The translations under genes and the position numbers were made by a program. Under the pieces are notes generated by a model. The model was not told where the DNA came from. It did no database searches and saw nothing but the letters and a program-made list of their open reading frames with translations. A DNA stretch of 37,542 bases from Gaiellales bacterium (GTDB lineage Bacteria; Actinomycetota; Thermoleophilia; Gaiellales; JAICJC01), in contig DASWRM010000002.1 of the NCBI GenBank assembly GCA_036403155.1, positions 1 to 37,542 on the forward strand. The letters run 5' to 3'. This document shows, one piece after another, positions 1 to 37,542 of the stretch. Numbering within the stretch: position 1 is the first letter of the stretch; every line of letters starts with the position of its first letter.

Positions 1-91
1 GCGCCCCAACTCTTGGAGACCAAGTCGTTCGCGGCGGGTGTTGCACGGCTGTCAGACGCGCGTGACGGCGGCCGGGATGGTTGGGCTGATC

Positions 92-139
92 GCCGCCCCA
101 CCCCAACCCCCGGTGACCAAGTCGATCGGGTGGGGTGGC
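92..139. repeat. Inverted repeat (12-bp arms) in noncoding left end
   Basis: Positions 92-103 and 128-139 are complementary over 12 positions, 11 Watson-Crick pairs plus one G-U, separated by 24 nt. The arms read GCCGCCCCACCC and GGGTGGGGTGGC. It lies about 60 nt past the stop of the minus-strand gene at 201-593, so it could act as that gene's terminator, although no U-run follows. The first 200 bases hold no gene I can support. A second, weaker stem (TTCCGT 155-160 with ACGGAA 172-177) lies between it and the gene. Confidence 0.4.
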
Positions 140-200
140 ACACCGCCGTTGCGGTTCCGTTGCACCGGGTCACGGAATCCTGCCGCGGCACATGACGCGT

Positions 201-593
201 TCAGCGATCGTGCGTCAGCGGCCCGGGCATCGGCTCGGGATCGGGTTCGGGGTCGCTCTCGGCCTCGTGGTCGGCAATCGCCCACTCCGCGCCCGGCCGC
301 TGTCCCGGCTGCCCCGGAGGCGGGGAATCGATCCGCTCCCGGTTCTCCACCAGCCGCCGCTTCTCGACCATGTCCCGCTCGCCGTCCGGCTCGTCCGGCT
401 GCTCCGGCAGCGGCCCGAACGCCGCAACCGTGTCACCCGCATGCACCACGTCCGCACCGCCGGTCTCGGCCGCTCGCTCTCGGGAGTCCGGCTCACCGGG
501 CGACGACGGTGTGCTCGGCGGCTGGCCGCCGGGGTCGGGCTCGGGGCCCGGGTAGGGCTCCGAGGGAGAGCGCTGTTCCGGTTCCTGGCTCAT
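201..593 (-). CDS. Hypothetical acidic, proline-rich disordered protein
   Basis: This is a 130-residue protein with no recognised family. It is dominated by Pro, Glu, Asp and Gly. The first 40 residues alternate Pro, Glu and Gly, and the C-terminal third carries Glu-Pro/Asp-Pro runs (EPDPEPDPEPMPGP). No transmembrane or signal segment is visible, so it is probably intrinsically disordered and cytoplasmic. Third codon positions are strongly G/C, as in the neighbouring genes, which favours real coding over an antisense shadow. It starts with ATG 30 nt downstream of the stop of the gene at 624-1127 on the same strand, so the two may be co-transcribed. No strong ribosome-binding site is seen. Function unknown; a spurious frame in GC-rich DNA is the main alternative. 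Confidence 0.55.
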   Translation of the reverse strand: MSQEPEQRSPSEPYPGPEPDPGGQPPSTPSSPGEPDSRERAAETGGADVVHAGDTVAAFGPLPEQPDEPDGERDMVEKRRLVENRERIDSPPPGQPGQRPGAEWAIADHEAESDPEPDPEPMPGPLTHDR

Positions 594-623
594 CCAGCGG
601 GACGTGCCCGTGCCGGGTGCGAG

Positions 624-1127
624 CTAAACCGCCGGCCCCGCCGGGCTGAGGCGGAGCTCGACGCAGGCGTCGGGCGCCCCCTCGACCGGGAACCAGGCCC
701 TGATCGCCGCAGTGCCAGGGAGCAGCGCCGGGTCGTGGCGCGCCTCGTCGGGCGTGAGCGGGAAGGCCCGCACCCGTCCGACGGTCAGCTCCCCGAGCCC
801 GAACGTGCCGCTGCGGCGCGCCTCCACCAGGTAGAAGGCCGCGAGCGCAAGCGCCGGGAGCAGCGGGTTGCCGTCCCGCCGGCCGTACCCGAGCCTGTCG
901 TGCGCCTGCACGGCCGCGTCCGACGCCAGGGCGGCCACCGGCTCTGACGCCGGGCCGCTTCGATGCGTCGGGTCACCCGCCACCGGCTGGTGGAACACCG
1001 CCGCGGCGGGCATCCCGGCCGGCTGGAAGTGGCCGGGCATCGCGACCGCCGCGATCGCCGGATGCAGCTCGACCGTGAGGCTCGTCGTCAGCTCGAGCAG
1101 CAGGTCGGCGAGGTCGTCGGCATCCAC
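624..1127 (-). CDS. Hypothetical protein, divergent from MBL hydrolase
   Basis: This 167-residue protein begins at a GTG (VDADDLADLLLELTTS). I chose this start because upstream alternatives would run into the divergent hydrolase gene at 1192; it is not backed by a ribosome-binding site. The chain mixes an Ala/Leu-rich middle (NPLLPALALAAFYLVEARR) with a regular C-terminal half (GTFGLGELTVGRVRAFPLTP), which looks like a folded domain. No family is recognised, and it lacks cysteines and obvious metal motifs. It reads in the same direction as the disordered protein at 201-593, 30 nt away. Coding is supported by the G/C-rich third positions and the open length. Start position uncertain. Confidence 0.5.
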   Translation of the reverse strand: MDADDLADLLLELTTSLTVELHPAIAAVAMPGHFQPAGMPAAAVFHQPVAGDPTHRSGPASEPVAALASDAAVQAHDRLGYGRRDGNPLLPALALAAFYLVEARRSGTFGLGELTVGRVRAFPLTPDEARHDPALLPGTAAIRAWFPVEGAPDACVELRLSPAGPAV

Positions 1128-1191
1128 CCGCGAAGTGTCGCAGCCGGCTACCGGCCGGCCGGCCACCTTGGCGCCGACATACTGCCTGGCG

Positions 1192-2160
1192 ATGCCGCAG
1201 CCGACCACGACGGAGCTCGAGCCCGGCCTGGTGCAGGTCACCATGCCGCTGCCCTGGGCGCTCGACCACGTCCACTGCTACGCGCTCGCGGCCCCGACCG
1301 GCTGGACGCTGGTCGATGCGGGCCTCGGCACCGACCAGACGCTCGCCTGGTGGGACGACGTGCTCGAGAGACTCGGCCGCCCGCGGGTGGAGCGGCTCGT
1401 CATCACGCACTACCACCCCGACCACCTGGGTGCGAGCGCCGCCCTCGCACGCCTCACCGCGGCGAAGGAGATCGTGCAGGGCCGGCTCGACCGCGAGCTG
1501 TCGGTCGCGGCATGGGAGCAGGGCGACGATGCGGACTTCGAGCGCTTCCTCCGCAACCACGGCATGCCGGACGAGCTTGCCGCGGCCTCGACCCGGGCGG
1601 AGAGCGGCACGGCGGTGCACCCGGCGGTTCCGACCCTGCTCGTGGACGAGGGCGATGTCGTCAGCGCGGGTGGGCAGCCGTGGCGCGTGCTGCACCTGCC
1701 GGGCCACGCCGACGGCCACATCGCGCTGTACGACGCGCGGCGCAGCCGCCTGCTCGGAGGGGACGTCCTGCTCGACGACATCACCCCCAACGTCGGCCGC
1801 TGGCCGGACACCGCGGCGGACCCGCTCGGCCGCTACCTCGGCACGCTCGAGCGCCTCGCCGGTCTCGCCCCCGCGGTGGTCTATCCGGGCCACGGCCCGG
1901 TGATCCACACCGCGGCCGCGCGGGCGCGGGAGATCGCAGGCCACCATGACGACCGCCTCGACGCCGCGGCCGGCGCTCTGGCCGAGGGCGCGGAGTCGGC
2001 ATACGACGCCGCGCAGCTGATCTGGCGGGACGAGCCGCTCGGGTTCCACGAGCAGCGCTTCGCGCTGGTCGAGGCGATCTCGCACCTCGAGCGGCTCGCT
2101 GCAACCGGCCGCGCCGTCGAGCACCGGCCGGCGCGCTGGCGTCCCGCTCCGGCGGGCTGA
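1192..2160 (+). CDS. MBL-fold metallo-hydrolase
   Basis: This is a 322-residue metallo-beta-lactamase-superfamily hydrolase. The metal-binding signature THYHPDHLG is present (H73, H75, D77, H78). The later ligands are in HLPGHADGHIALYD, GGDVLLDDITPN and PGHGPVIH, so a dinuclear zinc or iron site should form. Length and C-terminal helical extension fit the glyoxalase II/LACTB2-like group, whose members cleave thioesters, nucleic acids or other esters; the substrate cannot be told from sequence. I start at ATG 1192 (MPQPTTTELEPGLVQVT) because homologues begin just before this first strand, although the frame is open further upstream. The gene converges on the amine oxidase at 2161 with no intergenic base: the stops share the palindrome TGATCA. 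Confidence 0.9.
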   Translation: MPQPTTTELEPGLVQVTMPLPWALDHVHCYALAAPTGWTLVDAGLGTDQTLAWWDDVLERLGRPRVERLVITHYHPDHLGASAALARLTAAKEIVQGRLDRELSVAAWEQGDDADFERFLRNHGMPDELAAASTRAESGTAVHPAVPTLLVDEGDVVSAGGQPWRVLHLPGHADGHIALYDARRSRLLGGDVLLDDITPNVGRWPDTAADPLGRYLGTLERLAGLAPAVVYPGHGPVIHTAAARAREIAGHHDDRLDAAAGALAEGAESAYDAAQLIWRDEPLGFHEQRFALVEAISHLERLAATGRAVEHRPARWRPAPAG

Positions 2161-3549
2161 TCAGCTGTCGAAGCCCAGCCCGAGCCGGTCGAGCGCTCGC
2201 AGGTACCCGCTCCGGCGGCCGCCGTTCCGGTCGGCGCGCGCCAGCTCGCGGATCGTCATGCGGATGCCCGCGAACCGCAGCGGCTCGGGCGGGAAGGGCA
2301 GCGGCTTCGAGCGGACGAACCGCAGGCGCGTGGCCTCGGTGTCGCGCCCGTCCACCAGATCCAGCGCCACACGCGCGCCGAAGCGGCTGGCCGCAACGCC
2401 GAGCCCGGTGTAGCCGACGGCGTAGGCGACGCGGCCGCCCATGGTGCGGTCGAACATGACGCAGAACCTGCTGCAGGTGTCGATCACCCCGCCCCAGCGG
2501 TGCGTGAATCGGACGCCCTCGAGCTGCGGGAACGTCTCGAAGAACTGGCGGCTGAGCAGGTCGAAGGTCGCCGGCCGCTGCTCGAGCTCGGGGGCAACCG
2601 CATTGCCGTAGTGGTAGATCGCGTCGAAGCCGCCCCAGAGGATGCGGTCGTCGTCGGTGAGGCGGTAGTAGTGGAACTGGTTCGCCGCGTCCGCGAGCCC
2701 CCGGCGCGTGCGCCAGCCGACCGACCGCATCCGCGCCTCGCCGAGCGGCTCGGTGACGAGCACGTAGTCGTAGATCGGCGCCACGTAGCGGCGGACCGCC
2801 GGCACGAGCGGAGGAAACCCGTTGGTCGCTAGCACCACGCGCTCGGCCCGCAGTCGACCCTCCGGCGCGGAGAGCTGCACGCCGTCGGCAAGCTCGTGCA
2901 TCGCCCGCACCGGCGTGCGCTCGTACACACGGACGCCGAGGTCGATGCATGCGCGCCTGAGCCCCCATGCCAGCCGGGCCGGGTCGACCAGCGCCGCCTC
3001 CGTCCGCTGGAGCAGCCCGCCGAGGTACGTCGGCGAGTCGACCTCGGCCCGCACCGCGCCGGCGTCGAGCCAGTCGGCGTCCAGCCCGTGCTCACGCATG
3101 ACGGAGACGAAGTCGCGGAGCGCGCCCACCTGGTGCTCGGCCGTCGCGACGGTGAGGTAGCCGGGGCGCTCCCAGGAGCAGTCGATGCCGTGCCGCGCGA
3201 TGGCGTCCTCGATGCCCGCGAGGTTCTCCCGCCCGAGGCGCTCCAGCACCCGGATCTCGTCGGGGAAGCGGTCGATTCCGTTCGCCAGCCCGTGTGTCAG
3301 CGACGCGTCAGCAAACCCGCCGTTCCTACCGGTCGCGCCCTCGGCGACGAGGTCCGCCTCGAGCAGCACGACGTCTCTGTCGGGGACCTGCTCCTTTGCC
3401 TGCAGCGCCGCCCACAGGCCGGTGAACCCGCCTCCGACGACGGCAAGCTCGCATTCGGCCGGGCCGTGCAACGCATCGGCCGGCTCGGGCGCGAGCGGCG
3501 AGTCGAGCCAGAACGGCCTCGGCTCGGCATCGCTCCAGGCGTCGCTCAC
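2161..3549 (-). CDS. FAD-dependent oxidoreductase (DAO family, PuuB/OrdL-like)
   Basis: This 462-residue flavoprotein belongs to the DAO fold. The N-terminal dinucleotide motif is ELAVVGGGFTGLWAALQA (glycines 39-44), followed by the flavin-contacting GATGRNGGFAD typical of gamma-glutamylputrescine oxidase-like (OrdL/PuuB) enzymes. The C-terminal FAD segment contains VAYAVGYTGLGVAASRFGA. These enzymes oxidise a primary or secondary amine, giving an aldehyde, ammonia and hydrogen peroxide; the substrate is not evident. I chose GTG 3549 because it overlaps the cupin stop as GTGA (3546-3549), the usual sign of translational coupling; an ATG at 3603 would overlap the cupin by 58 nt. Peroxide from this enzyme could link it to the MsrA and peroxiredoxin genes just upstream (inference). 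Confidence 0.88.
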   Translation of the reverse strand: MSDAWSDAEPRPFWLDSPLAPEPADALHGPAECELAVVGGGFTGLWAALQAKEQVPDRDVVLLEADLVAEGATGRNGGFADASLTHGLANGIDRFPDEIRVLERLGRENLAGIEDAIARHGIDCSWERPGYLTVATAEHQVGALRDFVSVMREHGLDADWLDAGAVRAEVDSPTYLGGLLQRTEAALVDPARLAWGLRRACIDLGVRVYERTPVRAMHELADGVQLSAPEGRLRAERVVLATNGFPPLVPAVRRYVAPIYDYVLVTEPLGEARMRSVGWRTRRGLADAANQFHYYRLTDDDRILWGGFDAIYHYGNAVAPELEQRPATFDLLSRQFFETFPQLEGVRFTHRWGGVIDTCSRFCVMFDRTMGGRVAYAVGYTGLGVAASRFGARVALDLVDGRDTEATRLRFVRSKPLPFPPEPLRFAGIRMTIRELARADRNGGRRSGYLRALDRLGLGFDS

Positions 3550-3905
3550 CCGGCCGGCAGGATGATCTGGTATGCCTTGCGCAGCGTCTCGTGGACGGTC
3601 CACGTCGTGCGCGCGCCCTCCTCGAGGACGCCCATGTCCCCCGGGCCGATATCGAAGGGCTCGCCGCCCTCGGGTGCGATGGTGGCGCGACCTGCGATGA
3701 CGACGAACATCTCATGCGCCTCCGTGTCGGTCGCGGTGCCGGGCGTCATCTGCCAGACGCCGCGCAGCACCGTCCCGTCCTCGCTCTGCCAGACCACGCG
3801 GTTGAACGCCTCGGGCTCGCCTTCCAGCACCGTCGTGGGATCGAGCGGATCCGGCTCGAGGTCGAGATCGGCGATGTGCACGGCGAATGTTCCGCGGCTG
3901 CGCAT
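3546..3905 (-). CDS. Cupin-domain protein (DUF861-like)
   Basis: This 119-residue single-cupin protein has the small beta-barrel pattern: RGVWQMTPGTATDTEAHEMFVVIAG for motif 1, then GGEPFDIGPGDMGVLEEGARTTWTVHE for motif 2. The Trp-rich ends and E-x-F-V-V-I-x-G fit the Cupin_3/DUF861 (EutQ-related) group. Only one metal-type His (AHEM) is obvious, so metal binding is uncertain. Its stop overlaps the start of the downstream amine oxidase by 4 nt, so the two proteins are almost certainly made together; DUF861 cupins often accompany PuuB-type oxidases in amine catabolism. It begins with ATG, 8 nt after a TAGCAT box, so its mRNA is probably leaderless. Confidence 0.85.
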   Translation of the reverse strand: MRSRGTFAVHIADLDLEPDPLDPTTVLEGEPEAFNRVVWQSEDGTVLRGVWQMTPGTATDTEAHEMFVVIAGRATIAPEGGEPFDIGPGDMGVLEEGARTTWTVHETLRKAYQIILPAG

Positions 3906-3913
3906 GGCGCGAG

Positions 3914-3919
3914 ATGCTA
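3914..3919 (-). promoter_or_regulatory. -10 box TAGCAT of cupin/oxidase operon
   Basis: TAGCAT on the minus strand ends 8 nt before the cupin ATG. Transcription would begin at or next to the start codon. It lies just past the hairpin at 3922-3958. Confidence 0.5.
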
Positions 3920-3921
3920 GC

Positions 3922-3958
3922 CGCGCGCGGGCGCCGTGATCATCGGTGCCCGCGCGCG
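3922..3958 (-). terminator. Hairpin downstream of msrA
   Basis: Arms at 3922-3932 and 3948-3958 form an 11-bp perfect GC stem (CGCGCGCGGGC with GCCCGCGCGCG) with a 15-nt loop. It begins 13 nt after the msrA stop and ends before the cupin promoter, so it probably separates the two transcripts. No U-tract follows, as is common in high-GC actinobacteria. Confidence 0.55.
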
Positions 3959-3971
3959 ACGCCTCCTCAGA

Positions 3972-4517
3972 TCAGCGACCGAGCAGGCTCGACAGCAGCC
4001 CGGACTTCTGCTCGACCGGCTCCGTCCGCGGCTCGACCGGCGAGGGCGCCTGCATACGGCAGGCGGCCTGGCCGTGCTTCTCGAAGTACCGCTGGTGGTA
4101 GTCCTCGGCCCGCCAGAACGTGCCGGCGTCGGTGATCTGGGTGACGATCGGCCGTCCCAGGTGCGTCTGCATCGCGGCCAGCGACTGCTCCGCGACGCGG
4201 CGCTGCTCGGGGGAGTGGACGAAGATCTCCGAGCGGTACTGGCTGCCGACGTCCGGCCCCTGGCGGTCCTTCTGCGTCGGGTCGTGCTCGTTCCAGAACA
4301 CCGCGAGCAGCTGCTCGTAGGAGACCCGGTCCGGGTCGTACTCGACCTCGACGGCCTCGGCATGCCCCGTGCGGCCGCTGCAGACGGCGCGGTAATCCGG
4401 GCTCTCGACGGTTCCGCCCGTGTAGCCGACGGCCGTCGCCTCGACGCCGTCGATCTGCATGAACGCATACTCGACGCCCCAGAAGCAGCCTGCTGCGAAG
4501 GTGGCCTTCTCGGTCAT
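3972..4517 (-). CDS. msrA: Peptide-methionine (S)-S-oxide reductase
   Basis: MsrA reduces methionine-S-sulfoxide in damaged proteins and free methionine. The 181-residue protein opens with [14 protein letters not shown], holding catalytic Cys11 (codon TGC, so not selenocysteine). The family blocks [41 protein letters not shown] and [18 protein letters not shown] follow. Cys153 near the end (HGQAACRMQ) is the likely resolving cysteine for thioredoxin recycling; Cys46 is also present. A 25-residue tail after it is charged and ends in [10 protein letters not shown], which is not part of the family core. A GAGGAG sequence lies 11 nt upstream of the ATG. The gene follows the selenocysteine peroxiredoxin by 94 nt on the same strand, making an oxidative-damage pair. 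Confidence 0.96.
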
Positions 4518-4611
4518 ATGGCGATCAGCTCCTCAGAGAGTGGTGTCGGAAGCTTAAACGCGCCGCGCCCGTCCGCCGTTCCCGCAGTCAGGCGCGTCTC
4601 CAATCCGGCAC

Positions 4612-5076
4612 TCATCCCGCGTGGCCGCCGACCGCCTCCGCCTGCTCGACCAGCTCGGCGATGTCCGGCACCTCCCCGTCCGCGTAGCGCCGGGCGAAGC
4701 GGATCGTGCCGCCCGCGTCGGCGGTGAAGGCGGAGCGCACCGGCGTGTCCTCGAGGCCGTCGAGCGTCTGGCCCACGCCGAACGCGCGCACCGCCTCGGC
4801 GTTCCAGTCCGAGAGCAGCGGAAACGTGAGCCCGAGGCGCCGCGCCCACTCGAGGTGGGAGTACGGGCTGTCGCGCGACACCCCGACGATCGCCACTCCA
4901 AGCTCCCGGAACCGCGCGCTCCTGTCACGCAGGAGCCGGAGCTCCGTGCGTCAGGTGCCGGTCCAGTCGTAGAGGTAGAAGACGACCAGCACGGCGCCCA
5001 GGGTGGCGAGCGAGACGGGCTCGGCATCGACGCCGAAGAGGGTCAGGTCGGGCAGGCGGTCTCCCGGAGCGAGCAC
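4612..5076 (-). CDS. Selenocysteine-containing peroxiredoxin (in-frame TGA)
   Basis: Read from GTG 5076 through the TGA at 4953-4951, this is one uninterrupted 154-residue AhpC/TSA-type peroxiredoxin. The N-terminal half is VLAPGDRLPDLTLFGVDAEP...LVVFYLYDWTGT, then TGA (residue 42), then RTELRLLRDRSARFRELGVA and IVGVSRDSPYSHLEWARRLG. Residue 42 is where the family's peroxidatic Cys sits (T-x-x-C): here Thr39-Gly-Thr-Sec. The protein has no cysteine at all, so without Sec it would have no peroxidatic residue. Both sides keep the same frame and family alignment. The function would be reduction of hydrogen peroxide or organic peroxides, 1-Cys-type, with an external thiol. GTG 5076 has a TACCCT box 6 nt upstream. 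Ordinary annotation would call only a 3' fragment from 4896. A Cys-to-stop mutation is the alternative; the hairpin after the TGA argues against it. Confidence 0.82.
4918..4936 (-). promoter_or_regulatory. Candidate bacterial SECIS hairpin
   Basis: On the minus strand, GCTCCTG (4936-4930) pairs perfectly with CAGGAGC (4924-4918) around the 5-nt loop CGTGA. The loop opens 21 nt after the in-frame TGA at 4953-4951 and has a G at its second position. The known bacterial SECIS consensus asks for a short stem, a G in the first two loop bases and a loop roughly 16-37 nt from the UGA; all are met. SelB would bind this element while the ribosome is at the UGA. Confidence 0.68.
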
Positions 5077-5082
5077 CCGGCG

Positions 5083-5088
5083 AGGGTA
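5083..5088 (-). promoter_or_regulatory. -10 box TACCCT of the peroxiredoxin
   Basis: TACCCT on the minus strand ends 6 nt before GTG 5076, predicting a leaderless mRNA and supporting that start. It lies only 23 bp from the divergent box at 5112-5117, so each promoter's -35 region falls within the other transcription unit. Confidence 0.55.
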
Positions 5089-5111
5089 GCAAGATGCTCG
5101 AATCGATCATC

Positions 5112-5117
5112 TAGGAT
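5112..5117 (+). promoter_or_regulatory. -10 box TAGGAT of the DUF2277 gene
   Basis: TAGGAT ends 7 nt before ATG 5125, so transcription should start at or near the start codon. It is divergent from and very close to the peroxiredoxin promoter. Confidence 0.55.
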
Positions 5118-5124
5118 GCGACGC

Positions 5125-5400
5125 ATGTGCAGAAACATCCGACCACTCCACAACTACGAGCCGCCGACCACCGAGCATGAGGTGCACGAGGCAGCCCTGC
5201 AGTACGTCCGCAAGGTGAGCGGCATGACGAAGCCGTCGCGCGCCAACGAGGACGCGTTCGCGCGTGCCGTCGAGGCGGTCGCCACCGCGACCTCCGACCT
5301 GCTCGGCGAGCTCGTCACCGTCGCACCGCCGCGTGACCGCGCCGCCGAGATCGAGCGCGCACGCGAGCGAGCCGCCAAGCGGTTCGCCCACTCGGCCTAG
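5125..5400 (+). CDS. DUF2277 family protein
   Basis: This 91-residue protein starts MCRNIRPLHNYEPPTTEHEV, the hallmark of DUF2277, a small family of unknown function found in many bacteria. The invariant N-terminal Cys-Arg-Asn, the YVRKVSGMTKPSRANEDAF block and the C-terminal PPRDRAAEIERARERAAKRF are all present, at family length. I start at ATG 5125 because the family begins at MCRNI; an in-frame ATG nine bases earlier would add MRR. It is transcribed divergently from the selenocysteine peroxiredoxin with 48 nt between start codons. Its stop shares the tetranucleotide CTAG (5397-5400) with the convergent oxidoreductase. The conserved cysteine next to a redox gene is suggestive only. Confidence 0.92.
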   Translation: MCRNIRPLHNYEPPTTEHEVHEAALQYVRKVSGMTKPSRANEDAFARAVEAVATATSDLLGELVTVAPPRDRAAEIERARERAAKRFAHSA

Positions 5401-6260
5401 AGCAGCTCCCCCAACCGCTCGACCGAGCGCTGGGTGATCGGATCGGCGACGATGATCGCCTCGTCGGCGCCTGCGGCTGCGAGCCCCTCGATGTGCTCCT
5501 GGAGCCGCTCCGGCGGAATCGCGGGCACGCCGGGCACCGGAGCACGCTCGCCGGCCGCGTCGAGCGCCACCAGCACGCACGCGCTGCGCTGAACGGCGGC
5601 GGGGTCCCGTCCGGCGAGCCGGGCGGCCTCGCTGATGCTCGCGTTCAGCGCCGTGAAGCCCTCGACGCTGTTGCCGTAATCGTCGTACCACGTGTTCCAG
5701 GCGTCCGCGTGTGGGAGCGCGATGCCGAGCATCCGGGGGCCGTTCGACCCGATCATGATCGGCACCCGCCGCCCGGGGGACGGCAGCAGCACGACGTCGT
5801 CGGCGTCGTGGAACCGGCCGCGTGCGTCGACGCGCTCGCCGGCCAGCATGCCGCGGATGATAGAGAACGCCTCCTCGAACCGCGACACGCGCCGGTCGTA
5901 CGGCAGGCCGAACGCGGCGAACTCGGCGCGATTCCACCCGGCGCCGAGCCCGAGCACGAAGCGCCCGCCGCTGACCTCGTCGATCGTGGCGGCCATCTTG
6001 GCGATCAACCCCGGCGGGTGGAACGCCGTGCACGCGACGAGCGGGCCGAGCGTGACCCGCTCGGTGGCCGACGCCAGGGCAGCGAGCATCGTCCACGCCT
6101 CCCACGGGCCCCGTTCCGGCCGGTCGTCAGCGCGGTACAGCAGGTGATCGCCGAGCCAGACCGAGTCGAAGCCGGCGTCCTCGGCCGTGCGCGCGATGGC
6201 GACATATTCGGGCCAGCGAACGTCTCGCTCGACCTCCGGCAGCTGGATCCCGACGCGCAC
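5397..6260 (-). CDS. LLM-class F420-dependent oxidoreductase
   Basis: This 287-residue luciferase-like (TIM-barrel) flavin/F420 oxidoreductase has the usual landmarks: MRVGIQLPEVERDVRW at the first strand, EDAGFDSVWLGDHLLYR, TERVTLGPLVACTAFHPPGLIAKMAATIDEVSGGRFVLGLGAGWNRAEFAAFG, and the NGPRMLGIALPHADAWNTWYDDYG segment. These features match the F420-dependent subgroup common in actinobacteria, which reduces or oxidises small organic substrates with F420H2; the substrate is unknown. It starts with GTG, 6 nt after TAGAGT, and is probably leaderless. The 3' end overlaps the DUF2277 gene by the shared CTAG. No operon partner is evident. Confidence 0.9.
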   Translation of the reverse strand: MRVGIQLPEVERDVRWPEYVAIARTAEDAGFDSVWLGDHLLYRADDRPERGPWEAWTMLAALASATERVTLGPLVACTAFHPPGLIAKMAATIDEVSGGRFVLGLGAGWNRAEFAAFGLPYDRRVSRFEEAFSIIRGMLAGERVDARGRFHDADDVVLLPSPGRRVPIMIGSNGPRMLGIALPHADAWNTWYDDYGNSVEGFTALNASISEAARLAGRDPAAVQRSACVLVALDAAGERAPVPGVPAIPPERLQEHIEGLAAAGADEAIIVADPITQRSVERLGELL

Positions 6261-6266
6261 CGCGGC

Positions 6267-6272
6267 ACTCTA
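6267..6272 (-). promoter_or_regulatory. -10 box TAGAGT of LLM oxidoreductase
   Basis: TAGAGT on the minus strand ends 6 nt before GTG 6260 (leaderless spacing). The divergent box for the gene at 6329 lies 44 bp away. Confidence 0.5.
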
Positions 6273-6316
6273 GAGGACGCCCGGTGGGCGGAGCGGCACG
6301 AGCCCACCGAGCATGA

Positions 6317-6322
6317 GATAGT
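6317..6322 (+). promoter_or_regulatory. -10-like box GATAGT of YbjN-like gene
   Basis: GATAGT ends 6 nt before ATG 6329, at leaderless spacing. The first base departs from TANNNT, so this is weaker than the others. Confidence 0.35.
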
Positions 6323-6328
6323 CATTGC

Positions 6329-6805
6329 ATGATCGACCTGCCCGCGCTCGCCGAACGGATCCACGGGATCCTCGTCCGAGCGGACATCGGGTTCACTCCC
6401 TCCCCGGACGGCCTCGAGTTCTTCGTGCCGATTCGGGACGGCACCGCCGCCGTCATGGTTCGCCCGGGTGAGTTCGGCGACGAGCCGCTGGTGATCTTCC
6501 AGTCGCCGGTGCTGCAGGGCGTGCCGTTCGACGAGGCGGGGGCGCGGGCGCTGGCGGCCGTCAACCTGCGCAATTGCGCCCTCGTGATCGGCCGGCTGGC
6601 CTACTTCGAGGCGGACGGCGTGATCGCGCTCGAGTACGCGATCCTCGCCCGCAGCCTCCAGGCCCAGGAGTTCATCCGCGCGCTGCAGATCGTGGCTGCG
6701 TACGCGGACACGCTGGACGACGACCTGCTGCTGGAGCTCGGTGTGGGCGCGCGCGCCCGGGACGTCTGGGGCGCTCCCCAGCCGGGCGACGCCGGCGCGG
6801 CCTAG
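6329..6805 (+). CDS. YbjN/type III chaperone-like domain protein
   Basis: This is a 158-residue cytoplasmic protein. Residues 1-125 alternate strands and helices in the order of the YbjN/T3SS-chaperone-like fold: IHGILVRADIGFTPSPDGLEF, AVMVRPGEFGDEPLVIFQSPVL, ALAAVNLRNCALVIGRLAYF, VIALEYAILARSLQAQEFIRALQIVAAYAD. In this family the domain is found alone or fused to others and is thought to act in sensing or chaperoning; no enzymatic residues are expected. The last 30 residues are low-complexity. It is transcribed divergently from the LLM oxidoreductase and converges on the MurI-like gene, sharing the CTAG at 6802-6805. Family assignment is by fold pattern and therefore moderate. Confidence 0.7.
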   Translation: MIDLPALAERIHGILVRADIGFTPSPDGLEFFVPIRDGTAAVMVRPGEFGDEPLVIFQSPVLQGVPFDEAGARALAAVNLRNCALVIGRLAYFEADGVIALEYAILARSLQAQEFIRALQIVAAYADTLDDDLLLELGVGARARDVWGAPQPGDAGAA

Positions 6806-7554
6806 AGACGGCTCGCACGCAGTCCGGCCTGGCCGGCGGCCGGGTCCGAGCTGATCAGCTCCCTGCGGCCGGGACGCCGCCTGCTCGTCGTCGCGCCGGC
6901 ACGCATCACGAGCCGTCGCACCCGCTCCGCCGCGAGCGCTGCAGAGTCGACGACTACGATGGACTCTCCCGCCGCGCGCTTGACCTGCACGGCCACCGCG
7001 CTCGCATGCGGGCATCCCAGCGCGATCGCATCAACGCCCGCCGCGGCGAGCCGGGCGATCTCGTCGCCGAGCGTGACGGCGGCACCGCCCTGCTCGACCG
7101 CCGAGCGAAGGCCCGGAACCGCGGACCAGGTGACCATCGAGCCTCCTCGCTCTCGCTTGAGCGCCCGGGCCAGCTGCGCGCCGCGGAGGCAGCCCTCGCC
7201 GGTCATCAGCGCCACCCGGCCGGACCGCGAGCGAGCGGCGGCCTGCGGGACGATGCCGTCGAGCGTCACCACGGGCAGGGGCGCAACGCGCTCGCGGAGC
7301 ACACCGGCCGCGTCAGCCGCCGCCTGCGGGCTGGCCAGCACGAGCAGCTTCGGAGCCCGGTCCGAGATCAGGCCGGCGGCGAGGCGGGTGACGCGGTCGA
7401 CGACGGCCGCCGGCTTGCGCCGCGCGTAGGGCGCGTAGGCATGGTCCGCGAGAAGCACCACGTCCTCCTTGGGGAGCACGCGGGCGATCGCCTCACACAC
7501 GGCGAGGCCACCGAAGCCCGAGGCGAGCACCGCAATCGGGGCGTCAGCGTCCAC
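6802..7554 (-). CDS. MurI-like Asp/Glu racemase homologue lacking key residues
   Basis: This 250-residue protein aligns by eye with glutamate racemase: IAVLASGFGGLAVCEAIARVLPKEDVVLLADHAYAPYARR matches the MurI N-terminus (DSGxGGL...LPxE...DxxxxPYGxr), and VDAIALGCPHASA matches the second active-site block LGCTHYP with Cys181 and His183. However, the catalytic Asp of DSG is Ala11, and the first catalytic Cys block ACNTA reads ASPQA (Ser75). A two-base racemase mechanism would not work. It may be a different Asp/Glu-racemase-superfamily enzyme or a binding protein. It has a C-terminal basic tail. It begins with GTG 9 nt after the GcvT-fusion gene and is surely in its operon. A genuine murI is expected elsewhere. 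Confidence 0.75.
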   Translation of the reverse strand: MDADAPIAVLASGFGGLAVCEAIARVLPKEDVVLLADHAYAPYARRKPAAVVDRVTRLAAGLISDRAPKLLVLASPQAAADAAGVLRERVAPLPVVTLDGIVPQAAARSRSGRVALMTGEGCLRGAQLARALKRERGGSMVTWSAVPGLRSAVEQGGAAVTLGDEIARLAAAGVDAIALGCPHASAVAVQVKRAAGESIVVVDSAALAAERVRRLVMRAGATTSRRRPGRRELISSDPAAGQAGLRASRL

Positions 7555-7563
7555 GGACGCCGG

Positions 7564-9552
7564 CTACGCCCGCGGCCGCGACTTCTCGGGGTCGTAGAGC
7601 GGGTACTGGTCGACGACCGCGGGCACCAGCCGGCCGTCCGGCAGCGTGACCTGCACCTGCGTTCCGGGGGCGGTCAGGCCGGTCTCGATCGATGCCAGCG
7701 CGATCAGCCTGTCAAGCGTGGGCGACCGCCCGGCGCTGGGCGACGTCAGCTTCCCCACCTGCCGGCCGTTCTCGAGCACCGGGGTGTTGTAGTCGGGCGC
7801 ATCGTCGCCCCCGATGACGAGCGTGACCATGCGGTGCGTGATCCCGGCGTCCAGCTCCGCCTGGAGCGCTGCCTTGCCGTGGAAGTCGCCGCCCTCGAGC
7901 TTGACCATGCGGTCGAGGTTCATGTGAAACGGCGACGTGACGCCCGGGAAGTAGTCGTAGCCGAGGAAGATCAGGCCGGCCTCGATCCGCAGGCTCTCGA
8001 CCGCGGCAAGGCCGTAGGGCCGGATGCCCATCGAGGCGCCCTGGTCGAGCAGCCCCTGCCAGACGCGCTCGGCGTCGGCAGGCGAGCAGTAGATCTCGTA
8101 TCCGAGCTCGCCCGAGTAGCCGGTGCGCGCGACCTGGCACTGCACGCCGCACACCGACACCGGCTGCGGGAAGAACCGGAAGTAGCGCAGGCCCTCGATG
8201 TCGGCGTCGGACACGGCCGACAGCAGCTCGCGCGACCGCGGCCCCTGCAGCTGCAGATGCGGCATCTCGAGCGTGTGGTCGGTGATCTCGACGCCGAAGT
8301 CCTTCGTGATCCGCCGGAAGTGGTCGCCGTCGGTGTCGAGCGCGGTGACCACCAACACCCGGTCGTCGTCCTCGCCGCGGAACACGACGCCGTCACCGAG
8401 CATCCTGCCGTTGGCATCCACGAACGGCGCGTAGCGCGCCTGCCCGACCTGGAGCCCGGCCATGTCCGCCGTGAAGCAGTAGTCGACCGCCTCGATCGCG
8501 CGGGCCCCGGTGAAGAACCACTTGCGCAGCGGCGATTCGTCCCAGATCCCGACGGCCTCACGCACGGTGTGGTGCTCGGCGACCGGGTCGCCGAAATCGG
8601 AGATCCAATCCCAGCCCTCCCATTCGGCGAAGGTGCCCCCCATGCGGCGCTGGATGGCGTCGAACGCCGTGCGCAGCAGACCGTCCGGGAAGACGCCGGA
8701 CGGAGCCGGCAGCTCCACCTGCAGACCGGCGGCCGCTGCGGAGTCAAAAGGGGCGGACTCGCCCTCCTGCACCGGCATCGGCACCTCGACCGGCATGATC
8801 GTGGTCGGCGTTGCCCGTCGGGTCAACTCCTGGTGGCCGGGCGGCAGCACCTGCGTGACGCCGAGCAGCGCCCGCGCCGCGGCCGGGTTGGGCAGCGTCC
8901 GGTAGCTCTCGACAGGCACCTTGTCCTCGCGGTCGAGGTTGCGCCGCAGGCGGCGCAGCCGCGCCTGGTAGCCCGCGTCCAGCCCGGGCGTCGAGAAGAT
9001 CGCCTGCTCGACGTAGCTCTCGACGATCTTGTTGCCGACCAGGGATACGTCCGCATCGCGAGCCACGCCGGTGCGCGGCGAGTACGTGACGACCGTCTTG
9101 ACGTGCGCCAGGTAGGCGTTCCACGTGGAGAGGACGACCTCTCCCCGGCAGCGTGCGCCCGTCTCCGGGACGGCGAGCAGGTTGACCTTGCGGTCGTTGA
9201 TCGCCTCGAGCAGCGCCTCCGTGGTGGGGTTGAGGATCGTGACCCACTTGTGGAGAGGCCAGATGTCGAGCTGGTTGAAGTCGCCGGCCTCGCAGCCGAC
9301 CCCGAACAGGTAGGTGTCGCAGTAGCGGAAGAAGTTCCCGGTGCCGAGGGTCTTCCGCATGTGGTCGTAGAAGAGCGTGATCGTGGCGCAGATCAGGTTT
9401 GAGCAGCCGACTGGATCCATCGGCTGGGCGACGACGACCCCGAGCCGGTCGCCCGGCTGGTAGCCGCCGGGCCACAGGTCGGGAAGCGGGTGCGCCTTGC
9501 CGTCCCGCTCGACCGAGAAGTCGCTGCTGTCGAGGGCGTAGGAAGAGTGCAT
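7564..9552 (-). CDS. GcvT-like aminomethyltransferase with novel N-terminal domain
   Basis: This 662-residue protein has two parts. Residues about 295-655 are a folate-binding GcvT/DmdA-type domain: HHTVREAVGIWDESPLRKW, LQVGQARYAPFVDANGRMLGD, LQGPRSRELLSAV, VARTGYSGELGYEIYCSP, YGLAAVESLRIEAGLIFLGYDY and the C-terminal barrel. Such proteins transfer a one-carbon unit from an N-, O- or S-methyl donor to tetrahydrofolate. Residues 1-265 are a folded domain I do not recognise, with PVGCSNLICATITLFYDH, FRYCDTYLFGVGCEAGDFNQ and IWPLHKWVTILNPT; it carries several cysteines and may bind the methyl donor or a second substrate. Its ATG lies 6 nt after TAGGAT. It leads a two-gene operon with the MurI-like protein. 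Confidence 0.82.
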   Translation of the reverse strand: MHSSYALDSSDFSVERDGKAHPLPDLWPGGYQPGDRLGVVVAQPMDPVGCSNLICATITLFYDHMRKTLGTGNFFRYCDTYLFGVGCEAGDFNQLDIWPLHKWVTILNPTTEALLEAINDRKVNLLAVPETGARCRGEVVLSTWNAYLAHVKTVVTYSPRTGVARDADVSLVGNKIVESYVEQAIFSTPGLDAGYQARLRRLRRNLDREDKVPVESYRTLPNPAAARALLGVTQVLPPGHQELTRRATPTTIMPVEVPMPVQEGESAPFDSAAAAGLQVELPAPSGVFPDGLLRTAFDAIQRRMGGTFAEWEGWDWISDFGDPVAEHHTVREAVGIWDESPLRKWFFTGARAIEAVDYCFTADMAGLQVGQARYAPFVDANGRMLGDGVVFRGEDDDRVLVVTALDTDGDHFRRITKDFGVEITDHTLEMPHLQLQGPRSRELLSAVSDADIEGLRYFRFFPQPVSVCGVQCQVARTGYSGELGYEIYCSPADAERVWQGLLDQGASMGIRPYGLAAVESLRIEAGLIFLGYDYFPGVTSPFHMNLDRMVKLEGGDFHGKAALQAELDAGITHRMVTLVIGGDDAPDYNTPVLENGRQVGKLTSPSAGRSPTLDRLIALASIETGLTAPGTQVQVTLPDGRLVPAVVDQYPLYDPEKSRPRA

Positions 9553-9558
9553 GCGACG

Positions 9559-9564
9559 ATCCTA
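9559..9564 (-). promoter_or_regulatory. -10 box TAGGAT of GcvT-fusion operon
   Basis: TAGGAT on the minus strand ends 6 nt before the ATG at 9552. It is followed upstream by a 6-bp inverted repeat (9564-9583). Confidence 0.55.
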
Positions 9565-9583
9565 ACCGCCCGGTCAAGCGGTT
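9564..9583. repeat. Short inverted repeat at GcvT-fusion promoter
   Basis: AACCGC (9564-9569) and GCGGTT (9578-9583) are complementary across 8 nt and touch the -10 box of the minus-strand operon. It could be an operator, but a 6-bp repeat is not rare in this DNA. Confidence 0.25.
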
Positions 9584-9661
9584 GCGGGCGTGTCCGGCCG
9601 GCGGTCGCCGCGCCGCCCGCCGTCGCACGCCGCCGGAGAACGTGTCAGCCGAGGCCGCCGG

Positions 9662-9667
9662 TACAGT
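9662..9667 (+). promoter_or_regulatory. -10 box TACAGT of propeller gene
   Basis: TACAGT ends 9 nt before GTG 9677, predicting a leader of at most a few nucleotides. No convincing -35 box is seen. Confidence 0.45.
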
Positions 9668-9676
9668 GCCCCGGCA

Positions 9677-10933
9677 GTGACGGATCCTCGCGAACCGCCC
9701 GCTGCCGGCGCGCCTCCGAAGAGCTCCGACGTCGTCGTCGAGGGCGTCGAGGATCCGCGCTTCCCGCTGCTCGCCGCAGAGTGGCCCGAGTACGGGCTGC
9801 GCATCGACCCGTCGAGCGGTCGCACGCCGCCTTCGGCGCCGCCGGAACAGCCGCCGCCGGCCGTCGTCCAGGCGCCGGCCCGCGCGCCCGACGCCTCCGC
9901 CCGCCGCCGGGCCGCGCGCGCTGTCACGTTCGGCGCGATCCTGCCCATGCTCGTGGTTGCGGCGATCGGCGGCACGCTGCTCTACCGCTCGACCACCGGG
10001 GGCGCGAGCTCGCCTCATCGGATGCGCCATACCAGTGCCCCACCGCCAGCCTTCACCGTGTCGACCACGGTGACGGCGCACGCAGCCGCGCCGTCCGGCA
10101 TTGCCGTCGCGGGAGCCGGCAACGGCGGGCTCTGGTATCAGGCGGCCGGCGGCGCGCTGACGCGGCTGGCGTCCACGGACGGCCACGTGAGCTACCGCTT
10201 CTCGACGGGAAGCCCCGCCCTGGGGCTGGCCGTCTCGGGCGACAGCCTGCTGACGGTCACCAACACCCCGGCCGGCGGCGCTCTGGTCGCCCACGCCCGC
10301 GGCTCGGGCGCCGTGACGAGCCGGGCTCCGCTCCCCGGCACGCCGGTGTGCGGATTCGCCGCCGCTGCGGGCTGCGATCCCGCTGTGGCCAACGGAGCTG
10401 CCTGGGTGGCCCTCGACGAGGGCGTCGCGCGGGTCGAAGCGGGCCGGGCGACGCTGATCCCCGTTCCGGGAGTCCGCGCGGTCACGTCGGGTGGCAGGCG
10501 GATCTGGGCGATCACGGCAACCGAGCTCTACCGCCTCGATCCCTCCGGCGGCCGCGTACTCGGACGAAGCTCGCTGCGCGGCCTGGCCCCGGTGGCCATG
10601 GCGGCCGGCGCGGGGGCCGTCTGGGTGGCCGGCACCCGGGACGGGCGGTCGGTCGTCCTGCGCTTCGACGGCCCCGCAGGCCGAAAGCCGCTCACCATCT
10701 CCATGCCGTCCGCCGTGCGAGCGATCGTGGCGACCGAGCACGCGGTGTGGGCGGCGCTCGAGGGCGGAGGCGTTCGCGAGCTCGACCCGTCGCGGAACCG
10801 CCTGGCCGGGACCGCCGTCGGGCTGCCCGACGCCGATGCTCTCCTAGTCGCCCGGCCGGGTCAGCTGTGGGCCGTGCGCCTGCGCGACGGCCGTGCCGCG
10901 TTCACGCGGATCGACCTGACGCCCACGCGGTAG
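9677..10933 (+). CDS. Membrane-anchored beta-propeller protein
   Basis: This 418-residue protein has a Pro/Ala-rich cytoplasmic N-terminus (1-80), one transmembrane helix (about 84-103, VTFGAILPMLVVAAIGGTLL) after an Arg cluster, and an external domain of repeated blades. The repeats carry an aromatic-Val motif followed by a strand ending in L/V-D: GAAWVALDEGVARVEAG, RRIWAITATELYRLDPSGG, GAVWVAGTRDGRSVVLRFD, HAVWAALEGGGVRELDPSR, GQLWAVRLRDGRAAFTRID. This is the pattern of streptogramin-lyase/NHL-like propellers often found in actinobacterial surface proteins. No catalytic site is evident; a binding or sensing role is possible. The GTG start follows a TACAGT box. It precedes the molybdenum hydroxylase operon by 70 nt, but with its own promoter between them a functional link is uncertain. 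Confidence 0.75.
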   Translation: MTDPREPPAAGAPPKSSDVVVEGVEDPRFPLLAAEWPEYGLRIDPSSGRTPPSAPPEQPPPAVVQAPARAPDASARRRAARAVTFGAILPMLVVAAIGGTLLYRSTTGGASSPHRMRHTSAPPPAFTVSTTVTAHAAAPSGIAVAGAGNGGLWYQAAGGALTRLASTDGHVSYRFSTGSPALGLAVSGDSLLTVTNTPAGGALVAHARGSGAVTSRAPLPGTPVCGFAAAAGCDPAVANGAAWVALDEGVARVEAGRATLIPVPGVRAVTSGGRRIWAITATELYRLDPSGGRVLGRSSLRGLAPVAMAAGAGAVWVAGTRDGRSVVLRFDGPAGRKPLTISMPSAVRAIVATEHAVWAALEGGGVRELDPSRNRLAGTAVGLPDADALLVARPGQLWAVRLRDGRAAFTRIDLTPTR

Positions 10934-10943
10934 CGCGACACCC

Positions 10944-10972
10944 TTTCCGGCGGGCGCGTGCTCGCGTAGACT
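10944..10972 (+). promoter_or_regulatory. Tentative promoter of the molybdenum hydroxylase operon
   Basis: TTTCCG (10944-10949), a 17-nt spacer and TAGACT (10967-10972) lie 31 nt before the GTG start. The leader carries AAGGAG (10993-10998), an unusually clear ribosome-binding site for this window. The -35 match is poor. Confidence 0.35.
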
Positions 10973-11003
10973 CTCCGCCCCCAGCCCCGACGAAGGAGCA
11001 CGC

Positions 11004-13277
11004 GTGGCCACAGCAGAGAAGCCGTTCATCCGCCAGGACGGCAAGGACAAGGTGACCGGCCTTGGCCGGTACACCGCCGACCTGACCATGACCGGCATGC
11101 TGCACGCGAAGTTCCGCTACGCCGACCACCCACACGCGCGGATCCTGCGCATCGACACCTCGAAGGCGAAGGCGCTCTCCGGCGTGTTCGCCGTCGTCAC
11201 GCACGAGGACGTCCCCGATGTCCGCTACGGCGCATTCGTTCAGGACCGCAGGCTGTTCGCGAAGTCGACCGTGCGCTACGAGGGCGAGCTGGTGGCCGCG
11301 GTGGCGGCGATGACGCCGGAGATCGCGCAGCGGGCCGTCGAGCTGATCGAGGTCGACTACGAGCCGCTGCCCGTGATCAGGGATGTGGAGGCGGCGCTCG
11401 AGCCCGGATCCCCTCTGGTGCACGAGCAGTGGGCGGACTACGGCGCGTCCGAGGACGTCGTCCGCGAAGGCAACGATTGCTCGCGTTCCACGATCGTCAA
11501 GGGGGACGCGGACAAGGGGATGGCCGAAGCGGACATCGTCGTCAAGGAGCGGTACGTCGCGGACATGTCGCACGCCGTGCCGATCGAGCCGCACGCGATC
11601 GTCGCGCAGTGGCAGGGCGACAAGGTCACCATCTGGTCGTCGACGCAGGTTCCCTACATGGCGCGGATCGGCGTGGCGACGACGCTCGAGATCCCCGAGG
11701 CGCACGTCCGGATCGTCGTGCCGCACCTCGGCGGCGGCTTCGGCGGCAAGTGCGAGTTCCACTACGAGGCCCAGGTGGCCGCGCTCGCGCGCGCAGCGCG
11801 CCGGCCGGTGCGCCTGATCTTCTCGCGCCGGGAGGAGTTCGTGGCCCCCGACCACCGGCGCGAAGGCCAGGTGCTGGAGCTGGAGACGGGCGTCCGGAAG
11901 GACGGCACCATCGTCTCGCGGCGAGGCCGCGTGATCCTCGACAACGGCGCGTACGGCGCCGACGCGCCCTTCTTCCCGCAGCTCGCCGCGATGATGGCCG
12001 TCGGCCCCTACAGGGTCGAGAACGTGTTCATCGACGCGAGCCTCGCGTACACCAACACCACGCCGTCGGGATCCGTGCGGGCCCCCACCGCGCCGCAGGC
12101 CTGCTGGGCGGTCGAGCAGCACATGGACGCCGTGGCCGAGCGGCTGGGGATGGATCCGGTGGAGTTCCGGCGGATGAACATCGTCCGCAACGGGGACGAG
12201 GGCCCCACCCGCCAGGTGTTCGAGGACATCGGCGCAGCCGACACGCTCGAGCGCGCGGTCGAGCTGATCGGCTACGGCAGGGAGTTGCCGGAGGACGAGG
12301 CGATCGGCGTCGCCGTCGGCTGGTGGCCGTCCTTCGGGCTGGCCTCCGGCGCGCATCTCAAGATCAACGGCGACGGCTCGGGCACGATCATCACGGGCGC
12401 CCAGGAGTGCGGCACGGGCGCGGTGATGGCGCTGCCGCTGCTGGCGGCCGAGATCCTCGGAATGCAGCCCGAAGACTTCTCCATCCTCTACCAGGACACG
12501 GACGCGGCTCCGTTCGACAGCGGCGCGTCGGGCTCGCAGACCACGTTCAACAACGGCCGGGCGGTGCAGCGAGCCGCGCTGGACGTGCGCGAGCAGCTGC
12601 TCGACCTGGCGGCGGAGCACCTGGAGGCGAACCGGGACGACCTCGAGCTGAAGGACGGCGCGGTGTCCGTCAAGGGCTCGCCGACGACGAGCGTGAGCAT
12701 CCCCGAGCTGGCGGAAACGGCACAGGGCGGCACCCTGCTGCTCGGCCGTGGCGCCGACGACGTGCCGGCCATGCCGGAGTGCGACGCGTCCGGGTGCACG
12801 GGCCGGCTGGGCATGGAGTCCTTCCTGGCACCGACCTTCATCACGCACGCGGTGCGGTGCAAGGTCGACCGCGAGACGGGTGTCGTGCGTGTGCTCGAGG
12901 TGGCCGCCGTGCACGAGTCCGGGCGCGTGCTGAACCCGATCGGCGCCAACGGTCAGGTCGAGGGCGGGGTCGTCATGGGCATCGGCATGGCGCTGCTCGA
13001 GGGCTCGCTGGTGGGCGACGACGGGCGCCAGAAGAACCCCCACCTGCTGGACTACAAGCTGCAGACGGCGAGCGACTCGCCGCCCATCCACATCGAGTGG
13101 ATCGACTCGCCGACGAAGCCGGGGGCGGGCGGTCCCAACGGTTCGAAGGGGATCGGCGAGCCACCGTGCGTCCCCACGCCCGGCGCCGTCGGCAACGCGA
13201 TCGCCAGGGTGACCGGCAAGCGCGTGCACGAGCTGCCGATGACGCCCACCCGTGTGTGGGAGGCGGCGCAGCGATGA
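11004..13277 (+). CDS. Xanthine dehydrogenase-family molybdopterin-binding subunit
   Basis: This 757-residue protein is the catalytic subunit of a molybdenum hydroxylase, which adds an oxygen from water to an N-heterocycle or aldehyde. The order is the a/b hammerhead domain (VTGLGRYTADLTMTGMLHAK onward), then the two Mo-cofactor domains. GGGFGGK (243-249) binds the cofactor, and KGIGEPP carries the conserved catalytic Glu719. The active-site loop reads GSVRAPTAPQ (356-365), not the CSFR of CO dehydrogenase nor the usual FRGFGAPQ of xanthine dehydrogenases, so the substrate differs or is unknown. GTG start with AAGGAG 5 nt upstream. Its stop overlaps the next gene as ATGA. Subunit order is large, FAD, FeS; no maturation gene (xdhC/coxF) is in view. 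Confidence 0.93.
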   Translation: MATAEKPFIRQDGKDKVTGLGRYTADLTMTGMLHAKFRYADHPHARILRIDTSKAKALSGVFAVVTHEDVPDVRYGAFVQDRRLFAKSTVRYEGELVAAVAAMTPEIAQRAVELIEVDYEPLPVIRDVEAALEPGSPLVHEQWADYGASEDVVREGNDCSRSTIVKGDADKGMAEADIVVKERYVADMSHAVPIEPHAIVAQWQGDKVTIWSSTQVPYMARIGVATTLEIPEAHVRIVVPHLGGGFGGKCEFHYEAQVAALARAARRPVRLIFSRREEFVAPDHRREGQVLELETGVRKDGTIVSRRGRVILDNGAYGADAPFFPQLAAMMAVGPYRVENVFIDASLAYTNTTPSGSVRAPTAPQACWAVEQHMDAVAERLGMDPVEFRRMNIVRNGDEGPTRQVFEDIGAADTLERAVELIGYGRELPEDEAIGVAVGWWPSFGLASGAHLKINGDGSGTIITGAQECGTGAVMALPLLAAEILGMQPEDFSILYQDTDAAPFDSGASGSQTTFNNGRAVQRAALDVREQLLDLAAEHLEANRDDLELKDGAVSVKGSPTTSVSIPELAETAQGGTLLLGRGADDVPAMPECDASGCTGRLGMESFLAPTFITHAVRCKVDRETGVVRVLEVAAVHESGRVLNPIGANGQVEGGVVMGIGMALLEGSLVGDDGRQKNPHLLDYKLQTASDSPPIHIEWIDSPTKPGAGGPNGSKGIGEPPCVPTPGAVGNAIARVTGKRVHELPMTPTRVWEAAQR

Positions 13278-14194
13278 CCGCAACCTCGTACACGGCCGCA
13301 GGCACGCTCGACCAGGCGCTCGAGGCGCTGGCCGCCGGGGCGCGCCCGATTGCGGGCGGCACCGACCTGGTGGTCGGGGCGCGCAGCGGAAAGGCGCCCC
13401 TGCCAGAGTCGATCGTCGCAATCCACCGGCTGGCCTCTGACCTTCGGCACATCGGCGAGCGGGACGGCGCACTGGTGCTCGGCGCGCTGGCGACCCACGC
13501 GGACATCGTGGCCTCGGACAGCGTCTGCGACCGCTACACCGCGCTCGCGGACGCCTCCGCCATCGTCGGCAGCCACGCCACGCGCAGCACCGGCACGATC
13601 GGCGGCAACGTGATGAACGCATCGCCCGCGATGGAAACGGGCGGGCCGCTGATCTGCTTCGACGCGGTCGCGACGCTGCGGACGGCGAGCGGACGGCGGG
13701 AGATCGCAGTGGCGGAGCTCTTCACCGGGCCCGGTCGCACGACCGCCGGCGCGGACGAGCTGTTGACGGCGATCTCGCTGCCGGCGCCGCCCGCCGGCAC
13801 GGGCAGCTGCTATGCGCGGCTCGAATACCGGCGTCAGATGGAGATCGCGATCGTCGGCGCCACGGCGGTCGTCACGCTGGACGGCGGCACGGTGACCGAC
13901 GCGCGGATCGCGATCACCGCGCTTGCCCCGACGATCCATCGCGTCCCCGAGGCGGAGGCCGCGCTCACTGGGAGCGACGGCGGAACGGCGGCGGTCTCGG
14001 CCGCCGCCACGGCGGCAGCCGACGCATCGCGGCCGATCTCGGACGTCCGCGGATCGGCCGAGTACCGGCGCGCGATGGCGGCGGTCATCGCCCGACGCGC
14101 AATCGCGACGGCCCTGGCCCGCGCACGCGGCGAGGCGTTCCCGATCCCAGCCAGCCCCGCGCTGCATGGTGCGGCGAACGGAGGAGCAGCATGA
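13274..14194 (+). CDS. Molybdenum hydroxylase FAD-binding subunit (CoxM-like)
   Basis: This 306-residue medium subunit passes electrons from the 2Fe-2S subunit to its acceptor. The FAD-binding motifs are ARPIAGGTDLVVGAR (pyrophosphate loop, about 24-37) and GTIGGNVMNASPAMETGGPL (about 107-126), followed by the CO_deh_flav_C domain with YARLEYRRQMEIAIVGATAVV. The C-terminal domain is complete (ISDVRGSAEYRRAMAAVIAR). The gene overlaps the large subunit by ATGA (13274-13277) and the FeS subunit by ATGA (14191-14194), so the complex is made by coupled translation. The acceptor, whether a quinone, NAD or other carrier, cannot be told. Confidence 0.93.
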   Translation: MTATSYTAAGTLDQALEALAAGARPIAGGTDLVVGARSGKAPLPESIVAIHRLASDLRHIGERDGALVLGALATHADIVASDSVCDRYTALADASAIVGSHATRSTGTIGGNVMNASPAMETGGPLICFDAVATLRTASGRREIAVAELFTGPGRTTAGADELLTAISLPAPPAGTGSCYARLEYRRQMEIAIVGATAVVTLDGGTVTDARIAITALAPTIHRVPEAEAALTGSDGGTAAVSAAATAAADASRPISDVRGSAEYRRAMAAVIARRAIATALARARGEAFPIPASPALHGAANGGAA

Positions 14195-14655
14195 GGTACG
14201 AGGCGACCCTGCACGTGAACGGCGCCGCCTATCCGGTGGAGATCGAGCCCGGCCGCAGCCTGCTCTCGGTGATCCGCACGGAGGTCGGCCTGACCGGGGC
14301 CAAGGAAGGCTGCGACGACTCGGAGTGCGGCGCCTGCATGGTGCTGCTCGACGGCGAGCCGGTGAACGCATGCTCGTACCTGGCGCTGCAGGCCGACGGC
14401 CGCGAGATCACGACGATCGAGGGGCTGACCGGCGAGGACGGCGGGATGCATCCGCTGCAGGAGGCGTTCCTGGACCAGGGCGGCGTGCAGTGCGGGTTCT
14501 GCACCCCCGGCATGCTGATCTCGGCCAAGGCGCTGCTCGACCGCACGCCCGACCCGAGCGAGGAGGAGATCCGCCTCGCGCTCTCGGGGAACCTCTGCCG
14601 GTGCACCGGCTACTCGGGGATCGTGCGGGCGGTTCAGGCCGCCGCGGCGCGCTGA
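14191..14655 (+). CDS. Molybdenum hydroxylase 2Fe-2S subunit (CoxS-like)
   Basis: This 154-residue small subunit carries two [2Fe-2S] clusters. The plant-ferredoxin-type cluster uses Cys41, Cys46, Cys49 and Cys61 (GCDDSECGAC ... NAC). The second, helical-domain cluster uses Cys101, Cys104, Cys136 and Cys138 (QCGFCTPGM ... NLCRCTGY). All eight ligands are present and spacing is canonical, so the subunit should be functional. It is the last gene of the three-gene operon and overlaps the FAD subunit by 4 nt. Only 6 nt separate its stop from the stop of the convergent PLP enzyme. Confidence 0.96.
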   Translation: MRYEATLHVNGAAYPVEIEPGRSLLSVIRTEVGLTGAKEGCDDSECGACMVLLDGEPVNACSYLALQADGREITTIEGLTGEDGGMHPLQEAFLDQGGVQCGFCTPGMLISAKALLDRTPDPSEEEIRLALSGNLCRCTGYSGIVRAVQAAAAR

Positions 14656-14661
14656 GCCGCG

Positions 14662-15738
14662 TCAGGTGCGGCGGCCCCGCGCCGCCACCGCCCAGACCGC
14701 CTCGACCTCGCCACGGCGGGCGGCGACCAGCTCGTCGCTGAGGTTGACGGTCGTGCAGACATGCGCCGGTGTGAAGGCGATCCGCTCGCCCACGCGCACC
14801 GGCCGCGCGGTGCTGCCGACGCCGTGCTCCTCGGTGAGCGCGTCGATCACGACCGCACCGTCGATGCTGCGCGCGACCATCCGGCCCCGGTCGCCGGCGA
14901 GCACTGCATCGCCGGAGAAGGTCTTCGATCCTGCGTCCACGGTGACCCGGCCCGGCCTGTTCACGCTGACAACCGTCGCCCATATGGACAATGCGCAGTC
15001 CTGTAGCTCCGCCGCTCCAAGCCCGACCTGCATCAGGTCGTTGAACACGTACGTTCCCGCGCGCACCTCCGTGACACCGGCCGCCTTCGCCGCGGCCCGG
15101 CCGGTCGGCGTGCTGCCCACAGCCACGTCCGCCAGGCCCAGCGCCGCCGCCGTCGCCACCGCCAGCCGCGCCTCCTCGCGGCCGGCAGCCGCGGGTTCCG
15201 GCGCACTGTCGAACGCGACGCCGCGGTAGGTCGTCACGCCGTGCAGCCGCAGGCCGGGGAGGCGCTCGACCAGATCCGCCAGCCGGCGCACCTCCTCGCG
15301 GTCGGCCACCGGAACCCCGCAGCGTCCGAGCCCCGTGTCGAGGTCGACGTGGACGTCGATCTGCACGCCCTCGGCGCTCGCGGCCCGCGAGATGCCCTCG
15401 GCGGCCTCGCCGTTCTCGACGTTGACGCCGATGCGCGCGCCGGACGCCAGCCGCGCCAGCCTGCGCCACGCGCCCTCGCCGAACACCGGGTAGGCGACGA
15501 CCACGTCGGCGAAGCCCGCTGCGACGTACACCTCCGCCTCAGCCACCTTCGCGGCCGTGATGCCGCACGCCCCGGCGCCGAGCTGCATCCGTGCCAGCTC
15601 CAGCGTCTTGTGCGTCTTCACGTGCGGCCGAAACCGGGCGCCGCCCACGGTCGCGTCGCGCTGCCAGGCGCTCAGGTTCCGCTCGAGCGCGTCGAGGTCG
15701 ACGACGAGGCACGGGGTGGGCAGCTCGTCGACGGTCAT
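14662..15738 (-). CDS. D-threonine aldolase/D-serine dehydratase-like PLP enzyme
   Basis: This 358-residue enzyme has the alanine-racemase N-terminal TIM barrel plus the D-serine-dehydratase-like C-terminal domain. DELPTPCLVVDLDALERN opens the barrel. RFRPHVKTHKTLELARMQ holds the PLP-binding lysine (the Lys of HVKTHK). HVDLDTGLGRCGVP, VGSTPT and VRAGTYVFNDLMQV contact the cofactor phosphate. The C-terminal metal-site region has EEHG (ALTEEHGVGSTA) and the FTPAHVCTTVNL block with the usual His and Cys. Members cleave D-threonine-like amino acids or dehydrate D-serine with PLP and a divalent metal. I start at ATG 15738, 5 nt after TAGGGT. The frame opens further upstream, but those residues are not family-like. 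Confidence 0.9.
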   Translation of the reverse strand: MTVDELPTPCLVVDLDALERNLSAWQRDATVGGARFRPHVKTHKTLELARMQLGAGACGITAAKVAEAEVYVAAGFADVVVAYPVFGEGAWRRLARLASGARIGVNVENGEAAEGISRAASAEGVQIDVHVDLDTGLGRCGVPVADREEVRRLADLVERLPGLRLHGVTTYRGVAFDSAPEPAAAGREEARLAVATAAALGLADVAVGSTPTGRAAAKAAGVTEVRAGTYVFNDLMQVGLGAAELQDCALSIWATVVSVNRPGRVTVDAGSKTFSGDAVLAGDRGRMVARSIDGAVVIDALTEEHGVGSTARPVRVGERIAFTPAHVCTTVNLSDELVAARRGEVEAVWAVAARGRRT

Positions 15739-15743
15739 GCCCC

Positions 15744-15749
15744 ACCCTA
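15744..15749 (-). promoter_or_regulatory. -10 box TAGGGT of the PLP enzyme
   Basis: TAGGGT on the minus strand ends 5 nt before ATG 15738; leaderless spacing supports this start. Confidence 0.5.
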
Positions 15750-15798
15750 CCGGCCTTCGTAAAGCCGCGGTTGCCAGGAGCCGATAGGTCGGCAAACG

Positions 15799-17577
15799 AT
15801 GATCCGTCGTTCAGTAGTCCTCATTCTGGTTGGTGGCCTCGTGGCCGCGGCGTCCGCCGCCGGCTACGCGCTGGGCAACGACGGCTCGCCCGCCGAGCGC
15901 GCGGCCCTGGCGCAGAAGGTCGCGCATCGCCTGCGCGCGCACGACGCCGCCGGCGCGAAGACGGCGCTCCGCGACGCTGTGGCGGCGGGACTGATCGAGG
16001 AAGCGCAGCTTCGCTCGCGCGGCGGGACGGTGACCGAGTTCGGCAGCGTGGACGGGACGACGACGACGTCGCCGCTGCCGCGTGACGGCACGCTGCTGAT
16101 CGCAGCGCGGCCCCGGCTGGCCGGCATCTCCCATCTGGAGTCAGTCATCGCAGGCCTGATGCTCGCGATCGGCGCGGCGCTGTTCATGGCCTGGGCGGCG
16201 CTGCGCCTGCTTCCGCACGCCTTGCGCCCCGACCTGATCCCGCGGCGCGCTGCTCGCCCGGCGACGCCCGGGCTCGACGCCGAGTATCTCGCGCGGCACG
16301 ACGCCCTCACGGCGCTGCCGAACCGGCTGCTCCTCCAGGAGGAGGCGCAGCGGCGGATCATGCGCCTGAACGGGGGCTCGCTGGCGCTGATCCTGATGGA
16401 CCTGAACGAGTTCAAGGAGGTCAACGACACGCTCGGCCATTTCGCCGGCGACCAGCTGCTGCGCCAGGTGGGCGACCGGCTCGGGCGCTTCGCGCGCGAG
16501 CGGGGCACGCTGGTGGCGCGGCTGGGCGGCGACGAGTTCGCCGTGCTTCGGAAGTGCGACGACATGGCCTCGGTGGAGGAGCTGGCGGGCCGGATCTCCG
16601 ACGCCGTTCGCCGGCCGTTCCTGATCGCCGGCATGACGCTCGAGATCGAGGTGTCACTGGGGATCGCGCTCGCTCCCATGCATGCACCGGACTATGACGG
16701 ACTGCTCCAGCGCGCCGACGGCGCGATGTACGCCGCGAAACGGGCGAACACCATCGTCGCGGTGCACACGACCGAGCACGAGGCGGCCCACCGGCAGAAG
16801 CTCGCGCTGGCGTCCGACCTCCGGCGAGCGATCGAGGAGGGGCAGCTGACCCTGCACTACCAGCCCAAGGCGGTCCTGGCGACGGGAGACGTTGCCGGCG
16901 TCGAGGCGCTCGTCCGGTGGAACCATCCAGATCGCGGCATGATCCCGCCCGATCAGTTCATCTCGCTCGCCGAGCGCAGCGGGCTGATCCGGCAGCTGAC
17001 CGTCTGGGTGCTCCGCACGGCGCTCGACCAGGTGTCCGGCTGGGCCGAGACCGGCCTGACCGTGCCGGTCTCGATCAACCTCTCGACCCGCGACCTGATC
17101 GACGTCCGGCTGCCGGAGGAGATCGGCGAAGAGCTCGCCCGGACGGGCGTCCCAGCGGAGCTGCTCGAGCTCGAGATCACCGAAAGCGTCCTCATGGCCG
17201 ACCCCGCGCGGGCCCGGTCGATCCTGACGCGCATCGGCGAGCTGGGCGCGACCACCACCATCGACGACTTCGGCGCCGGCTACTCGAGCCTCGCGTATCT
17301 CAAGAACCTTCCCGTGCACGCGCTGAAGATCGACCGGGCGTTCGTGCTCGGCATGACAGAGAACCGGCACGACGCGACGATCGTCCAGGCAGTCGTCGAC
17401 CTCGCGCACAACCTCGGCCTGCGGGTGGTTGCCGAGGGCGCCGAGAACATGGCCGTCTGGGAACGTCTGCGCGAGGCCGGCTGCGACGAGGCCCAGGGGT
17501 ATCTCCTGTCGCAGCCGCTGCCGCCCGATCAGGCAACGGCCTGGTTGCTGCGACGCCGCGTCGCGCGTGCTGCCTGA
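15799..17577 (+). CDS. Membrane GGDEF-EAL cyclic-di-GMP protein
   Basis: This is a 592-residue signalling protein. Transmembrane helix 1 (about 5-25) is followed by a 90-residue outside domain and helix 2 (about 116-138), so it should sense something at the cell surface. The GGDEF domain has DLNEFKEVNDTLGH and an intact GGDEF (243-247), without the RxxD inhibitory site just upstream. The EAL domain has EALVRW (369-374), NLSTRDL, ELEITES, TIDDFGAGYSSL, LKIDRAFV and AEGAEN, all residues needed for phosphodiesterase activity. Both activities are therefore possible, and which dominates cannot be told. The outside domain has no recognised fold. The enolase-superfamily gene starts 20 nt later but has its own -10 box. 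Confidence 0.93.
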   Translation: MIRRSVVLILVGGLVAAASAAGYALGNDGSPAERAALAQKVAHRLRAHDAAGAKTALRDAVAAGLIEEAQLRSRGGTVTEFGSVDGTTTTSPLPRDGTLLIAARPRLAGISHLESVIAGLMLAIGAALFMAWAALRLLPHALRPDLIPRRAARPATPGLDAEYLARHDALTALPNRLLLQEEAQRRIMRLNGGSLALILMDLNEFKEVNDTLGHFAGDQLLRQVGDRLGRFARERGTLVARLGGDEFAVLRKCDDMASVEELAGRISDAVRRPFLIAGMTLEIEVSLGIALAPMHAPDYDGLLQRADGAMYAAKRANTIVAVHTTEHEAAHRQKLALASDLRRAIEEGQLTLHYQPKAVLATGDVAGVEALVRWNHPDRGMIPPDQFISLAERSGLIRQLTVWVLRTALDQVSGWAETGLTVPVSINLSTRDLIDVRLPEEIGEELARTGVPAELLELEITESVLMADPARARSILTRIGELGATTTIDDFGAGYSSLAYLKNLPVHALKIDRAFVLGMTENRHDATIVQAVVDLAHNLGLRVVAEGAENMAVWERLREAGCDEAQGYLLSQPLPPDQATAWLLRRRVARAA

Positions 17578-17585
17578 CCCGCCGG

Positions 17586-17591
17586 TATGCT
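17586..17591 (+). promoter_or_regulatory. -10 box TATGCT of the enolase-superfamily gene
   Basis: TATGCT ends 6 nt before GTG 17598, close to the canonical TATAAT and at leaderless spacing. Confidence 0.5.
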
Positions 17592-17597
17592 CCCTCC

Positions 17598-18605
17598 GTG
17601 CTGTTCGACCGCCTGGCAGAGCTGCCCATCGAGGTCGACGGATACCGCCTCGAGCAGGCCCGGCACGACGTGGCCACGGGCTTCGTGCGGGTTACCACCA
17701 CGGTCGTGATGGACGGCGCCGGCCACCAGGGCGCCGGCGAGGACGTCACGTACACCGCGGACGACCACGACCGGTTCCCGGCCGACCTTCCGCTGGCCGG
17801 TCGCCGCACGCTTGCGGCGCAATCGGCACTGCTGGAGGGCCGTGAGCTCTTCGCCGCCCCGCCTCAGCAGGGCGCGGCGCACGACTACCGGCGGTGGGCG
17901 TTCGAGAGCGCCGCGCTCGACCTCGCCCTGCGCCAGGCCGGCCTGTCGTTCGCCGGAGCGGTCGGGCGCGAGCCGCGGCCGGTGAGGTTCGTCCTTTCGA
18001 CGCGGGCGCAGATCGAAGAGTGGCTCGACCTCGATCCGTCGCTCGAGTTCAAGCTCGACCCCGAGCCGTCGTGGGACGAGCAGTTGATCGACCGGCTGGC
18101 GGCCTCCGAGCGCGTGCGCGTCCTCGACTTCAAGGCCTACTACACCGGCACGCCCGTCGACGTCGAGCCCGATCCCGACCAGTACCGGCTCCTGTCCGAG
18201 CGGTTTCCCGACGCCGTGATCGAGGACGCGGCCCTCACCGGCGAGTGCCGCGCCGCGCTCGCCGGAGCGCTCGACCGCCTCAGCTTCGACGCGCCGATCC
18301 ACTCGCTCGCCGACATCGACGCGCTCGACGTCTCGCCGCGGTGGATGAACATCAAGCCGTCCCGGTTCGGCACCGTGGAGCGCCTGCTCGAGGCGATCGA
18401 GGCCTGCGAGCAGCGCGGCATCCGCATGTACGGCGGCGGGCAGTTCGAGCTTGGCCGCGGCCGCAGACAGATCCAGGCGCTCGCGAGCACGTTCTACGCG
18501 GACGGCCCGAACGACGTCGCTCCGGCCGAGTACAACCTCGGAGGCCCTCGGCCGGGTCTGCCGGCGAGCCCGCTGCCGGCATTCGGCGCCGTCGGCTTCG
18601 GCTAG
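17598..18605 (+). CDS. Enolase-superfamily protein
   Basis: This 335-residue protein has the enolase-superfamily order: an N-terminal capping domain (1-120), then a TIM barrel. Candidate active-site positions are Lys152 (LEFKLDPEPSWDE), Asp177/Lys179 (VLDFKAYYTG), Glu209-Asp210 (AVIEDAAL), Lys253 (NIKPSRFG) and the strand GGGQFELG, in the order expected for catalytic Lys, metal ligands and the second Lys. Members take a proton from the carbon next to a carboxylate (dehydratases, cycloisomerases, o-succinylbenzoate synthase-like). The usual K-x-K is degenerate, so the reaction is unclear. The GTG start is fixed by the TATGCT box 6 nt before it. Its stop TAG abuts the convergent neighbour's stop in the palindrome TAGCTA. 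Confidence 0.8.
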   Translation: MLFDRLAELPIEVDGYRLEQARHDVATGFVRVTTTVVMDGAGHQGAGEDVTYTADDHDRFPADLPLAGRRTLAAQSALLEGRELFAAPPQQGAAHDYRRWAFESAALDLALRQAGLSFAGAVGREPRPVRFVLSTRAQIEEWLDLDPSLEFKLDPEPSWDEQLIDRLAASERVRVLDFKAYYTGTPVDVEPDPDQYRLLSERFPDAVIEDAALTGECRAALAGALDRLSFDAPIHSLADIDALDVSPRWMNIKPSRFGTVERLLEAIEACEQRGIRMYGGGQFELGRGRRQIQALASTFYADGPNDVAPAEYNLGGPRPGLPASPLPAFGAVGFG

Positions 18606-19265
18606 CTACCCGGCGCGTTTCCGCGCAACGTAGACGACGTCGTCCGCCCCACGCGCGACCGGTATCGAGACGGCGGCGACCGGGCCGACCGCGGCCCCGA
18701 GACGATGCTCGAACGCCGGATCCGCTGTCGCCGCCCAGACGGCCAGGCGGCCTCCGGCACGCAGCAGCGCCGCCATCGCCGCCAGCCCCTCGCTGCCGTA
18801 GAGCGCAGCGTTCGCGTCATGGACGAGCCAGCCGGGGCCGTTGTCGACGTCGAGGCAGACGGCGTCGAACGGCGCCTCCCCGCGGGTGACGACGTCGCGC
18901 AGATCCGCGACGACGAGCCGCACGCGCGGGTCGTCCAGGCCGCGCCCGGCGATGCCGCTCAGCGGCCCGCGCGCCCACTCGACGATCACCGGCTCCAGCT
19001 CGACGACGACCACCTCGGACACCTCATGACGGAGCGCCTCGTCGAGCGACACGCCGACCCCGAGGCCGGCAAGCAGGATGCGCGCGCCATGCAGCCCGGC
19101 GACCGCCTCGCGCACGAGCGCGCGCTCGGAGCGGCCGTCCCGCGTGTCCATCAGGAACGTGCCGTTCGCGATCACCTCGAAGTGCTCCCCCGCCCGGCGC
19201 AGCACGAGCTCGCCACGCTCGGTCTCCCTGCGGTCGAGGATGACGGGACGGTCAGCGTCGGTCAC
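18606..19265 (-). CDS. Spermidine synthase-like methyltransferase-fold protein
   Basis: This 219-residue protein has the Rossmann-like fold of spermidine synthase/SAM methyltransferases. An N-terminal strand region (DRRETERGELVLRRAGEHFE, VIANGTFLMDTRDGRSERAL) precedes the nucleotide-binding loop ILLAGLGVGVSLDEAL, the acidic end of strand 2 (VVVVELEPVIVEWAR) and the DAVCLDVDNGPGWLV strand-4 motif. These match bacterial spermidine-synthase-like proteins whose real substrate is unknown; no SpeD partner is near. I use GTG 19265. A further-upstream start in the frame is possible, but it would run into the promoter of the divergent small gene. Its stop abuts the convergent gene's stop (TAGCTA, 18603-18608). 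Confidence 0.82.
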   Translation of the reverse strand: MTDADRPVILDRRETERGELVLRRAGEHFEVIANGTFLMDTRDGRSERALVREAVAGLHGARILLAGLGVGVSLDEALRHEVSEVVVVELEPVIVEWARGPLSGIAGRGLDDPRVRLVVADLRDVVTRGEAPFDAVCLDVDNGPGWLVHDANAALYGSEGLAAMAALLRAGGRLAVWAATADPAFEHRLGAAVGPVAAVSIPVARGADDVVYVARKRAG

Positions 19266-19292
19266 GGTGCGGTCGGCCCTGTTGTAACGACT

Positions 19293-19320
19293 TTGCAAAT
19301 ACTGCAGGCTGGCGTAGAAG
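19293..19320 (+). promoter_or_regulatory. Tentative promoter of the 64-residue protein gene
   Basis: TTGCAA (19293-19298), a 16-nt spacer and TAGAAG (19315-19320) lie about 75 nt before ATG 19394. The boxes are imperfect, but the distance gives the structured leader described next. Confidence 0.35.
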
Positions 19321-19347
19321 ATCCCGCGGCGATCGGCGATAACGAGA

Positions 19348-19374
19348 GTACGGCCGGCGAGGCTGGGGCCGTAC
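19348..19374 (+). promoter_or_regulatory. Leader hairpin upstream of small protein
   Basis: GTACGGCC (19348-19355) pairs perfectly with GGCCGTAC (19367-19374) around an 11-nt loop, ending 19 nt before ATG 19394 and just before the GAAGGGG ribosome-binding-like run. It could control translation, stabilise the mRNA or bind a protein. No known riboswitch class is recognised. Confidence 0.45.
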
Positions 19375-19393
19375 ACACGAAGGGGTCTGAACC

Positions 19394-19588
19394 ATGACAA
19401 CGGCAATCGCACTCGATCCTGCTGCCGAGCTCGAGCAGTCGCTGGAGCATCTGGACGGGATCGAGCCCAGCATCACGCTGAACGACGACATGGCACTGGT
19501 CTCCTACCGGCGCGGCGGGCACCTGCGCACGGAGATCTGGCTGCGCGGCGAGCACGGCTGGCAGAAGCGCGGGGTACACGCAGGCTGA
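19394..19588 (+). CDS. Small hypothetical protein (64 aa)
   Basis: This 64-residue acidic protein (MTTAIALDPAAELEQSLEHL, then a strand-rich half with MALVSYRRGGHLRTEIWLRG) has no signal, transmembrane segment or cysteine. It looks like a small soluble alpha/beta peptide. It is an isolated unit: a promoter-like pair at 19293-19320, a leader hairpin at 19348-19374, an AGGGG run before the ATG, and a very strong hairpin terminator directly after the stop. This careful framing suggests an expressed and perhaps abundant product. I do not recognise the family and infer no function. Confidence 0.72.
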   Translation: MTTAIALDPAAELEQSLEHLDGIEPSITLNDDMALVSYRRGGHLRTEIWLRGEHGWQKRGVHAG

Positions 19589-19646
19589 GCGGGGGGTGCG
19601 GCCGACGGTGGCCTCGTGGGGGCGAGGCCACCGTGTCGCACCGCTC
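19587..19646. terminator. Strong bidirectional hairpin terminator
   Basis: The core stem is 12 bp and perfect: ACGGTGGCCTCG (19605-19616) with CGAGGCCACCGT (19623-19634), loop 6 nt. It is extended by GGTGCG (19595-19600) with CGCACC (19637-19642), and GAGC (19587-19590) with GCTC (19643-19646). It fills the gap between two convergent genes and can end both transcripts. Confidence 0.85.
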
Positions 19647-19983
19647 ATCGGCGCTTCGGCGGCAGGCCGCGGGCGTAGGCGACGCCACGGCGCGCCCACG
19701 CCTCCAGCTCCTGCTCACCCGCAACATCGGCGGCGGCCAGGCGGAGCCACCCCGCCATCGGACGCCCGCGCATCTCCATCGGCTCGGCGGCGGTGGCTGC
19801 GACCAGCTCGTCGGACTCGGCCGGGTCGACACGTACCAGCACGCCGCCCTGGCCGCTCGCGGCGACCGCCATGTTGCCGTTGACCAGGAACGCGAGCCCG
19901 CCGAAGATCCGCTGCTCGGACACGCCCTCCTCGCCCGCGACCAGCCGGCGAAGGCGTTCCGCGATCGTCTCGTCGTACGGCAC
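19645..19983 (-). CDS. TfoX N-terminal domain protein
   Basis: This 112-residue protein consists of a single TfoX_N domain: VPYDETIAERLRRLVAGEEGVSEQRIFGGLAFLVNGNMAVA, then VLVRVDPAESDELVAA and MRGRPMAGWLRLAAADVAGE. This is the half of the Sxy/TfoX competence regulator that is common as a stand-alone protein in actinobacteria; its role there is not established. The GTG start follows TAGCAT by 7 nt, inside the 14-nt gap after the MFS gene's stop, so it has its own leaderless promoter rather than relying on read-through. It ends in the strong bidirectional terminator. Confidence 0.9.
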   Translation of the reverse strand: MPYDETIAERLRRLVAGEEGVSEQRIFGGLAFLVNGNMAVAASGQGGVLVRVDPAESDELVAATAAEPMEMRGRPMAGWLRLAAADVAGEQELEAWARRGVAYARGLPPKRR

Positions 19984-19990
19984 CGCGCCG

Positions 19991-19996
19991 ATGCTA
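19991..19996 (-). promoter_or_regulatory. -10 box TAGCAT of the TfoX-N gene
   Basis: TAGCAT on the minus strand ends 7 nt before GTG 19983 and begins 1 nt after the MFS stop codon. Confidence 0.5.
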
Positions 19997-19997
19997 G

Positions 19998-21182
19998 TCA
20001 ATCGCCGGCCGGCTCGGCCGTCACGGGCCGCAGGCCGATCGACCGCACGCTCCGCGCGAGCACGACCAGAGAGGGCAGGCAGAGGAACGCCGCCAGGGCG
20101 AACGCCGTGGCGGGGGACGTGGCCTCGGCCACTGCGCCCATCAGCAGCGGCGCCACCGCGAACCCGGCGGCCCAGACGACGCCCATCAGCCCCATGACGG
20201 TGACGTGCGAGACGCGAGCTGCGTCCGCTCCGAGCGATGACAGGGGAAACATCGACGCGCCGATCACCGCGAACATCGGCCCGGCTGTGACGAGCAGGGC
20301 AAGCTGCACGGCGTTCGGGGGATCGAACGACAGCAGCACCGGATTGAGCAGCACGCCGAACGCAGCGACGAGCCCCACCTTGGCGGGGCCGATGCGGTCC
20401 ACCAGCCGGCCCGCAGGGGGCCCGATTGCCGCTCCGAGCACGGCGCCCAGGGCGAACGCGAGGGCGATCGCCTCCACCGAGGTGCCACGGTGGCCGAGGC
20501 GAAGGGGGACGAGCAGGTCGACCGCGCCGAACGCCGTCAGGTCGATGACGCTCATCGCCAGCGCCGCGATGGTGGCCGGCTGACCGGCGCCGGCGCGGAG
20601 GGCCCTGAACAGCCGCGAATCGCTTCCCACCCGGCGGCCCGCCGGTGCCAGCGCGGTCAGGACGACGCCAAGCCCGCTGACGGCCGCGACCAGGCCGAAG
20701 GCGGTCTCGGAGCCGGCCGTCGCCGCCAGGGCGCCGATGCCAGGGCCGGCGACCGAGCCGGCCGAGAGCAGGCCCATCACAATGCCGGACTCGCGGCCAC
20801 GCCGGCCGGGCGGAGCGTTGTCGGTGACCCAGGACATCGACGCCGTCCAGATCGAGCCGCTGGCGAAGCCCTGGACGAAACGTGCGAGCACGAGCACTGC
20901 CGCGTTCGGGCTCCACGCGAAGATGACGGTGGCGACCGTCATGAGGAGGGCCGACCACAGCGAGATCCGGCGCGCACCCACACGCGGCACGAGCACGATG
21001 CAGGCCAGCGAGACGAAGGGCACGGACGCCGGATAGGCGGCGAGCACGACGCCCGTCTGGAAGGTGTCGAGGTTGAACTGGTCGGCGTACCGCGGCAGCA
21101 GGGGCAGCACGGCGAGGTAGAGCGATGCGTCGACGAACATGGACACGCCCACGGCGAGCGTGATCCGGCGATACGGGGGCAC
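19998..21182 (-). CDS. MFS transporter
   Basis: This 394-residue major facilitator has about 12 membrane segments. It starts VPPYRRITLAVGVSMFVDAS, and TM1-2 are followed by ARRISLWSALLMT, the cytoplasmic A-like motif between TM2 and TM3. A second repeat begins near AGAGQPATIAALAMSVIDLT, with GPPAGRLVDRIGPAKVG as the matching loop. The type (drug efflux or sugar/organic-acid transport) cannot be decided. GTG 21182 was chosen because AAGGAG lies 5 nt before it, a rare clear ribosome-binding site in this window; an ATG 51 bases upstream would add a basic, non-family extension. Downstream, the TfoX-N gene has its own promoter, so the MFS gene may be monocistronic. Confidence 0.88.
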   Translation of the reverse strand: MPPYRRITLAVGVSMFVDASLYLAVLPLLPRYADQFNLDTFQTGVVLAAYPASVPFVSLACIVLVPRVGARRISLWSALLMTVATVIFAWSPNAAVLVLARFVQGFASGSIWTASMSWVTDNAPPGRRGRESGIVMGLLSAGSVAGPGIGALAATAGSETAFGLVAAVSGLGVVLTALAPAGRRVGSDSRLFRALRAGAGQPATIAALAMSVIDLTAFGAVDLLVPLRLGHRGTSVEAIALAFALGAVLGAAIGPPAGRLVDRIGPAKVGLVAAFGVLLNPVLLSFDPPNAVQLALLVTAGPMFAVIGASMFPLSSLGADAARVSHVTVMGLMGVVWAAGFAVAPLLMGAVAEATSPATAFALAAFLCLPSLVVLARSVRSIGLRPVTAEPAGD

Positions 21183-21288
21183 GATGCTCCTTGCCTGCCG
21201 TTGTCGTCGGCGCGGGCCGACGCCTGGTCGCACACCACGCTAGCGGACGTCCGCCGAGCCGCGCAGCGCGAAGCCGTCCGCAGACACG

Positions 21289-21321
21289 CGAGCCCCGCCG
21301 GGCGCGTGCCCGGCGGGCTCG
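21289..21321 (-). terminator. Hairpin terminator of the DUF6458 gene
   Basis: Arms 21289-21302 and 21309-21321 pair over 13 bp with one bulged C and a 6-nt loop. It starts 25 nt past the stop of the gene at 21346-21579 and precedes the MFS promoter region. Confidence 0.7.
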
Positions 21322-21345
21322 GGAAGTCCAGTTCGTGCGGCCGGC

Positions 21346-21579
21346 CTAGGCGACCGGACGGTCGTCGACGTAGTTCCGCTCGCGAACGACGCCGGTGCGG
21401 CGACTCGCGGCCGCCATCCAGATGACGGACATCACCAGACCGATAGCGCCGACGGCCATCAGGATCCAGCCAATGGTGTGCCAGTGCACGGTCGTGCTGC
21501 CGATCGTGGAATGAATGTTCACGGCGAATGCGAGGATCGCACCGACCGCGATGAGAACGAGAGACGTACCGATACCCAT
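21346..21579 (-). CDS. DUF6458-like small membrane protein
   Basis: This 77-residue protein has two transmembrane helices: SLVLIAVGAILAFAVN (about 5-20) and WILMAVGAIGLVMSVIWMAA (about 38-57), joined by IHSTIGSTTVHWHT. It ends in a basic cytoplasmic tail. MGIGTSLVLIAVGAILAFAV is the signature of DUF6458, an actinobacterial family of unknown function. The ribosome-binding site GAGGAGG sits ahead of the ATG. A hairpin terminator follows. The winged-helix gene 68 nt upstream is on the same strand, and the two may share a transcript. Confidence 0.88.
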   Translation of the reverse strand: MGIGTSLVLIAVGAILAFAVNIHSTIGSTTVHWHTIGWILMAVGAIGLVMSVIWMAAASRRTGVVRERNYVDDRPVA

Positions 21580-21647
21580 TGCGCAACACCTCCTCTCTGC
21601 CCTGGAGAGATGCCCGCCGGCAGGAACCGGTAAACTCGACTCCGCCG

Positions 21648-21938
21648 TCAGGCCGCGAGGGCGAGGCGGCGGAGCGGGTGGCGGCGAAGCCGGCGGCGCC
21701 CGAGGCGGGTGGTGAAGATCACCATCCGGTCGTGCCGGCTGGAGGGGTCGTAGAGCCCCTCGGCACGCGTGACCAGGCCCCGCCGTTCGAGGGCGAGGAC
21801 GATGTTGCGGACGGCCGCCGGCCGCATGTCGAGCGCACCTGCGACCCGCGCGATCGTGGTCGCATGGGTGTCGCTGACGGCGCGCAGAACCGCCTCCCAG
21901 GAGGCCGGCAGCGCGTCGGTTCGGGTCATGGTTTGCAT
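21648..21938 (-). CDS. Winged-helix (MarR-like) regulator
   Basis: This 96-residue protein has a helix-turn-helix core: ALPASWEAVLRAVSDTHATT, IARVAGALDMRPAAVRNIVLALERRGLV (recognition helix) and the wing YDPSSRHDRMVIFTTRLG. It matches the MarR/winged-helix fold but stops soon after the wing, with an Arg-rich tail (RRRLRRHPLRRLALAA) in place of the dimerisation helices. It is shorter than a typical MarR (140 residues or more). The ATG at 21938 lies 6 nt after TATCAT, so a leaderless mRNA is likely; a second ATG nine bases on is the alternative. It sits downstream of the MMPL exporter, from which a terminator separates it; regulation of MMPL is only a guess. Confidence 0.75.
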   Translation of the reverse strand: MQTMTRTDALPASWEAVLRAVSDTHATTIARVAGALDMRPAAVRNIVLALERRGLVTRAEGLYDPSSRHDRMVIFTTRLGRRRLRRHPLRRLALAA

Positions 21939-21944
21939 ACCTGA

Positions 21945-21950
21945 ATGATA
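21945..21950 (-). promoter_or_regulatory. -10 box TATCAT of the regulator gene
   Basis: TATCAT on the minus strand ends 6 nt before ATG 21938. Confidence 0.5.
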
Positions 21951-22016
21951 GCCGAAAGGGCCCGATTTACAGGACTTTCACGAAGGGCCGAGGTGCTCGT
22001 GGACGCCCCCATGACA

Positions 22017-22046
22017 CGAGCGGCCCGCCGGATGGCGGGCCGCTCG
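22017..22046 (-). terminator. Hairpin terminator of the MMPL transporter
   Basis: Arms 22017-22029 and 22034-22046 pair perfectly for 13 bp (CGAGCGGCCCGCC with GGCGGGCCGCTCG), loop GGAT. It starts 26 nt past the transporter stop. Confidence 0.85.
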
Positions 22047-22072
22047 ACGTGCACTCTGTGGATGTGGAGATG

Positions 22073-24289
22073 TCAGTCGCCGGAGGTCTCCACCTCCATT
22101 CGCGGGGCGGGCTCGACCTGGAACCGCGGAAGCCAGTGCAGCGGCTTGGGGAGGTACCAGTTCCAGTCGCCCAGCAGCTTCATGGTGGCCGGCAGCAGGA
22201 CGCCCCGGATGATCGTGGCGTCGATCAGGATCGCCGACGCCAGCCCGACTCCGAACTCCTTGAGGTCGACGATGCTGAGCGTGAGGAAGATCGAGAACAC
22301 GCCCACCATCACCAGCGCGGCGCTGGTCACCGTTCCCGCTGTGCTCTTGATGCCCTCGGCCACCGCGTCCTCGGTGGACATGCCGCGGTCGACCAGCTCC
22401 TTGACCCGGCTGAGGATGAAGACGTGGTAGTCCATCGACAGCCCGAACAGGATCACGAACAGGAACAGCGGCAGCCAGGGCGCGACGCCGCCGGTGGGCG
22501 TGAAGCCCAGCAGCGAGGAGCCGTGCCCGTCCTCGAAGACCGCCACCAGGACGCCGTAGGCGGCGGCGACCGAGAGGAGGTTCAGGAGTATGGCCTTGAT
22601 CGGGACGACGATCGAGCGGAACGTGACCATCAGCAGGACGAACGCCAGGCTGAGCACGAACCCGAACACGATCGGCGTGTTGCGGGAGAGCATCGTGCTC
22701 TGGTCCCGGTCGATCGCGGTCTGGCCACTGACGTCGGCGCTGGCGTTCTGCACCGACCCGATCGTCTGGGGGATCAGGCGGTCACGAAGCGCTGTCAACG
22801 CCTGCTTCGAGGCCTGGTTGGTGCCGTTGCCTGCCAGAGGCATGGACAGCACCGCGACGGTATGCGTCCTGTCCGTTGTGATGTTGATCGGCTCATGGAC
22901 GATGCCACTCTCGAGTGCGTCCTGGCGCAGGTTTGTGATGGCCGACTGCACGTCCGAGCTGCGGGTGTCGTCGGCCTTGATGACGACCACGGCCGGCATG
23001 TCGGTGTTGGGGAATGCCTGCTCCAGGTGCTTGAGCACGGTGATTCCGGGCAGTCCGGGAGGCAGGTCGTTGATGCCGGTGTTGTGCACCCGGAAGTGCA
23101 GCGCCGGCGAGGCGATCGCCAGGAGCACGGCCAGGGAGACAGCCGCAGCAGCGGCCGGCCGCCGGAGCACTCTCGACAGCACGGCTCCCCAGATGCGGGA
23201 ATCGCGCTGCGCTCGCGTGCGCCGCCGGAACGGCACCCGGATGCGGCCCTTGTCGACGTGGTGGCCGAGCAGGGCCAGCGCCGCCGGCAGCGCCGTCAGC
23301 GAGCCGAGCATTGCAACCGCGACGACCATGATCGTCCCCACCGCGAAGGAGGTGGAGGCCTTGTCGCCGGTCAGGAACTGCCCGGCCATGGCAACCATGA
23401 CCGTGAAGCCGGACACGAGGATCGCGCGGCCCGACGTGGCCGAGGCGATCCCGACCGCGGTCTGTGCGTCATGTCCATTCGCCCGCTCCTCGCGCTCCCG
23501 CTTGAGGTAGAAGAGCGAGTAGTCGACGCCGACAGCCATCCCGATCAGGGTGATCACGATGGATGCGTTCTCGTCGATCGGGAAGATCTGGCTCGGGATC
23601 GAGACGAGCCCGATGGTCGCCAGCACCGCCGAGACCGCGAGCAGCACGGGGACGCCGGCGGCCACGATCGCGCCGAAAGCCAGCACGAGGATGATCAGGG
23701 TGACGGGCAGAGACATCGTCTCGGCCTTATTCAGGTCGCTCTGCACCTTCTTGTCCAGCTGAGCGCCAGACGTGGCGTCGCCGAACTCCTCGATGCGAAT
23801 CGAGGGATTGGCGCGCTGTGCGTCCTTGACAGCCGCCTGCACCGGGGCGATCCGGTCGGATGCGGTGTCGAAGTCGCCCTTGATCGTGAACTGGATCATG
23901 GCCGAGTGCCGGTCCTTCGACACCAGGCCGGTGCTCGACCCATGGCCGGGGGCCTTGAGGTTCGCCACCACGGGGATGCGAGCGAAGCCAGCGGTCGTCT
24001 GCGTGATGGCCTGACGGAAGGCGGGATCGCCGGCCGTCAGCGTGGCGCTGTGGATCAGCACCAGCTCGGAGGCGGGCTTGGGGAAGCTCGACTCGAGCGT
24101 CTTCTCTGCTCGTCCGGATTCGCCGGTGAACTGGTCGGCCTTGGTCAGCGTGTTCGCCGGCAGGAAGCTGCCGACCATCACCGCGAGCGCGACGAACACG
24201 AACCACCCGGCCAGGACGGAACGCTTGTGACGCGCGCTCCACCCGCCGAGCCGGGCCGCCAGACCTTTCGTTGTATCGATCGACGTCAT
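22073..24289 (-). CDS. MMPL/RND-family transporter
   Basis: This 738-residue membrane protein has the RND/MMPL layout: TM1 (RSVLAGWFVFVALAVMVGSFLP), a large external loop, TM2-6, a cytoplasmic region (GRIRVPFRRRTRAQRDSR), then TM7, a second external loop and TM8-12. The charged TM4/TM10 sites are GMAVGVDYSLFYLKREREER and LFGLSMDYHVFILSRVKELV, each holding the Asp-Tyr pair used for proton coupling in MmpL proteins. Such pumps export lipids, siderophores or drugs. I take ATG 24289 (MTSIDTTKGLAARLGG), with AAGGAG 11 nt upstream, although the frame is open for another 700 bases. A strong terminator follows the stop. Confidence 0.93.
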   Translation of the reverse strand: MTSIDTTKGLAARLGGWSARHKRSVLAGWFVFVALAVMVGSFLPANTLTKADQFTGESGRAEKTLESSFPKPASELVLIHSATLTAGDPAFRQAITQTTAGFARIPVVANLKAPGHGSSTGLVSKDRHSAMIQFTIKGDFDTASDRIAPVQAAVKDAQRANPSIRIEEFGDATSGAQLDKKVQSDLNKAETMSLPVTLIILVLAFGAIVAAGVPVLLAVSAVLATIGLVSIPSQIFPIDENASIVITLIGMAVGVDYSLFYLKREREERANGHDAQTAVGIASATSGRAILVSGFTVMVAMAGQFLTGDKASTSFAVGTIMVVAVAMLGSLTALPAALALLGHHVDKGRIRVPFRRRTRAQRDSRIWGAVLSRVLRRPAAAAAVSLAVLLAIASPALHFRVHNTGINDLPPGLPGITVLKHLEQAFPNTDMPAVVVIKADDTRSSDVQSAITNLRQDALESGIVHEPINITTDRTHTVAVLSMPLAGNGTNQASKQALTALRDRLIPQTIGSVQNASADVSGQTAIDRDQSTMLSRNTPIVFGFVLSLAFVLLMVTFRSIVVPIKAILLNLLSVAAAYGVLVAVFEDGHGSSLLGFTPTGGVAPWLPLFLFVILFGLSMDYHVFILSRVKELVDRGMSTEDAVAEGIKSTAGTVTSAALVMVGVFSIFLTLSIVDLKEFGVGLASAILIDATIIRGVLLPATMKLLGDWNWYLPKPLHWLPRFQVEPAPRMEVETSGD

Positions 24290-24518
24290 GAGAACAGGAA
24301 CTCCTTGGAGGCATGTGGGCCGGGACGGTCGCCCTGGCTGCGTCCATCCTGTCCGCACGGAGGCTTGCAAGCCCTGGTGCTGCCAGGCGTCTGGATCAGC
24401 AAACAGCGCCGGTGATGGTGCGGCCTGCACCACCATGGGCCGTGGGGGTCTCGGCGCATCGCCGGCGTACCATGGGCATCCGGCGGTCGACGTCACGGTC
24501 GCCTGAGAGGATGCCGTC
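24290..24518. other. Gene-free spacer, divergent promoter region
   Basis: These 229 bases separate the MMPL gene (leftward) from the small gene at 24519 (rightward). Apart from an AAGGAG 11 nt before the MMPL start and a GAGAGG before ATG 24519, I see no gene, clear box, hairpin or riboswitch here. Confidence 0.5.
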
Positions 24519-24728
24519 ATGACACCGAGTTCCGGCCGATATGTCGTGCTCATGCAGGTGGGCGACCACGAATGGCGCGTCCTCGGAGAGGTCGACCGAC
24601 GGCCCGGCTGGCCGGCGCGGAAGTCACGCGGGCAGGCGGTGCGGGACGTTCTCGGCCGCGAGCCGGCGAAGGGCGAGGTGTTCGCCGTCCTGCCCAGCAG
24701 CGAGTGGCGGGTGGCGCGAGACGGGTGA
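24519..24728 (+). CDS. Small hypothetical protein (69 aa)
   Basis: This is a 69-residue protein with a strand-rich start (YVVLMQVGDHEWRVLGEVD) and a basic middle (RPGWPARKSRGQAVRDVLGR), ending in VFAVLPSSEWRVARDG. No transmembrane or cysteine feature is seen. It resembles small actinobacterial conserved hypotheticals, but I cannot name a family. The ATG is preceded by GAGAGGAT, which may be a weak ribosome-binding site. It stands alone between the MMPL promoter region and the repeated tRNA fragment at 24776. Confidence 0.6.
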   Translation: MTPSSGRYVVLMQVGDHEWRVLGEVDRRPGWPARKSRGQAVRDVLGREPAKGEVFAVLPSSEWRVARDG

Positions 24729-24775
24729 CGGAGCGGCGGTTCCGCAACTCGACATGACGCCCCGGTACGGGAAGT

Positions 24776-24800
24776 CGACGCGGGGACTCGAACCCCGGAC
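24776..24800 (-). repeat. Displaced copy of tRNA-Thr 3' end (possible att site)
   Basis: These 25 bases are identical to 25690-25714, the T-arm and acceptor side of the tRNA-Thr gene, in the same orientation. Sequence beyond the copy does not form the rest of a tRNA. It contains the T-loop GTTCGAGT on the minus strand. The pair frames a 0.9 kb segment. Confidence 0.7.
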
Positions 24801-24851
24801 ACATCGCGCCCTCGAGGTCTGAGCGAAGGCCTGCTCGGGTAGCCATGCGCC

Positions 24852-25043
24852 GTGGACCCGCGAGAGACACGGCGCAGGGTGATGGCTGTGACGCGACGTG
24901 ACATGACGATCTTCGCCATCGTCGCCGCGGTGTGTCTTGGGTTGTTCCTCGGCGGTAACCGCGACGCTTCGCTGTTCGGGCTGGTGATCGTCGCAGCCAT
25001 CGTGATCGCGGGTGAGTCGTGGTTGCGCGGCAGGTTCCGCTAG
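24852..25043 (+). CDS. Small two-helix membrane protein
   Basis: This 63-residue protein has a basic N-terminus (MDPRETRRRVMAVTRRDM), then two hydrophobic stretches (MTIFAIVAAVCLGLFLGG and LFGLVIVAAIVIAG) joined by NRDAS, and ends RGRFR. It probably forms a hairpin in the membrane. I take GTG 24852, with TAGCCA 6 nt before it (leaderless spacing, imperfect box); ATG 24882 is the alternative. Family not recognised. It lies inside the segment bounded by the tRNA-Thr repeat and is 28 nt upstream of the GNAT gene. Confidence 0.6.
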   Translation: MDPRETRRRVMAVTRRDMTIFAIVAAVCLGLFLGGNRDASLFGLVIVAAIVIAGESWLRGRFR

Positions 25044-25056
25044 CTACTCAGCCCCG

Positions 25057-25062
25057 TAAGAT
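25057..25062 (+). promoter_or_regulatory. -10 box TAAGAT of the GNAT gene
   Basis: TAAGAT ends 9 nt before GTG 25072; a leader of at most a few nucleotides is expected. Confidence 0.5.
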
Positions 25063-25071
25063 GTTGCGAGC

Positions 25072-25548
25072 GTGTCCATCAACATCCGGCCATTCGAAGG
25101 GCGCGACGCAGGTGCGGTCGTCGCGCTCGCGCTACGGGCCTGGGAGCCGGTGCATTGCTCGATGGGCCGGGTGCTTGGGCCGGAGATCAACGCTCAGGTC
25201 TACCCGGACTGGCGAGCATCCCAGGAACAGGACGTGCGGAAGGCATGCGCCGAACAGATCGCCTCGGTGGCTTGTGCTGAGGAGAAGATCGTCGGGTTCG
25301 TGACGGTGGCGATCTCCGGCCCTGAGCAGCCAGGGGAGATCTACATGATCGCTGTCGATCCCACGTGCCAGCGCGACGGCGTCGGTCGTTCCCTCACCGA
25401 ACATGCGTTGCAGCAAGTCCGGGATGCGGGCTGCCGCGTAGCGGTCGTCGGCACGGGCGGTGATCCGGGCCACGCCCCGGCACGTGGCCTCTACGAGGCA
25501 TGCGGGTTCACGGCGCTACCTCTGGTCAACTACTACCGCCTCGTCTAA
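25072..25548 (+). CDS. GNAT-family N-acetyltransferase
   Basis: This 158-residue acetyltransferase carries the GNAT acetyl-CoA motif A in VDPTCQRDGVGRSLTEHAL (the R/Q-x-x-G-x-G/A loop as QRDGVG), preceded by EKIVGFVTVAISG and followed by CRVAVVGTGGDPGHAPARGLYEACGFTALPLVNYYRLV. Substrate unknown; small amines or antibiotics are common. It starts with GTG after a TAAGAT box. The gene uses noticeably more A/T-ending codons than its neighbours, consistent with recent acquisition, and it is the main cargo of the tRNA-bounded segment (24801-25689). Confidence 0.9.
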   Translation: MSINIRPFEGRDAGAVVALALRAWEPVHCSMGRVLGPEINAQVYPDWRASQEQDVRKACAEQIASVACAEEKIVGFVTVAISGPEQPGEIYMIAVDPTCQRDGVGRSLTEHALQQVRDAGCRVAVVGTGGDPGHAPARGLYEACGFTALPLVNYYRLV

Positions 25549-25686
25549 GCGCTTCTGTCGGGGTCACCCGCGCATCACTCAACGTCCTGCGGTAGATCGC
25601 TTGCGAAAGGCGGTCGCTGGCGCTTAAGCGACGATGCCGTGTCCGAAACGTGTCCGCGACCAGCCTCGAACGCCCGGAATCCCTCA

Positions 25687-25759
25687 AGCCGACGCGGGGA
25701 CTCGAACCCCGGACCCCATCATTACGAGTGATGTGCTCTACCAGCTGAGCTACGTCGGC
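25687..25759 (-). tRNA. tRNA-Thr(CGT)
   Basis: The minus strand folds as a full 73-nt cloverleaf: acceptor GCCGACG/CGTCGGC, D-arm GCTC...GAGC, anticodon stem CATCA/TGATG with loop CTCGTAA (anticodon CGT at 25726-25724, reads ACG), and T-arm CGGGG-TTCGAGT-CCCCG. CCA is not encoded. Its 3' end is duplicated at 24776-24800. Confidence 0.96.
25690..25714 (-). repeat. tRNA-Thr 3' end, partner of 24776-24800
   Basis: This is the 25-bp exact direct repeat within the intact tRNA gene. Its position (T-arm plus acceptor) is where tyrosine integrases of actinobacterial elements usually recombine. Confidence 0.7.
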
Positions 25760-25791
25760 GTCTGCCTGGCTATCGGTCAGGCCGGGCGATT

Positions 25792-26643
25792 CTAGCGCTC
25801 CCCGGCGGCCGGCCCGCGCCCGGCGAGCAGCTCCCGGAGGATCGGCTCAGGACCGTGGAAGGCGGTGGACGAGGCGTCGACCGCCATCGAGCCACCGTCC
25901 ACCGGAAGCTCGATCCCGTTCACATAGCTCGCATCCCCGCTGGCCAGGAAGCGCACCGCGGCGGCGATCTCGGACGGCTCCGCCGCGCGGCGGAGCGGCG
26001 ACTCGCGGGTGCACAGGGCGTAGGCGTGCTCCAGATCGGTGTCCCAGGCCTCGGCCACCGCGCTCATGTCCTCGTCGCCCATCGGGGTGCGCACCCACCC
26101 GGGACACACGGTGTTGGCGCGGACGCCCTGGGGCCCGTAGTCGTTTGCGATGCAGCGGGTCAGCATCACGAGCCCCGCTTTCGACGTGCAGTACGAGGCC
26201 CACCCTGGCCCCGCCTGCCAGGCGTTGGTCGACGCGACGTTGACGATGCATCCGCGCCGCGCGATCAGGTGCGGCAGCGCCTCGCGCGCGACCAGGAAGG
26301 GGCCGGTCAGGTTGATCCGCATGGTCTGATCCCACCCCTCCGGGGTGTCCTCGCCCACCGGCGCGCTATCCCCCACTCCATGGTTGCAGACCAGGACGTC
26401 GAGCCCGCCGAACGCGTCCACCACGCCGTCGACCGCCCCGCGGGCGCCGTCCGGCGTACCGACGTCGCCCGAGACGACAACACAGCGGCCCGCCGGCAGA
26501 GCCGCCGCCACCTCCTCCAGCGGGGCGCGCCTCCGCCCCGCGAGCCCGACCGCGTAGCCGTCGGCCGCGAACCGCTCCGCCACCGCGCGTCCGATCCCGG
26601 TTCCTGCGCCGGTCACCAGCGCCGTTCGCACCACATCGCTCAT
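25792..26643 (-). CDS. SDR-family oxidoreductase
   Basis: This 283-residue classical short-chain dehydrogenase has the cofactor motif TGAGTGIG (11-18), NHGVG in place of NNAG, Ser138 in IVNVASTN, and the catalytic Tyr151/Lys155 pair (YCTSK). PGWVRTPM and VNGIELPVDGGSMAV finish the fold. It should oxidise or reduce an alcohol/ketone with NAD(P); GRRRAP after strand 2 suggests NADP preference (inference). A GGAGG ribosome-binding site stands 5 nt before the ATG. It follows the MFS and exported-protein genes on the same strand with a 66-nt gap and may share their transcript. The C-terminal tail after DGGSMAV is longer than usual by about 30 residues. Confidence 0.93.
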   Translation of the reverse strand: MSDVVRTALVTGAGTGIGRAVAERFAADGYAVGLAGRRRAPLEEVAAALPAGRCVVVSGDVGTPDGARGAVDGVVDAFGGLDVLVCNHGVGDSAPVGEDTPEGWDQTMRINLTGPFLVAREALPHLIARRGCIVNVASTNAWQAGPGWASYCTSKAGLVMLTRCIANDYGPQGVRANTVCPGWVRTPMGDEDMSAVAEAWDTDLEHAYALCTRESPLRRAAEPSEIAAAVRFLASGDASYVNGIELPVDGGSMAVDASSTAFHGPEPILRELLAGRGPAAGER

Positions 26644-26709
26644 GCTTCCTCCGTGCGGCCACAGCCGCGTCCGACTCGACGAGCGCGCGAGGCTACAGCA
26701 CCGGGTCCG

Positions 26710-27162
26710 CTACGACAGCGCCTGGCGCACGTAGGCGATCAGCCTGTCGATCGGCGCAGCGGCCGCCGCCGCCCGGAGCAGGAACGCCTCCACCGAGTTG
26801 ATGCTGCCGCTGTGCTCGCCGTCGTCGATTGCGCGCTGAAGGCCGGCGCGCGCAGCGTCGTCGATGCGGGCCTTGCTGAACCCGTGTTTCCGCGCGAACT
26901 GATCGAGGCGGCGCTGGTCGGTGAAGGCGAGCGTCAGCTCCTCGCGCGAGACACCGAGCGTGCAGGCCGCCCCGCTGAGGGCCGATAACGCGACCTGGGT
27001 CTCCAGTGCGGTCGTGCCCCGGATGTCCGGCCAGTGCCTCGGCGTACACGGATCCCGCGTCGCGGCCGGCGCGTAGCCGGTTCCGCCGGCGACGGCATAG
27101 CCGGCCACCAGCGCCGCCGAAACCACCGCGGCGACCACCACAGCGCCGAGCCCCCTCGTCAC
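26710..27162 (-). CDS. Exported or membrane-anchored hypothetical protein
   Basis: This 150-residue protein starts with a hydrophobic signal/anchor (GLGAVVVAAVVSAALVAGYAVAGG, about 4-27). A mature helical domain follows, with two cysteines (PCTPRHW and GAACTLGV) that could form a disulfide outside the cell, and helices such as SREELTLAFTDQRRLDQFAR and ARIDDAARAGLQRAIDDGE. I do not recognise the family. Its GTG overlaps the MFS stop as GTGA (27159-27162), so the two are translationally coupled and probably work together. The MFS protein has an unusual external loop near its end that could be a contact surface (inference). Confidence 0.75.
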   Translation of the reverse strand: MTRGLGAVVVAAVVSAALVAGYAVAGGTGYAPAATRDPCTPRHWPDIRGTTALETQVALSALSGAACTLGVSREELTLAFTDQRRLDQFARKHGFSKARIDDAARAGLQRAIDDGEHSGSINSVEAFLLRAAAAAAPIDRLIAYVRQALS

Positions 27163-28490
27163 AGCTCCGGCCTCCCGCGCACCAGGGGTACGGCGGCCGC
27201 AAGGCCGAGCAGCGCCGCCACGAGGAAGCTGCGGCTGAACGCATGCGTCACCGCTCGATCGATCTGATCCTGGATCCGCGACTCCAGGTCCGCGGCCGCG
27301 GGCGAGGGTGCGATCTTCCGGAACGCCGGCCGGATGTCGGGCGGCCGGGTGACAGACCCGGAGCCGATCTGGTCGACCAGGGCGGTGCCGAGGTCGAGCT
27401 TCTGGCCGAGATCAAGCGGCGAGTCGAGGATGATCCGGGTGCCGGCCAGCTCCGCCCTGTTCTGCTGGTCGGTCAGATCACCGGTGAAGAGCGGCGTCAG
27501 GATCAGGAGCCCGATGCAGACGCCGGCATGACGGGAAGCGAGCGTCCAGCCCCCGTGGATGGCCAGCGGCGAGCGCCCGTGCAGCGCGTCCTCGGTGAGG
27601 GCGCCGAGCGACAGTGCGAGGCCCACTCCGATCGCCACCTGGGGCGGCACCAGCCATCCCCACGCCGCCCCGGGGAGCAGCGCGAGCGCACCCAGGCCAC
27701 CCGCGACCAGGATGGCGCCGCAGATGCCCCGCATACGCGGCGGGATGCGCGCAGGCAGGCCGACATACCCGGCCAGCGCAGCGATAGGCATGACCGTGAC
27801 GATGGCGGCGGCCGCAAGCGGCGAGTGTCCCCAGCCGTTGATCAGCAGCAGGACGACCAGGAAGAGCGCCGCCGTGAGCGCGGCGGACAGCAGCGCAAGC
27901 GACAGGTTCGCGGCCAGCGCCGGCCGTCCGGGAGGATCCGCACGCGCCGGGGCGACGTCGCGTGGCACGAACACGAGCGCCGCGAGGGCGAGCGGCACCT
28001 GCAGGAAGAAGATCGCTTCCCAGCTGATCGCCTCGGTCAGCGCACCGCCGATCGCGGGTCCTGCCGCCGCGCCGATCGCGCCCGCCGCGGCCCAGACGGC
28101 GACCGCCCGGCTCTCCCAGCGGGCCAGGCTCGAGAGCAGCTCGAGCGCGGCGCAGACGGCAGCCGCTCCGCCGACCGCCTGCGCGCCGCGGAACACGAGC
28201 AGCCAGTCGAACCCCGGCGCAAGCGCGCACCCGAGCGAGGCGGCCGCGAACACGAGCAGGCCGACGCTGCAGACACGCCCGGGGGGCAGCCGCCGTGACA
28301 GCACCGCGGCCGGGATCGCGGCGACCGCCATGACCAGATTGAACAGCGTCAGCACCCAGGAAACGCTGTCGATGGGGACGTCGAAGCGGTCCAGGATCGC
28401 GGGGAGGGCCAGGATCACCACGGACGAGTCGGCCAGCACCAGGCCGACCGCCAGTCCGAGGGCCGCCACCGTGCGGCGGTCGCGTGTCAC
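27159..28490 (-). CDS. MFS transporter (DHA2-like)
   Basis: This 443-residue transporter starts VTRDRRTVAALGLAVGLVLAD. Motif C-like and A-like segments are present: LLVFRGAQAVGGAAAVCAAL, RAVAVWAAAGAIGAAAGPAIGGAL (the antiporter motif), and SRRLPPGRVCSVGLLVF. It resembles DHA2-type drug/proton antiporters. Between the last two membrane segments lies a long hydrophilic loop of about 90 residues (from GDLTDQQNRAELAGTR to QIDRAVTHAFSRSF), typical of 14-TM members. GTG 28490 was chosen because TACGGT ends 6 nt before it; ATG 28556 is possible. It is first in an operon with the coupled exported protein. Confidence 0.87.
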   Translation of the reverse strand: MTRDRRTVAALGLAVGLVLADSSVVILALPAILDRFDVPIDSVSWVLTLFNLVMAVAAIPAAVLSRRLPPGRVCSVGLLVFAAASLGCALAPGFDWLLVFRGAQAVGGAAAVCAALELLSSLARWESRAVAVWAAAGAIGAAAGPAIGGALTEAISWEAIFFLQVPLALAALVFVPRDVAPARADPPGRPALAANLSLALLSAALTAALFLVVLLLINGWGHSPLAAAAIVTVMPIAALAGYVGLPARIPPRMRGICGAILVAGGLGALALLPGAAWGWLVPPQVAIGVGLALSLGALTEDALHGRSPLAIHGGWTLASRHAGVCIGLLILTPLFTGDLTDQQNRAELAGTRIILDSPLDLGQKLDLGTALVDQIGSGSVTRPPDIRPAFRKIAPSPAAADLESRIQDQIDRAVTHAFSRSFLVAALLGLAAAVPLVRGRPEL

Positions 28491-28496
28491 GGCGGA

Positions 28497-28502
28497 ACCG
28501 TA
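28497..28502 (-). promoter_or_regulatory. -10 box TACGGT of the MFS operon
   Basis: TACGGT on the minus strand ends 6 nt before GTG 28490, supporting that start. Confidence 0.5.
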
Positions 28503-28576
28503 CCCGCCAGGGGCGGTCGCTAGGCGGCGCGCCGGGCGGCGATCGTCCAGCCGCATGCCGGCACGCTACCGCGCTG

Positions 28577-28582
28577 TAGGCT
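28577..28582 (+). promoter_or_regulatory. -10 box TAGGCT of the epimerase gene
   Basis: TAGGCT ends 7 nt before ATG 28590; leaderless transcript expected. Confidence 0.55.
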
Positions 28583-28589
28583 GGCGCGC

Positions 28590-29585
28590 ATGCTGACGCT
28601 GGTCACCGGCGCGACGGGCTACATCGGCGTGGAGCTGATCCGGCAGCTGCGCGCCCACGGGCGCGACGTGCGAGCGCTGGTGCGAACGTGGAACGCCGAG
28701 GAGCGGCTTGCGGGCACGGGCGCCGCCGCGGTGCTCGGAGACGTGACGGCGCCGGAGACGCTGCCGGCGGCGCTCGAGGGCGTCAGCCGCGTCTTCCATC
28801 TCGCCGGCGTCGTCGGACACCGCACATCCGACGAGGCGCGTCTGCAGCGCGTCAACGTCGACGGCGCGAAGCATCTCCTCGACGCGGCGGCGAGGGCGGG
28901 CGTCGAGCGAGTGGTCTTCACGTCGAGCGTCGGTGCGATGGGCCCGGCCGCATCGCCCGGATACCCGCGCAGCGAGCAGCACTCGCTGCTCGACGGCGAC
29001 GACGGCCGCGGCGACTTCCGCTACGCACGATCGAAGGCGCGGGGCGAGGAGCACGCGCTCACAGCGGCCCGGGAAGGACTCGACGTCGTGATCGTCAACC
29101 CGGGATTCGTGCTCGGGCCGGGCGATGTGCACAGGGTCTCCGCCTGGCCGATCGAGGAGTACCTGCGAGGTTTGCTGCGGTTCACCGTCCACGGCGGCCT
29201 GTCCTACGTGGACGTCCGCGATGTCGCTGCCGGCCACCTGCTGGCCGAGGAGCGCGGCCGCACCGGCGAGCGCTACATCCTGACGAACGACGAGGGCAAC
29301 CTGCCCTACCCCGAGTTCTTCGACCGCGTCGGCGACGCGGCCGGCCACCGCCGGTGGACGGTGAAGGTACCGGTCGGAGCGCTCACTCCCGGGCTCAAGG
29401 CCGCCCGCATCCTGCGGCTGCGGATGGTGCCGCTGGACGAGCACGAGCTGCGCTCGGGGGCGTACTGGTGGTACTACACGGCGGCCAAGGCACGCGAACA
29501 GCTTGGGTTCACGACGCGTCCGCTGGACGAGACGCTCGCCGACACCGTCGAGTGGTTCCGGGCGGACGGCTACCGCCGTCACTGA
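28590..29585 (+). CDS. NAD-dependent epimerase/dehydratase (extended SDR)
   Basis: This 331-residue extended short-chain dehydrogenase has TGATGYIG (6-13) for NAD(P), VFHLAGVVGH, VFTSSVGAMG and the catalytic Y-x-x-x-K in FRYARSKARGEEHAL, then VVIVNPGFVLGPGD. This matches the dihydroflavonol-reductase/HpnA-like branch, which acts on sugars, steroids or hopanoid side chains; no hopanoid genes are nearby. The C-terminal part (LPYPEFFDRVGDAAGHRRW and the final GFTTRPLDETLADTVEWFR) is complete. It starts with ATG 7 nt after TAGGCT and ends on the TGATCA shared with the convergent serine hydrolase. Confidence 0.92.
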   Translation: MLTLVTGATGYIGVELIRQLRAHGRDVRALVRTWNAEERLAGTGAAAVLGDVTAPETLPAALEGVSRVFHLAGVVGHRTSDEARLQRVNVDGAKHLLDAAARAGVERVVFTSSVGAMGPAASPGYPRSEQHSLLDGDDGRGDFRYARSKARGEEHALTAAREGLDVVIVNPGFVLGPGDVHRVSAWPIEEYLRGLLRFTVHGGLSYVDVRDVAAGHLLAEERGRTGERYILTNDEGNLPYPEFFDRVGDAAGHRRWTVKVPVGALTPGLKAARILRLRMVPLDEHELRSGAYWWYYTAAKAREQLGFTTRPLDETLADTVEWFRADGYRRH

Positions 29586-30785
29586 TCAGCCGGCGAGCGC
29601 GGTCGCGATGGCGCGGAAGGCCGCCAGGGTGCTGTCGCCGAGATCGTCGTCCAGCGGTGTCGGCCACGTCGACAGCTTCACGCAGACGACGTCGGCCGGC
29701 ACGTGGACGTACGCGAACTGCCCATGGATGCCGAGCCCGCTGTACTCCACACCGGGCTCGATCACCCACCACTGGTTGCGATAGAGGCCGCCGGGGAACG
29801 ACGCCTCGTCATCCGGAGACCGGGCGAACGCAGCCCGCGCAGCATCGTCGCCGAACCGGGTGTCCTCGATCCACTCGCGTGGCACGACCTGCCGGCCGTG
29901 CGCCTGCCCGTCGCGCAGGTGGAGGAGCGCGAACCGGGCGAGGTCGCGGAGCGTCACGCAGATGCCGCCGTCGGGCAGCGTGACACCGTGCCGGATGGTG
30001 ATGTCCGCGTCGTGCTCCGCGCCGATCTGCGACCACAGGTCGCGGCTGACCAGCTCTGGGTACCGCACGCCGGTGGCGCGCTCGAGGATCCAGCCGAGCA
30101 GCTCGGTCAGGATCGACCGGTAGTCGAACCGCTCCCCGTGCGGCCGGGCGTTGTGCAGCATCGCGATCTGGCGGTAGACGTTCTCGACCGGCGGCTCGGT
30201 CCCGTAGGACCGCCAGCCCGCGAGCACCTCCGTCAGGAAGACGTCGGCCTGCGGGTCGTCGTAGGTCTCGTCGTACGCCGTGCCGGTGCGCATGTCGAGG
30301 ACGTCGCGCAGCGTCGCTCCCTCGAAGCTGGTGCCGCGCAGCTCGTCGATGACGTCGGTGACCAGCGTGCCCGGCTCGAGCAGGCCGTTGCCGATCTCGA
30401 CACCAACGACGGTGCCCGCGATCGATTTGGAGACCGATTGCAGCAGGTGCGTCGTGTTCGGCGTCATGCCGGGGCCGTAGTGCTCGGCCACGATGCGGCC
30501 CCGGTGCAGCACGAGGAACCCATCGGTGAAGCCGCGGCGCACCACCTCGTCCACCGTGAGCCGCCCGCCCGCCCAGTCGAAGGCGATCCCGCCGAGGTCG
30601 CGCTCCTCACGGGGCAGCTCCAGCACGGGGCCGGCCCCGCGCTCGATCCGGGCCGTCGGAACGACCTCACGCGTGTGCAGGAAGCCCCAGCGCAGGTGCG
30701 GGTAGGTCGACCAGTTGTGCACGCCGACGACCGCGTCTCCCGCCGGCGGCATGCCCTGCATCAGCCAGGTGGTGTCCTCGGTCAC
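29586..30785 (-). CDS. Serine hydrolase (beta-lactamase/NylB-like)
   Basis: This 399-residue enzyme has the penicillin-binding-fold catalytic set: Ser117-x-x-Lys120 in LLQSVSKSIAG, Tyr222-x-Ser in FDYRSILTELLGW, and GIHGQFAYV in place of the third KTG/HTG motif. This pattern fits class C beta-lactamase-related esterases such as 6-aminohexanoate-dimer hydrolase. It probably cleaves an ester or amide; no signal peptide is visible, so it is cytoplasmic. It starts with GTG 13 nt after the ABC permease stop on the same strand and is likely co-transcribed with the exporter, although a TAACAT box overlapping the permease stop may also start transcription. Confidence 0.9.
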   Translation of the reverse strand: MTEDTTWLMQGMPPAGDAVVGVHNWSTYPHLRWGFLHTREVVPTARIERGAGPVLELPREERDLGGIAFDWAGGRLTVDEVVRRGFTDGFLVLHRGRIVAEHYGPGMTPNTTHLLQSVSKSIAGTVVGVEIGNGLLEPGTLVTDVIDELRGTSFEGATLRDVLDMRTGTAYDETYDDPQADVFLTEVLAGWRSYGTEPPVENVYRQIAMLHNARPHGERFDYRSILTELLGWILERATGVRYPELVSRDLWSQIGAEHDADITIRHGVTLPDGGICVTLRDLARFALLHLRDGQAHGRQVVPREWIEDTRFGDDAARAAFARSPDDEASFPGGLYRNQWWVIEPGVEYSGLGIHGQFAYVHVPADVVCVKLSTWPTPLDDDLGDSTLAAFRAIATALAG

Positions 30786-30795
30786 GGCGGCTGAG

Positions 30796-30801
30796 ATGTT
30801 A
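30796..30801 (-). promoter_or_regulatory. -10-like box TAACAT before the serine hydrolase
   Basis: TAACAT on the minus strand includes the permease stop TAA and ends 10 nt before GTG 30785. It may be an internal promoter or chance. Confidence 0.3.
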
Positions 30802-31536
30802 GTCAGTGCGGCGCTGCAGCGTGGCGGCGCCGAGCGCCAGGGCCAGCACGGTCACCCCCGCGACGACGCCGATGTCCCCAAGCACCCGGCCGTCGACGGC
30901 GTCTGACGACGCGACGCGATGCAGGGCGTCGTAGGCGTAGGTCATCGGCAGCACATCGGACAGCCAGCGCAGCGGCGCGGCCATCGTGTCGCGCTCGGCG
31001 ATCAGCCCGCAGAGGAGCAGCTGGGGCAGCAGGAACGCGGGCATGAACTGGACGGCCTGGAACTCGGTGGACGCGAACGCGGACAGGAACAGGCCGAGTG
31101 CCATCCCGAGCACCGCGTTCAGGACAGCCAGCACCACCACCATCCAGGCCGGGCCGGCAATGTTCAGGTCGAGCAGCCCGAACGCCACCGCGCACGCCAC
31201 GGCGGCCTGCAGCACCGCCATCGCCGAGAACGCGATCCCGTATCCGACCAGCAGGTCGAGCTTCGCGATCGGCATCGACATCAGGCGCTCGAGCGTGCCG
31301 CTCGTCCGCTCGCGCAGCATCGCGATGGAGGTGACGAGGAACATCGACACCAGCGGGAAGATGCCGACCATCGGCGCGCCGATTCGCTGGAACACGAGCT
31401 CGTCCCCGTCGAAGGCGTAGCGGACCAGTGTCAGCAGGACGGCGGGCACCACGAGCAGCAGCGCGATGGTGCGACGGTCGCCGCGCAGCTGGAGCAGCAC
31501 GCGCCGGCCGGTCGCAAGTGCGATCGCCGGGCTCAC
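30799..31536 (-). CDS. ABC-2 type transporter permease
   Basis: This 245-residue permease has six membrane segments in the ABC2_membrane pattern: TIALLLVVPAVLLTLVRYAF, GIFPLVSMFLVTSIAMLRE, the cytoplasmic ERTSGTLERLMSMPI signature, then VGYGIAFSAMAVLQAAVACAV, AWMVVVLAVLNAVLGMALG, FMPAFLLPQLLLCGLIAE and a last helix VVAGVTVLALALGAATL. It is of the DrrB/NodJ kind, which exports drugs, lipids or polysaccharides. The GTG overlaps the ATPase stop as GTGA (31533-31536). The pair forms a complete homodimeric-type exporter. Confidence 0.93.
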   Translation of the reverse strand: MSPAIALATGRRVLLQLRGDRRTIALLLVVPAVLLTLVRYAFDGDELVFQRIGAPMVGIFPLVSMFLVTSIAMLRERTSGTLERLMSMPIAKLDLLVGYGIAFSAMAVLQAAVACAVAFGLLDLNIAGPAWMVVVLAVLNAVLGMALGLFLSAFASTEFQAVQFMPAFLLPQLLLCGLIAERDTMAAPLRWLSDVLPMTYAYDALHRVASSDAVDGRVLGDIGVVAGVTVLALALGAATLQRRTD

Positions 31537-32237
31537 TGCTCGGCCACCAGCTGCAGGAACGCCTGCTCGATGTCGGTCTGGCCGGTGCGGGCGAGCAGGT
31601 GCTCGCGCGGCTCCGCCGCGAGGACGGCGCCGTCGCGCATCAGGATCAGATCGTCGCAGCGCTCGGCCTCGTCCATGACGTGGCTCGAGACGAGCAGCGT
31701 GACGCCGCGGGCGGCGAGCCGGCGGAACGTGGCCCACAGCTCCTGACGAAGCACGGGATCGAGGCCGACGGTCGGCTCGTCGAGGACGAGCAGCTCGGGG
31801 CTGCCCAGCAGGGCGACGGCCAGTGAGACGCGGGCGCGCTGGCCGCCGGACAGCCGGCCGGTGAGCGTGTTCGCATACGCGGTCAGATCGACTGTGTCGG
31901 TCACCTGTGCGACGGCGTCGCCCGGTGCGGAGAGAACGCGCGCGAAGTACGCCAGGTTCTCGCGGACGGAAAGGTCGGCGTAGATCGACGGGGCCTGGGT
32001 GACGTAGCCGACGCGGCGGCGAAGCGGCGGATCGCCCGCGTCGGCGCCGAGCACCCTCACCGTGCCGGCGGCGACCCGCTGGACACCGACGATCGCGCGC
32101 ATCAACGTGGACTTGCCGCAGCCGCTCGGGCCGAGCAGTCCGGTGATCCGACCGGCCGCGACCTCCAGCGAGATGCCGTCGAGCACCCGGCGGCCCCCGC
32201 GGCTGACGACCAGGCCGGAGATCGAGATCGCGCTCAC
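31533..32237 (-). CDS. ABC transporter ATP-binding protein
   Basis: This 234-residue ATPase has Walker A GPSGCGKST (36-44), the Q-loop YVTQAPSIYADLSVREN, signature LSGGQRARVSLAVAL, Walker B LLVLDEPTVGLDP, and the switch His in LLVSSHVMDEAER. All motifs are intact. It groups with DrrA-type drug or antibiotic exporters. The substrate is not indicated. The start is GTG 32237 with TAGGCT 9 nt before it. It heads an operon with its permease and, 13 nt further, the serine hydrolase, so the hydrolase may act on the exported compound (inference). Confidence 0.95.
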   Translation of the reverse strand: MSAISISGLVVSRGGRRVLDGISLEVAAGRITGLLGPSGCGKSTLMRAIVGVQRVAAGTVRVLGADAGDPPLRRRVGYVTQAPSIYADLSVRENLAYFARVLSAPGDAVAQVTDTVDLTAYANTLTGRLSGGQRARVSLAVALLGSPELLVLDEPTVGLDPVLRQELWATFRRLAARGVTLLVSSHVMDEAERCDDLILMRDGAVLAAEPREHLLARTGQTDIEQAFLQLVAEQ

Positions 32238-32246
32238 TGGCCGAGC

Positions 32247-32252
32247 AGCCTA
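32247..32252 (-). promoter_or_regulatory. -10 box TAGGCT of the ABC exporter operon
   Basis: TAGGCT on the minus strand ends 9 nt before GTG 32237. Confidence 0.45.
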
Positions 32253-32271
32253 CCGCCGGGCGGCCGCCCTG

Positions 32272-32300
32272 TTGAGTACGGGCGCCCTCAGGAGTAGCGT
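32272..32300 (+). promoter_or_regulatory. Promoter of the PRC-barrel gene
   Basis: TTGAGT (32272-32277), a 17-nt spacer and TAGCGT (32295-32300) make a good sigma-70-type pair. It gives a leader of about 30 nt containing AAGGAGG before ATG 32336, one of the few fully leadered genes here. Confidence 0.5.
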
Positions 32301-32335
32301 TGCGCAGCGATACAGCGTCGACAAGGAGGACGTGC

Positions 32336-32707
32336 ATGCCCGGCTACCCGGAATTCCACAACTGGCTGGAACGGTCGGTCCAGGACTCGAACGGCGAGCA
32401 CATCGGCCACGCGGATGGTATCTACGCCGACAACCGCAGCGAGGAGCCGATGTTCCTGCTGGTGAAGGGCGGCCACTTCGGCGTCCACCTGCATTTCGTG
32501 CCGCTCGAGGGCGCCGAGATGGTGGGCGACGACATCAAGGTGGCCTGGGACAAGGAGACGATCAGCCGCGCGCCCAAGATCGCCGCTGACGACAGCCTCT
32601 CGGCCGAGGAGGAGCGCCGGCTGTTCGACCACTACGGCATCCACTTCGGCGACGAGCCGGCGGAGGGCGCCGTGATCATCCTCCAGCGCTGGACGTTCGT
32701 CGGGTAG
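32336..32707 (+). CDS. PRC-barrel domain protein
   Basis: This 123-residue protein has a PRC-barrel-like beta domain: SVQDSNGEHIGHADGIYADN, EPMFLLVKGGHFGVHLHFVPL, and EMVGDDIKVAWDKETISRAP. An acidic tail LSAEEERRLFDHYGIHFG resembles that of stress-associated PRC proteins. No catalytic residues are expected; such domains bind other proteins or RNA and appear in photosynthetic and stress contexts. ATG 32336 is fixed by AAGGAGG directly upstream; the promoter at 32272-32300 rules out an earlier start. It ends in a hairpin shared with the convergent methyltransferase. A good promoter plus terminator suggests it is well expressed. Confidence 0.82.
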   Translation: MPGYPEFHNWLERSVQDSNGEHIGHADGIYADNRSEEPMFLLVKGGHFGVHLHFVPLEGAEMVGDDIKVAWDKETISRAPKIAADDSLSAEEERRLFDHYGIHFGDEPAEGAVIILQRWTFVG

Positions 32708-32711
32708 GGCG

Positions 32712-32774
32712 GGCGCGAGGCGGGAAGTGGGCCTGCCGGGTCAGCCCCATGCGGGGCAGACCCGTGCTCGCGCC
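32712..32774. terminator. Nested bidirectional hairpin terminator
   Basis: The inner stem at 32737-32764 pairs CGGGTC-A-GCCCC with GGGGC-A-GACCCG (11 bp with one A/A mismatch, loop ATGC). An outer stem pairs GGCGCGAG (32712-32719) with CTCGCGCC (32767-32774), reaching the methyltransferase stop codon. It serves two convergent genes. Confidence 0.7.
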
Positions 32775-33550
32775 TACCGCTTACGCGCCTTCCAGACCTC
32801 CTCGACCGGCCAGCGCTGCGCCCACTCCGCAGTGACGAACGGATGGCTGGCGCTCGCGTCCGGCGCCGGGCGCACCTCGATCATGTCCTCCACCTCGAAC
32901 CCGCTGCGGCGCAGCAGCCGGATCATGTCGCCGTAGCCGATGTGGAACTCGACGGACGGGTCGTCGGGCCACTCGAACCGGTGCATCCCGAAGTAGTCGC
33001 GCAGCAGGCGGTCGCCCGCCGGCGCACCTTCCTCGTCGGGGACGCACAGCATGTGCAGCGTCCCGTTCACCAGGAACGCCAGCCGCCCGCCGGGCCGAAG
33101 GATCCTGGCCGCCTCGGGGATCCAGCGGTAGGGATCGCACCAGATGCTCGCCCCGTACTCCGAGATCGCGAGATCGAAGCTCGCGTCCTCGAACGGCGTC
33201 TCCTCCGCGTTGCCGAGATGCAGCGGGAACGCCACCCCGAACTGCTCCTGGAAGCGCCGCGCCGTCTCGAGCTGCGCGGGCGAGTTGTCGATGCCGACCG
33301 GCCTGGCGCCGCGCCGCGCGAGCCACGAGGAGACGTACCCGGTGCCGCAGCCGAGCTCGACCGCGTCGATGCCGTCCACCGTCTCGGGAAACATGCCGAC
33401 GTCCGACTCGGGGACGCTGAAGACGCCCCACGACGGCGCATCGCTCTCCCAGTTGCGGCGCCCCGCCTCGACGTACTCGGGCGCGAAGCCGTCCCACGCC
33501 TCGCGGTTGCGGCGGACGTGCTCGGGAAGGTCTGCCTGATCGTCCGTCAT
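32774..33550 (-). CDS. SAM-dependent methyltransferase
   Basis: This 258-residue class I methyltransferase has motif I VELGCGTGYVSSWLARRG (64-81), motif II PVGIDNSPAQLETARRFQE, FDLAISEYGASIW and LRPGGRLAFLVNGTLH. It is of the Methyltransf_11 kind; the acceptor is unknown. It ends with PVEEVWKARKR and a TAG stop in the bidirectional hairpin. The aldolase-like gene stops 25 nt upstream on the same strand, so this is the likely last gene of the tmk-holB-ricT operon, an unusual partner for replication genes. Confidence 0.92.
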   Translation of the reverse strand: MTDDQADLPEHVRRNREAWDGFAPEYVEAGRRNWESDAPSWGVFSVPESDVGMFPETVDGIDAVELGCGTGYVSSWLARRGARPVGIDNSPAQLETARRFQEQFGVAFPLHLGNAEETPFEDASFDLAISEYGASIWCDPYRWIPEAARILRPGGRLAFLVNGTLHMLCVPDEEGAPAGDRLLRDYFGMHRFEWPDDPSVEFHIGYGDMIRLLRRSGFEVEDMIEVRPAPDASASHPFVTAEWAQRWPVEEVWKARKR

Positions 33551-33575
33551 GTCTCGACAGCGCCTCGCGTCGCCC

Positions 33576-34655
33576 TCAGGCGATCATCGGCACCTGCACC
33601 TCGATCACCGGCTCGATCCGCTCGAAGATGTCCTCGAGGCTCGACCCGGTCACCGTGATGCCATGGTTCTTCAGCCCGACCACCGCGTGGCCGGGATCCG
33701 TCTCGTCGCGGATGATGTCCGCCACGGCGATCGCCAGCTCGGCGGTTCCGCAGGGGTAGTTGAACTCGGTCGCCGGGATGCCCGGAATCCAGGCGTGGAC
33801 GTGCACGATCGCATTCACGTCGGGGTGCTCCTGGTAGATCATCCAGTGCTCGATCGCATCGACGGACACCCGGTTGGGCTCGACGGTGGGAGGCACGGAC
33901 AGCACCATCGTCCCCGTGTCCTGCTCGTAGTCCTTGACCATCAGGATGTCCTTGCCGACCGTGCGCAGGTTCGACTTGTCGACGCCCGACGCGCTCATCC
34001 AGTAGCGGCGCTCGTCCTTGCGGACGGAGAGGTTGCCGTAGGAGAGGCCGCCGATCCCGTAGATGCGCTTGATCGCCCGCAGCTCCCGCTCGGGGACGAT
34101 CTCGTGGAGCGGAAACGGCGCGGGCAGCAGGCCGAGCGCGTCGAGTCGCTTGCCCGCGTCGTACAGGCTCTCGGTCAGGTCGTCGCCGTCCCAGAGCTCC
34201 GGCTCGAGGTCGGGCTCGAAGCGGTTGTCGATGACCAGCCGGGACGTCGCGAGCGGTGTGATCCGGTCGACGATGTCGCTGACCCAGGTCTCGAGGTCGC
34301 CGGGGTCGGGGATCGAGTAGTGCCCGCGCTCCGGCGTGACGAAGTGGCAGGAGTCGCCCGGTATGATCAGCATCCCGAGATTCGCGAGCCCTCGCACCAT
34401 GAGCGGGTACTCGTACTTGAGGACGTCGTCCGGCACGGCAGGAAGCGTGTGAACGATCGTGACGAAGGTGGAGCGCTGCCGGCGGCGGAACGGCTTGGGC
34501 TTGGCCGGGTTGATGAAGTTGAACACCACCTCGGCGTCCGGCTGCTCCTCCTCGACCCAGCCGTAGCCCCGGCGCTGCCACTCCTCCCGCATCTGCCGGC
34601 GGAAGGACTCGACCACCGAGTCCTGGCCGGGGCCCCAGTACGCGACCCGGGTCAC
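33576..34655 (-). CDS. Class II aldolase-like protein with N-terminal extension
   Basis: This 359-residue protein has a class II aldolase/adducin domain (about 165-355): GGLSYGNLSVRKDERRYWMSASG, a metal-binding HVH (His285, His287) in NAIVHVHAWIPG, and the third His331 in GLKNHGITVTGSSLED. These enzymes cleave or isomerise phosphorylated sugars with a divalent metal. About 160 residues precede it (MTRVAYWGPGQDSVVESFRR, then YGWVEEEQPDAEVVFNFINP and LIIPGDSCHFVTPERGHYS), a domain I do not recognise and not usual in the family. GTG start, overlapping the ricT stop as GTGA (34652-34655). Confidence 0.85.
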   Translation of the reverse strand: MTRVAYWGPGQDSVVESFRRQMREEWQRRGYGWVEEEQPDAEVVFNFINPAKPKPFRRRQRSTFVTIVHTLPAVPDDVLKYEYPLMVRGLANLGMLIIPGDSCHFVTPERGHYSIPDPGDLETWVSDIVDRITPLATSRLVIDNRFEPDLEPELWDGDDLTESLYDAGKRLDALGLLPAPFPLHEIVPERELRAIKRIYGIGGLSYGNLSVRKDERRYWMSASGVDKSNLRTVGKDILMVKDYEQDTGTMVLSVPPTVEPNRVSVDAIEHWMIYQEHPDVNAIVHVHAWIPGIPATEFNYPCGTAELAIAVADIIRDETDPGHAVVGLKNHGITVTGSSLEDIFERIEPVIEVQVPMIA

Positions 34656-35458
34656 GCCCCGACCTCCGCGAGGTCCTCCAGCTTCACCTCGAGCATCTCC
34701 TTCTCACCCTCCATCTCGACCATGCATGCATCCCGCAGGACTTCGTAGCTGCGCACCACCCCGCGTCCCATGGGAGTGGCGACCTTGCGTCCGACGGCCG
34801 GCGCTCGGTCTCTGAACGACCGGTAGACCGGATGCTCGAATGCCAGGCAACAGCGTAGCCTCCCGCACAGCCCGGTGATGCGGCCTGGGTTCATCGGGAG
34901 CTCCTGATCCTTTGCCATCTTGAGCGTGATCGGGCTCTCGTGTGACGGATACCTGTTGCAGCACTTGACCGGTCCGCAGAGCCCGCCGCCGCCGCACAGC
35001 CGCGCTCCCTCGCGCGGGCCGACGGCGCGCACCTCGACGCGCCGGTTCAGGCGCTTCGCCAGCTCGCTCTGCAGGGCCGAGGTGTCGAGCCGCTCCTCGC
35101 TGCCGTAGGAGAACACGATCCGGCTCTGGTCGAACACCATCTCGGACGAGAGCGGCTTGAGCGGCAGCTCATGGCGCTTCGCAAGTTCGCGGAAGAGCAG
35201 CATCGCTCGCTTCGCCTCGACCCGATTCCTGCGCACCTGCTCGTGGTCGTCGGGCATGGCGCGCCTGATCACCCGCTTGAGCGGCCCGGTCAGCTCCGAG
35301 TCGGGCATGTCGCGGTTCGCCTCCACGACGCGGCCCAACTCGCGACCGCGCGCGGTCTGGCAAATCACGTTCTCGTTCCAGCGCAGATCCATGCCGGCCG
35401 GATCGAAGGAGTACACCTTTCCGCCCTGCTGGAACACGACGCCGACGACAGTCGCCAT
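34652..35458 (-). CDS. ricT: PSP1-domain protein, RicT (YaaT) family
   Basis: RicT is part of the Fe-S-containing Ric (YaaT-YlbF-YmcA) complex that assists RNase Y mRNA processing in Bacillus; in actinobacteria the role is less clear. The 268-residue protein has the PSP1 C-terminal core and the hallmark cysteine set: LCGGGGLCGPVKCC (Cys155, 161, 166, 167) and LCGRLRCCLAFEH (Cys198, 203, 204), which can hold a [4Fe-4S] cluster. The fold starts MATVVGVVFQQGGKVYSFDP. It lies between holB (5-nt gap) and the aldolase-like gene (4-nt overlap), an order common next to topA/tmk in related genomes. Confidence 0.92.
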   Translation of the reverse strand: MATVVGVVFQQGGKVYSFDPAGMDLRWNENVICQTARGRELGRVVEANRDMPDSELTGPLKRVIRRAMPDDHEQVRRNRVEAKRAMLLFRELAKRHELPLKPLSSEMVFDQSRIVFSYGSEERLDTSALQSELAKRLNRRVEVRAVGPREGARLCGGGGLCGPVKCCNRYPSHESPITLKMAKDQELPMNPGRITGLCGRLRCCLAFEHPVYRSFRDRAPAVGRKVATPMGRGVVRSYEVLRDACMVEMEGEKEMLEVKLEDLAEVGA

Positions 35459-35463
35459 CTGAT

Positions 35464-36534
35464 CTATCTCCCTGCCAATGCAAGCCGCAGGCGGTGGAAC
35501 ATCGCCTCGACGGCCAGCGCCGGCTGCACGTTCAACTCGAGTGACCGGCGGGCCTCGGAGACGATCGCAACAGCCCTCGCCGCATCAGCGGGCGAGCCCT
35601 GCTTCGCGTCCTCCGCGAGCTCACCGGCCGCGTCGGAGTTTATCACCGTCGCTTCACCACCCAGGCTCGCGGCCATGAGATCGCGGTACCAGAGCGCCAC
35701 CACATCGACCGCCTCGCGCACCTCCTCCAACTGCGCGCGTCGGGCGGTGCGCTTCGCGCGATCGTCGATCCGCTTCTCGAGCGCCTTGCGCTGCCGCGCG
35801 TCCTCCACGCCGTCCAGCTGCCCGGCGCCCTCTCCCTCGACCTGGCGCTGGGCCTGAGCCGAGCGGGCCGCGGCCGCTGCGGTAACGACCTGCGTCGCGG
35901 CAGCTGGATCGAACGTCTCGTCCAGCAGGCTTGCCCGCGCCAGCCGCAGGTACTCGCGCCGGCGGTCGGCCGATGCGCGATCGGAGGCGAGGCGCTCGGC
36001 GCGGCCGGCGTCTCCCATCGCCGCCCGTGCGGCCACGGGATCGCCGGTGTGGTCGGTCAGCTGCGCGGTGCTCAGCCTGCGAAAGGGGATCGCCGTCACG
36101 CGCGAGCGGATGGTGGGAAGCATGCGCTCGGCATGGTCGGAGACCAGGACGAAGACCGCATAGGCGGGCGGCTCCTCGAGCGACTTCAGCAGCGCGTTCG
36201 CGCTCTCGGTGCGCAGGAGATGCGCGTCGAGGATGAGATAGACGCGGCGATCGGCCTCGAACGGCCGCATGTGCAGGTCACGGCGGAGCTCGCGAGCGTG
36301 CTCCATCAGGATGGAGCCGCCCTCGGGCTCCAGCACGAACAGGTCGGGGTGGGCTCGCGTCTCGATGCGGCCAAGGCGCGATCCGAGCAGGGCTGCGGCG
36401 AAGCGCTCCGCGTACCGGCGCTTGGCGGTACCGGGCGGGCCGGCGAGCAGGTAGGCATGGCCGGGAGAGGAGAGCGCAGCCTCGAGCTGGCGCGCGGCCT
36501 CCGGCTGCGGCGGCATGCCGGCGAAGGCGCTCAC
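35464..36534 (-). CDS. holB: DNA polymerase III delta' subunit
   Basis: This 356-residue clamp-loader subunit opens the sliding clamp with DnaX and delta. Its AAA+ fold begins GHAYLLAGPPGTAKRRYAERFAAALLG. The P-loop is degenerate (GTAKRR instead of GKT), as in non-ATP-binding delta'. LILDAHLLRTESANALLKSLEEPP is the Walker B/sensor-1 region, and TIRSRVTAIPF replaces the SRC motif. The zinc-binding four-cysteine module is missing; the whole protein has no cysteine. A Glu/Arg-rich C-terminal region is present. The GTG overlaps the tmk stop (36531-36534). An unusually long charged middle (DARQRKALEKRIDDRAKRTA) follows the AAA+ part. Confidence 0.87.
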   Translation of the reverse strand: MSAFAGMPPQPEAARQLEAALSSPGHAYLLAGPPGTAKRRYAERFAAALLGSRLGRIETRAHPDLFVLEPEGGSILMEHARELRRDLHMRPFEADRRVYLILDAHLLRTESANALLKSLEEPPAYAVFVLVSDHAERMLPTIRSRVTAIPFRRLSTAQLTDHTGDPVAARAAMGDAGRAERLASDRASADRRREYLRLARASLLDETFDPAAATQVVTAAAAARSAQAQRQVEGEGAGQLDGVEDARQRKALEKRIDDRAKRTARRAQLEEVREAVDVVALWYRDLMAASLGGEATVINSDAAGELAEDAKQGSPADAARAVAIVSEARRSLELNVQPALAVEAMFHRLRLALAGR

Positions 36535-37124
36535 AGCCCGACCGCCTCGCGGACGCGCGCGAGCACCGCGCGGGGCGGCCCCGAGGCGTCGATCCGGCGG
36601 ATCCGCTCCGGGAACAGCTCCGCCGCGTCGCGGAAGCCCTCCGCCACCGCGACGTGGAAGCCGTCGCCCTCGGCCTCGATGCGGTCGGGGGCGGTTCCGC
36701 GGCGAACCGCAGCCTGAGCGGCGGGCAGCTCGAGCAGCAGCGTGACGGTGGGCATGACGCCCGCGGTGCCGAGCTGGTTCGCGGCGAGCACCGCGTCCAG
36801 GCCGAGCCCGCGGGCGACGCCCTGGTAGGCGAGCGATGAGTCGATGAAGCGGTCGGCGATCACCGTTTCGCCTCGCTCGAGCGCCGGCCGGATCACCTCG
36901 TCCACGAGCTGAGCCCGGGCGGCGGCGTAGAGCAGCGCCTCGGCGCCGGGCGCGATACGCGACCGCCGGTCGAGCAGCAGCTCGCGGATCCGCTCCCCGG
37001 TCGGCGTGCCGCCCGGCTCGCGGACGCGGACGACCGTGACGCCCTCGAGCTCGAGCGCGTCGGCGAGCATCGCCGCCTGCGTCGTCTTGCCGCTGCCGTC
37101 CAGGCCTTCGAAGGAGATGAACAC
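36531..37124 (-). CDS. tmk: Thymidylate kinase
   Basis: This 197-residue dTMP kinase makes dTDP from dTMP and ATP. P-loop GLDGSGKTT (7-15), the REPGGTPTGERIRELLL nucleotide region, DRFIDSSLAYQGVARGLG (DR at 91-92) and the lid region (PDRIEAEGDGFHVAVAEGFR) are in the right order. The GTG start follows TAACCT by 6 nt, giving a leaderless mRNA. It is the first gene of the operon tmk-holB-ricT-aldolase-methyltransferase and is divergent from topA. Confidence 0.96.
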   Translation of the reverse strand: MFISFEGLDGSGKTTQAAMLADALELEGVTVVRVREPGGTPTGERIRELLLDRRSRIAPGAEALLYAAARAQLVDEVIRPALERGETVIADRFIDSSLAYQGVARGLGLDAVLAANQLGTAGVMPTVTLLLELPAAQAAVRRGTAPDRIEAEGDGFHVAVAEGFRDAAELFPERIRRIDASGPPRAVLARVREAVGL

Positions 37125-37130
37125 GCCGAA

Positions 37131-37136
37131 AGGTTA
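37131..37136 (-). promoter_or_regulatory. -10 box TAACCT of the tmk operon
   Basis: TAACCT on the minus strand ends 6 nt before GTG 37124, so the operon mRNA is probably leaderless. Confidence 0.55.
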
Positions 37137-37328
37137 TCGGCGGGCGGCGCCGGTGCGGTGGGAGGCGTGGATCGATCGCACGGCACCGGCGTCGTCGCAG
37201 CGCTCGCCATCGGCTACCTCGGCCTTGGGGCATCGGTCGCCCGGCTGATGACTCCCCGGGCGCCGTCCCGGCAGGCGCTCGTGCGTGCTCAGGCGCCCGC
37301 TCAGACTGCCGACGCGCCCACGCAGGAC

Positions 37329-37346
37329 TGGCGGCGCATGCCGCCA
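37329..37346. repeat. Hairpin in tmk/topA intergenic region
   Basis: TGGCGGC (37329-37335) pairs perfectly with GCCGCCA (37340-37346), loop GCAT. The surrounding 281-nt gap between the divergent tmk and topA starts shows no other clear gene. Confidence 0.35.
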
Positions 37347-37388
37347 ATCCGTCGCCAAACAGGCACATTTCCTCGAAACCCCCCGTGC

Positions 37389-37394
37389 TACCCT
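37389..37394 (+). promoter_or_regulatory. -10 box TACCCT of topA
   Basis: TACCCT ends 11 nt before ATG 37406; the leader is at most a few nucleotides. Confidence 0.45.
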
Positions 37395-37405
37395 CACCGC
37401 CCTGA

Positions 37406-37542
37406 ATGGGAAAAACGCTCGTCATCGCAGAGAAGCCGTCCGTCGGCAAGGACTACGCCAAGGCGCTCGGCGGCTCGTTCAAGAACCAGTCGGACTATCT
37501 CGAGTCGGACGACTTCGTCGTGTCCTGGGCCGTCGGCCACCT
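37406..37542 (+). CDS. topA: DNA topoisomerase I, 5' end only
   Basis: The first 45 codons of a type IA topoisomerase are visible; the gene continues past the window. MGKTLVIAEKPSVGKDYAKA is the Toprim start with its conserved Glu (IAEKPS), and FVVSWAVGHL is the next conserved strand. It relaxes negative supercoils by single-strand passage. The ATG at 37406 has TACCCT 11 nt before it. Divergent from tmk, matching the conserved actinobacterial order. Confidence 0.92.
   Translation, partial: MGKTLVIAEKPSVGKDYAKALGGSFKNQSDYLESDDFVVSWAVGH

Follow-up and report, generated by a model that had tools for sequence, protein, structure and literature searches.

A peroxiredoxin gene in the stretch of Gaiellales DNA analysed here (37,542 nucleotides; hereafter the window) very probably encodes a functional selenoprotein. 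Specifically, comparative sequence analysis points to a 1-Sec peroxiredoxin of AhpE-like fold, with selenocysteine (Sec) inserted at residue 42 by hairpin-directed SelB, a reading to which we assign a probability of about 0.96. A first-pass annotation had proposed a Sec peroxiredoxin in an actinobacterium, and the proposal is supported by the Sec machinery of the genome, by intact relatives and by a bSECIS-like hairpin. The result is a well-supported selenoprotein shared within an actinobacterial lineage whose members are mostly uncultured, in a gene that ordinary annotation would truncate.

The reading frame and its predicted product

The gene lies on the minus strand and has three landmarks:

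5076-4612, minus strand: Sec peroxiredoxin gene (GTG start at 5076-5074, internal Sec-UGA, terminal TGA at 4614-4612), 154 aa
4953-4951, minus strand: Sec-UGA, codon 42, at the peroxidatic Cys position (T39-x-x-U42), placed by translation, AhpE alignment and clade comparison
4896-4894, minus strand: GTG, the first in-frame start codon past the TGA, from which a naive gene caller would produce a 94-aa fragment

The frame had been described as open through TGA 4953-4951 from GTG 5076, and it is: translation yields 154 residues with a single internal TGA and neither a frameshift nor a further in-frame stop until the terminal TGA. The protein reads VLAPGDRLPDLTLFGVDAEPVSLATLGAVLVVFYLYDWTGTU from its N-terminus to Sec and continues RTELRLLRDRS.... 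The Pfam domain AhpC-TSA (PF00578; E=2.4e-27) covers residues 4-127, and the match is unbroken across the TGA.

The first-pass annotation had also placed the TGA at the peroxidatic Cys position of a protein without Cys. Both points hold. The translation contains the motif T39-G40-T41-U42 and 0 Cys residues, and U42 lies opposite the peroxidatic Cys of Mycobacterium tuberculosis AhpE, the best PDB sequence match (60.5 bits). Comparison with Cys homologues, suggested as a check, gave the same alignment, with Cys at this position in seven loci of the clade to which the gene belongs. An AlphaFold2 model built with the family alignment as input reached a pLDDT of 92 and a pTM of 0.89, and Bcp4 of Sulfolobus (TM 0.91) and M. 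tuberculosis AhpE (TM 0.89, ~35% identity) are among the best structures matched to it by Foldseek.

Since GTG 4896 is the first start past the TGA, the remark that an automatic annotator would call a truncated protein from there (94 aa) is right in principle. Separately, a 157-aa open reading frame overlaps the gene in another frame (minus strand, 4554-5027), and an automatic annotator could call it instead of the peroxiredoxin.

A conserved hairpin downstream of the UGA

Downstream of the UGA lies a candidate selenocysteine insertion element, which the first-pass annotation had not mentioned:

4936-4918, minus strand: bSECIS-like hairpin GCUCCUG-CGUGA-CAGGAGC, starting 14 nt past the UGA
4929-4925, minus strand: apical loop of the hairpin, with G at loop position 2 (4928)

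Published criteria for bSECIS elements are a loop of 3-9 nt with G in its first two positions, a stem of 4-16 bp, a UGA-to-loop distance of 16-37 nt and a minimum free energy of at most -7.5 kcal/mol (PMC13188914). The window hairpin falls within all four, with a 5-nt loop (CGUGA), a 7 bp stem, 21 nt from UGA to loop and -10.8 kcal/mol for its 19 nt. Within a 53-nt context its pairs have a probability of 0.99; if the leading 11 nt are cut off to mimic ribosome coverage, the window copy favours an alternative fold.

Constraint on synonymous codons maintains the hairpin in the clade's Sec genes, and the hairpin is lost in the clade's Cys members. Nearly all of the 66 Sec loci write codons 6-10 past the UGA (Leu-Leu-Arg-Asp-Arg) as CTC CTG CGT GAC AGG, whereas clade Cys members mostly use different codons there (e.g. 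CTG CTG CGC GAC CGC). Most Sec loci contain the exact 15-mer CTCCTGCGTGACAGG once, and none of the Cys loci contains it. Stem cells are paired at 94.6% in Sec members, a value reached in 0/500 shuffles, compared with 49.0% in clade Cys members. The basal G-C pair is exchanged for C-G in five loci; RNAalifold covariation of the hairpin is otherwise weak because the stem sequence is almost invariant.

Folding was also compared with each gene's own synonymous recodings over the 48 nt from the UGA. The mean z was -1.26 for TGA members (s.e.m. 0.11; n=70, including four TGA peroxiredoxins of other families), compared with +0.22 for Cys members (n=31, including distant Cys homologues). In stretches immediately upstream, or 42 nt downstream, there was little or no excess fold stability. 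The clade also suits the question of how SECIS constraint shapes synonymous codons. A different hairpin, the fold of minus 4956-4900 that pairs the UGA region itself, was initially considered and then dropped, as the comparative data led to the conserved hairpin at 4936-4918.

Selenocysteine machinery in the window genome and its relatives

The first-pass annotation had named a search for the Sec machinery as a check, and its absence from the genome as grounds for rejecting the reading. All the components sought, that is tRNA-Sec(UCA), selA, selB and selD, are in the genome, which is 98% complete in 79 contigs. The tRNA-Sec scores above the Rfam cut-off (63.8 bits), ARAGORN assigns it the anticodon UCA, and selB and selD are accompanied by two copies of selA.

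Further proteins are probably also made by Sec decoding, since two FdhA-type genes have a TGA in frame where Sec usually stands: L172 (G000:C36:9735-11597, context NVDSCNRT*HAPSVVGL) and L174 (G000:C49:17505-18248, context QVENQARI*HSSTVPSL). These formate-dehydrogenase-type genes are probably at least two further selenoproteins. As a side observation, selA-selB occurs at two loci, each at the end of a contig (G000:C61:1-1882, L017/L163; G000:C74:94034-96564, L018/L164). Their SelA proteins are only 62% identical over the overlap, although their base composition is alike; they reflect either the presence of two Sec systems or a bin that also contains a second organism.

In a set of 101 genomes (the window's own and its relatives), TGA-bearing clade peroxiredoxins are found in same-genus and same-family genomes and in most of family f3. 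selA was found in 44/57 genomes with the TGA gene and 19/44 without it (Fisher p = 0.0008). For tRNA-Sec alone, scanned with strict filters, the corresponding figures were 37/57 and 22/44, a difference that is not significant (p = 0.16). Other selenoproteins may keep the Sec trait in genomes without the TGA peroxiredoxin gene. Altogether, 48/57 TGA-gene genomes carry selA and/or tRNA-Sec, and 9/57 carry neither. These nine are metagenome-assembled genomes (MAGs) with completeness of 71-91%, and two same-genus relatives of one of them, G039, carry both genes; incompleteness likely accounts for the absences. Another genome, G043, has selB and tRNA-Sec without a selA match, as incompleteness would lead one to expect of MAGs.

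These data bear on whether TGA, instead of being decoded as Sec, is reassigned or generally suppressed (e.g. with insertion of Trp or Cys). Conservation does imply in-frame read-through of the TGA. We nevertheless consider it very improbable: the same gene terminates at a TGA, the TGA that is read through is always aligned with the catalytic Cys, the genome has a complete Sec machinery, and a SECIS-like element stands at the right spacing.

Conservation of the TGA and of the active site

Once duplicates are removed, codon 42 is TGA in 66 clade loci and TGC/TGT in seven; none of these 66 TGA and seven Cys loci has TAA, TAG or another sense codon there. Purifying selection acts on both sides of the TGA, with dN/dS between the window gene and its same-genus copy at ~0.34 before it and 0.22 after it.

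A decaying pseudogene, or a sequencing or assembly error, could have turned a Cys codon into TGA by a single point change from TGC or TGT. This is exceedingly unlikely, however, given that the identical TGA recurs in 66 distinct loci of many separate assemblies, that the window gene has no frameshift or extra stop, that selection is purifying to either side and that the downstream hairpin is conserved. Frameshifts or scattered stops in close relatives, which the first-pass annotation had said would count against its reading, were not seen: the relatives are intact and share the TGA. Equally remote is a true stop at the TGA with a functional C-terminal fragment starting from GTG 4896, for although that start is present, the N-terminal 41 residues are conserved as protein (dN/dS <1), the fragment would, by the model, lack both the catalytic residue and the initial strands of the fold, and Cys relatives are full-length with no stop.

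Residues around the Sec were counted in 67 Sec and 7 Cys clade members, a set obtained with a slightly looser filter than the 66 + 7 above. Thr or Ser stands at -3 from Sec in 67/67 Sec members, and Arg114 is present in every sequence covering the position. The residue at -7, which is Pro in the motif PxxxT/SxxC(U), is Leu in 65 of the 67 Sec members (the window protein among them), Ile in one and Pro in one. Cys is absent altogether from 55/67 Sec members and falls at scattered positions in the remaining ones, with no conserved second (resolving) Cys across the 67. Pro at -7 also occurs in two Cys forms, L117 and L127, which share one subclade with the Pro-bearing Sec form L125; it may have been retained or regained there.

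An alignment-based scan of genome contigs returned 72 loci; most come from records with Thermoleophilia or Actinobacteria/Actinomycetota in the title, and two are Gaiellaceae. Peroxiredoxin matches in phage and plasmid records were all distant (<60% identity). Two records are titled Burkholderiales and Acidobacteriota (L069 and L107), with genes nested inside the actinobacterial clade; they are probably mislabelled or mixed bins. In addition, peroxiredoxins of four other families of the same phylum (L151, L155, L157 and L158) have a TGA in the same column, are without the clade hairpin sequence and carry Val at the Pro position. These are possibly related Sec lineages.

Proposed mechanism

For the Sec peroxiredoxin, the hairpin 14 nt past the UGA would recruit SelB with GTP and Sec-tRNA(Sec), and Sec would be inserted at residue 42 in place of termination; the same gene ends at an ordinary TGA. 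By analogy with the peroxiredoxin family, the Sec selenolate, set among the conserved Thr/Ser39 and Arg114, would reduce peroxide and become a selenenic acid. An external protein thiol or a low-molecular-weight thiol may then reduce the selenenic acid. It is from the lack of a conserved second Cys that we infer a 1-Sec mechanism with an external reductant.

Evolution of the Sec and Cys forms

When 93 proteins were placed in a maximum-likelihood tree, all clade members formed one group of 71 rows (64 Sec, 7 Cys; support 100/99). The Cys rows are spread over four positions (L086; L103 with L074 and L081; L048; L117 with L127), and the Sec/Cys label needs five changes over the whole tree, compared with 22 in shuffles. 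This distribution suggests about four Sec-to-Cys replacements within an otherwise all-Sec clade. The ancestral state of the clade was likely Sec, a conclusion that falls short of proof because the root is a midpoint root and several outgroup branches are long. One of the Cys rows, the paralogue L086:2825-3250 in the same-genus genome (G001:C105), has a TAA in the N-terminal part of its aligned frame, which indicates either a later start or a pseudogene.

The clade might even be a distinct subfamily that was born as a selenoprotein at its base, has a near-invariant SECIS, works without the Pro and underwent about four later conversions to Cys. We hold this broader reading only tentatively and think it somewhat doubtful; if true, it would provide natural Sec/Cys pairs in which to test the benefit of Sec to a peroxidase. 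More generally, a clade in which Sec stands beside several apparently independent Cys versions, and in which those Cys versions have visibly lost the SECIS, is a natural system for asking why peroxidases keep selenium.

Relationship to known peroxiredoxins

Sec peroxiredoxins (TxxU, PF00578) have been a known bacterial selenoprotein family since early selenoproteome surveys (PMC1088965, PMC1794560, PMC5029168, PMC13188914), and their PxxxTxxU motif is highly conserved (PMC13188914). The clade is a variant of this known type, with Leu for Pro, no conserved second Cys and tested members below the NCBIfam cut-offs. It shares with the family, including PrxU (NF040737), the AhpC/TSA fold, the T/S-x-x-U motif, a bSECIS past the UGA and Cys homologues aligned to Sec. 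Unlike the family, it has Leu for the active-site Pro of PxxxTxxU in 65/67 Sec members; it is also concentrated in one actinobacterial order and has no conserved second Cys. The window protein scores 36.3 bits against the PrxU equivalog NF040737, where the cut-off is 270.

The closest characterised relative is probably M. tuberculosis AhpE (Rv2238c), a 1-Cys peroxiredoxin. Both have a single catalytic residue and an Arg at the equivalent of R116. AhpE differs in having Cys for Sec and in keeping the Pro of PxxxTxxC, and its reductant may differ. The rankings vary by method, with Bcp4 at the top of the Foldseek matches, AhpE leading the PDB sequence matches and the NCBIfam subfamily profiles all below cut-off. 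That is, no NCBIfam cut-off was passed by either of the members tested, the window protein and L030. PrxQ/BCP belongs to the same superfamily, and the NCBIfam PrxQ/BCP models score the window protein far below their cut-offs; the window genome also carries a Cys PrxQ-like paralogue (L052, ~32% identity). In the main text of open-access papers, our searches turned up no description of a selenoprotein from this clade; an earlier mention may exist, for example in the supplement of PMC5029168.

Genomic neighbourhood

Three genes flank the Sec peroxiredoxin on the same strand:

5397-6260, minus strand: luciferase-like monooxygenase gene, the upstream neighbour, outside the finding
3972-4517, minus strand: msrA (peptide methionine sulfoxide reductase A, Cys form), the downstream neighbour, 94 nt from the peroxiredoxin gene
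2161-3603, minus strand: FAD-dependent oxidoreductase (DAO) gene, further downstream

The order luciferase-like gene, peroxiredoxin, msrA, DAO is common only to the same-genus genome. A family-wide peroxiredoxin-msrA operon is therefore not claimed, as the link to msrA is conserved in that genome only. Within its own genus, the adjoining msrA fits a role in oxidative damage.

Follow-up and report, generated by a model that had tools for sequence, protein, structure and literature searches.

The window (the whole stretch of 37,542 nt that was analysed) contains a peroxiredoxin gene on its minus strand (4612–5076), within which an in-frame TGA lies at 4953–4951. When this TGA is read as selenocysteine (Sec), the frame runs for 154 residues from a GTG start at 5076 to a terminal TGA at 4614–4612, with Sec as residue 42. 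The TGA is followed by a hairpin at 4936–4918 (minus strand), in which the 5' arm GCTCCTG (4936–4930) and the 3' arm CAGGAGC (4924–4918), the latter including the rare Arg codon AGG, form a 7-bp stem closed by a 5-nt apical loop, CGTGA (4929–4925), with G and U at its second and third positions and a spacing of 21 nt between the TGA and the loop. The lengths of stem, loop and spacer, the G in second place of the loop, the overlap of the stem with coding sequence (the hairpin spans the codons for R-L-L-R-D-R-S) and the TGA that ends the gene had all been described in an earlier, sequence-only reading, and each is exact in the sequence.

Six bases upstream of the GTG lies a possible −10 element, TACCCT (5083–5088, minus strand), and similar TA-rich hexamers precede many orthologues, where a TAGNCT-like hexamer is seen by inspection 6–8 bases ahead of the ATG or GTG; the Sec-peroxiredoxin mRNA may be leaderless, with a start directed by TACCCT upstream of the GTG at 5076. 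The neighbouring genes encode the Cys form of the methionine sulfoxide reductase MsrA (3972–4517, minus strand), a DUF2277 protein (divergently oriented gene, 5128–5400, plus strand) and a luciferase-like monooxygenase (5397–6260, minus strand). In the sister species, MsrA and the monooxygenase likewise lie close to the gene, whereas they were not found beside it in the other loci searched.

The product is an AhpC-TSA peroxiredoxin (PF00578, 95.8 bits), and none of the NCBIfam models reaches its cut-off for the window protein. In an alignment to Mycobacterium tuberculosis AhpE, residue 42 meets the sole active-site (peroxidatic) Cys and Arg114, which is invariant in 36 aligned members, meets Arg116. 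An AlphaFold model (pLDDT 95.1, pTM 0.90) has a predicted fold that superimposes on AhpE (1xxu) with a TM score of 0.91 at about 1.6 Å and ∼35% identity. As the window protein has no Cys codon, it would most naturally be read as an enzyme that works with one Sec and relies on an external reductant. The residue three before Sec is Ser in 64 and Thr in eight of the 72 Sec orthologues described below, and the position of the active-site proline (residue 35 in the window protein) is occupied by Leu in 69, Ile in one and Pro in two of them. This position is Val or Thr in distant actinobacterial Sec-peroxiredoxins (L161 and L164–L167) and Pro in most Cys relatives, and the presence of Sec and the loss of the active-site proline may be linked.

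Conservation of the hairpin in selenocysteine orthologues

Taken alone, the hairpin is weak evidence for a SECIS, because equally long, rule-obeying stems occur elsewhere in the window and the 42-nt folding energy is unexceptional. A perfect Watson-Crick stem of at least 7 bp that obeys the bacterial SECIS (bSECIS) rule follows 2.7% of the TGAs in this GC-rich window and 3.2% of sampled window positions, and the figure is 0.26% under a narrow definition (loop of 4–6 nt, spacing of 18–24 nt). The 42-nt fold (−17.9 kcal/mol) does not stand out against shuffles (z −0.94). With the encoded protein and the local codon usage fixed, a stem of at least 6 bp forms at the exact site in 0.15–0.25% of synonymous versions. 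The stem that had been called perfect is real, but in DNA this rich in GC a fully complementary stem is nothing special on its own. A search of Rfam with window positions 4300–5500 gave no relevant match.

The orthologue search covered 129 genomes of the same order and found a relative in 85, and among the close orthologues the aligned codon is TGA in 72 and TGC or TGT in seven. The three innermost pairs of the stem (G-C, U-A, and C-G) are kept in 72/72 Sec orthologues, so that the sequence-only reading, which had looked to Sec homologues without a stem as counter-evidence, meets none among these close orthologues. Further out, pair 4 is formed in 71, pair 5 in 72 (eight of them as U-G) and pair 6 in 67 of the 72 sequences, while pair 7 is G-C in 42, C-G in five, G-U in two and unpaired in the remainder. 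At least five consecutive pairs are formed in 71/72, the exception (L091) having, by inspection, three uninterrupted pairs and then, past a bulged A, a further three. The loop reads CGTGA in 69/72 and CGGGA in 3/72. Covariation is thin, since the hairpin sequence hardly varies, and the single swap is that of pair 7 from G-C to C-G. The energy of the 19-nt core is mostly −8.7 to −10.8 kcal/mol in the Sec set and is at or below −7.5 kcal/mol in 68/72. The hairpin is part of the minimum-energy fold in 72/72 Sec sequences when 24 nt are folded from 12 nt past the UGA, in 71/72 at 27 nt and in only 38/72 at 30 nt, a drop that, in our reading, probably comes from competing pairing of the GAGCUCC/GGAGUUC type.

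Codon choice is frozen within the hairpin only. The Arg codon at Sec+8 is CGT in 69/72 against a usage of 5.1% (excess 2.5 bits), the Arg codon at Sec+10 is AGG in 71/72 against a usage of 3.8% (excess 3.1 bits), and the Ser codon at Sec+11, where present, is AGC in 95% against a usage of 14.9% (excess 1.1 bits), whereas the excess in the remaining codon columns is near zero (maximum 0.63 bits). The 15-nt core CTCCTGCGKGACAGG has 75 matches, spread over 72 of the 129 genomes, compared with six for the reversed control. All except five of the 75 fall in the Sec-peroxiredoxin gene, the one at G091:C47 lying in a second fragment of it. The five off-gene matches (G009, G015, G028, G059, and G101) have no in-frame TGA at the right distance and are about as many as the reversed control leads one to expect by chance, and they were rejected as further SECIS elements. 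The hairpin sequence of the Sec clade is absent from the distant actinobacterial Sec-peroxiredoxins (L161 and L164–L167), as expected, because the bSECIS elements of different genes are mostly dissimilar (PMC13188914).

Cysteine orthologues and the selenocysteine machinery

The hairpin is lacking in 7/7 Cys orthologues, in which 0–1 bp forms beside the loop and the 19 nt fold with an energy of −1.5 to −3.8 kcal/mol; a hairpin of equal strength in Cys-containing orthologues, the other observation that had been proposed as an argument against a SECIS, is therefore found in none of the seven. The Cys orthologues keep the amino acids L-R-D-R but encode them with other codons (CTG or CTC for Leu, CGC or CGG for the first Arg, and mostly CGC or CGG for the second), which places the constraint at the level of the RNA rather than of the protein. 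In a maximum-likelihood tree, the Cys forms are nested within the Sec clade at four separate places, and its well-supported branches force four independent changes between Sec and Cys. Three genomes (G058, G061, and G082) retain SelA and SelB, yet carry a Cys enzyme without the hairpin, which indicates that the hairpin tracks the Sec codon and not just the machinery. Neither SelA nor SelB was detected in two other genomes with Cys forms (G037 and G038). In the sister species, a Sec form (L023) occurs alongside a hairpin-less Cys paralogue (L061, G123:C105) in the same genome.

The host genome has a tRNA-Sec (63.8 bits) as well as SelA, SelB, and SelD, each above its cut-off. A formate dehydrogenase alpha subunit in the same genome (L120, G000:C36:9735-11597) contains a single in-frame TGA (CNRT-U-HAPSVVGL), followed by a hairpin, GTCGTC-GGTCT-GGCGAC, whose loop has G and U at positions 2–3 and, counted by eye, opens 18 nt past this TGA, which makes the subunit a candidate second selenoprotein of the host. 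With the Sec machinery and a TGA-containing formate dehydrogenase present, the Sec trait of the host is independent of the peroxiredoxin finding. The host assembly also contains two distinct selA-selB pairs, L134 (G000:C61:1-6000) and L135 (G000:C74:90000-96565), both at contig ends, whose SelA proteins are 62% identical and SelB proteins ∼72% identical; the assembly may thus hold two Sec systems, or one of the pairs may be a contaminant from a related bin.

Across the order, SelB was found in 50/72 genomes with the Sec form, a co-occurrence (Fisher p 0.0016) that is blurred by incomplete genomes. At E 1e-60, SelB was not seen in 22/72 Sec genomes, and both SelA and SelB went undetected in 17/72, for example, in G032 and G072 (91% complete). 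Incompleteness leads one to expect any one gene to be missing from ∼11 genomes, fewer than the 22 or 17 observed. SelD is present in 16 of the 17 genomes without SelA and SelB, and the missing genes probably reflect assembly gaps at the selA-selB locus. In related proteins of two genomes (L109, G085:C211, and L110, G083:C99), the in-frame TGA lies four codons downstream of this position (FTGSxEGG-U-Q) and the potential hairpin is another one (TGTCCCA-GTT-TGGGACA in L109); their sequences point to a possible second type of Sec-peroxiredoxin with a shifted Sec position.

Competing readings and comparison with known systems

The hairpin is best explained as a bacterial SECIS in the coding region of a Sec-peroxiredoxin, with the UGA at 4953–4951 decoded as Sec, a reading to which we assign a probability of about 95% from the comparison of sequences. 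It is supported by the 72 Sec orthologues that keep the stem, the seven Cys orthologues that lose it and the machinery of the host. SelB carrying Sec-tRNA-Sec would bind the loop immediately in front of the ribosome, with the UGA being decoded as Sec, so that decoding, as the sequence-only reading had held, would rely on the local hairpin. Sec would serve as the peroxidatic residue of an AhpE-like, Cys-free peroxiredoxin that reduces peroxides, and an external thiol or redoxin would be needed to regenerate the oxidised enzyme.

There is next to no probability left for the TGA being an ordinary stop, produced by a nonsense mutation or a sequencing error in a pseudogene, with the hairpin as a chance product of GC-rich sequence. 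Rule-obeying stems this long do follow ∼3% of the TGAs in the window and the comparison with shuffles does not mark the 42-nt fold as exceptional, but 72 genomes share the TGA where seven orthologues have Cys, the frame is intact on both sides of it, and the frozen codons lie solely within the hairpin; its conservation across the 72 orthologues rules out a chance origin, and by their sequences these orthologues appear to have already refuted the ordinary stop. The conserved segment might instead have nothing to do with Sec and act as a protein-independent signal of another kind: a binding site in DNA or RNA, a pause signal for translation or a regulatory element. Nucleotide conservation beyond the needs of the protein would fit another nucleic-acid signal too, but such an element would hardly be missing from every Cys orthologue, including the three genomes that have SelA and SelB, or coincide with the distance and G/U loop of a SECIS, and it is considered very improbable. 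A refinement of the SECIS reading, in which recoding depends on a longer 40-nt structure with a lower stem rather than on the 19-nt upper hairpin alone, is unlikely, although the 48-nt minimum-energy fold in the window does include a lower stem (−26.4 kcal/mol). The lower-stem pairs occur in 4–100% of the Sec orthologues, with similar frequencies in the Cys ones, and therefore follow the protein sequence, and Sec-specificity is limited to the upper stem; the lower stem was set aside as a functional part.

Under the preferred SECIS reading, gene callers that treat TGA as a stop truncate this gene, so that annotations probably overlook an antioxidant enzyme common in one order of Actinomycetota or list it as a fragment. 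The 72 Sec and seven Cys orthologues offer a clean comparative case of a recoding signal that dictates codon choice and releases it when Sec is lost, and the four changes between Sec and Cys are natural controls for the constraints on a SECIS in a coding region. The clade also raises the question of whether Sec allows a peroxiredoxin to do without the active-site proline, which is otherwise strongly conserved. A more tentative proposal, held to be possible but doubtful, is that of an order-wide clade of AhpE-like selenoperoxiredoxins without the catalytic proline, in which the SECIS is so invariant that SelB may read the sequence of the stem beyond its shape and loop.

Published descriptions of bSECIS elements give an apical loop of 3–9 nt, an upper stem of 4–16 bp and 16–37 nt from the UGA to the loop, with a G as the first or second loop base and, as a rule, G or U next to it on the 3' side, and a minimum free energy of at most −7.5 kcal/mol (PMC13188914). 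The loop of 5 nt, stem of 7 bp, spacing of 21 nt and loop G of the window hairpin all lie within these rules, as had been proposed, and so do the energy of its 42-nt fold and, at the level of the genome, the presence of tRNA-Sec, SelA, SelB, and SelD in the host. Like the consensus, it is a coding-region hairpin right behind a Sec UGA, with G and then U at loop positions 2–3 (PMC13188914). Unlike the usual bSECIS, its loop ends, C and A, form no closing N1-N2 pair, and unlike the mostly dissimilar bSECIS elements of different genes (PMC13188914), it is near-invariant across a whole order.

The Sec-peroxiredoxins that carry a T/SxxU motif form a well-known family, the 2006 definition of which needs only this motif (PMC1794560), and a 2016 survey counted 91 such proteins in 78 organisms (PMC5029168). 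The clade resembles them in its PF00578 domain, in Sec at the peroxidatic position and in the Thr or Ser that precedes this Sec by three residues in 72/72 members. It differs from the PxxxTxxU motif given in a 2026 review (PMC13188914), the proline being replaced by Leu or Ile in 70/72, and was therefore filed under T/SxxU. The selenoprotein peroxiredoxin PrxU (NCBIfam NF040737) has the same fold, although membership in this family was rejected (36.4 bits against a cut-off of 270). A plasmid search returned distant proteobacterial relatives only, and the nearest named record is from a Thermoleophilia bacterium of the same genus-level group. No description of a Sec-peroxiredoxin clade in Thermoleophilia was found in the open-access literature, and the clade is counted as new on this basis. 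The best solved relative by sequence is the 1-Cys peroxiredoxin AhpE of M. tuberculosis (1xxu and 4x0x), with which the protein shares a single peroxidatic residue, the lack of a resolving Cys and, in the predicted model, the AhpE fold, while Sec replaces Cys and the active-site proline is gone. The enzyme and its signal thus appear to be of known kinds, and the clade, judged by its sequences, is a new order-wide branch of the Sec-peroxiredoxins.

Follow-up and report, generated by a model that had tools for sequence, protein, structure and literature searches.

The window, a stretch of 37,542 nucleotides from a Gaiellales bacterium, carries a gene that joins a protein family without a name to a folate-binding domain of the GcvT type. 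The gene (7564..9552, minus strand) encodes 662 residues, which the list of open reading frames, Pfam and NCBIfam together resolve into an uncharacterised N-terminal domain, a linker and the folate domain. We give a probability of about 0.6 to the reading that its product is a tetrahydrofolate-dependent C1 acceptor or demethylase of N-methylated amine catabolism, predicted to work with a new partner domain. GcvT-type folate C1 transferases are already known; what is new here is the unnamed N-terminal family fused to one of them. Since this family is fused to a folate module and some relatives lie among methylated-amine genes, the protein probably belongs to an undescribed route that removes methyl groups from nitrogen compounds. 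Folate-coupled demethylases decide the bacterial use of betaine, choline, TMAO and methylamines as sources of carbon and nitrogen. A family unmatched in Pfam and NCBIfam that occurs in three broad prokaryote groups, repeatedly in methyl-amine clusters, suggests that a step or an enzyme is still missing from the known pathways, and the existence of both a fusion and a split version (locus L061) makes the hypothesis directly testable.

The open reading frame spans exactly 7564-9552, starts with ATG and has AGGAT six bases 5' of its start codon. It was found again in 13 relatives at 62-85% identity, and the N-terminal parts of the window gene and its nearest relative differ at 25, 11 and 87 first, second and third codon positions, respectively, which together argue that the frame did not arise by chance. 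The first-pass annotation had described a fusion with a folate aminomethyltransferase in the last 360 residues or so. The fusion is genuine, as a single 662-residue frame that recurs in relatives, and Pfam identifies its C-terminal part as GCV_T at residues 299-548 (7909..8658; E 3.5e-60, 203.8 bits for a cut-off of 25.6) followed by the GCV_T_C barrel domain at residues 574-654 (7591..7833; E 2.8e-14, 53.2 bits for a cut-off of 25.9). The whole GcvT-type part covers about residues 292-656. It is preceded by a Pro/Ala-rich linker (about residues 233-291; 8680..8856), delimited by our own reading of the translation and by low pLDDT, and by the N-terminal domain (about residues 1-232; 8857..9552). 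The latter had been drawn as an unassigned domain of 265 residues: the part is indeed unassigned, but its conserved domain ends nearer to residue 230, since most stand-alone homologues stop around there.

When aligned to solved proteins, Asp387 (8392..8394) occupies the position of D552 in dimethylglycine oxidase and of D96 in the T-protein of T. maritima: the catalytic aspartate is retained in the fusion. PDB titles record mutations of D552 (D552A in 3gsi) and of the E. coli D97 (D97N in 3a8k). In the DD pair, Gly takes the place of the first Asp in the window protein, and Ser does so in dimethylglycine oxidase. By raw scores, the folate half appears about equally close to TMAO demethylase (Tdm) and to glycine-cleavage GcvT, with 240.3 versus 237.6 bits in NCBIfam and 165.1 versus 163.9 bits for the best PDB sequences. 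Both glycine-cleavage T-protein models remained below their cut-offs (237.6 of 300 and 191.4 of 235.85 bits), and these scores and a separate clade would place the fused protein outside the glycine-cleavage T-proteins. We built a maximum-likelihood tree of 56 GcvT domains, with a midpoint root for drawing only. The fused proteins are monophyletic in it (13 rows, 100/100), and their nearest relatives are stand-alone GcvTs at loci L122, L124 and L127 (100/100), of which L122 shows 49.5% and L127 48.1% identity with the window protein. The fused clade and these three sisters fall with Tdm and the DmdA-like proteins on one branch (98/98), which excludes glycine-cleavage GcvT, SoxA and the dimethylglycine dehydrogenases. 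Three rows of the tree have long branches, and some inner supports are low (84/71 for the Tdm/DmdA-like group). The idea of a demethylase-type folate domain, already put forward in the first-pass annotation, thus agrees with the phylogeny, which sets it on the Tdm/DmdA-like side and not with glycine-cleavage GcvT.

Other folate-dependent systems resemble the fused protein in part. Dimethylglycine oxidases and dehydrogenases (DAO-FAO_M-GCV_T), whose folate complexes have been solved according to PDB titles, have in common with it the GcvT half and the aligned aspartate, but the fused protein differs in its N-terminal domain, lies on a separate branch of the tree and has no FAD/DAO half; the FAD-binding DAO domain expected of a dimethylglycine or sarcosine dehydrogenase or oxidase is absent from it by Pfam. 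DmdA and LigM/DesA are demethylases of the GcvT fold, like the folate half, but have no such N-terminal module, and the fused protein reaches 130.5 of 410 bits on the DmdA model and 60.2 of 580 on the LigM model. DmdA-like proteins occupy a neighbouring branch, and one of them adjoins a stand-alone N-terminal domain (L061, see below).

The N-terminal domain is a real family without a name in Pfam, NCBIfam or the PDB sequences. Residues 1-265 have no match at E<=1 among the 24736 models of Pfam or the 18950 of NCBIfam, so the known domain that could have explained this part is absent from Pfam. PDB sequences gave matches at chance level only, also with a profile of 25 members (best E 0.49), and family members searched singly gave no convincing match in Pfam (best E 0.083) or NCBIfam (0.029). 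Formaldehyde-activating enzyme and creatininase were considered as identities of the domain and dropped, by eye only. Among the window's own genome and 60 relatives, the domain occurs in 17 of 61 genomes: the fused type is present in 15, own genome included and with some copies cut by a contig edge, and stand-alone paralogues of about 226 residues are present in five. Genomes G017 and G038 have only a contig-end fragment resembling the fused type, and G017 also has a stand-alone paralogue. Further away, a profile of the family (A2) matched 20 of 299 genomes of the class and 5 of 396 of the phylum, eight of these genomes having distant stand-alone copies; a second profile (A4) retrieved the same 5 phylum genomes. 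Within the family of G342, matches were found in 3 of 39 genomes. The distribution is patchy. Plasmid records added 16 matches, from Paracoccus, Mesorhizobium, Terrarubrum, Rhodococcus, Arthrobacter and four haloarchaea, 14 of them annotated as hypothetical protein and 2 without annotation. Stand-alone homologues are thus spread over other Actinomycetota, Alphaproteobacteria and haloarchaea, at 24-39% identity. A search for viral relatives of one stand-alone member returned 9 stretches that fitted the pattern, none of which was confirmed.

To describe conservation, we used the A4 alignment of 25 members, which includes 8 of the 16 plasmid matches. Ten positions are invariant in it: H2, F12, G18, R36, Y77, D96, P99, L126, Y157 and L229, the histidine lying at or near the protein start. 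The invariant polar residues H2, R36, Y77, D96 and Y157 suggest that the domain binds a ligand or has a catalytic role. The Cys/Trp/His blocks stressed by the first-pass annotation fared less well: C50 and C87, in or near these blocks, are kept in the fused clade, but neither is found in the aligned stand-alone relatives, and no cysteine is conserved across the 25-member alignment. The stand-alone paralogue of genus g6 (L016, L018-L020, L060, L066, L067) also has neither of the fused-clade cysteines.

Structure prediction was informative for the folate half. AlphaFold2, run on an input of 14 sequences, gave a pLDDT of 35.7 for the N-terminal domain alone and of 48.7 for the full protein, where it was good only at residues about 340-510. 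The predicted model of residues 292-550 superimposes on the T-protein 1wos (Z 23.5, rmsd 3.1, 229 residues aligned), in line with a predicted GcvT fold, and the C-terminal barrel is poorly predicted. At residues 1-230, the full model has a pLDDT of 24-71 per ten-residue block, and at this low confidence suggests alternating strands and helices. A fold search with the full model matched T-proteins, DMGDH/DMGO, sarcosine oxidase chains, DmdA, LigM, YgfZ and Iba57, and more weakly RNase P/MRP subunits, aspartate kinase regulatory domains and MnmE; no TMAO demethylase entry was among the matches listed. As 49 of the 50 listed matches align inside residues 281-577, the remaining one (3c1n, rmsd 16) starting at residue 36, this search says little on the N-terminal domain.

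The fused gene has a conserved partner. Nine base pairs downstream in the window lies a degenerate glutamate-racemase-like (MurI-like) gene (6802..7554, minus strand), recognised by Pfam, NCBIfam and alignments. All 13 genomes with DNA downstream of the fused gene have a MurI-like gene there, the contigs of L022 and L023 (2 of the 15 fused genomes) stopping before any downstream gene, and in 12 of these 13 no gene lies between the two. The exception is L031 (genome G026), where a stand-alone GcvT of 388 residues (7995-9161) is placed between them. Spacing ranges from a 4-bp GTGA overlap (L025, L028, L029, L030 and L032) to about 118 bp or more in L021. Two of the copies are partial, with the first 63 residues before the contig end in L030 and residues 3-84 aligned in L068. 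The MurI-like protein aligns with the glutamate racemase 5ijw over most of its length (residues 2-216, E 6.6e-17). In this alignment the window protein has Ser in place of the first catalytic Cys and retains the second, by which it would not qualify as a two-cysteine glutamate racemase. The first position is other than Cys in 12 of the 12 genomes whose copy covers the site. The second Cys is still present in the copies of the window, L021, L024 and L025; seven g6 copies have lost it. The adjoining gene had been called a non-racemase relative of MurI, and the loss of the first cysteine here, and of both in some relatives, bears this out. The degenerate protein is probably a ligand-binding or structural partner of the fused protein. 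Convergent with its gene is a YbjN / TY-Chap1-type gene (6329-6805, plus strand; Pfam E 1.1e-12). On another note, Paracoccus yeei has an annotated Asp/Glu racemase gene (L073:14352-15053, minus strand) some 4.5 kb away from its stand-alone N-domain gene.

We then considered the genes around the fused loci and their sister GcvTs. At L026-L029, L031 and L032, the fused gene has a DAO gene (judged MSOX-like by eye) upstream, which ends 0.7-1.1 kb before it, and at L030 one lies 3.1 kb upstream; these seven loci all belong to one genus (g6). Between the DAO and fused genes, a SirB1-like gene (named by eye) is present in 5 of 6 cases, L029 having only an overlapping longer frame. No DAO-family gene was found in the window with the local DAO profile, and Pfam revealed no amine-specific enzyme among five window neighbours. 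Of the sister GcvTs, L127 (in L140) adjoins the gene of a DAO flavoenzyme, and genes of a GATase and of the glutamine-synthetase family lie some kb off; L122 (in L142) has a DAO gene one gene away; and close to L124 (in L141) are genes for an M24 peptidase, a homocysteine S-methyltransferase and, recognised by eye, ETF subunits. A GcvT outside the tree (L143), 77.8% identical to L127, lies near a CCG/4Fe-4S protein.

The stand-alone N-domains have varied neighbours. At L061 the N-domain gene and then a DmdA-like GcvT gene come directly one after the other on one strand, 77 bp apart by mechanically assigned starts, so that two separate genes stand in the order of the fusion, with a DAO-FAO_M-GCV_T gene alongside. 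This GcvT scores 334.6 bits against the DmdA cut-off of 410 and is 31% identical to the fused GcvT. At L059, GcvT, DAO and N-domain genes are consecutive. The neighbours are a glycine-betaine ABC transporter, DAO and M24 at L057; an NADH:flavin oxidoreductase, ETF and GcvT at L064; and an NADH:flavin oxidoreductase, CCG/4Fe-4S and genes clustering with the ETF genes of L064 at L062. At L063, glutamine synthetase, GATase, GXGXG and glutamate-synthase-like genes and a gene of 147 residues precede the N-domain gene, with DAO near; the best NCBIfam match of the glutamine synthetase is type III (332 of 469.6 bits). In its composition this set resembles, by analogy, N-methylglutamate synthase together with gamma-glutamylmethylamide synthetase. 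The neighbourhoods of L058 and L065 were uninformative. Among the matches listed, 3 of the 8 distant stand-alone loci (G176, G289 and G364) have a GcvT within 6 kb (expected 0.19, P about 6e-4), and 2 of the 8 have one within 3 kb (expected 0.09, P about 4e-3). These values come from a rough Poisson model with distance limits picked after seeing the data and with loci that are not independent, three being in one family, two in one genus and two in another family. The DAO genes, here as at the fused loci, are counted without a background rate, and the DAO profile was derived in part from these eight loci. At the other 5 of 8, no GcvT occurs within 6 kb among the matches listed.

Other copies are found in different settings. 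The g6 paralogue lies beside a copper amine oxidase and RidA (by Pfam at L060, by clustering at L066 and L067). Flavin oxidoreductases are near the plasmid copies of Rhodococcus, Arthrobacter, Mesorhizobium, Terrarubrum and Natrinema, the Natrinema copy also having a BCCT transporter nearby and the Terrarubrum copy a glutamate-synthase-family gene and glnT. No obvious methyl-amine genes were seen near the plasmid copies of Paracoccus yeei, Haloterrigena, Halococcus and Halomarina, and the P. versutus plasmid record carries no annotation around its copy. The context of the g6 paralogue and the plasmid copies without methyl-amine genes suggest that the range of the family may extend to amines or amino acids more generally.

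Given these surroundings, we infer that the substrate of the fused protein is an amine and, from the neighbouring genes, that the N-terminal domain binds a methylated donor. In the mechanism we propose, the N-terminal domain would supply or position a methylated (or oxidised, imine-type) donor, and Asp387 of the GcvT domain would serve to transfer a methylene or methyl group from the nitrogen compound to tetrahydrofolate. The domain would thus perform in cis what its stand-alone homologues may do in trans near GcvT, flavin amine dehydrogenase and N-methylglutamate-type genes, with the MurI-like protein as a ligand-binding or structural partner. This reading is supported by the two Pfam domains with D387, the position on the demethylase side of the tree, the conserved two-gene operon, the adjacency at L061, the other gene contexts of the sister GcvTs and stand-alone N-domains, and the DAO genes upstream of the seven g6 fused genes. 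Counting against it are the lack of a DAO gene in the window and of an amine-specific enzyme among the five neighbours scanned, the 5 of 8 distant loci without a listed GcvT within 6 kb, the different settings of the g6 paralogue and of several plasmid copies, the patchy distribution of the family, and the GcvT at L061, which is DmdA-like and not the closest relative of the fused one.

A possible but clearly less probable explanation is that the N-terminal domain is a non-catalytic regulatory or assembly module, that GcvT and a separate oxidase do the chemistry, and that the pair only scavenges methylene. Small stand-alone members beside varied oxidases would fit such a module, as would the fact that some of the ten invariant residues are atypical for an active site. 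However, the polar residues among them are invariant in archaea and bacteria alike, and there are stand-alone copies without a GcvT nearby, among the matches listed. In the opposite direction, and no less tentatively, one may speculate that the domain itself catalyses demethylation, as a new kind of module based on neither flavin nor DUF1989. It would release a methyl or methylene group from a quaternary or N-methylated amino compound and pass it to the attached GcvT, with the catalytically dead racemase-like protein as an obligate amino-acid-binding subunit. If this were true, the stand-alone relatives would form an enzyme family, so far overlooked, that takes part in the catabolism of betaine and methylamines in bacteria and haloarchaea.

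It is unlikely that the fused protein is a variant of TMAO demethylase, in which the N-terminal domain would be a diverged DUF1989 module of a redox-neutral N-oxide or similar demethylase. The resemblance is real in outline: Tdm (NF053776; PDB 9q59/9q5a) also has N-terminal module(s) followed by a GcvT-type C-terminal half, scores highest against the folate half in both NCBIfam and the PDB sequences, barely above glycine-cleavage GcvT, and has the C-terminal tail YDPxKxRPR in common with the fused protein. PMC12560246 describes the N-terminal half of Tdm as DUF1989 plus a DUF1989-like domain missed by InterPro, these DUF1989-type modules including one with zinc cysteines. The N-terminal domain of the fused protein is, in contrast, one shorter module without profile similarity to them, and no cysteine is conserved across its family. 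On the Tdm model, the fused protein obtains 240.3 bits, from its C-terminal half only, for a cut-off of 1100, which would leave it outside the family, whereas a true member of the same order (L097) obtains 1181.7. Pfam found no DUF1989 (PF09347) in the fused protein or its own genome. We also compared the N-terminal domain with sets of DUF1989 proteins and of TMAO-demethylase-type proteins from related genomes (L097 being the one scored among the latter). Eight hhalign comparisons gave E values of 0.2-0.84, versus 1.9e-34 for DUF1989 against the DUF1989 module of Tdm, and 1.6e-38 and 5.6e-23 for the fused set against the stand-alone and haloarchaeal sets. At the profile level, DUF1989 was therefore rejected as the identity of the domain. 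The weakest control, DUF1989 sets against the diverged N-terminal domain of Tdm, was marginal (E 5e-4 and 1e-3; probability 32 and 21%), and a very distant relation, with a DUF1989-like fold that left no trace in sequence, may exist. In the same class, DUF1989-containing proteins of the TMAO-demethylase type, whose GcvT halves form one clade, occur at L094, L097-L102 and L119.

Finally, copper amine oxidase, RidA, arginase and amino-acid permeases as neighbours might point to a general amine or amino-acid catabolic protein, not engaged in demethylation and fused by chance to a now vestigial folate domain, which is improbable given the retained catalytic Asp, the 62-85% identity throughout the clade, GcvT half included, the N-domain gene directly 5' of a GcvT gene in another lineage (L061) and the extra stand-alone GcvT within the L031 operon.

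Two further observations concern the vicinity of fused genes. About 1.5 kb from the one in the window lies a molybdenum hydroxylase (xanthine-dehydrogenase-like) set, recognised by eye (11004-14655, plus strand), parts of which cluster with genes of the nearest genome (G001). At L072, a trimethylamine methyltransferase (MTTB) family gene (14007-15464, minus strand) is found about 2.4 kb past the end of the fused gene.
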